Notes under the pieces: model-generated
Database searches by the model: none
What the model saw: the letters and a program-made list of their open reading frames with translations, nothing else
What the model was told of the DNA's origin: nothing
Shown here: positions 1 to 32,550 of the stretch, piece by piece
Layout: every line of letters begins with the position of its first letter
Position numbering within the stretch: position 1 is the stretch's first letter
Translations under genes and position numbers: made by a program
From: Bacteroidaceae bacterium
GTDB lineage: Bacteria; Bacteroidota; Bacteroidia; Bacteroidales; Bacteroidaceae
DNA: 32,550 bases
NCBI GenBank assembly: GCA_024401185.1
Contig: JAKSLO010000020.1
Location: 1 to 32,550 of the forward strand
Direction of reading: 5' to 3'

Positions 1-598
1 CCTTACGCTGAGGACCGTCGAGAATCATCTGGTCGCCAGTGTAAGCGTGGATGGTTGACATGATACCGCTCTGGATAGCAGCATACTTGTTCAAAGCTGC
101 AGCCATGGGAGCCAAGCAGTTGGTGGTGCAAGATGCAGCAGAGATAACCTTATCCTCAGCAGTCAGAGTGGTGTGGTTAACGTTGTAAACGATAGTGGGC
201 AGATCGTTACCAGCGGGAGCTGAGATAACAACCTTCTTAGCACCAGCCTGGAGGTGAGCAGAAGCCTTCTCCTTTGAAGTATAGAAACCGGTGCACTCCA
301 AAACTACGTCAACATCGTTAGCTGCCCAGGGGCAGTTTGCAGCGTTAGCCTCAGCAGAGATCTTGATCTCCTTACCGTCAACGATGATAGAGTTCTCAGT
401 TGCCTCTACGGTGTGCTTACCCTCGCCGAACTTACCAGCGAAACCACCCTGAGCGGTGTCATACTTCAACAGGTGAGCCAACATCTTGGGGCTTGTCAAG
501 TCGTTGATAGCAACAACCTCATAACCTTCTGCCTCAAACATCTGACGGAAAGCCAGACGACCGATACGGCCAAAGCCGTTAATAGCTACTTTTGTCAT
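1..598 (-). CDS. gap: Glyceraldehyde-3-phosphate dehydrogenase, N-terminal part (cut by window edge)
   Basis: Glycolytic enzyme that converts glyceraldehyde-3-phosphate, NAD and phosphate to 1,3-bisphosphoglycerate in the cytoplasm. About 199 codons are present, starting at the ATG read down from 598. The Rossmann fold opens with [13 protein letters not shown] (residues 3-15) and INDL (31-34, the usual NAD-binding Asp). The active-site segment [12 protein letters not shown] places the catalytic Cys at 157, and the helper His lies in [10 protein letters not shown] (about 184). The C-terminal third is outside the window. The gene diverges from mscL across a 256-bp gap. The coding region reads cleanly with no frameshift, and the family assignment is secure. 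Confidence 0.97.
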
Positions 599-711
599 TT
601 TTTTAATAATTTAATGGTTAAAACTACTATAAACTTATTAATCAAGATTTCTGCGTCGAACGAAAAAGTGTCTTACCCACAATTACAATAATGTGCAGAC
701 CTACATGCCGT

Positions 712-719
712 CAAAAGTA
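712..719 (-). promoter_or_regulatory. Possible -7 element of a Bacteroidetes promoter for gap
   Basis: Read on the minus strand this is TACTTTTG, which fits the Bacteroidetes -7 consensus TAnnTTTG. It lies 114 bases upstream of the gap start. No convincing TTTG is present 19-21 bases further upstream, so the -33 half is weak. The rest of the 599-854 gap is AT-rich, and I see no clear promoter for mscL in it. Confidence 0.35.
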
Positions 720-854
720 GCACTAAAAGTACCATTATGTAGCAATATTTGGCCAATTTCATCACTTTTTCTTTATTTACAGCGCAAAATTACAAATTTA
801 TTTTTAATTTCGCATTGTCAAATACTGATTTTTTTAAAATAAATCGCAATTATT

Positions 855-1310
855 ATGAAATTTGTAGAAGAGTTTAAAGCATTTGCATTGAAAGGCAACG
901 TGATTGACATGGCTGTCGGTGTTATCATCGGTGGTGCGTTTGGAAAGATTGTAAGTTCGGTTGTTGCCAACATTATCATGCCTCCCATTGGCGTCTTGGT
1001 GGGTGGTGTTGACTTCACAAAACTCAGCGTCACTATCAAGGATGCTGTTCCTGCCGTCCTCAACGAGGCTGGCGAGGAGATTGAGGCTGCTAAGGAAGCC
1101 GTGACATTGAACTATGGTCAGTTCCTGCAGGATGTCCTTGACTTCGTTATCATCGCTTTCTGCATCTTCATCATGGTGAAGTTCATTACCAAGCTTACCA
1201 CCAAGAAGAAGAAAGAAGAGAAGCCTGCCGAGCCAGCTCCTGCTCCCGAACCCTCAGCTGAAGAGAAGCTCCTTACCGAGATTCGCGACCTACTGAAGGA
1301 GAAGAAGTAA
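855..1310 (+). CDS. mscL: Large-conductance mechanosensitive channel MscL
   Basis: Inner-membrane homopentameric safety valve that opens under membrane tension and releases solutes during hypo-osmotic shock. The protein is 151 residues (E. coli MscL has 136). It begins with the family N-terminal helix and TM1, containing [20 protein letters not shown] (about 14-33). TM2 is at about 90-113, followed by the Lys/Glu cluster KKKKEE (117-122) that acts as a charged gate region in the family. A Pro/Ala/Glu-rich linker (124-136) and a C-terminal helix complete it. The ATG at 855 begins exactly at the conserved [16 protein letters not shown] water channel gene follows, so the two make an osmotic-response pair. 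Confidence 0.97.
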
Positions 1311-1382
1311 TACATAATTAAATAATAGGAACTCACCGAGAGCGACTAACTTAAGAACCAATTAATCAAAAAAAAGATAAAC

Positions 1383-2045
1383 ATGAAGAAATATTTAGCA
1401 GAATGCATTGGTACATTCGTACTGACATTCCTGGGTTGCGGCGCAGCTGTCAGCCTTCATTGCGGATATGATCCCGCTTCTGTTATCGGTACTGCCATGG
1501 CATTTGGTTTGGCCGTAATCGCAATGGCATACACCATCGGTGGCATTTCGGGTTGCCACATCAACCCCGCCATCACCCTCGGTTGCCTGCTTACCAAGCG
1601 CATTAGTGGAAAGGACGCAGCATGTTACATGCTGGCACAAGTTGTAGGAGCCTGCATAGCAGGTGGCATTCTGGCATTGGCCTACGGAACCGCATCAGGC
1701 ATTGGTACCAACGGTATTGGCGCAGGTTGCCACGGCAGCATCATCCGTGCCGTGGGCATTGAGGCCATCCTCACCGCCTTGTTCGTATTCGTTGTGCTGG
1801 GCGCAACTCATAAGACCAATGGCGAGACCAGCAAGTTCGCTGGCTTGGCAATCGGATTGAGCCTTATCCTCATCCACCTCGTAGGCATCCACTTCACCGG
1901 AACAAGCGTCAACCCTGCTCGTTCTATCGGTCCTGCCATCTTTGTGGGCGGTGATGCCTTGGCAAATCTCTGGATATTTATCGTTGGACCCTTTGCAGGT
2001 GCCATCGTAAGTGCACTCGTATGGAAGTGCATAGAAGAAAAATAA
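1383..2045 (+). CDS. aqpZ: Aquaporin Z (water channel)
   Basis: Inner-membrane MIP-family channel of 220 residues with six hydrophobic segments. Both NPA boxes are intact: HINPAIT (N61) and TSVNPARS (N177, R180). By spacing to E. coli AqpZ, the aromatic/arginine selectivity filter reads F41, H165, T174 and R180, which is the water-selective set rather than the glycerol-facilitator set. It starts 72 bases after mscL and is followed 26 bases later by a barrel protein, so the three probably share a transcript. Nothing is missing. Confidence 0.96.
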   Translation: MKKYLAECIGTFVLTFLGCGAAVSLHCGYDPASVIGTAMAFGLAVIAMAYTIGGISGCHINPAITLGCLLTKRISGKDAACYMLAQVVGACIAGGILALAYGTASGIGTNGIGAGCHGSIIRAVGIEAILTALFVFVVLGATHKTNGETSKFAGLAIGLSLILIHLVGIHFTGTSVNPARSIGPAIFVGGDALANLWIFIVGPFAGAIVSALVWKCIEEK

Positions 2046-2071
2046 TTACAACATCTAAAAACACAAAACAA

Positions 2072-2779
2072 ATGAAAAAATTTTTTGTTGCTGCTCTCGC
2101 ACTCATCTGTAGTGGCAGCGCATTCGCAATTGACAATGAGCCCGAGGAGGGTTTGACCACCCAGATTTTCGTGGGTATGAACACGAGCAAGATTAGCAAT
2201 CTGACTGAAATGGATGGCAAAATTGGTGGAACCGCAGGTATCAAGTTCGAATACATGCTCCCCAACGCTCAAGGCACCTACATCAACGCCGGTCTTGACT
2301 GGACGATGAAGGGCGCTAAGAAGACGGTTAAAGCCAACTTCCCCGGCATTGGTACCGTAGATGCTATCACAAGCATACCCACTCACTACGTTGAGTTGCC
2401 CGTTCACCTCGGTTTCCGTTACAACATCCTCCCCGAGTTGGGTGTATATGCTGACTTCGGTCCCTACTTCGCATTTGGTGTTACCGGTAACTGCAAGTTA
2501 TCTCTCGACGCCGATGGTTCACAGGTGGCTCAGTACGAGGACAGCTATGCCATTTTCAAGAAGTCTTCTTCAAGAACCAACTTCCAGCGTTGGGATGCAG
2601 GTCTCGGCTTCCGCATCGGTTGCGAGTACGACAATCGCTACAGCCTTAACATTGGCTGCGACTGGGGTATTACCGATATGTGGCGCGACACCTATCGCGA
2701 TGCCATGCACGATTCTGGCGTTCAGCTCAATAAGATCAAGAACTTTAACATGACCATCGCATTCGGTTATCGTTTCTAA
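2072..2779 (+). CDS. Outer-membrane beta-barrel protein (PorT/OMP_b-brl_2 type)
   Basis: Secreted protein of 235 residues. The ATG at 2072 is chosen over an upstream in-frame ATG at 2021 because it opens a textbook signal peptide (MKKFFVAALALICSGSAFA). The mature part alternates hydrophobic and polar residues with paired strands such as HYVELPVHLGFRYNI and LGVYADFGPYFAFGV, and it ends in the aromatic FGYRF usual for outer-membrane barrels. The pattern fits the porin-family barrel domain common in Bacteroidetes. The cargo or partner is unknown. It is the last gene of the mscL-aqpZ group and is followed by a strong terminator. Confidence 0.82.
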   Translation: MKKFFVAALALICSGSAFAIDNEPEEGLTTQIFVGMNTSKISNLTEMDGKIGGTAGIKFEYMLPNAQGTYINAGLDWTMKGAKKTVKANFPGIGTVDAITSIPTHYVELPVHLGFRYNILPELGVYADFGPYFAFGVTGNCKLSLDADGSQVAQYEDSYAIFKKSSSRTNFQRWDAGLGFRIGCEYDNRYSLNIGCDWGITDMWRDTYRDAMHDSGVQLNKIKNFNMTIAFGYRF

Positions 2780-2808
2780 TCTGTCACCCGACAGAACAGT
2801 CCATACAG

Positions 2809-2847
2809 AGGAGTCTTCCAACAGCGTTTTGGAAGACTCCTTTTTTT
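2809..2847 (+). terminator. Intrinsic terminator after the barrel gene
   Basis: The stem is perfect over 12 bp: AGGAGTCTTCCA at 2809-2820 pairs with TGGAAGACTCCT at 2830-2841. The loop is nine bases, and an uninterrupted T run extends to 2847. It ends the mscL-aqpZ-barrel transcript. Confidence 0.93.
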
Positions 2848-2850
2848 CAG

Positions 2851-2878
2851 TGCATAGTTCTTAGTGCATAGTTCTTAG
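2851..2878. repeat. 14-bp tandem direct repeat (two exact copies)
   Basis: TGCATAGTTCTTAG occurs at 2851-2864 and again immediately at 2865-2878. It sits just after the terminator T run. The gap 2780-3096 has no gene and otherwise holds the terminator, the large hairpin at 2937-3014 and the purM promoter. Confidence 0.9.
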
Positions 2879-2936
2879 TTTTTGCGCAAAAACCCACAAA
2901 ATATTCATACATTTTGCATAGCGTGTGCCTTCAAGC

Positions 2937-3014
2937 TTCACCCGAGGATCGCCCGAGGATCCTACACAATTTCGTGGAGAATTGTGGAGGAACCTCGGGG
3001 AAACCTCGGGTGAA
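2937..3014. repeat. Long imperfect hairpin / nested palindrome, REP-like
   Basis: The outer arms TTCACCCGAGG (2937-2947) and CCTCGGGTGAA (3004-3014) are perfectly complementary. Inside them CCCGAGG (2952-2958) pairs with CCTCGGG (2993-2999), a TCCT/AGGA segment continues the stem, and ACAATT (2966-2971) pairs with AATTGT (2980-2985). The CCCGAGG motif is thus present twice on each arm. There is no T run, so it does not look like a terminator. It may be a REP-like mobile hairpin or an RNA structure. It ends 33 bases before the purM promoter. Confidence 0.7.
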
Positions 3015-3046
3015 ACTCGCAAAAATGCTATTATCAAGGCAAAGAA

Positions 3047-3078
3047 TTTGCGTATATAAGATAATATTATTATCTTTG
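3047..3078 (+). promoter_or_regulatory. Bacteroidetes sigma-type promoter for purM
   Basis: TTTG at 3047-3050, then 20 bases, then TATCTTTG at 3071-3078 match the consensus TTTG-N19-21-TAnnTTTG. The -7 box ends 18 bases before the purM ATG at 3097, giving a short leader. Confidence 0.82.
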
Positions 3079-3096
3079 CGCAAAATTTCATAGACT

Positions 3097-4296
3097 ATGA
3101 GTAACCAACGTTATATGATGCGTGGCGTAAGCGCCGCCAAGGAAGATGTTCACAATGCTATCAAGAACATCGACAAGGGTATTTTCCCCCAGGCTTTTTG
3201 TAAGATTATCCCCGACATACTGGGCGGTGATCCCGAGTACTGTAACATCATGCATGCCGACGGTGCTGGCACCAAGTCGAGCCTGGCCTACATGTACTGG
3301 AAGGAGACAGGCGACCTGAGTGTGTGGAAGGGCATTGCACAGGATGCGCTGATCATGAACACAGACGACCTGCTCTGCGTGGGTGCTGTGGATAACATCC
3401 TGGTAAGTTCTACCATCGGCCGCAACAAGATGCTCATCCCTGGCGAGGTCATCTCGGCCATCATCAACGGTACGGACGAACTCCTGCAGCAGATGCGCGA
3501 GATGGGCGTGGGCATTTACGCCACCGGTGGCGAGACGGCTGATGTGGGCGACCTGGTACGTACCATCATCGTGGACAGCACCGTAACTTGCCGCATGAAG
3601 CGCTCTGACGTCATCGACAATGCCAACATCCGTCCCGGCGACGTGATTGTGGGTCTCTCGTCAAGTGGTCAGGCCACCTATGAGACGGGCTATAACGGCG
3701 GTATGGGCAGCAACGGTCTTACCTCGGCTCGTCACGACGTGTTCAGCAAGTATCTGGCAGAGAAGTACCCCGAGAGCTACGACAAGGCCGTGCCCGAGGA
3801 ACTGGTTTACAGCGGAAGCTACAGGCTGACCGACGAGGTAGAGGGCAGTCCCATCGATGCAGGCAAACTGGTACTCTCCCCCACCCGCACCTACGCTCCT
3901 GTTGTTAAGAAGTTGCTGGACGACATGAAGGCCTTGGCTGCCGAGCGTGGTGTGAAGTTGCAAGAGGTACTGCACGGCATGGTGCATTGCACGGGTGGCG
4001 CACAGACCAAGGTGCTGCACTTCGTTGGTGACAACTGCCGCGTCATCAAGGACAACATGTTCCCCGTGCCTCCCCTCTTCAAGGCCATCATCAAGGAGAG
4101 CGGTACGGACTACGCCGAGGCCTACAAGGTCTTCAACATGGGTCATCGCCTGGAAGTGTACGTCGCTCCCGAAGACGCCGAGAAGGTCATCGCCCTTTCA
4201 AAGAGCTTCGGCATCGACGCACAGGTAATTGGACGCATCGAAGAAGGAAAGAAGAGCCTGACAATCAAGAGTGAGTTCGGAACATTCGAGTACTAA
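3097..4296 (+). CDS. purM: Phosphoribosylformylglycinamidine cyclo-ligase (AIR synthase)
   Basis: Cytoplasmic purine-synthesis enzyme that makes aminoimidazole ribonucleotide from FGAM using ATP. The protein is 399 residues, the longer form seen in Bacteroidetes (E. coli PurM has 345). The AIR-synthase N-domain shows DGAGTKSS (55-62), MNTDDLLCVGA (about 88-98) and GGETAD (144-149), and the C-domain begins at IRPGDVIVGLSSSG. It has its own promoter and stands apart from other purine genes here. The nucleotidyltransferase antitoxin gene starts 58 bases after its stop. Confidence 0.94.
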   Translation: MSNQRYMMRGVSAAKEDVHNAIKNIDKGIFPQAFCKIIPDILGGDPEYCNIMHADGAGTKSSLAYMYWKETGDLSVWKGIAQDALIMNTDDLLCVGAVDNILVSSTIGRNKMLIPGEVISAIINGTDELLQQMREMGVGIYATGGETADVGDLVRTIIVDSTVTCRMKRSDVIDNANIRPGDVIVGLSSSGQATYETGYNGGMGSNGLTSARHDVFSKYLAEKYPESYDKAVPEELVYSGSYRLTDEVEGSPIDAGKLVLSPTRTYAPVVKKLLDDMKALAAERGVKLQEVLHGMVHCTGGAQTKVLHFVGDNCRVIKDNMFPVPPLFKAIIKESGTDYAEAYKVFNMGHRLEVYVAPEDAEKVIALSKSFGIDAQVIGRIEEGKKSLTIKSEFGTFEY

Positions 4297-4354
4297 AAAG
4301 TCCCCTACTCCCCGAGGGTGAATAAGGAAGAATGGCAACAGGTAACAATTAGCA

Positions 4355-4648
4355 ATGAAAACGGCTGCATACTACATAGGAAAAATCCAGCATTACAAGG
4401 AACTGAATGCTGAGAAATTAGGAATCCAAAGAATTGGAATCTTTGGCTCTGTAGCGCGTGGCGAACAGAACGATCAAAGTGATCTTGACGTTTTCATTGA
4501 TCTTAAGGATGCAGACTACTTCGTTCTGTGCAACATACACGACGACCTGGAACAGTTGTGTGGCTGCAAGGTTGACCTTGTACATTTGCACCGCTTCCTT
4601 CGCCCTCTATTAAGAAAAAATATAGAAAAAGATGCAATCCTGGCATAA
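4355..4648 (+). CDS. mntA: MntA-like nucleotidyltransferase antitoxin
   Basis: Small (97 aa) nucleotidyltransferase of the minimal (MNT) class. The active-site motif GS-x10-DxD is complete: G31-S32, then D43-L44-D45, within IFGSVARGEQ and SDLDVFIDL. In characterised MntA/HepT pairs this enzyme blocks the HEPN toxin by transferring AMP to a tyrosine next to the toxin's catalytic motif. Its last 17 bases overlap the HEPN gene, the standard antitoxin-first order. It could act as an orphan regulatory enzyme, but the partner's intact motif makes a working toxin-antitoxin pair more likely. Confidence 0.86.
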   Translation: MKTAAYYIGKIQHYKELNAEKLGIQRIGIFGSVARGEQNDQSDLDVFIDLKDADYFVLCNIHDDLEQLCGCKVDLVHLHRFLRPLLRKNIEKDAILA

Positions 4649-5027
4649 CGACATAATCACAGACCGTTTGGAACAGATACGTGAAGCCATCTCTCTGATA
4701 AACGAGTGGAGCGGCCCGTATCATACGGAGGAAGATTTCCTCGGTTCGCCTACGGGAATGGCCATGCTTGATGCCAGCATCCTACGACTGCAAATCATCG
4801 GGGAAAGCGTCAGAGCCATCGAGGATATGACACAGGGGGAACTACTCTGTCATTACACGTCCATTCCATGGAGAAACATCATTGGCTTGCGAAACATCAT
4901 CTCTCACGACTATGCAAATGTTAACTACACAATGATAGTGAAGATCATTAAAAACAACTTGCAGGATTTGGACAACACAGTGAGTGAGATTATTATAGAT
5001 TTAAACAATAACAAGATACATAAATGA
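4632..5027 (+). CDS. hepT: HEPN-domain HepT-like toxin (DUF86 family)
   Basis: A 131-residue all-helical protein. It carries the HEPN RNase signature R-x4-H-x-Y as R87, H92, Y94 (RNIISHDY), preceded by ESVRAIED. HepT toxins are RNA-cleaving dimers, and the tyrosine is the site modified by the MNT antitoxin. Its start overlaps the antitoxin gene by 17 bases. Its stop overlaps the prfA start in an ATGA, so translation of toxin and release factor 1 may be coupled. No degeneration is visible. Confidence 0.85.
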   Translation: MQSWHNDIITDRLEQIREAISLINEWSGPYHTEEDFLGSPTGMAMLDASILRLQIIGESVRAIEDMTQGELLCHYTSIPWRNIIGLRNIISHDYANVNYTMIVKIIKNNLQDLDNTVSEIIIDLNNNKIHK

Positions 5028-6136
5028 TAGAAGATAACGAGTTACTCTCGCGCCTTGAAGGCTTGGTTAGCCGCTATGAGGAGGTTTCGACCTTGATCAC
5101 CGACCCCTCGGTGATTGCTGACCAGAAGCGCTACGTGAAGCTGACCAAGGAGTGGAAGGACCTGGGCAAGATAATGGAGGCCAGAAAGGAATACATCGGT
5201 TGCCTGCAGAACATTGATGATGCCAAGGAGATGATCCAGATGGAGGATGACGCCGACATGAAGGCTATGCTCCGCGACGAGATGGCCGAGAGCGAGAAGC
5301 GCCTCCCCGAACTGGAAGAGGAGATCAAACTGCTCTTGATTCCTGCCGACCCCGAGGACGACAAGAACGTCGTGCTGGAAATACGTGGCGGTACAGGTGG
5401 CGACGAGGCAGCCTTGTTTGCCGGTGACTTGTTCCGCATGTATTCGAAGTATTTCGAGACAAAGGGATGGAAGATGGCGGTATCGAACTTCAACGAAGGC
5501 GCTGTGGGCGGCTACAAGGAAATCGTATGCAGCGTTACCGGCGAAGGCGTATATGGCATCATGAAGTACGAGAGTGGCGTACACCGCGTGCAGCGTGTTC
5601 CCGCCACCGAGACCCAGGGACGCGTGCATACCTCGGCTGCTACGGTGGCCGTGCTGCCTGAGGCAGAGGAGTTTGATGTGGAAATCAACGAAGGCGCTAT
5701 CAAGTGGGACACCTTCCGCAGCCAGGGTGCCGGTGGTCAGAACGTCAACAAGGTGGAGTCGGGTGTACGTGCCCGCTACATGTGGCGCAACCCCTTTACC
5801 AACGAGGACGAGGAAATCCTGATTGAGTGTACCGAGACGCGCGATCAGCCCAAGAACAAGGAACGCGCCCTGGCACGTCTGCGTACCTTCATCTATGACA
5901 AGGAGCATCAGAAGTATCTTGACGACATCGCCTCTCGACGCAAGACCATGGTCAGCACGGGCGACCGCTCTGCCAAGATACGTACCTACAACTATCCGCA
6001 GGGCCGCATCACCGACCATCGCATCGGCTACACCATCTACAACCTGCCCGCCTTCATGGACGGACAGATTCAGGACTGCATCGACCACCTCATCGTGGCC
6101 GAGAATGCCGAGAGAATGAAGGAGGCCGATCTCTAA
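5024..6136 (+). CDS. prfA: Peptide chain release factor 1
   Basis: Recognises UAA and UAG in the ribosomal A site and triggers release of the finished protein. The 370-residue protein has the RF1 codon-recognition tripeptide PAT (193-195) in [18 protein letters not shown] and the universal catalytic GGQ (237-239) in [14 protein letters not shown]. The PxT motif separates it from RF2, which carries SPF. The ATG at 5024 lies inside the HepT stop (ATGA), and the N-terminal [15 protein letters not shown] fits family starts. pyrF follows after 29 bases. Confidence 0.96.
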
Positions 6137-6165
6137 ACAGAAATCCAAATATAAACAACGGAAAT

Positions 6166-6984
6166 ATGACAAGAAAAGAACTTTTCGAGAATATACAGAA
6201 GAAGCAGAGTTTCCTCTGCGTAGGTCTTGACACCGACCTGAAGAAAGTCCCCGAGCACCTCTTGAAGGAAGAAGACCCCATCTTTGCCTTCAACAAGGCC
6301 ATCATCGATGCCACAGCGCCCTATTGTGTGGCCTACAAACCCAACCTTGCATTCTACGAGGCATTTGGCGTAAAGGGCATCATGGCTTTCGAGAAGACGG
6401 TGAAGTATCTGAAGGAGAACTACCCCGACCAGTTCATCGTGGCCGATGCAAAGCGTGGCGACATTGGTAATACAAGTAAGATGTACGCGCGAACCTTCTT
6501 TGGAGAGTACGACGTTGACGCGTTGACAGTAGCTCCCTATATGGGCGAGGACAGTGTCACTCCCTTCCTCGATGGTTATGATGGCAAGTGGGTAATCCTC
6601 TTGGCTTTGACCTCCAACAAAGGTAGCTTCGACTTCCAGCTCACAGAGGACAAGGAAGGTGAGCGTCTCTTCGAAAAGGTAATTCGCAAGAGTCAGGAGT
6701 GGGGCAACGACGAGAACATGATGTACGTGGTAGGTGCTACCCGTGGCGAAATGTTCAAGGACATTCGTGCTGTGGCTCCCAAGGCATTCCTGCTCGTTCC
6801 TGGCATAGGCGCCCAAGGTGGAAGCCTTGAGGAAGTATGCAAGTATGGCATGATTGAGGATTGCGGTTTGCTGGTCAACAGCAGTCGCGCTATCATCTAT
6901 GCCGACAACACAGAGAACTTTGCTCAGGTAGCAGCCAAGAAAGCAAAGGAAGTGGCTGAGCAGATGGCTGCACTTTTGAAGTAA
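6166..6984 (+). CDS. pyrF: Orotidine 5'-phosphate decarboxylase
   Basis: Last step of UMP synthesis: decarboxylates OMP in the cytoplasm. The 272-residue TIM barrel shows the substrate-binding CVGLDTD (18-24) and YKPNLAFYE (57-65). The catalytic tetrad segment [10 protein letters not shown] has D94, K96 and D99. The length and the VGATRGE and VPGIGAQGG segments fit the longer PyrF subfamily rather than the roughly 230-residue E. coli type. lpxD starts 17 bases after its stop, so it is probably co-transcribed with the lipid A genes. Confidence 0.95.
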
Positions 6985-7001
6985 AACAAAAAAAAGAAGA
7001 A

Positions 7002-8051
7002 ATGGAATTTACCGCAGGAATGATAGCAGGCCTCATCGAGGGCACAGTAGTAGGCGATCCCGAAGCAAAGGTCAACAACTTTGCCAAGATTGAAGAGGGA
7101 AAGCCTGGATGCATCTCTTTTCTGGCCAACGACAAATATGAAAACTACATCTACACCACCGAGAGCAGTGTGGTGCTGGTGAACAACAACTTCCAACCCA
7201 AGAAGGAAATCAAGGCTACCCTCATCAAGGTGCCCGACGCTCGTGAGGCTGTAGCCAAACTGCTTCAGATTTACGAAAGCATGAAGCCCAAACGCACCGG
7301 CATCAGCGATCTGGCGTTCATCGACTCATCGGCTAAGGTGGGCAAGAACTGCTACATCGGTCCCTTTGTGGCTATTGCCGAAGGTGTGGAGATTGGCGAT
7401 GGCTGTGTGCTGCACCCACATGTCACCATTGGCAAGAATGCCAAGGTGGGCGAGAACACCGAAATCTATAGCAACGCCGTGATCTATCACGATTGTAAGG
7501 TGGGAAGCCGTTGCATACTTCATGCAGGTTGTGTCATCGGTGCCGACGGATTTGGTTTCCAGCCAACTGAGGAAGGCTACGAGAAGATACCCCAAATCGG
7601 CATCGCCATCATCGAGGACGATGTAGAGATTGGAGCCAACACTTGCGTTGACAGAGCCGTGATGGGAGCCACCATCGTTCACAGCGGAGTAAAGCTTGAC
7701 AACCTTGTTCAGATAGCGCACAACGACGAGATTGGCAGTCACACCGTAATGTCAGCACAGGTGGGCATTGCAGGCTCTACCAAGGTGGGCGAATGGTGTA
7801 TGTTTGGCGGACAGGTAGGTGTGGCTGGCCATGCCACCATTGCCAACAAGGTGATGGCAGGTGCTCAGTCGGGCATTGCCAACAGCATCAAGAAGGATGG
7901 TACGGCCGTACAGGGTGCTCCTGCCATCGACTACAAGAATTTCTGGCGTTCAAGCGTGGTTTTCAAGAACCTGCCTGAACTCAACACAACCGTCAATCAA
8001 TTGAAAAAAGAGATTGAAGAACTTAAAAACAAATTGAATGAACAACATTAA
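7002..8051 (+). CDS. lpxD: UDP-3-O-acylglucosamine N-acyltransferase LpxD
   Basis: Third step of lipid A synthesis: transfers a 3-hydroxyacyl chain from acyl carrier protein to the 2-amine of UDP-3-O-acylglucosamine. The 349-residue protein has an N-terminal uridine-binding domain (about 1-100, with [17 protein letters not shown]), then a left-handed parallel beta-helix of hexapeptide repeats (about 105-300), then a C-terminal helix. The catalytic His is H240 in [12 protein letters not shown], matching E. coli H239. It overlaps the next gene, lpxC/fabZ, by 14 bases, which suggests translational coupling of consecutive pathway steps. Confidence 0.96.
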
Positions 8052-9429
8052 GCAATGTACTTTGGGAGACAGCTTCTCCCTGACAGGAAAAGGTCTGCAC
8101 ACAGGTTTGAAACTCACGCTGACCATTCTTCCAGCCCCCGAAGATCATGGGTACAAGATACAACGTATTGACCTTCCCGGCGAGCCTATCATCGATGCTA
8201 TTGCCGAGAATGTTGTAGAGACAACCCGTGGCACCGTGCTTGCCAAAGGCGAGGCACGATGCAGCACAGTAGAGCATGCCATGGCAGCCATGTATGCCAA
8301 CGGCATTGACAACGTGCTCTTCCAGGTTAACGGTCCCGAGTTCCCCATCCTCGATGGTAGTGCCGAACTCTATGTCAAGGAGATTGAGCGCGTAGGCATC
8401 AAGGAGCAGGAGAAGGAGAAGAACTACTACGTGATAAAGAGCAAAACCGAGATTAAGGACGAGGCAACCGGTTCATGCATCACCATACTTCCCGATGAGG
8501 ACTTCAGCATCACCACGATGATTGCATTCAACTCAAAAGTGTTGAACACTCAGTTTGCCACACTCGATGATATGCGCAACTTCGACAAGGACATCTCCGC
8601 AGCCCGCACCTTTGTGTTTGTTCGTGAGATTGAGCCTCTGCTTATGGCAGGCCTCATCAAAGGTGGAGACCTTGACAACGCCATTGTCATCTACGAGAAC
8701 GAGATGTCACAAGAGAACCTCAACAAACTATGCCAGCTGACCGGTGCTGAGGCACACGATGCCAAGATGAAGGGTTACCTGCAGCATAAGCCTCTGGTAT
8801 GGGAGAACGAGCCTGCGCGTCACAAACTGCTCGACCTTATCGGCGACATGGCTCTCATTGGCCGCCCCATCTTGGGTCGTGTCATTGCCACCCGTCCCGG
8901 TCATACTATTAATAATAAGTTCGCGCGCCTGATGCGCAAGGAGATCAAGAAGTTTGAGGTTCAGGCACCCAAGTACGACCCCAACAAGGCTCCCGTGATG
9001 GACAATATCCGCATTCGCGAATTGTTGCCTCATCGCTACCCCATGCAGTTGGTTGACAAGGTCATCGAAATGGGCAAGAAGTACATAGTGTGCGTGAAGA
9101 ACGTTACCTCCAACGAGCCTTTCTTCCAAGGACACTTCCCCACCGAGCCCGTCATGCCTGGCGTATTGCAGATTGAGGCTTTGGCACAATGCGGTGGCAT
9201 ATTGGTGTTGAGTGGTGTGGAAGAGCCTGAGAAGTGGAGTACATACTTCCTCAAGATTGACGATGTAAAGTTCCGCCAAAAGGTAATTCCTGGCGACACA
9301 CTTGTCTTCAAGGTTGAATTCGTTGTACCTCCACGCCATAACATCGCTACCATGCGAGGCTTTGCCTTCGTGGGCGAGACTTGCGTAATGGAAGCCACCT
9401 TTACGGCACAGATTGCAAAGAACAAGTAA
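8038..9429 (+). CDS. lpxC/fabZ: LpxC deacetylase fused to FabZ dehydratase
   Basis: A 463-residue natural fusion typical of Bacteroidetes. Residues 1-305 are UDP-3-O-acyl-N-acetylglucosamine deacetylase, the committed step of lipid A synthesis. Its zinc ligands are H80 (in STVEHAM), H262 and D266 (in HKLLDLIGD), and its catalytic His is H289 (in PGHTINNK). Residues about 320-463 are (3R)-hydroxyacyl-ACP dehydratase with H366 in [11 protein letters not shown] and E380 in IEALAQ. The fusion ties lipid A commitment to fatty-acid elongation, since both compete for 3-hydroxyacyl-ACP. No motif is broken in either half. Confidence 0.97.
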
Positions 9430-9432
9430 GAC

Positions 9433-9464
9433 GTCTTTGTCCACCTTTCTCAAAGACAAAGGTG
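9433..9464 (+). promoter_or_regulatory. Two overlapping, mutually exclusive 7-bp stems after lpxC/fabZ
   Basis: GTCTTTG (9433-9439) can pair with CAAAGAC (9451-9457). CACCTTT (9442-9448) can pair with AAAGGTG (9458-9464). Each stem uses the other's loop, so only one is likely to form at a time. The element lies in the 177-base gap before lpxA. It may be an RNA switch or chance, and no function is proven. Confidence 0.35.
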
Positions 9465-9548
9465 CGATAATAGACATCGAGCAGGAAGCCGGTCAGCAAT
9501 GAAGGACTTCCGACACATAGAGAAAAATAAACCACATAGTGCTGCAAT

Positions 9549-9600
9549 TCTCCCCCATAGGACATGCAGCCCCCTCCTTGCTGGGAGGGCGGGGGAAGAG
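9549..9600. repeat. C-rich/G-rich hairpin before lpxA
   Basis: CCCTCC (9572-9577) pairs with GGAGGG (9584-9589) across a TTGCTG loop. Flanking C and G runs (CTCCCCC near 9549-9555 and GGGGGAAGAG at 9591-9600) can extend it with bulges. It is much more G+C-rich than the surrounding DNA. Its G-rich 3' arm ends seven bases before the lpxA ATG, so it could mask ribosome entry. Confidence 0.5.
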
Positions 9601-9606
9601 ACATTT

Positions 9607-10380
9607 ATGAGTAAAATCAGTCCATTAGCACATATTCATCCCAATGCTAAGATTGGTGAGAACTGTGAGATTGGCCCTTTCTGTTTCATCGATGACAATG
9701 TGGAGATTGGCGACAACAACACATTGATGAACAGCGTCACCATACTCAGCGGTGCACGCATTGGCAACGGCAACATATTCTTTCCTGGTGCTGTAATCAG
9801 CGCCATACCTCAGGACCTTAAGTTCAGAGGTGAAGAGACCCTGGCCATCATCGGTGACAACAACAAGATTCGCGAGAATGTAACCATCAACCGTGGTACC
9901 GCCGCCCAGATGCGTACCAAGGTGGGCAACAACAACCTTCTGATGGAAGGAAGCCATGTGGCTCACGATGCAGTAGTGGGCAACGGTGTCATCATAGGCA
10001 ACAGTACAAAGCTGGCAGGCGAGATTGTCATCGACGACAACGCCATCCTGAGCGCAGGTGTACTGATGCACCAGTTTACCCGCGTGGGAAGCTACACTAT
10101 GGTGGGAGGTGGCACACGCTTCAGCCAGAGCATCCTTCCCTACTCCATGGTGGCACGTGATCCTGCTGCATTCTGCGGACTGAACCTGGTAGGTTTGAAA
10201 CGTCGTGGCTTCGACCGTGAACTCATCAACCGCATTCACCAAACCTATCAGATTATTCTGGGAGGAGGCAAGCTGGCCGATAACATTGAGCGCGTGAAGA
10301 ACGAGATTGAGATGAGTGCAGAGATACAATACATTCTCGACTTCATCGAGTGGACGGGCACCCGTGGTTTCATCCGTTAA
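9607..10380 (+). CDS. lpxA: UDP-N-acetylglucosamine acyltransferase LpxA
   Basis: First step of lipid A synthesis: adds a 3-hydroxyacyl chain to UDP-GlcNAc. The ATG at 9607 is chosen over an in-frame ATG at 9499 because homology begins at KISPLAHIHPNAKIG and the result is 257 residues, the normal family length. The 36-codon extension crosses the G/C hairpin and looks non-coding. The beta-helix hexapeptides cover about 1-180, the catalytic His is H120 in SHVAHDAVVGN, and the C-terminal helical part follows KRRGFDRELI. It is separated from lpxC/fabZ by 177 bases but is in the same direction and pathway. Confidence 0.96.
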   Translation: MSKISPLAHIHPNAKIGENCEIGPFCFIDDNVEIGDNNTLMNSVTILSGARIGNGNIFFPGAVISAIPQDLKFRGEETLAIIGDNNKIRENVTINRGTAAQMRTKVGNNNLLMEGSHVAHDAVVGNGVIIGNSTKLAGEIVIDDNAILSAGVLMHQFTRVGSYTMVGGGTRFSQSILPYSMVARDPAAFCGLNLVGLKRRGFDRELINRIHQTYQIILGGGKLADNIERVKNEIEMSAEIQYILDFIEWTGTRGFIR

Positions 10381-10406
10381 TGATGATAGGCAGAAACGAC
10401 ATAAGC

Positions 10407-10452
10407 CATTTTCATAACCTTAATATATATAAAAAGGTAAAACATGAAAATG
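10407..10452 (+). promoter_or_regulatory. Two-part AT-rich hairpin in the lpxA downstream gap
   Basis: CATTTTCAT (10407-10415) pairs with ATGAAAATG (10444-10452), and ACCTT (10417-10421) pairs with AAGGT (10434-10438) around an AT-rich loop. No T run follows, so termination is doubtful. It lies 34 bases before the next start codon and could influence expression of the acidic protein gene. Confidence 0.4.
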
Positions 10453-10485
10453 GAAAGACGTATAAACTAAAATTGTGATAAAGAG

Positions 10486-11031
10486 ATGATACTGAAAATC
10501 ACAGTGGCGTCAAACGAGGTAGAGGATTTTGCATTGGAGATTCTCATTGATGCCAATGCCACCTTTCTCGACCTTCACAAGACCATCCTAAAAGCCTGCC
10601 AGTATAAGGAGGGAAACGACCATCGCTTCTACATCTGCAATGAAGACTGGCGTCCTGAGCACCGCATCCTTCTTAACGACGATGGCAGCATCGGTTCGGA
10701 CGAAGATCTTTACCTGATGGATGACACCGTAATGGCAGACTTCCTGGAGGATGAGGGACAACGTATGGCCTACCGGTTCGACCCTGAGAGCCGACGCATC
10801 TTTTTGCTGGAACTTACCGAAACAATCTTCGGAAACCGCCAGCAAGAACCCGAGGTAAAGCGTCGTTATGGTATGCCCCCCATACAGTCGGAGGAGGAAG
10901 AGGAAATTACGCCAACTCCTACTCCTACAAATACAGACACCGACGAATCAGAGCTGGACGAGTCGTTCTATGGTGACGAGGGATTTGAGGCAGAGGAGTT
11001 TGACGAGGAGGGATTCGACATAATGGAGTAA
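10486..11031 (+). CDS. Acidic pRiA4b ORF-3-like family protein
   Basis: A 181-residue soluble protein without signal peptide or membrane segment. The first 120 residues resemble the plasmid pRiA4b ORF-3 fold: LEILIDANATFLDLHKTILKAC, then HRFYICNEDW and a YRFDP segment. The tail (about 135-181) is nearly all acidic residues with a PTPTPTNT spacer and ends in FDIME. The family's biochemical role is unknown; some members travel with mobile elements, but nothing mobile is seen here. It sits between lpxA and miaA, 75 bases before miaA, in a run of conserved housekeeping genes. Confidence 0.6.
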   Translation: MILKITVASNEVEDFALEILIDANATFLDLHKTILKACQYKEGNDHRFYICNEDWRPEHRILLNDDGSIGSDEDLYLMDDTVMADFLEDEGQRMAYRFDPESRRIFLLELTETIFGNRQQEPEVKRRYGMPPIQSEEEEEITPTPTPTNTDTDESELDESFYGDEGFEAEEFDEEGFDIME

Positions 11032-11106
11032 TCTGCAATATGGAGAAACTCAAATAAAAAACCTCCAGCATTCTATCCCCAACAGCAAAATTACTAATGC
11101 TGAATT

Positions 11107-12120
11107 ATGAATGAGGAATTGAGCAACAAGACTCTCATCGTACTGTTAGGTCCAACAGGAATAGGAAAGACAGAACTAAGTCTGCAATTGGCAGAAAGGC
11201 TGAGCTGTCCCATTCTGAACTGCGATAGCAGACAATTGTTTCGCGACCTGAAGATTGGCACAGCTGCCCCCACACAGGAGCAGTTGGAAAGGGTTAAGCA
11301 CTATTTTGTGGGCACCCTGTCACTCGATGAGTACTACAGCGCAGCTCAATACGAAGCGGAGGCACTATCCATACTTGAGTCACACTTCAAAAGCCACGAC
11401 GTGGCCATCCTCTCTGGAGGTAGTATGCTCTACATCGATGCTGTGTGCAAAGGTATTGATGACATTCCCACCATAGACGAAGTGACGAGAAAGGAATTGA
11501 AGCAACGTCTTGAGAAAGAAGGACTTGAATCATTACTCAACGAATTGAAGGAGCTCGATCCTGAATATTACGAAATCGTTGACAAGCATAATACTCGCCG
11601 TATCGTCCATGCCCTGGAAATATGCCACATGACAGGCAAAACCTACACTTCATTCCGAACAAGCGAGAAGAAATCTCGTCCCTTCCGCATCATCAAGATA
11701 GGTCTGCAACGCCCTCGTGAGGAATTATTTGAGCGTATAAACAAACGCGTGGAGATGATGATGCAAGAAGGACTGATGAATGAGGTGATGCAGAACCTGC
11801 CGAACCGCCATCTAAATTCCCTCAACACAGTAGGGTACAAGGAACTGTTTGAATACCTTGACAACAAGGACAAGAAAGATAAAGAAAAACGCGAACTCTT
11901 CATTAAAGGTCACTTAACCACACTGGCTGATGCCGTGGAGAGAATAAAAAAGAATACGCGGGTTTACGCTAAAAAACAAATGACATGGTTTGCCAAAGAC
12001 AACAACATAACATGGTTCCATCCCGACAACATCGATGGCATCATGAAATGGATTGACGAGCAAATCAAGAAAGAGAAAAAACAAGATTGTTTGTCTGAAA
12101 CGCAACATCCAATGTCCTGA
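11107..12120 (+). CDS. miaA: tRNA dimethylallyltransferase
   Basis: Adds a dimethylallyl group to A37 of tRNAs that read codons starting with U, which stabilises codon-anticodon pairing. The 337-residue protein has the P-loop GPTGIGKT (15-22) and the family NCDSRQLF motif (38-45, D40 usually the general base), followed by IGTAAPT. It is slightly longer than the roughly 310-residue norm, with a Lys-rich C-terminus. The conserved swivel segment [12 protein letters not shown] is present. The PBP1A gene starts 47 bases after its stop. Confidence 0.95.
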
Positions 12121-12167
12121 TGCAAGGAAAATGGTTAAATGCGCGGGTATAATTACAAGAAAAGAAA

Positions 12168-14522
12168 ATGAAAATCCTCAAAAAATTCTTTCACGCTATC
12201 TACGGAGGACGCTGGTACAAGCGTGTGGTAATGTGGTTCCTTACCCTTATCCTACTATTCTTCCTATTTCTGGGAGCAGTAGATTTCAATCTTTTCGGAC
12301 TATTTGGTCCAACTCCAGGCTTCAGCGACATCAGAAACGCTGAAAGCATGAACAGTGAAGCCAGCGAGATTTACAGCGCTGATAGCGTGCTATTAGGACG
12401 CTACTTCAGCGAGAACCGTTCGGCTGTCACCTACGAGGAGATTTCTCCCATCCTAATCCGTACGCTGGTAGATACCGAGGATGAACGTTTCTACAACCAC
12501 TGGGGCATTGACTTCAAAGGTCTATTCTCAGCAGCCAAGGATATGGCAAAAGGCAAAGCACGCGGTGCCAGTACCATTACCCAGCAGCTTGCCAAGAATC
12601 TTTTCGTAAGAACCAAAAACTCTGCTACGGGCAAATTGGGAGGAAACATTCTGATAAAGAAAATGAAGGAATGGATTATTGCCACCAAACTTGAGCTTTC
12701 ACTTACCAAGGAAGAGATTGTAACGATGTATCTCAATACGGTCGATTTTGGTTGCAACTCATTTGGTATCAAGACTGCATGTAGAACCTACTTCGGCACC
12801 ACACCCGACCAAATCACCTACGAGCAGGCGGCTACCCTTGTGGGGTTACTTAAAGCCACCAGCTACTACAATCCACGCACCAACCCCAAGAACAGCAAGG
12901 AGCGCCGCAATATCGTTCTCGGCCAGGTATTCGACAAAGGGCATATCTATCTCAATGGGAAACCTGCCACAAAGGCCCAGTTCGATTCTTTGAAAGCACT
13001 TCCCATCCAAGTCGTCGAGAATCGTAATGAGAGCAGCAACGATGGTGTGGCTCCCTATTTCCGCAGAGCTCTTACCGACTACATTTACATGCTTTGCGAC
13101 AAAGGCTACATCGAGGGCTATGACAAGGACAACCACCTGGACCTTTATGCCGATGGATTAAAGATATACACCACCCTTGACACTCGCATGCAGAACTATG
13201 CTGAAGAAGCCGCTCACCGTCAGATGTCTGCCACCCAGCAACGTTTTGACAGCCACTGGCACAACATGAACCCCTGGCGCGATGAACATGGGCAGGAGAT
13301 TCCCAACTTCTTGGAAAACCTTGCCAAGAAAACAGGGTACTATGAGTATTATGACAAGAAGTTCAAGGGCAATGAGGACAGTATATTCAATCACCTCCGC
13401 AATGACAAGCATTTGGTGACCCTCTACAGCTATGATGGCCCCAAGGAGGAAATGATGAGTGTCATGGACTCTATCCGCTACATGGTATCCTTCCTGCATT
13501 GTGGCTTTGTTGTGATTGAACCCGACACCCGTCATGTCAAGGCGTGGGTAGGTGACCTTGATTTCAATTCATGGCAATACGACAAAGTGACAGCCATGCG
13601 TCAACCTGGTTCCACCTTCAAACTTTTCGTTTATACAGAAGCCATGAACCAAGGTATGACACCCAACACACGTCGTCAGGATAGTTTCAAGTCTTATCCT
13701 GACACCGTTGACGGAAAGCCCACAAGATGGACACCTCACAATGCCGATTGGTATTTCAGTGGCGCAAATATCACTCTCAAGAGCGCCTTTGCCATGAGTG
13801 TAAACAGCATTGCCGTAGGCCTTGGTTATGAATGTGGAATCGACAAGATTGCCAAGACTGCCAATGCCATGGGTATTGAGAGTAAATTGGAGGCTAAACC
13901 CTCACTCTCACTTGGTTCAAGCGATGTAAACTTGCTCGAACTAACTAACGCTTACTGTACCCCTATAGCAGAAGGCAAGAGCAACATGCCCATCATGGTC
14001 ACAAAGATTGTTGACCGTCACGGAAAGGTTATCTACGAAGCTCAACTCGAAGCTAAGCAAGCCATCCCCTATCGTTCGGCATTCCTCATGACCAAGATGC
14101 TGCAAGGAGGTATGTCTGGTACCAGTTCACGTCTGCGTGGTTTTGTGGGACAAGGATACTCACAAGCTGACTGGGGAGGCAAGACAGGAACGAGCAACAA
14201 CCATAGCGATGCATGGTTCATTGGAGTCACCCCCAAACTCGTCTTCGGATGTTGGGTTGGCGGCGAGTATCGTAGCATACATTTCCGCACAGGCGAACTG
14301 GGACAAGGTAATCGCACAGCCTTGCCAGTATGTGGTGACTTCATGAATCAAATTATGAAAGACAGTCGCTTCGCAAAATACCGTGCAAAGTTTGGTGAGC
14401 CCAAGGAGGCCATTGACAAGAAAGACTATGTCGGTGGAATCGAATATGTAGGTGCGCCTAAAGAAGAAGGTGAAGGCGAAGGAGGAGAAGGCGGTGCAGA
14501 TGGAGCATCGCCATCAGAATAA
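12168..14522 (+). CDS. Bifunctional class A penicillin-binding protein (PBP1A-type)
   Basis: Builds cell wall: polymerises lipid II and cross-links the stem peptides in the periplasm. The 784-residue protein has a cytoplasmic start and a membrane anchor at about 21-42. The GT51 glycosyltransferase domain shows EDERFYNHWGID (catalytic E104) and GASTITQQLAKNLF (133-146). The transpeptidase domain has the serine motif STFK (S482, K485), SVN (544-546) and KTGT (672-675). The C-terminus ends in a low-complexity Glu/Gly tail. Both active sites are intact. It follows miaA closely and is the last gene before a 224-base gap. Confidence 0.94.
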   Translation: MKILKKFFHAIYGGRWYKRVVMWFLTLILLFFLFLGAVDFNLFGLFGPTPGFSDIRNAESMNSEASEIYSADSVLLGRYFSENRSAVTYEEISPILIRTLVDTEDERFYNHWGIDFKGLFSAAKDMAKGKARGASTITQQLAKNLFVRTKNSATGKLGGNILIKKMKEWIIATKLELSLTKEEIVTMYLNTVDFGCNSFGIKTACRTYFGTTPDQITYEQAATLVGLLKATSYYNPRTNPKNSKERRNIVLGQVFDKGHIYLNGKPATKAQFDSLKALPIQVVENRNESSNDGVAPYFRRALTDYIYMLCDKGYIEGYDKDNHLDLYADGLKIYTTLDTRMQNYAEEAAHRQMSATQQRFDSHWHNMNPWRDEHGQEIPNFLENLAKKTGYYEYYDKKFKGNEDSIFNHLRNDKHLVTLYSYDGPKEEMMSVMDSIRYMVSFLHCGFVVIEPDTRHVKAWVGDLDFNSWQYDKVTAMRQPGSTFKLFVYTEAMNQGMTPNTRRQDSFKSYPDTVDGKPTRWTPHNADWYFSGANITLKSAFAMSVNSIAVGLGYECGIDKIAKTANAMGIESKLEAKPSLSLGSSDVNLLELTNAYCTPIAEGKSNMPIMVTKIVDRHGKVIYEAQLEAKQAIPYRSAFLMTKMLQGGMSGTSSRLRGFVGQGYSQADWGGKTGTSNNHSDAWFIGVTPKLVFGCWVGGEYRSIHFRTGELGQGNRTALPVCGDFMNQIMKDSRFAKYRAKFGEPKEAIDKKDYVGGIEYVGAPKEEGEGEGGEGGADGASPSE

Positions 14523-14533
14523 ACCAATAGCTT

Positions 14534-14698
14534 CTACCAAACGCCCCTACAAAACACGAGTATCGTGCAGGAGCAGATGGGGAGAGGTAAACTTGAAGTA
14601 AGACAAGGCACTCCCCTGTAGCCGTAGTGTCCCTTGTGCTCTTCGTAGAGTTCCGCTATTCGACGACGTACCTCAAGCCATGAAGGAGGGATATACAT
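14534..14698 (-). pseudogene. Probable relic of an IS3-family transposase (OrfB fragment)
   Basis: In the gap between PBP1A and the helicase, a minus-strand frame of 54 codons contains RRRIAELYEEHKGHYGYRG. This is the pattern seen just before the DDE core of IS3-type OrfB, where a helix with an acidic patch leads into a K-G-x-YGYR motif. The similarity ends straight after GYR and the frame then runs into unrelated sequence and a stop. No terminal inverted repeats, OrfA or DDE residues are visible. It could also be a chance frame, since only about 20 residues support the call. Confidence 0.42.
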
Positions 14699-14746
14699 AG
14701 AAAGTTCTACAACAGATTATACTTTTACCACATACTTTAACAAAGA

Positions 14747-16765
14747 ATGGACATAAAGCAGATAGATACCAGTGGACCCGAGTTTCAGAATGCTCTGAAT
14801 CTCATCACGCATACCCATAATTCTCTTTTCCTCACGGGAAAAGCAGGAACGGGTAAGAGTACCTTTCTGAAATATGTCTGCAGCCAGACAAAGAAGAAAT
14901 ATGTGGTATTGGCTCCTACTGGTATTGCTGCCATCAATGCGGGCGGACAGACGTTGCACAGCTTTTTCAAGCTGCCTTTTCACCCTCTTGTGCCCGATGA
15001 CCAACGCTTTGCAGGACGTCGCATCAAAGAGTTTTTGAAATACGGGAAACCACACATCAAACTGCTTCGCGAACTCGAACTCATCATCATTGATGAGATT
15101 TCAATGGTACGTGCTGATATCATCGACTTCATCGACAGGATTCTTCGCACCTATACAGGTAACTTCCGTGTTCCCTTTGGGGGAAAACAGATGCTGCTCA
15201 TAGGTGATGTCTTTCAATTAGAACCTGTTGTCAAGTCTGATGAACGTGACATTTTAAAACGATTCTATACCAATCCTTACTTCTTTTCTGCTCGTGTCTT
15301 TCGCGAAATGGAATTGGTAAGTATCGAACTTAGCAAGGTGTTCCGTCAAAAAGACCCCGTTTTTATCCGTACTCTCGACCATATCCGAACCGGAGAGATT
15401 TCTGAAAGTGAGATGCGCCTACTCAACACGCGTGTGGGAGCATCCAACACAGATTGTCCCGAGAACGCAAATGCGATGAGCATCATCTTAGCCACTCGCC
15501 GTGACAATGTTGATCACATCAATCAAACACACCTTGATGAACTGCCCGGCGAATCACAAGTGTTCAAAGGAACCATAAAAGGAGACTTTCCAGAATCCAT
15601 GCTGCCTACACTCATGAACCTCGAGCTAAAGGTTGGCGCACAGATCATCTTCATCAAGAACGATCAAGACAAACGATGGGTAAATGGTACTTTAGGAACC
15701 ATCATCGAGATTGACGAAGGAGAAGAGGAACTTGCGGTAATACTTGACAATGGAAACGAAGTCCGTGTCAAACAGGAACAATGGGAGAACGTTCGCTATA
15801 CCTACAACGAAAAGGAAAAAAAGATAGAAGAAGAGGTTTTAGGCACTTATGCCCAACTCCCAGTAAAACTGGCATGGGCCATCACCATACATAAAAGCCA
15901 AGGCCTTACATTCGATCGTGCCACCATTGACTTCACAGGAGGTACCTTTGCTGGCGGACAAGCATACGTGGCATTGAGTCGCTGCCGTTCGCTTGAGGGA
16001 ATGTCGCTAAGCCAGCCTCTCTCACAGGCAGAGGTGTTTGTACGACCTGAAATCACACAATTTGCTACACGTTTCAACGACGATGCCTCCGTACAACGAG
16101 CACTTCAAGCTGCCCGTGCCGACATTGAATACGCAGCGGCTATCAAAGAGTTTGACCAATTCAACATACCCGAGGCACTCAACCATTTCTTCGTGGCCAT
16201 TCATGCACGTTACGACATAGAACGCCCATTGCAGCGGCGTTTCCTACAAAGCAAATTGGGAATCGTACGCAAGTTGAAGGCTGAGAACGAAGCAATCAAG
16301 AAGCAAATGCTGGAGCAGCAGCAACGCCTTCAGCAATATGCCAAGGAATATTTCGAGATGGGTAATCTCTGCATTACAGAAGCCCACAACCCCAAGGCTG
16401 CCATCCGCAACTACGACAAAGCCATCGAACTATACCCCACCTTTGTGGATGCATGGGTACGCAAGGGTATCACACACATGGACGAAGGACAAAAAGAGGA
16501 GGCACAGCGTTGCTTGAAACGAGCCACAGAAATGAGTCCTGTACACTTCAAGGCATGGTATAACCTAGGGCGACTTCACATGGAAATAGGTGACTTCGAG
16601 CGTGCCATTAACGACTTTTCTCACGCTACCAGCATCAAGGATGACTATGCCAAGACATTTGACCTCATAGGTGAATGTTTCTCACGCCTGGGTAAAGAGG
16701 AGGAAGCAGAGCTTAACTGGACCATTGCTGAGCAAATTCGCAAGAAGAATAAGAATGACAATTAG
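14747..16765 (+). CDS. Pif1-like superfamily 1B helicase with C-terminal TPR repeats
   Basis: A 672-residue ATP-driven DNA or RNA helicase. Walker A is GKAGTGKS (31-38), Walker B is LIIIDEISM (D116-E117), and motif III is GDVFQLEP (153-160). The late motifs are AITIHKSQGLTFD (378-390) and YVALSRCRS (407-415), as in Pif1/RecD-type enzymes. After a coiled linker (about 500-530), three to four tetratricopeptide repeats run to the end (about 530-665, for example AIRNYDKAIELYP and AQRCLKRATEMSP). The repeats suggest a protein-docking role. No nuclease domain is seen. AlaX and DMT genes follow in the same direction. Confidence 0.88.
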   Translation: MDIKQIDTSGPEFQNALNLITHTHNSLFLTGKAGTGKSTFLKYVCSQTKKKYVVLAPTGIAAINAGGQTLHSFFKLPFHPLVPDDQRFAGRRIKEFLKYGKPHIKLLRELELIIIDEISMVRADIIDFIDRILRTYTGNFRVPFGGKQMLLIGDVFQLEPVVKSDERDILKRFYTNPYFFSARVFREMELVSIELSKVFRQKDPVFIRTLDHIRTGEISESEMRLLNTRVGASNTDCPENANAMSIILATRRDNVDHINQTHLDELPGESQVFKGTIKGDFPESMLPTLMNLELKVGAQIIFIKNDQDKRWVNGTLGTIIEIDEGEEELAVILDNGNEVRVKQEQWENVRYTYNEKEKKIEEEVLGTYAQLPVKLAWAITIHKSQGLTFDRATIDFTGGTFAGGQAYVALSRCRSLEGMSLSQPLSQAEVFVRPEITQFATRFNDDASVQRALQAARADIEYAAAIKEFDQFNIPEALNHFFVAIHARYDIERPLQRRFLQSKLGIVRKLKAENEAIKKQMLEQQQRLQQYAKEYFEMGNLCITEAHNPKAAIRNYDKAIELYPTFVDAWVRKGITHMDEGQKEEAQRCLKRATEMSPVHFKAWYNLGRLHMEIGDFERAINDFSHATSIKDDYAKTFDLIGECFSRLGKEEEAELNWTIAEQIRKKNKNDN

Positions 16766-16798
16766 GATACAACCTTGACTATCAAAGAAACATTTATA

Positions 16799-17263
16799 AT
16801 GGAACACATATTAAACGAGCACAACAAGGATGAGCATCGTCCTTCACATACTGCCGAGCATCTGCTTAACCAAACCATGGTTAGGATGTTTGGTTGCGAG
16901 CGTTCAAAGAATGCACACATTGAAAGGAAAAAGAGCAAGATAAACTTTGACCTTCTTGCCTGTCCTACCGCCGAGCAAGTAGCTGAGATTGAAAAGAAGC
17001 TCAACGAGTTGATTGAAGCCAACTTACCTGTCACATACGAGTTTGTGACACGTGACACCATACCCGAAGGTGTGAAGCTCGACAAACTGCCCGAAGATGC
17101 CAGCGAGACATTGCGACTTGTACGCATCGGTGACTATGACGTATGCCCTTGCATTGGCCAACATGTAGAATCAACCAAGCAGATTGGAAGCTTCCGCATC
17201 ACCAGCACAAGCTATAATGAAGGTTCTTTCCGCATCGTGTTCAAAGTAGCCAGCACAGAATAA
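16799..17263 (+). CDS. AlaX-type tRNA-editing (SAD-domain) protein
   Basis: Free-standing relative of the alanyl-tRNA synthetase editing domain, expected to hydrolyse mischarged tRNA such as Ser-tRNA(Ala). The ATG at 16799 gives 154 residues; an upstream TTG at 16775 is less likely. The zinc site is complete: HTAEH (H17, H21) and CIGQH (C118, H122). Only the SAD core is present, without the N-terminal AlaX extension, so it is the short class. The substrate cannot be fixed from sequence. It starts 33 bases after the helicase and overlaps the transporter start by one base (TAATG). Confidence 0.85.
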   Translation: MEHILNEHNKDEHRPSHTAEHLLNQTMVRMFGCERSKNAHIERKKSKINFDLLACPTAEQVAEIEKKLNELIEANLPVTYEFVTRDTIPEGVKLDKLPEDASETLRLVRIGDYDVCPCIGQHVESTKQIGSFRITSTSYNEGSFRIVFKVASTE

Positions 17264-18150
17264 TGTCCAAGAAACTTCCCAATCATCTTTACTTCTTCGT
17301 TGCGCTTCTGGTAGTGGCAATATGGGGCGAGACTTTCGTCTCTTCTAAGGTCTTACTAACCGAAGGGATGATGCCTGCCGATATTTTCTTCTATCGTTTC
17401 ACTCTAGCCTACCTGTGCATGGCCATGCTTTCACACAAACAGTTTCTTGCCAAGAATGCGAAAGACGAACTCAAGTTCTTGGCTCTTGGCTTATCAGGAG
17501 GCTCTCTGTACTTCCTAACCGAAAACATGGCATTGAAATATTCCACGGCTTCAAACGTGGCCATCATCGTGGGCACCACCCCCATGATGACCGCATTATT
17601 GTTGGCATGCTTCTACAAGGATGAACGTATGAACATACGGCAAATACAAGGTTCGTTCATAGCCTTTGCCGGATTGGTCATGGTGGTGTTAAACGGACAG
17701 TTTGCCTTGCACCTCAATCCTTTAGGAGATGCACTTGCATTAGGGGCATCTATCACATGGGGAGTGTACTCCTTATGCATGAAGTCACTATCCCAACAAT
17801 ATGATGTACGCTTCATAACCCGAAAAGTATTCGGCTATGGTCTGCTCACCATCCTTCCATGGTTTTTCTTCGTGCAACCCCTCCAAACCGATCTTGCCAT
17901 TCTGGGCAAGAGTGTGGTATGGATGAACCTGCTCTATCTTGCTTTAGTCGCCTCACTTCTTTGTTTCCTTACATGGAACTGGGTATTACCTCGTCTAGGG
18001 GTAGTAAAGGCAACCAACGTGGTGTACACACAATGTGCTTTTACTATGGTCATCTCGGCATGGGTTCTAGGAGAACGCATCACATGGTTTGCCATTGCTG
18101 GTACAGCAGTTCTAATTGCAGGAATGCTGCTCATGATAAAAAGAAAGTAA
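17263..18150 (+). CDS. EamA/DMT-family transporter
   Basis: Inner-membrane protein of 295 residues with about ten hydrophobic helices arranged as two tandem EamA halves (about 10-140 and 150-293). The first half opens with VALLVVAIWGETFVSSKVLL, typical of RhaT/YdcZ-like exporters. The second begins at DALALGASITWGVYSLCMKS. Substrates of such carriers range from amino acids to nucleotides, and the sequence does not say which. It is translationally linked to the AlaX-type gene. Its stop lies only eight bases from the convergent ABC-F gene's stop, with no terminator visible between them. Confidence 0.88.
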   Translation: MSKKLPNHLYFFVALLVVAIWGETFVSSKVLLTEGMMPADIFFYRFTLAYLCMAMLSHKQFLAKNAKDELKFLALGLSGGSLYFLTENMALKYSTASNVAIIVGTTPMMTALLLACFYKDERMNIRQIQGSFIAFAGLVMVVLNGQFALHLNPLGDALALGASITWGVYSLCMKSLSQQYDVRFITRKVFGYGLLTILPWFFFVQPLQTDLAILGKSVVWMNLLYLALVASLLCFLTWNWVLPRLGVVKATNVVYTQCAFTMVISAWVLGERITWFAIAGTAVLIAGMLLMIKRK

Positions 18151-18158
18151 GCTCTCCG

Positions 18159-19817
18159 TTATTTCTTTTCGAGTTCTGCCAAGTCCTCCATCTTCTTGGT
18201 TTCAAGGAACTCATAAATGCCACAGAGATGCTCGCGCACCCGCTGATGTCCAAATTCATACACCTTATTCACCAGTCCGTCGAGGAAGTCACGGTCATGA
18301 CTTACCACGATGAGCGTACCGTCAAAGTCCACAAGCGCTTGCTTCAGCACATCCTTCGTCTTGAGGTCGAGGTGGTTGGTAGGCTCATCGAGGATAAGCA
18401 GGTTGACAGGTTCAAGCAACAGTTTGAGAATAGCCAAACGAGTACGCTCACCACCTGAAAGCACCTTAACTTTCTTGGTCGATTCTTCGCCACCAAACAT
18501 AAAGGCACCCAGCAAATCTCGGATCTTATTGCGCACCTCACCCTTTGCTACGTCGTCAATGGTCTGGAATATAGTCAGTTCATCGTCAAGCAACGAAGCC
18601 TGATTCTGTGCAAAGTAGCCAATCTGCACGTTATGGCCCAACTGCAGCGAACCTTCATGCTCAAGTTCTCCCATGATACATTTCACCATGGTTGACTTAC
18701 CTTCACCATTACGCCCCACAAAGGCTATCTTTTCCCCTCGCTCGATGGTGAAAGAGGCATTCTTGAATATTACTTTTTCACCGTCGGAAGAATTATCCGA
18801 AATAGGAAAACTCTTCCCCACTCCGTCTGCAATCACAGGATACTGTCCCGAACGTGCCGAGGGCGGGAACTTCAAGCGTAAGCTTGAGGTATCTTCCTCA
18901 TCCACCTCTACAAGTTCCAGTTTCTCAAGCATCTTTACACGGCTTTGCACCTGGAAAGTCTTGCTGTAGGTTCCCTTGAAACGTTCTATGAAGTCCTTCG
19001 TTTCCTGAATCATTTTCTGTTGCTCCTCATACTGCTTCTGCTGCTGTACGCGACGCTCCTTACGCAGTTCCAGATAGTGACTGTATGAAGCACGATAGTC
19101 GTAGATGCGTCCCATCGTAACCTCAATGGTACGGGTGGTAATGCTGTCCACAAACTTACGGTCATGGCTGATGACCACCACAGCCTTTCCCGAGGTCATG
19201 ATGAACTCTTCAAGCCATCCTATTGACTCGATGTCAAGATGATTGGTAGGCTCGTCAAGCAGCAGCACGTCGGGGTTCTTCAACAACAGTTTTGCCAACT
19301 CTATGCGCATACGCCAACCACCCGAGAACTCACTCGTCTGGCGGTCAAAGTCCTTACGTTCAAAGCCCAATCCCAACAGCGTTTTCTCCACGTCCTCCTC
19401 AAAGTGAGTCATGTCAATGGCATAGAACTTTTCCGACAATGTGCTCACTTTCTCGATGAGAGCCATGTACTCATCGCTTTCATAGTCGGTACGTGTCTCC
19501 AATTGATGGTTAATCTCGTCTATCTCCTTTTCCGTCTCTCGCAGATAGGCAAATGCCTGCGATGCCTCCTCGAACACAGTACGTCCGTCTTCTGTCATCA
19601 AGTGCTGGGGCAGATAAGCCACCACGCAGTCCTTGGGTACTGACACATTGCCTCGCGTAGGTTGACGCACACCAGCAAGAATCTTCAGCATAGTACTCTT
19701 TCCCGCACCATTCTTACCCATCAGGGCAATACGATCCTTCTCGTTAATCTGGAATGAGATATCCTTAAACAAAGTGGTTCCTCCAAACTCTACGGCGATA
19801 TTTTCTACTGAAATCAT
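18159..19817 (-). CDS. ABC-F family ATP-binding protein
   Basis: Cytoplasmic twin-ATPase protein of 552 residues with no membrane part; ABC-F proteins act on the ribosome. The ATG at 19817 is chosen because MISVENIAVEFGGTTLF is the usual family start; the longer reading needs a TTG inside the promoter. NBD1 has Walker A GKNGAGKS (34-41), signature SGGW (165-168) and LLLDEPTNHLD (185-195). A charged linker at about 245-310 fits the interdomain PtIM helix pair. NBD2 has GRNGEGKS (368-375), LSGGE (453-457) and LDEPTNHLD (476-484). It is most like the housekeeping EttA/Uup/YdiF-type group rather than a resistance type, though that is inference. Confidence 0.93.
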   Translation of the reverse strand: MISVENIAVEFGGTTLFKDISFQINEKDRIALMGKNGAGKSTMLKILAGVRQPTRGNVSVPKDCVVAYLPQHLMTEDGRTVFEEASQAFAYLRETEKEIDEINHQLETRTDYESDEYMALIEKVSTLSEKFYAIDMTHFEEDVEKTLLGLGFERKDFDRQTSEFSGGWRMRIELAKLLLKNPDVLLLDEPTNHLDIESIGWLEEFIMTSGKAVVVISHDRKFVDSITTRTIEVTMGRIYDYRASYSHYLELRKERRVQQQKQYEEQQKMIQETKDFIERFKGTYSKTFQVQSRVKMLEKLELVEVDEEDTSSLRLKFPPSARSGQYPVIADGVGKSFPISDNSSDGEKVIFKNASFTIERGEKIAFVGRNGEGKSTMVKCIMGELEHEGSLQLGHNVQIGYFAQNQASLLDDELTIFQTIDDVAKGEVRNKIRDLLGAFMFGGEESTKKVKVLSGGERTRLAILKLLLEPVNLLILDEPTNHLDLKTKDVLKQALVDFDGTLIVVSHDRDFLDGLVNKVYEFGHQRVREHLCGIYEFLETKKMEDLAELEKK

Positions 19818-19874
19818 TAGGCTTTTGTTTTGGTTTCTTTTTCGGGGTGATGTATGCTCACCACTTTTGAGTTG

Positions 19875-19906
19875 CAAAGGTAGTGATTTTTAGGCAAATC
19901 TGCAAA
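19875..19906 (-). promoter_or_regulatory. Promoter for the ABC-F gene
   Basis: On the minus strand TTTG (19906-19903) is followed after 20 bases by TACCTTTG (19882-19875), matching TTTG-N19-21-TAnnTTTG. The -7 box ends 57 bases before the ATG at 19817. Confidence 0.82.
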
Positions 19907-19951
19907 TGAAAGGTCTCCAAAGTTACGAAATCCCGCCTTGGGCCAGATACC

Positions 19952-19985
19952 AAAAAGAGAGCTGACTCCATTGAGCCAACTCTCT
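19952..19985 (-). terminator. Terminator after the first small lipoprotein gene
   Basis: On the minus strand AGAGAGTTGGCT (19985-19974) pairs with AGTCAGCTCTCT (19967-19956) over 12 bp with two G-U pairs. A TTTTT run follows. It lies between the lipoprotein gene ending at 20009 and the ABC-F promoter. Confidence 0.85.
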
Positions 19986-20008
19986 ATTTTTATATGTAAC
20001 TGATAGAA

Positions 20009-20362
20009 TTACTCAGCAACAGCCTCTTCAACAGCAGCAGCCAAGCTGTCAACTGCCTCAGCTACTTCTTCAACAGCAGCCTCAGCCTCCTCAGCAGCCT
20101 CTTCGCTGTGCTCTTCCTTCATACCGAGAGCGATGCTCTTCTTCTCAGCAGCAGCCTCAGCCTTAGCCTTGTCCTCAGCTGAAAGACCGTTCATCCACTC
20201 CTCAGCCTCCTTAGCAATCTTCATCATACCCTCAATGTCATTCTTCTGAGATGCCTCATAAACCTGCTGAACATAAGCCTCAGCCTGTGCCTCTACACTC
20301 TTCTTACAGCTAACAAAGGTCATGCTCATAGCAGCCAATGCGATAACGAAAAACTTCTTCAT
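20009..20362 (-). CDS. Small lipoprotein with Ala/Glu-rich tail (paralogue 1 of 3)
   Basis: A 117-residue predicted lipoprotein: signal MKKFFVIALAAMSMTFVS, then Cys19. The Lys-Lys after the Cys differs from the acidic surface-export signal of Bacteroidetes lipoproteins, so it probably faces the periplasm. The core KSVEAQAEAYVQQVYEAS and EEWMNGLSAEDKAKAE matches its two upstream neighbours. The tail (about 80-117) is built of Ala, Glu and Val and looks helical or disordered. It has its own promoter and terminator. I do not recognise a function. Confidence 0.75.
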   Translation of the reverse strand: MKKFFVIALAAMSMTFVSCKKSVEAQAEAYVQQVYEASQKNDIEGMMKIAKEAEEWMNGLSAEDKAKAEAAAEKKSIALGMKEEHSEEAAEEAEAAVEEVAEAVDSLAAAVEEAVAE

Positions 20363-20430
20363 TTTTTTGCTTTTTCTTTAAATTGTTAAAAATATAGTTT
20401 TTGTTTTTCTACCTTGAATTAAAAACGCTG

Positions 20431-20461
20431 CAAAGTTACCCCTTTTCGCGAACACAGCAAA
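20431..20461 (-). promoter_or_regulatory. Promoter for small lipoprotein 1
   Basis: Minus strand: TTTG (20461-20458), 19 bases, TAACTTTG (20438-20431). Both boxes and the spacing match the Bacteroidetes consensus. The leader to the ATG at 20362 is about 65 bases. Confidence 0.82.
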
Positions 20462-20484
20462 ATATTTCGCAAGAAAAAAGCTTT

Positions 20485-20524
20485 ATGGGCAAAAAAAATC
20501 ATAAAATACACCATTTTTGCCCAT
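20485..20524 (-). terminator. Hairpin after small lipoprotein 2, possible terminator
   Basis: ATGGGCAAAAA (20485-20495) is perfectly complementary to TTTTTGCCCAT (20514-20524), giving an 11-bp stem with an 18-base AT-rich loop. It lies 12 bases past the stop of the gene ending at 20537. The T run follows only after a short spacer, so termination may be weak. Confidence 0.5.
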
Positions 20525-20536
20525 TTTGGAGCAAAA

Positions 20537-20911
20537 TTATTCTGCAGCAACTTCGGCAACCTCGGCCACTGTGCTATCAGCGGGAACTTCCTCTGCCACT
20601 TCGTCTTCTTCAACCACATGAGTTTCCTGCATCTTCTTCAGTTCGTCCACCGACATGCCAAGGCTCTTAGCCATGTACTCCATGAAGACCTGTTCGCTGA
20701 TTTCCTTTGCCTTCTGCTGATCCTCTTCCGACAGGCTCTTAATCCACGCTTCCGACTCCTTCTCAATGGCAGCCAGTTTCTCCTTGTCGCCAGCCTCCTC
20801 GGCAGCAATCATCTGCTCACAATAAGCCTTCACCTGAGCCTCAACACTCTTCTTGCAACTTACAAAGGTCATGCTCATGGCAGCCAATGCGATAACGAAA
20901 ATCTTCTTCAT
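20537..20911 (-). CDS. Small lipoprotein (paralogue 2 of 3)
   Basis: A 124-residue predicted lipoprotein. Its first 26 residues are nearly identical to paralogue 1 (MKKIFVIALAAMSMTFVSC then KKSVEAQ), and the DNA there is almost unchanged, whereas the rest has diverged strongly. The shared core is KAYCEQMIAAEEAGD and EAWIKSLSEEDQQKAKE. The tail is acidic and Val-rich (EEDEVAEEVPADST). It follows paralogue 3 by 20 bases and probably shares its promoter. The function is unknown; a periplasmic location is inferred from the CKK after the lipobox. Confidence 0.75.
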   Translation of the reverse strand: MKKIFVIALAAMSMTFVSCKKSVEAQVKAYCEQMIAAEEAGDKEKLAAIEKESEAWIKSLSEEDQQKAKEISEQVFMEYMAKSLGMSVDELKKMQETHVVEEDEVAEEVPADSTVAEVAEVAAE

Positions 20912-20931
20912 TACTTTTTACCTTAAAAATA

Positions 20932-21213
20932 TTATTTATTTTCCATTCTGTACTTTTCCACTCTCTTTCTGTTCAGCTCGTCCAACATCTCACTTGCTGC
21001 TTTCTCGCATCGCTCCATTTCCTCTTCCGAGAGCGTAGCATTCCATTCGGCTATTTCATCGAGAATCTTACAATACTTTTCGTTTTCGCCTGCCTCAGCA
21101 GCATCGTTAAGTTGCTGCAGATAGCTTCGAGTCTTATCCTCGATGGTATGATCTTTGCAACCACACATCATAAAGGTGCTCATCGCGAAGGAGAGAAGAA
21201 AAACATATTTCAT
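20932..21213 (-). CDS. Small lipoprotein (paralogue 3 of 3, most divergent)
   Basis: The ATG at 21213 gives 93 residues with signal MKYVFLLSFAMSTFMMCG and Cys19; a longer reading from an upstream TTG would overlap the promoter. The core YLQQLNDAAEAGENEKY and AEWNATLSEEEMERCEKAA lines up with the two downstream genes at the W-x3-LS-x-E pattern. It lacks their long acidic tail and ends in a basic segment (NRKRVEKYRMENK). It is the first gene of a two-gene unit with paralogue 2. The function is not recognised. Confidence 0.7.
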   Translation of the reverse strand: MKYVFLLSFAMSTFMMCGCKDHTIEDKTRSYLQQLNDAAEAGENEKYCKILDEIAEWNATLSEEEMERCEKAASEMLDELNRKRVEKYRMENK

Positions 21214-21236
21214 AATTTCCAAACTTAAAACAAATG

Positions 21237-21268
21237 TAAAGTTACACTTTTTCAGTATTACAAACAAA
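21237..21268 (-). promoter_or_regulatory. Promoter for the lipoprotein 3-2 unit
   Basis: Minus strand: TTTG (21268-21265), 20 bases, TAACTTTA (21244-21237). It has one mismatch from TAnnTTTG at the last base. The -7 box ends 23 bases before the ATG at 21213. Confidence 0.72.
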
Positions 21269-21350
21269 GAATTCTAACGAAAAACACTCAAAAGCGATAT
21301 CTATAAAGTATTTCGTCACGAAAATCGCACAAACAAAGCACGAATAACAT

Positions 21351-21395
21351 AAAAAAGAGTTGTTTTAAGGAACACTAATCCTCAAAACAACTCTT
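21351..21395 (-). terminator. Strong terminator after the large BspA-like gene
   Basis: The 17-bp stem pairs 21379-21395 with 21355-21371 and has one G-U pair and a seven-base loop. Read on the minus strand, a T run follows immediately. It lies 27 bases past the stop at 21422. Confidence 0.93.
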
Positions 21396-21421
21396 CTGTT
21401 TTATTATGTCACAATTCTACC

Positions 21422-24400
21422 TTAGAACAAAATCTTTCGAGTAGAACCATCAGACATCTTCACGATATTAATTCCCTTCTTGGGTTTTGCAGAACGTTGA
21501 CCAGAAAGATTATAGAAGTTGGTAGGAGTAGCATTGCTCTGGATACGAGCGACGTCCGTAGCCTCATCATCCTCTACATAATCATCGTCGAGGATGCAAA
21601 TCTTAACCTCGTTCATCATATCTGGTTCCTGAGCAAACTGCGAATCACGACTTTCATAAGTCATAAACCAACGATAAGGGTTCAATGTGACTTTATCTGA
21701 ACTAGATCTAAGCAACTTGCCATTAGCCAAAGCATAGGCATTCAAGCTATGCAAGCCATCACGCTCTATATAATTACCTTCAAACAAATAAGATTCTGTC
21801 AAAGAAGCACAATCAATGCTGTTCATTTTTTTATCAGAATAAAGAGTTACCTCGTCAACCATGTCCTGAACAACAATTGTCTTGCGTCCTGCAGTTTTAG
21901 CCTTTATCACATAAGGATAGCCAGCCTTCAAGGTATGACCTTCAACAACCTTCAGCACATAGAGTACTGTCTTATCCATCTTACCATCGTCATCGGTATC
22001 ATACTGAGCCAAATTATCGATAGCATACACATCAAAGTTCTTGCTCCAGTTCTCATACTGCATTTCAAAGGGAACGAACAAAGCCTGCATCTGGTCGTTG
22101 GTAAAGTTACGCTTGTAGGTTACCTTCAGGTATGCTTTATCTTCCTCATTAACATAAGGTTTTGCATCATCAAGAGTAATACTTCTGATTTCATGGAAGT
22201 TGAACAATTCATTCCAACCATTAGCGTTTTGATAATCCTCTACTGTACCAATGGGCACATGAAGCGTACAGTTCTGTCGATATCTCTCAGCGAATGATGG
22301 ATTGAAAGTTCCTACCTTCAACAAAGAAGGTTCTGCGAGATCAGAATAGATATCCTTCAAATTCTTGCAATTATAAAACATCTCACTATGATCCTTGACG
22401 CTCGACATATCGAAGTTCGTCAAATCCAAAGAAGCCAATTGTTGACAATTATAAAACATGCGGAAGGTAGTGGTATCGTTCTGCAATTCAAAATTACTCA
22501 AGTCAAGCTCCTTAAGCTTATAGCACCCATTAAACATGCTGCGGGTATTACGAACATTAGATGTCTGGAAATTGCTGACATCAAGAGTCTGCACGTTGTT
22601 GCAATTATAGAACATCACATGCATGCTCGTTACTTTGGCAGTATTAAAATTGCTCACATCAAGTTCCGGCACCTTTGAGCAATGATAGAACAGTCCTCTC
22701 ATGTCCGTCACATTCGGTGTATTGAAACCACTTACATCAAGAGCCTCAAGATTTTTACAACTACCAAACATGTAATACATGTTCGTTACATTTCCTGTAT
22801 CAAACTTGTCGCCCAACTGAAGCTTAGTCATTGAACTACAAGCATTAAACATAGAATTCATAAGAGTAACGTTCTGGGTGTCAAAACTACGTAAGTCAAG
22901 CTCAGTAATTGTTGTGCATCCATTAAACATGGCATCCATACGCGCCACCTTAGAAGTGTTGAACTTAGAAACATCAAGTCTTGTAACCAACGAATCCCTT
23001 GAGAACATAGCATCCATACGCGTTACATTGGCTGTGTTAAAATTGCTCACATCCAATGTGCGAACCTTATCACATAGCAAGAACATCTCTGCCATATTGG
23101 TCACATTGGCAGTGTTAAAATTGCTTACGTTAATTACAGGCAACAATCTACATTCGCGGAACATACGGTACATACTTGTCACATTTCCCGTGTTAAATTT
23201 GCTCACGTCAAGAGTCTGCAACGCCTTACAAGCATAGAACATACTTCCCATAGTATGAACATTGGCTGTATTGAAACCATCACCATCAACCCTAAGTTCA
23301 GGCACACCTACGCAGTTAGCAAACATGCCACTCATATTACGTACATTTGCGGTATTGAAACCACTCACGTCAAGAGCCGTCAATGAAGAACACCCTGAAA
23401 ACATATTGACCATCGTCGTATCCCGTGCAGTATCAAAACCACTCACATCAAGCACCTTAACACTTTTACAATCAGCGAACATGCTGCCCATAGATACTAC
23501 ATTGCTCGTTTTGAAGCCACTCACGTCTATTACCTCAAGCAGCGGGCAATTATAGAACATGGCAAACATAGTGGTGTCCTTTTCCGTTTTAAAGCCCGAA
23601 ACATTCAATTCTGCAAGGCTCGTACAGTCTCTAAACATAGCAGAAGTACTTTTTGCTTCAGAAGTATCAAAGTTTCCGACTTCAAGTTTGGGAACAGCCT
23701 TGCAGTATGCAAACATATCACTCATGTTTCTCACCTTTGAAGTATTAAAGTCACGAACATTGATGTCAGTAAGCAGTCTACAATTATAGAACATGCCGCC
23801 CATGCTCATCACCTTCTCTGTTTTAAACTTGCTCACATCAAGTGATTCAAGAGCCGCACAGTTATAGAACATACGGTACATGGTGGTATCATTCGACGTT
23901 TCGAAATCGGAAACGTTCAAGGACTTAATATTCTTGCAATTTGCAAACATGTTCTGCATGTTCACAACTTTGGACGTATTGAACTTGCTCACATCAAGTG
24001 ATTCAAGAGCCGCACAATTATAGAACATGGCATTCATCGTGGTGTCATTGCTGGTGACAAAACCACTCACATCAAGCGACTGAAGAGATTCGCAACCACT
24101 GAACATTGAATTGGTATTCTGTACATTTGAAGTATTAAAGCTTTTCACATTTAGTGATTGCAAAGAAGAACAGCCATAGAACATACTTCCCATGCGTAAC
24201 ACATTCTGTGTGTCAAAGTTACTCAAATCAAGCGATGTTAGCGAATTACAATTGTAGAACATATCGGTGAAGCTATTCACATTAGAGGTATTGAATTTGC
24301 TCAAGTCAAGTTCCGTCAACTGTTTACAACCACGGAACATACGATACATGGTAGTGTCACTTTCAGTATTGAAATTGTCCAAACTCAGTTCGGCAAGAGA

Positions 24401-25663
24401 TGAGCAATTATAGAACATCGAAGCGGTATTCTCAACATTCTTTGCATTAAAATCAGAAAGATCAAGCGTAGTCAAAGAAGAACATAAAGCAAACATCTCC
24501 TTCATGTTGCTTACGTTTTCCGTAACGAAATTGTCACCAAAATTGATACTGGCAAGATTTGTACAGCCATAGAACATGGCTTCCATAGCAGTCACATTAG
24601 CAGTATTGAAGCTGCTTAAATCGAGCGAGCTAATACTCTCGCACTCTTTAAACATGCCTATAGTGGATGTCACGTTATCTGTAACAAACCCTGACACGTT
24701 GATAGAAGACAAACTTCTACATCCATTGAACATGCTGCGCATTGTCGTTGCACTCTGCGTGTTCAACTTGCTTGCATCTACAGTGGTAAGCTTAGGACAC
24801 CCATGAAAAGTAAGATAAAAGTTCGTACATTTAGCAGAATTCAGGTTATCACCAAAAACAATTGTGGTAAGAGTAGAGTCACCTCTAAACATCTCCTGCA
24901 TAGTAGTCACTTCGGGAATGCTGAAGTTATTTAAATCAATACTAGTCAGACTCTGACATCCCTTGAACATACCATCCATCCTTGAAGCCTTTTCTGTATT
25001 AAAACTACTCAAGTTGACAGAAGACAGATTCTCACATCCATTGAACATAGATTGGAATTGTGTTCCGGAATTCGTCTTGAAATTACTTAAATCAAGGGTT
25101 GTCAAACTCGTACAATTCTGAAACATGCTATAGAAATACGTTACGCCCGATGTATCCAACGTACCCCAGTTGATCGACTTCAGTTTCGTACAACCTTTGA
25201 ACAAATTACAAATATAAGTTGGTTTGTGATTTTTGGTTTTAAGCTTACTGAAATCAACAGACTCCAAACTACTACAGTTTTGGAACATCATGTTAAAATT
25301 CTTTCCTGTCACACTAAGATTTGTGAAATCTACAGACACAAGATTCTCACAATCAGCAAACATTCTGCGGCAAACAGCAGCAGTAACGTTCTTAGCAAAC
25401 TTTACGCTCTTAATCTGTGTACAATAATCATGCCACGGAGCATTCTGTGAATCATTATCAGTATCGGAAACAGTTCCACTATTATCCCATCCACTAATGG
25501 TACCGTTACCTTTACTAGGCGCAATTGTCAACACACCATTGTCGTCAATCACCCAAGTACACTGACTATTGCCCGATCCCACCGTTCCCGATGCAATCTC
25601 TGCCGAGATGTTCAAGCTTGTAAACAAACAAGCCAATATCAAAAATAATCTTCTTGCTTTCAT
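21422..25663 (-). CDS. Giant BspA-like leucine-rich-repeat surface protein
   Basis: A 1413-residue secreted protein. The ATG at 25663 gives a signal peptide (MKARRLFLILACLFTSLNIS, cleavage near AEI). A BspA-type N-domain (about 22-100: CTWVIDDNGVLTI, APWHDYC) leads into 39 tandem repeats of 26 residues (about 101-1120) with consensus MFxxCxxLxxLDVSxFNTxxVxxM, the DUF285/BspA type. A mixed C-domain follows (about 1120-1370, with QYDTDDDGKMD and LKAGYPYVIKAKT). The last 33 residues, FYNLSGQR then GINIVKMSDGSTRKILF, resemble a type IX secretion sorting tail. BspA relatives bind host matrix proteins or other bacteria; binding here is inference. It lies 47 bases after a small peptide gene. Confidence 0.93.
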   Translation of the reverse strand: MKARRLFLILACLFTSLNISAEIASGTVGSGNSQCTWVIDDNGVLTIAPSKGNGTISGWDNSGTVSDTDNDSQNAPWHDYCTQIKSVKFAKNVTAAVCRRMFADCENLVSVDFTNLSVTGKNFNMMFQNCSSLESVDFSKLKTKNHKPTYICNLFKGCTKLKSINWGTLDTSGVTYFYSMFQNCTSLTTLDLSNFKTNSGTQFQSMFNGCENLSSVNLSSFNTEKASRMDGMFKGCQSLTSIDLNNFSIPEVTTMQEMFRGDSTLTTIVFGDNLNSAKCTNFYLTFHGCPKLTTVDASKLNTQSATTMRSMFNGCRSLSSINVSGFVTDNVTSTIGMFKECESISSLDLSSFNTANVTAMEAMFYGCTNLASINFGDNFVTENVSNMKEMFALCSSLTTLDLSDFNAKNVENTASMFYNCSSLAELSLDNFNTESDTTMYRMFRGCKQLTELDLSKFNTSNVNSFTDMFYNCNSLTSLDLSNFDTQNVLRMGSMFYGCSSLQSLNVKSFNTSNVQNTNSMFSGCESLQSLDVSGFVTSNDTTMNAMFYNCAALESLDVSKFNTSKVVNMQNMFANCKNIKSLNVSDFETSNDTTMYRMFYNCAALESLDVSKFKTEKVMSMGGMFYNCRLLTDINVRDFNTSKVRNMSDMFAYCKAVPKLEVGNFDTSEAKSTSAMFRDCTSLAELNVSGFKTEKDTTMFAMFYNCPLLEVIDVSGFKTSNVVSMGSMFADCKSVKVLDVSGFDTARDTTMVNMFSGCSSLTALDVSGFNTANVRNMSGMFANCVGVPELRVDGDGFNTANVHTMGSMFYACKALQTLDVSKFNTGNVTSMYRMFRECRLLPVINVSNFNTANVTNMAEMFLLCDKVRTLDVSNFNTANVTRMDAMFSRDSLVTRLDVSKFNTSKVARMDAMFNGCTTITELDLRSFDTQNVTLMNSMFNACSSMTKLQLGDKFDTGNVTNMYYMFGSCKNLEALDVSGFNTPNVTDMRGLFYHCSKVPELDVSNFNTAKVTSMHVMFYNCNNVQTLDVSNFQTSNVRNTRSMFNGCYKLKELDLSNFELQNDTTTFRMFYNCQQLASLDLTNFDMSSVKDHSEMFYNCKNLKDIYSDLAEPSLLKVGTFNPSFAERYRQNCTLHVPIGTVEDYQNANGWNELFNFHEIRSITLDDAKPYVNEEDKAYLKVTYKRNFTNDQMQALFVPFEMQYENWSKNFDVYAIDNLAQYDTDDDGKMDKTVLYVLKVVEGHTLKAGYPYVIKAKTAGRKTIVVQDMVDEVTLYSDKKMNSIDCASLTESYLFEGNYIERDGLHSLNAYALANGKLLRSSSDKVTLNPYRWFMTYESRDSQFAQEPDMMNEVKICILDDDYVEDDEATDVARIQSNATPTNFYNLSGQRSAKPKKGINIVKMSDGSTRKILF
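22304..25363 (-). repeat. 39 tandem 78-bp (26-aa) leucine-rich repeats
   Basis: The conserved Met of the first repeat is at 25363 and that of the last at 22381. This is 994 residues for 38 steps, or 26.2 per step. Most units carry MFxxC, and a few are 27 residues or read LF/TF. Units with DTTM replacing VxxM are numbers 13, 17, 19, 23, 25 and 37. Units 18 and 20 begin with the same MFYNCAALESLDVSKF and are nearly identical in DNA. Confidence 0.9.
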
Positions 25664-25710
25664 ATTCTCGTCTTTGATATTTCTGTAATTAAAACAAGGT
25701 CTATGCTGGA

Positions 25711-25908
25711 TTACCAAGCATTGTCCCAAATAGTTTGGCCCTTAACATCCCATGATTCAGTAGGATCAGGATCAACTGAAATTCCGCCATTTCCACCATC
25801 ACCGCCTGTCTCTGTGTCAATTTGGGAACCAATAAGAAATTCCTCGTCCTCATCCAATTCAACCACACAGTTCACAGGAACCATATACGCCTTTCTAACA
25901 ATCTTCAT
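25711..25908 (-). CDS. Small acidic peptide upstream of the large BspA-like gene
   Basis: A 65-residue peptide with no signal sequence or membrane helix. The N-terminus RKAYMVPVNCVVELDEDEEF is followed by FLIGS, a Gly/Asp-rich middle (ETGGDGGNGGISVDPDP) and the end SWDVKGQTIWDNAW. It shares K-x-Y-x-x-P near the start and WDVK-x4-WD near the end with the 58-residue peptide at 27479-27655, which also sits directly before a BspA-like gene. It starts 33 bases after the stop of one BspA gene and ends 47 bases before the next. It may be a leader, chaperone, regulator or peptide product; I do not recognise it. Confidence 0.68.
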   Translation of the reverse strand: MKIVRKAYMVPVNCVVELDEDEEFLIGSQIDTETGGDGGNGGISVDPDPTESWDVKGQTIWDNAW

Positions 25909-25941
25909 CTTCTTATAAACTATTTTCCTGATTTTTAGGTA

Positions 25942-27447
25942 TTAATACATTATTTTGCGTGTTGTGCCGTCAGACATCTTAACAACATTGATGCCCTTCA
26001 AAGGCTTACTTGAGCGCAAGCCAGCTGCATTGTAATACTCCACGACTGATGCATTCTGTTCTACGGCATTTACCTCTGTCTCATCATCAAAATCATCCTC
26101 GCCAATCACATAGAACTTGACACTCATCACATCACCATTAGTTTCTAATTCTGGCTTCAGGCCATCATTAAACTGCGAGTCACGCTTGTCGATGGTCATA
26201 CACCATCGGTAAGGTGTAAGCGTGGCATTAGCCGACGCTGCTGGACGCAACTCACCACTGGCCAACGCAAAAGCATGGAGATCATACAAATCATTACGAC
26301 TCATATAGTTGCCCTCGAACGTATAGTATTGCGATACTGAGTAGCAGTCCACCTTTTTCATCTCAGTGCAAGGATGTAAGGTAGCATTCTTGGGCTTAAT
26401 CTGCTTTACACCTGTTGTCTTTGCCTTGATAAGGTAGGGATATCCTGCCTTCAACTTATAGCCCTCGGTCACTTTCAAGATGTACAACTTAGTAAGGTCC
26501 ATCACACCGTCGTTATCAGTATCATACTGCGACACATTATTAAGTGAATACACTGTGAAGTCATCCTTCCAGTCATCATACTCCATCACAAAAGGCACAT
26601 ACAATGCTTGATAATTGGTATTCTTGAAATTACGCGAATAAGTCAGCGACTTGCACTCGATTGTAGATGGGATGGTGTAGGGCTTGGTATCCTCTAATAC
26701 GATGTTATCAAGCGACTGCACTTTACCGAGCTCACACCAACCTGGCGCTGAATTTTTATTCTTCTTGTAGGTCGCCTGAGAACCTTCAGGCACATACAGA
26801 GTACACTTGCTTCCTACAGATGAGAAGACACCTGCCTTCAGCGTTGAAGGTTTACTGACCGTAGAATAAATAGCAGATAAGCTGCTACAGCCAGAAAACA
26901 TGCCAGTCATAGTGATCACCTTGCTCATGTCAAACCCCGTCATATCAAGCGTCATCAGGGATGAGCAGCCGTTGAACATATTGTTCATATTTGTCACTTT
27001 CGAGGTATTGAACTTACTCAAGTCCACAGAAACTAACTTGGCACAACCGTTGAACATATTGTTCATATCAGTCATTGCACTCACATCAAGAGCACCCAAG
27101 TTTACAATAGCAATCAACGAACTGAAACCGTAGAACAAACCATTAGAGAAATTCTGAGCCACAAACGATTCACCAGAAGTATGAATGGTAATTTTTACAC
27201 CTGAGTTGACATCTTCCTTCTCAATGTAAACAGGAGTTGAACCTTCAGAAATATTATTCTGGTTTCCATAGCCACTTCCCGTTTTAAACTCAATAGTGAC
27301 AAGCTGTTTGCCTTCAAGCTTATCAACGATATTCTTATGCAATTCAGCAGGTAGTTTTGCGTCTGATGCTGCCCAGCCTTTTGCTCCTGAAAGAATTAAA
27401 GCCATGGTGCACACCAAAAAGATGCGATAAATAATAGTATTCTTCAT
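25942..27447 (-). CDS. BspA-like surface protein with few repeats
   Basis: A 501-residue secreted protein with signal MKNTIIYRIFLVCTMALILSGAKGWA. Only four repeat units are present (start residues about 104, 131, 157 and 183: LFYGF, then MFNGC, MFNGC, MFSGC). The C-domain (about 200-460) parallels that of the 1413-residue neighbour step by step: QYDTDNDGVMDL, LKAGYPYLIKAKTTG, LTPYRWCMT and RDSQF. It ends in the same tail type (YYNAAGLR then GINVVKMSDGTTRKIMY). It is therefore a short paralogue with the same export tail and a contracted repeat array. It follows a small peptide gene by 31 bases. Confidence 0.92.
   Translation of the reverse strand: MKNTIIYRIFLVCTMALILSGAKGWAASDAKLPAELHKNIVDKLEGKQLVTIEFKTGSGYGNQNNISEGSTPVYIEKEDVNSGVKITIHTSGESFVAQNFSNGLFYGFSSLIAIVNLGALDVSAMTDMNNMFNGCAKLVSVDLSKFNTSKVTNMNNMFNGCSSLMTLDMTGFDMSKVITMTGMFSGCSSLSAIYSTVSKPSTLKAGVFSSVGSKCTLYVPEGSQATYKKNKNSAPGWCELGKVQSLDNIVLEDTKPYTIPSTIECKSLTYSRNFKNTNYQALYVPFVMEYDDWKDDFTVYSLNNVSQYDTDNDGVMDLTKLYILKVTEGYKLKAGYPYLIKAKTTGVKQIKPKNATLHPCTEMKKVDCYSVSQYYTFEGNYMSRNDLYDLHAFALASGELRPAASANATLTPYRWCMTIDKRDSQFNDGLKPELETNGDVMSVKFYVIGEDDFDDETEVNAVEQNASVVEYYNAAGLRSSKPLKGINVVKMSDGTTRKIMY
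26824..27138 (-). repeat. Four BspA-type 26-aa repeats
   Basis: The units start near 27138, 27057, 26979 and 26901. The second and third are close copies in DNA, 78 bases apart (matching runs near 26972 and 27050). The first has LFYGF in place of MFxxC. Confidence 0.82.
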
Positions 27448-27478
27448 TATGATAATGTTTTTTATTTACTTATACTTT

Positions 27479-27655
27479 TTAATCCCAAAAATCAAACTCT
27501 TTCACATCCCAATGGTCAGTGAATTCTTCGTCTTTGTTAATATCGCCTATATTTTCATACCCTAAACCAAAGTCGTGAGACTCTTTCATAAATGCATTTT
27601 CATTAGCAATTGTCCTAAACAACAACGATGGTTCTATGTATGTTTTTTTTTCCAT
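27479..27655 (-). CDS. Small acidic peptide upstream of the short BspA-like gene
   Basis: The ATG at 27655 gives 58 residues; an upstream TTG at 27679 is less likely. The sequence opens KKTYIEPSLLFRTIANENAF and ends FTDHWDVKEFDFWD, with an acidic middle. The Y-x-x-P start, the xF[LM]xxS segment and the WDVK-x4-WD end recur in the peptide at 25711-25908, though the middle parts do not align. There is no secretion signal. It is the first gene of the four-gene peptide/BspA unit and has a -7-like element upstream. The function is unknown. Confidence 0.65.
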   Translation of the reverse strand: MEKKTYIEPSLLFRTIANENAFMKESHDFGLGYENIGDINKDEEFTDHWDVKEFDFWD

Positions 27656-27716
27656 ATAATCATTAACCCCAAGCAACAACTCTCCGTCTATTATTAATAT
27701 AGGAATATTTGAGATG

Positions 27717-27724
27717 CAAAGTTA
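27717..27724 (-). promoter_or_regulatory. Probable -7 element for the peptide/BspA unit
   Basis: The minus strand reads TAACTTTG, a full TAnnTTTG match, 61 bases upstream of the ATG at 27655. No TTTG is present 19-21 bases above it, so the -33 half is weak or activator-dependent. Confidence 0.55.
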
Positions 27725-27818
27725 CACATTTTCGACAGAATATCCTATTTTTTCTCAATAAAACATCGATATTAACGACAAATTGTCTTTTTCAACTGTA
27801 TTCCGCACTAATAAACGC

Positions 27819-27854
27819 AAAAACATGCCCATGGACAGAAATCCATAGGCATGT
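27819..27854 (-). terminator. Terminator after the SDR gene
   Basis: On the minus strand ACATGCCTATGGA (27854-27842) pairs with TCCATGGGCATGT (27835-27823), 13 bp with one G-U pair and a six-base loop. A T run follows. It separates the SDR gene from the peptide/BspA unit. Confidence 0.92.
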
Positions 27855-27873
27855 TCATTCTATTTGTCAAAAT

Positions 27874-28647
27874 CTACATGCAGGTGTATCCGCCATCCAC
27901 AGGCACCATGATGCCCGTAACGTAGCTTGATGCGCGACTGCTCAGGAAGAGGGCTGCCGTGTCAAGCTCTCCCTCCACGCCATAGCGTTCTGTGGGGATA
28001 GCGCCCTTGGCATACTCCTGGAACCATTGGCTGTCGAGAGTCTCCTTGGTGAGAGGCGTCACGAAATATCCTGGACAGATTGAGTTGCAGGTGATGCCAT
28101 ACTTACCCCACTCTGCGGCAAGTGCACGTGTCATGTTCACCACGCCACCCTTGGCAGCATGATAGGGCGAGGCAGGAGCAATCTTGTTGCCCACCAAACC
28201 ATACATAGATGCGATATTGATGATGCGTCCATACTTGGCAGGAATCATAGCGAGTTTAGCCACAGCACGTGCCACCTTGAACGAACCGAAAAGGTCGATG
28301 TTCATCTCATTGGCAAACTGTTCATCGGTGATGTCCTCAGCAGGAGCCACAGCGCCCGTACCGGCATTGTTGATAAGGATGTCTATGCGGCCATAGCGCT
28401 TCACCACTTCCTCAACCATAGAGTTTACCATATCAGTATCGGTAATGTCGCACCGAATGGGATAAGCCTCCACGCCAAACTCCTCGTTGAGCATCTTTGC
28501 CACCTCCTGAAGCTTCTCCATACGGCGAGCAATGGGAACGATAGTGCAACCCTGACTTGCCAATGCGCGAGCCATTTGAACACCTAAACCTGTAGAACAA
28601 CCCGTGACGATAGCCACATTACCTGTCAAATCGAAATAGTTTTTCAT
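27874..28647 (-). CDS. SDR-family oxidoreductase (gluconate 5-dehydrogenase-like)
   Basis: Classical short-chain dehydrogenase of 257 residues; the ATG at 28647 is preferred to a TTG two codons upstream. The cofactor loop is TGCSTGLG (15-22), the NNAG motif is at 93-96, and the catalytic residues are S147 (INIASMYG), Y162 and K166 (YHAAKGG). The opening FDLTGNVAIVTG and closing GIMVPVDGGYT match the gluconate 5-dehydrogenase / 3-oxoacyl-ACP reductase-like group; sugar-acid reduction is the likely role but not certain. It is a single gene with its own promoter and terminator. Confidence 0.88.
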   Translation of the reverse strand: MKNYFDLTGNVAIVTGCSTGLGVQMARALASQGCTIVPIARRMEKLQEVAKMLNEEFGVEAYPIRCDITDTDMVNSMVEEVVKRYGRIDILINNAGTGAVAPAEDITDEQFANEMNIDLFGSFKVARAVAKLAMIPAKYGRIINIASMYGLVGNKIAPASPYHAAKGGVVNMTRALAAEWGKYGITCNSICPGYFVTPLTKETLDSQWFQEYAKGAIPTERYGVEGELDTAALFLSSRASSYVTGIMVPVDGGYTCM

Positions 28648-28711
28648 CTGCAATAGAATAAATAATGGTTATAATTATGTTGTATTTTTCGTCGAAACAA
28701 CTTTCTCTCTG

Positions 28712-28743
28712 CAAATATAGTAAAACAAGAAGGCAAAAGCAAA
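28712..28743 (-). promoter_or_regulatory. Promoter for the SDR gene
   Basis: Minus strand: TTTG (28743-28740), 20 bases, TATATTTG (28719-28712), a full consensus match. The leader to the ATG at 28647 is about 60 bases. The rest of the 28744-28917 gap shows only a weak 6-bp stem (28847-28871). Confidence 0.84.
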
Positions 28744-28917
28744 TTTTCGACCAATTCTTTTGTCTAAAAGTATCATTTTATCATACCGACATTACAAAAC
28801 ATGAACTTTGAGACGATACAATTATCAAGAGCTGACATGACTTTGCGGCATAGACTTCTGTAGTGTATGCCATAAATGCCGAATCACAAACAAACAATCA
28901 ACGACCACAGAGATTCA

Positions 28918-29724
28918 TCACCTTCTGTAGAGTATGCTGTGAATGGTGGTTCCGTTGGTAAAGCAGCTAAGGTCAACCGGTCCCACAATGCCGTTCACGC
29001 TTCCGGTTTCAGAATACTGCCAGATATTGTATTTTCCATTTCCGAGCAAAAACGGTCTTTGTTTGCCGAAACGTGCAATAAAGAGGTAGTACTTGTTGAA
29101 TTCGGGAGCCAGCAAGTCGTTGTAGAACTTATGCGGACTGTACAGAAGCGGATACTTGCCGAACTTTTGCTTCACCAGGTTCATAAACACGCTAAGGTTT
29201 CTTTGCAGCTCTGCCCTGCCCCAATCTGGCACGCCAGACTCCTCCACATCGACCATGGGAATGAGGTCTTGCTCGTTGATGTTGACATGCCTGCAGTAGT
29301 TGTTAAACTGCGCCTCTGGCGTGGAGCGTGAAGTAAAGAAGTGGTAGCTTCCCACTCTCAGTCCTGCCTTCTTGGCTCCATCTATATTCCGGCGGTACAT
29401 TCTGTCCACCATGCCCGAACCCTCGGTGGCCTTGATATAGACAAACTGAATACGGCGATCCTTTGCCACAGTCTTCCAGTCGATAACGCCTTGGTATTTC
29501 GACACGTCAATACCATTATAGGACGCCGACTCTGCCACATGTCTCTTGGGGCGCCTCAAACCCGCACAAGCCTGACTGGGGAAGCAGAAAAACGAGAAGA
29601 GGGAAATTGCAATCGCCATGCAGCATACGGTATAGAAGTGCAGACAAACCACCCGTTTCGCCAAACGAGCGAGCATCTTTTCATCAACTTTCCGTACTGC
29701 CTTATGCCTTTTTTCGATTGCCAT
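28918..29724 (-). CDS. GH25 lysozyme-like muramidase, membrane-anchored
   Basis: Predicted N-acetylmuramidase that cleaves the glycan strands of peptidoglycan. The 268-residue protein has a basic cytoplasmic start, one membrane segment (about 25-48) and an extracytoplasmic GH25 domain from about 70. Key segments are YNGIDVSKYQGVIDW (D73), VYIKATEGSG (E101), PMVDVEESG (D159, E161) and the closing NIWQYSE then GPVDLSCF. The anchor could instead be an uncleaved signal peptide. It may serve cell-wall remodelling or attack on other bacteria; nothing nearby decides. Confidence 0.92.
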   Translation of the reverse strand: MAIEKRHKAVRKVDEKMLARLAKRVVCLHFYTVCCMAIAISLFSFFCFPSQACAGLRRPKRHVAESASYNGIDVSKYQGVIDWKTVAKDRRIQFVYIKATEGSGMVDRMYRRNIDGAKKAGLRVGSYHFFTSRSTPEAQFNNYCRHVNINEQDLIPMVDVEESGVPDWGRAELQRNLSVFMNLVKQKFGKYPLLYSPHKFYNDLLAPEFNKYYLFIARFGKQRPFLLGNGKYNIWQYSETGSVNGIVGPVDLSCFTNGTTIHSILYRR

Positions 29725-29798
29725 CTATAATGTCAGTAAGGTGGTTTTCTCAGCATGCGAGACTATCAATCACCACCATTAAGTGTTAAAATCGAGCG

Positions 29799-29830
29799 CA
29801 AAGATAATAACAATCAGTTATTTACCCAAA
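29799..29830 (-). promoter_or_regulatory. Promoter for the GH25 gene
   Basis: Minus strand: TTTG (29830-29827), 20 bases, TATCTTTG (29806-29799). It has the same -7 sequence as the purM promoter. The leader to the ATG at 29724 is about 70 bases. Confidence 0.84.
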
Positions 29831-29902
29831 CAGAATGTACATTTTTTGTCAAATTTCCCGCAAAACAAGGCAAAAACGGGAGTGTAATGGGCATAAAGCC
29901 CG

Positions 29903-31516
29903 TCAAATGCCACTCTTACTATCCAGTAACTGGGCCGCATTCTCTGCACAACGTTCGCCATCCACTCCTGCCGACACGATTCCACCTGCATAACCGGCAC
30001 CCTCGCCACAAGGATAGAGTCCTTCGATGCGTACATGCTGCAACGTCTCGGCATCACGGACAATGCGTATAGGACTGCTGGTGCGCGTCTCCACGCCTAT
30101 CACAATGGCCTCATTGGTCAGGAAACCATGCTGGCGCTTGCCGAACATCTTGAAGCCTTCCTGCAGACGATGCGACACGAACTTGGGCATCCAGAAATGC
30201 AAGGGACTGCTTATCAGGCCAGGTGCATAGCTGCTGCGCGGAAGGTCATACGACAAGCGGTTGTTAACGAAGTCGGCCATGCGTTGTGCCGGGGCTGTCT
30301 GCTGGCGGTTGCCTTGCAGCCAGCAATCACGCTCCAGTTGTTCCTGAAAGCGCATCATGCACAAGGCATCCATCTCGGGTGCTCCATTCTCGCCTTGCAG
30401 TTCTTGGGCTATGTCTTCGGGATGCAGTTCCACCACCATGCCGCTGTTACTCCATTGGCCGTTGCGCCCGCTCGGACTCATACCGTTCACCACAATCTGC
30501 TCTGGTCCTGTGGCGGCAGGCACCACAAAGCCTCCGGGACACATGCAGAAACTGTACACGCCCCTGCCCTCTACCTGCTGCACCACGCTGTACTCGGCTG
30601 CAGGCAGATACTTGCCCCTGCCATTGCGGTTGTGATACTGCAACTGGTCGATGAGCATTGACGGGTGCTCCAGACGCACACCTACTGCCAGTCCTTTTGC
30701 TTCTATCTCTACACCATTGCTATGAAGCCACCGATACACATCGCGGGCAGAGTGGCCCGTGGCCAGGATAACCGCTTCGGAGCGGAATTCCACCTCGCGT
30801 CCGTCCTCCGTCAGTCGTCGGCAAGCCACGCCCTTCACCTTGTTGCCATCCAGTATGAGTGCCTCCATACGTGTCTGGAAGTGCACCTCGCCTCCGCATC
30901 GCAAGATGGTGTTGCGCATGTTTTCTATGACGCGCGGCAACTTATCAGTTCCGATGTGGGGATGCGCGTCGCTCAGTATGGTGGGCGATGCTCCATGCTG
31001 CACAAACACGTTGAGAATCTTCTCGCTATTGCCGCGTTTCTTCGAACGCGTATAGAGTTTTCCATCAGAATAGGCTCCTGCCCCACCCTCGCCAAACGAG
31101 TAGTTCGACTCTGGGTCCACACGTTGTTCGGGACGTATCCTGGCAATATCCTTCTTGCGTTCGCGCACGTCCTTTCCACGCTCCACCACGATGGGACGGC
31201 ATCCCAGTTCGATGAGTCGCAAGGCAGCAAACAGACCGCCTGGACCGGCACCCACCACCACCACCGATGGCTTGTCGCTCACATCGCGATAATGCACCGG
31301 CGTGTATTCCCGCTCGGTAGGGTCTTCGTTGACGAACACCCTGACGGTGAGGTTCACAAAGATGGTGCGCTGACGGGCATCGATGCTCTTCTTCAGCACA
31401 CGCACCGCACGGATGGTTCGTTCGTCCATGCCCTTCTCACGGGCGATGTAATGCTTGATGCCTTGTTCGCTGGCTGCCTGTTCGGGCAGAATGCGTATCT
31501 GATATTCGTTGATCAT
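29903..31516 (-). CDS. FAD-dependent dehydrogenase (COG2509 type)
   Basis: Cytoplasmic flavoprotein of 537 residues. A small N-terminal domain (about 1-80, with VLKKSIDARQRTIFVNL) precedes the FAD-binding Rossmann motif VVVVGAGPGGLFAALRLIE (85-103), with the ribose-binding Glu in VVERG (112). A later ILATGHSARD and the closing CGEGAGYAGGIVSAGVDG complete the flavin pocket. Proteins of this group are annotated as uncharacterised FAD dehydrogenases; the physiological substrate is unknown. It starts four bases after the M15 peptidase stop, so the two are co-transcribed. Confidence 0.88.
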   Translation of the reverse strand: MINEYQIRILPEQAASEQGIKHYIAREKGMDERTIRAVRVLKKSIDARQRTIFVNLTVRVFVNEDPTEREYTPVHYRDVSDKPSVVVVGAGPGGLFAALRLIELGCRPIVVERGKDVRERKKDIARIRPEQRVDPESNYSFGEGGAGAYSDGKLYTRSKKRGNSEKILNVFVQHGASPTILSDAHPHIGTDKLPRVIENMRNTILRCGGEVHFQTRMEALILDGNKVKGVACRRLTEDGREVEFRSEAVILATGHSARDVYRWLHSNGVEIEAKGLAVGVRLEHPSMLIDQLQYHNRNGRGKYLPAAEYSVVQQVEGRGVYSFCMCPGGFVVPAATGPEQIVVNGMSPSGRNGQWSNSGMVVELHPEDIAQELQGENGAPEMDALCMMRFQEQLERDCWLQGNRQQTAPAQRMADFVNNRLSYDLPRSSYAPGLISSPLHFWMPKFVSHRLQEGFKMFGKRQHGFLTNEAIVIGVETRTSSPIRIVRDAETLQHVRIEGLYPCGEGAGYAGGIVSAGVDGERCAENAAQLLDSKSGI

Positions 31517-31520
31517 TATG

Positions 31521-32201
31521 TTACTTGCTAACTATCTTTTTCTCAAAGTGCTGATAATCCTTCATCGACCTCCAGTTGCCACCCCAGGTAAAGCCATGCT
31601 GCCTGAAGAGTTTCAAGCACAGGTCGTCGCCCACGATAATCATGGCGTTACGTTTCTTGTCACGGTTTATGGCCCAGGGCGAACTGCCTTGCGGCTCTAT
31701 GAGCTGCTTGCCCTTTATGGTGTGCACATAGGGGTTATAGAATGGGTTGACGTCAATGGCCAGTCCCCTGGCATGCTTGGAGAGACTACGTGTTCCCGCC
31801 ACCTTGCGGAAGTTAAAGCACGAGGTATTGTTGGCACGCATCGACTGCTCGTCGTCGCCGTCATACTCGTCGATGAGCACCATGCGCTCAATGGGGTACT
31901 TGGCCTCATAGAGTGCCTGGAATATCTCAATCAAGTCTTGCGCAATGGCCTTGTTGCACACCAGTTCGCCCTTTTGCACCTTGCCATTGGCATCATAGTG
32001 CATCACGGTGAGATAGCGCAACTCTTCACGGCTCACCGTGCACCCTGCGCCATACGACTTGCCCTTCATCCTGGCAAACAGCGCATCGTCTATCTTGTTG
32101 ATGCTAAACCCATCGGGCTTGGCACCCATCCATGCCATAGCCATACACAGGCACAGGCAGAGGGTGATGGTTCTTCTTATGAAAATCTTTGCAAAAATCA
32201 T
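31521..32201 (-). CDS. M15-family peptidase (D,D-carboxypeptidase-like)
   Basis: Predicted secreted or membrane-held peptidase of 226 residues, likely acting on peptidoglycan stem peptides. It has a hydrophobic signal segment (about 10-26). The zinc site reads SKHARGLAIDVN (H143, D150) and DYQHFE (H218), the H-x6-D and H pattern of the M15 fold. The WGGNW just before the last His is also typical. Start choice is the first ATG at 32201, which keeps the signal peptide. It is followed after four bases by the FAD dehydrogenase gene. Confidence 0.86.
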   Translation of the reverse strand: MIFAKIFIRRTITLCLCLCMAMAWMGAKPDGFSINKIDDALFARMKGKSYGAGCTVSREELRYLTVMHYDANGKVQKGELVCNKAIAQDLIEIFQALYEAKYPIERMVLIDEYDGDDEQSMRANNTSCFNFRKVAGTRSLSKHARGLAIDVNPFYNPYVHTIKGKQLIEPQGSSPWAINRDKKRNAMIIVGDDLCLKLFRQHGFTWGGNWRSMKDYQHFEKKIVSK

Positions 32202-32331
32202 TCAAAAATAGAAAATTTCATTTATATTATTCAACTTACGCAAGCTTCGCATGCTTCAGTATGAGGGAGTTATAGGAAGTTATCGCTCCTTCGTCGCTTT
32301 GGAAGCTAACTTTTGACAATGTATAGGGGAC

Positions 32332-32550
32332 TTACCCGAACAGTTCCCTTACCGCCTCGCTTACCTTCCTCACGGGCACGAGTTCAATCTTGTAGGACTT
32401 CTCATTGATGCCCTGCATATTATGGGCAGGCAGCAGCATGCGCTTGAAGCCCAGCTTCTGCGCCTCGGCGATGCGCTGCTCTATGCGCGACACAGGACGT
32501 ATCTCGCCACTCAGTCCCACCTCTCCGGCCATGCACACATCCCCTTCGAT
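32332..32550 (-). CDS. radA: DNA repair protein RadA, C-terminal end (cut by window edge)
   Basis: The last 72 codons of the RadA/Sms recombination ATPase, which promotes branch migration. The visible part is the Lon-protease-like C-domain with GEVGLSGEIRPVSR and EAQKLGFKRMLLPAHN, and it ends VREAVRELFG-like (SEAVRELFG). The ATPase and zinc-finger parts lie outside the window. It is 130 bases upstream of the M15 gene; that gap holds no clear feature. Confidence 0.92.
   Translation of the reverse strand: MEGDVCMAGEVGLSGEIRPVSRIEQRIAEAQKLGFKRMLLPAHNMQGINEKSYKIELVPVRKVSEAVRELFG

Follow-up and report, generated by a model that had tools for sequence, protein, structure and literature searches.

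What is a short peptide with no export signal doing beside the genes of large exported surface proteins? The question is raised by four consecutive ORFs, all on the minus strand of a 32,550-nucleotide stretch of Bacteroidaceae DNA (contig JAKSLO010000020.1, here called the window), in which peptide genes alternate with genes for BspA-like proteins.

The gene row in the window

The original prediction described an operon-like row of peptide, BspA, peptide, BspA, preceded by a −7-like element, closed by a strong terminator and arisen as a duplicated module. The minus-strand ORF coordinates in the ORF list of the window confirm the positions, order and lengths, as well as the gaps of 31, 33, and 47 bases (Table 1). 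The −7-like element TAACTTTG is present in front of the row, but alone it is no proof of a promoter, since 10 matches of the same type occur on the minus strand within 20.9–28.0 kb. Likewise, the hairpin does lie behind BspA2, but the number of terminator-like sites in the scanned region (4 observed vs. 5.1 expected) is not above chance. Upstream of peptide 1 is an SDR oxidoreductase-like ORF without a tail of the kind described below.

Table 1. Features of the four-gene row, in window coordinates.
Feature	Position	Strand	Description
possible −7 promoter element TAACTTTG	27717..27724	−	type TAnnTTTG; weak, common motif
peptide 1	27479..27655	−	58 aa, precursor-like, first gene of the row
peptide 1 leader-like N-terminus	27587..27655	−	K-x-Y-x-x-P ... 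F-M; putative leader
BspA1	25942..27447	−	501 aa, DUF285 repeats, signal peptide by eye, short C-terminal tail
BspA1 short C-terminal tail	25945..26040	−	tail model E 6.3e-8; model contains the BspA1 tail
peptide 2	25711..25908	−	65 aa, precursor-like, immediately follows BspA1 in keeping with the family rule
peptide 2 leader-like N-terminus	25834..25908	−	K-x-Y-x-x-P ... F-L; putative leader
BspA2	21422..25663	−	1413 aa, DUF285 repeats, signal peptide by eye, short C-terminal tail
BspA2 short C-terminal tail	21425..21523	−	tail model E 5.3e-10; model contains the BspA2 tail
terminator-like hairpin behind BspA2	21353..21397	−	19-pair stem

Duplication is supported for the BspA genes, whose products hit both DUF285 and the PARCEL repeat model in the profile scan and are 44% identical over 403 aa, reaching the very end; the peptides have diverged too far to reveal one, their BLASTP alignment covering just 20 residues in the C-terminal part (45% identity, E 2e-4). 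The motifs said to be common to both peptides are there exactly: K-x-Y-x-x-P near the start (KTYIEP and KAYMVP) and WDVK-x4-WD near the end (WDVKEFDFWD and WDVKGQTIWD).

A peptide family behind tail-bearing surface-protein genes

Neither peptide matches any Pfam or NCBIfam model at E ≤ 1. A known peptide family was rejected after 57 members had been scanned against these collections, yielding only single-member matches to unrelated models (best E 0.0019), one of them a lasso peptide model with E 0.044. The peptides are members of a large, previously undescribed family, to whose model, which contains it, peptide 1 matches at E 2.3e-15. The family pattern is Lys-x-Tyr-x-x-Pro near the start, a serine 16–18 residues on, and usually a terminal tryptophan; many members also have a C-terminal W-[DE]-x-x-W, and WDVK-x4-WD, put forward originally as the signature to search for, is not family-wide. 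The serine follows the leader proline by 17 residues in both window peptides and by 16–18 in 221 of 226 peptides (+16 in 134, +17 in 74, +18 in 13), against 88 of 226 with a serine at +14 to +18 in a shuffled control, a statistic that is partly circular because the peptides were gathered with a profile in which that serine is conserved. Members are short (median 60 aa) and acidic (median pI 4.5). An ordinary signal peptide was rejected by inspection, charged residues interrupting the hydrophobic stretch, and the peptides thus lack an export signal, as originally supposed. In a structure model of peptide 2 (mean pLDDT 64.4, pTM 0.21), only residues 1–20 are predicted above 80, and these form its best-predicted part (pLDDT 87 and 81).

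Profile matches occur in 274 of 399 genomes of the bacterial family at E ≤ 0.1 per genome, a threshold at which some of the 274 will be chance. In the closest 40 of 84 pairs dN/dS lies between 0.06 and 0.44, except for 0.55 twice, 0.71, 1.08, and one undefined value, which points to mostly purifying selection. On the basis of both results, the peptides are real genes and not chance ORFs.

Counting peptides that share their last 40 residues once, 157 of 178 distinct peptides (loci L001–L022, L027–L129, and L209–L271, with L160–L208 from PorV-negative and order-level genomes excluded) directly follow a gene for a protein with a short C-terminal tail. The median gap between peptide and partner gene is 27 nt. 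No tail gene was found on either side within the stretches examined for 20 of the 178, some of which are ORF-calling faults (at L127 a tail gene ends just before the peptide). A second sample, counted in the same way, with L230 left out as an edge case and no peptide found in L255, gave 64 of 68 peptides behind a tail gene compared with 12 of 225 control genes; once the 15 peptides already in the first sample are removed, 51 of 53 remain (p 1.5e-41). In a strict version of the test the count is 101 of 120: six of the 19 misses (L005, L006, which is peptide 1, L008, L013, L063, and L067) appear to be genuine exceptions, the rest being variant tails, truncated or misread ORFs, or ambiguous cases. 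Within the window's own genome, 12 of 16 peptide matches lie behind a tail gene, and of its 30 best tail genes 12 are followed by a peptide. The excluded loci, L160–L208, judged by eye, have a tail gene upstream in 21 of 49 cases (8/8 from genomes G405 and G381, 13/16 from genus g140 of family f111) and none in 28 (22/22 from 12 PorV-negative genomes, 2/2 from G558, 1/1 from G645, and 3/16 from g140).

In the usual unit the cargo gene comes first and the peptide second, which makes BspA1 and peptide 2 the natural pairing. Peptide 2 conforms to the rule, peptide 1 departs from it, and behind BspA2 no family peptide was seen. The pairing of peptide and then BspA proposed at the outset is accordingly not typical; the tie between peptide and exported partner is borne out by the linkage itself.

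It is not a tie to BspA. A BspA-specific partnership was rejected, as only two of 46 partners match DUF285 (E ≤ 0.001), namely the two encoded in the window; the other 44 give no match at that threshold, and the BspA-like, PARCEL-repeat nature of the window partners is incidental to the peptide family. The partners belong to many unrelated families, and what they have in common is the tail. By a crude rule, 44 of 48 partner ORFs have a signal peptide; the genes next to the peptide in PorV-negative genomes likewise encode exported proteins, 2 of the 7 scanned being fimbrillin-like.

We take the tail for a short C-terminal domain of the type IX secretion system (T9SS), and the partners that bear it seem to reach the cell surface by that route. 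The tail model, built with both BspA tails included, matches both C-terminal ends; the curated T9SS tail model TIGR04183 matches neither BspA1 nor BspA2 at E ≤ 1, and of its four over-cut-off places in the genome one (contig C116) coincides with a tail-model place. PorV is encoded in the same genome (E 9e-152). Across the 399 family genomes, peptide and PorV occur together in 251, the peptide only in 23, PorV only in 56, and neither in 69. In our reading, the tail corresponds to the short C-terminal domain of Prevotella intermedia T9SS cargo (PMC11969387); like that cargo, the partners end in a short conserved tail and mostly have a signal peptide. The main text of that paper contains neither “downstream” nor “hypothetical”, and companion peptides are not mentioned as far as the available text goes.

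A PqqD, protease, and kinase gene set

Contig C133 of the same genome carries, in one row, genes for a PqqD-type recognition protein (PF05402, E 7e-15), a signal-peptidase-like Ser/His protease (PF00717, E 1.9e-5, over the cut-off; archaeal-type SPase I model, E 2.1e-3, below it), and an HprK-like kinase (HprK_rel_A, E 8e-5, and ScmC, E 5e-5, both below the cut-off). Key residues are kept: PqqD N35 and D73 in 42/42, protease Ser62 in 36/37 and His101 in 37/37, and kinase His142, Lys163, Asp182, and Asp183 in 44/44. By position and spacing, without an alignment to LppB, N35 and D73 would correspond to LppB N33 and D70. Protease and PqqD genes lie within the 1.5-kb flanks of the kinase gene at 28 of 30 kinase loci, and 50 of 61 genomes have PqqD (in the same genus, with this genome counted, 35 of 37). 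Near the set, in this genome and some relatives, there is also a T9SS plug gene; it was not seen by eye in the g6 loci, and we read it as local gene order.

The kinase co-occurs with the peptides. HprK-like genes are present in 33 of 35 peptide-positive but only 22 of 45 peptide-negative genomes (p 8e-6, for genomes hand-picked mostly for completeness, and inflated, like all our co-occurrence p-values, by relatedness among them), and within PorV-negative family genomes in 16/16 against 6/15. G793 (89% complete), with five peptide matches, and G645, with one, have no HprK-like match. Of the 12 PorV-negative genomes for which peptide coordinates are known, 6 have a peptide 0.7–4.8 kb from the kinase, and in G190 it stands beside a kinase–protease fusion. 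Four of these six (G360, G270, G283, and G403) have no protease within the examined stretch; in G150 the protease is 7 kb from the kinase. Among the loci listed for the kinase regions examined in T9SS-bearing genomes, none has a peptide beside the set. Near the set, G558 and G150 have both an ABC exporter and an NTP_transf_5 gene, and several other genomes have one of the two; in G558 all five genes are together; the 12 proteins scanned at the locus on C133 include neither of the two, and neither a lasso macrolactam cyclase nor a B2-type protease.

A precursor reading and its alternatives

A set of this kind is known from the linear polyphosphorylated peptides (LPP), described in 2026, called restricted to Bacillota and of unknown role, where it works together with YxxP precursors (PMC13381572, as far as the available text goes). 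That text gives a discrete PqqD-type recognition element, a signal-peptidase-I-like leader protease and an HprK-like kinase, as here, and an NTP transferase and MsbA-like ABC exporter, as in some of our genomes but not among the 12 proteins scanned on C133; the precursors are likewise short, with a YxxP N-terminus, a serine shortly after the leader, and a variable C-terminus, and the apparent polysaccharide-locus setting recurs in several PorV-negative genomes. There are also differences, again by the available text: the hosts are Bacillota and not Bacteroidota, the LPP leader consensus is YxxPxVLxHQxIxFETxxS with the serine at +15, whereas our family lacks HQ and FET and has it mostly at +16 or +17, and LPP clusters hold 1–3 precursors, whereas ours are many and scattered, mostly behind tail-bearing surface-protein genes. 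LPP maturation involves polyphosphorylation of serine and a cleavage that depends on the recognition element. Paeninodin-like phosphorylated lasso peptides also combine a PqqD-type element with a [Y/W]xxP leader (PMC13381572 and PMC5067487, both by the text available) and an HprK-like kinase, in which an H-K-D-D motif is found (PMC9266682, likewise), but they differ in the cyclase and B2-type protease, neither of which is among the 12 proteins scanned on C133, the protease there being of signal-peptidase type. In openly licensed papers, a literature search found no title or abstract start dealing with these peptides or with LPP in Bacteroidota.

Three roles had been suggested for the peptide, and the evidence favours that of a precursor: probably, we believe, Bacteroidota possess an LPP-like RiPP system whose precursors include these peptides, scattered and each paired with a surface protein. 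We infer that the set acts on them as follows. The PqqD-type protein would bind the Lys-x-Tyr-x-x-Pro leader, the kinase would phosphorylate the core, with the near-invariant serine as the obvious candidate site, and the protease would cut close before that serine, presumably in the cytosol, releasing a short acidic peptide that may then be exported. Hitching the precursor gene to a surface-protein gene, mostly one with a T9SS-type tail, would secure co-production. A further step, in our view slightly less likely than not, is that a single set processes at least a dozen scattered precursors, each co-produced with a T9SS surface protein of its own (in genomes lacking T9SS, with a surface lipoprotein); the modified, probably phosphorylated, peptides would then be a standing part of surface-protein delivery or of the coat. 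If the precursor reading is true, LPP-type chemistry, described so far from Bacillota only, would also occur widely in Prevotella-like gut bacteria, linked gene by gene to T9SS-cargo-like proteins; two questions would become testable, the purpose of such peptides and the existence of a so far overlooked peptide partner in T9SS surface display. The one-to-many step, if true, would give LPP-type RiPPs their first functional context. Even without any maturation step, a peptide behind a tail gene is a new, usable marker of such cargo.

Type III secretion chaperones keep exported partners secretion-competent, and the peptides could in principle be small acidic cytosolic helpers, chaperones or pilots, of that sort. 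Their direct adjacency to the partner gene, acidity, small size and want of a signal peptide would suit such a role, as would the exported neighbours in PorV-negative genomes, but a helper leaves unexplained the YxxP leader with its fixed serine spacing, the co-occurrence with the PqqD, kinase and protease set and the closeness to the kinase, and the partners come from many unrelated families; we think it unlikely. It seems just as improbable that the peptides are real companions while the set works elsewhere, the correlation coming from shared ancestry and from common surface or polysaccharide loci. The failure to find the set beside the peptides in the T9SS-bearing genomes examined, the HprK-like genes of peptide-negative genomes, the resemblance of the PorV-negative loci to polysaccharide loci and the missing proteases there all speak for it; against it stand the kinase contrast within PorV-negative family genomes, the fusion in G190 and the joint working of the same kind of set with YxxP precursors in Bacillota (PMC13381572, available text).

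More doubtful still is a regulator of the surface-protein operon, for instance a translational or transcriptional feedback peptide: operon position, short length and the 20 peptides without a tail gene would allow it, but the peptide mostly follows the cargo instead of preceding it, no regulator family is found among the Pfam/NCBIfam matches, and operons with unrelated content show the same N-terminal pattern. Chance or artefactual ORFs, finally, can be dismissed, for short ORFs are common but do not recur as profile matches across so many genomes, mostly under purifying selection and in one fixed context.

The four-gene row and the peptide family

The row under study lies on the minus strand with the gene order and intergenic gaps (31, 33, and 47 bases) that the original prediction had given, and the motifs that it had described for the two peptides match the sequence exactly; the promoter and terminator marks are likewise both present, but such marks are no more numerous than expected by chance. 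A family-model scan finds DUF285/PARCEL repeats in both BspA-like proteins, and in pairwise comparison BspA1 and BspA2 are 44% identical over 403 aa, reaching the very end. Beside the row are three small lipoprotein-like genes (window 20009-21267), two of which encode near-identical N-termini.

Features with coordinates, in the window and in fetched loci (L)
Feature	Source	Position	Strand
Peptide (58 aa), BspA-like (501 aa), peptide (65 aa), BspA-like (1413 aa), in that order	window	21.4-27.7 kb	minus
Small lipoprotein-like gene (three consecutive, ~110-125 aa)	window	20009-20362	minus
Small lipoprotein-like gene	window	20537-20911	minus
Small lipoprotein-like gene	window	20932-21267	minus
Second, more diverged YxxP-type peptide	L004 (own genome)	1265-1447	
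T9SS plug protein gene (PF17116)	L274 (own genome)	5494-6747	
Single ORF with plug and glycine-transporter domains	L276	7985-9871	
HprK-like kinase apparently fused to S24/S26-like protease	L318 (genome G190)	8160-9371	

With peptide 2 as query, four further places were found in its own genome (83% complete, the window being contig C94 of 180), and a profile built on 21 of the peptides gave 16 matching places there at E ≤ 1. The diverged peptide of L004 stands directly behind a first one and is unlisted by the profile. Within the family, 274 of 399 genomes had a match (E ≤ 0.1 per genome, at most 15 candidates scored in each, some of these positives being due to chance), spread over 22 of 30 genera. 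At order level, 7/295 genomes match at E ≤ 0.01: the genome of the window, G150 (same family), G558, G645, and three from one genus of another family, with 12, 2, and 5 peptide matches. The peptides are short and acidic (median length 60 aa, median pI 4.5, n = 167), 152 of the 167 have a tryptophan within the last 12 residues, and close pairs show mostly purifying substitution. The 57 peptides scanned fall into no Pfam or NCBIfam family.

Linkage to tail-bearing surface-protein genes

We hold it nearly certain that the peptides form a genuine family and that this family is tied to genes for tail-bearing surface proteins. At most peptide loci the same-strand gene directly upstream ends in a short tail, approximately Y-[ND]-L-x-G-[QR]-R ... 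K-G-x-Y-I-V-N-G-K-K-V, which we identify with the short C-terminal domain described for T9SS cargo of Prevotella intermedia (PMC11969387). By a strict rule, using a profile built from 26 tails, 101/120 peptides have a tail gene upstream; among the loci collected before the PorV-negative and order-level genomes, 157 of 178 distinct peptides do. Of the other 21, one (window peptide 1) is accompanied by a tail gene downstream only and 20 have none on either side, in fetched stretches that are short downstream. A second sample, collected from named genomes (assemblies of ruminant-gut and other Prevotellaceae or Bacteroidaceae) solely by the peptide pattern MKKTYI[SLI]P, has a tail gene upstream of 64/68 peptides versus 12/225 control genes of the same loci, and of 51/53 after removal of the 15 peptides overlapping the first sample. 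The genome of the window has 63 tail genes, and 12 of its 16 peptides each follow one of them; conversely, among its 30 best tail genes 12 have a peptide behind them, two of these 12 peptides having been missed by the profile. The chance figure, 3e-16, is calculated on an assumed ~2300 genes. Two points count against our overall explanation: the exceptions to the rule that the cargo comes first, window peptide 1 among them, and the curated T9SS tail model, to which the ends of the BspA-like proteins give no match.

The partners are diverse (BACON, F5/8, Fn3-associated, InlB-like repeats, Ig), and a crude rule assigns a signal peptide to 44 of the 48 partner ORFs. In many, the alignment has a common region just before the tail (GTPV..L ... 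GFY ... AxKAYL ... DDATGI), unnamed by Pfam among the 25 families listed. Genome G405 has three separate tail genes that end almost alike (L177, L182, L188), followed by identical or nearly identical peptides, which looks like copying of the cargo gene's 3′ end and the peptide as one cassette.

The genome of the window carries PorV. Over the 399 genomes peptide and PorV are associated (251 with both, 23 with the peptide only, 56 with PorV only, 69 with neither); only matches above the curated cut-off were scored as PorV, which places 22 weak ones among the absences. Judged by eye in 12 PorV-negative genomes, 18 of 22 peptide matches immediately precede a gene whose product looks like an exported lipoprotein, and none of the 22 follows a tail gene; seven such genes, adjacent or close by, were scanned, and two of them are fimbrillin-like. 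In the less complete genomes G405 and G381, all eight peptide matches lie behind tail genes.

Likeness to linear polyphosphorylated peptides

According to PMC13381572, YxxP is the leader motif bound by lasso and LPP recognition elements; LPP precursors bear YxxPxVLxHQxIxFETxxS, the leader is cut off after T, and the serine is polyphosphorylated. The clusters lie inside capsule loci of Bacillota, to which that paper calls LPP restricted while describing their role as unknown, and their gene content is of the same kind as that of the Bacteroidota maturation set (PqqD-type recognition protein, signal-peptidase-like S24/S26-like protease, HprK-like kinase). In our family, a serine follows the proline of YxxP at +16 (134), +17 (74), or +18 (13) in 221/226 peptides, preceded in most by two hydrophobic residues, with alanine two positions before it in 118. 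The overall plan is alike, but the leader departs from the exact LPP consensus, and we therefore call the system LPP-like, not LPP. By analogy, the conserved serine may be phosphorylated, the precursor cut, and the product exported. In the structure model of peptide 2 only residues 1-20 are well predicted (pLDDT 87 and 81 for the two blocks of ten residues, against 51-65 for the later blocks), a profile weakly suggestive of a leader plus flexible core.

The maturation set as candidate pathway

We regard it as fairly probable that the maturation set acts on the peptides. PqqD-type proteins occur in 50/61 genomes searched (35/37 in the own genus), and in the genome of the window the PqqD, kinase-like, and S24/S26-like genes form one row adjoining a sigma factor gene. 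The HprK-like kinase is present in 33/35 peptide-positive versus 22/45 peptide-negative genomes, among 80 hand-chosen mostly for completeness (16/23 peptide-only, 14/251 with both, 24/56 PorV-only, 15/69 with neither, and 11 order-level). Key residues of the set are invariant or nearly so. Also counting against our explanation are the hand-picked genomes and shared ancestry, the kinase in peptide-negative genomes, G793, which lacks the kinase, and loci lacking the protease.

Of the 16 PorV-negative genomes that have the peptide, 12 have known peptide coordinates; in six of these (G360, G270, G283, G150, G403, G190) the peptide and a kinase gene are 0.7-4.8 kb apart. By eye, these six stretches resemble polysaccharide loci with PqqD, a further gene (identified as NTP_transf_5 in both stretches that were scanned), the kinase, genes for export, the peptide, and a lipoprotein. 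The protease is absent from the fetched stretch in four of the six, which speaks against the substrate reading, while 28 of 30 kinase loci have both protease and PqqD in their flanks (one has PqqD only, one neither), which speaks for it; our assessment stays the same. In G150 the protease lies 7 kb from the kinase, adjoining an exporter; in G190 the apparent natural fusion, whose Pfam S24 match is below cut-off, adjoins PqqD and a 33-aa peptide. PqqD, ABC exporter, NTP_transf_5, kinase, and protease stand all together in G558, and an exporter is likewise next to the set in G485, G613, G465, and G171.

Between the sigma factor and kinase genes, seven loci (L276, L277, L278, L279, L320, L324, L329) encode a conserved, exported-looking protein of ~140-170 aa, VYMFGFAASFNDSTVYF-like; for the two that were scanned, Pfam gives no convincing match. 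The plug protein gene of L274 is two genes from PqqD.
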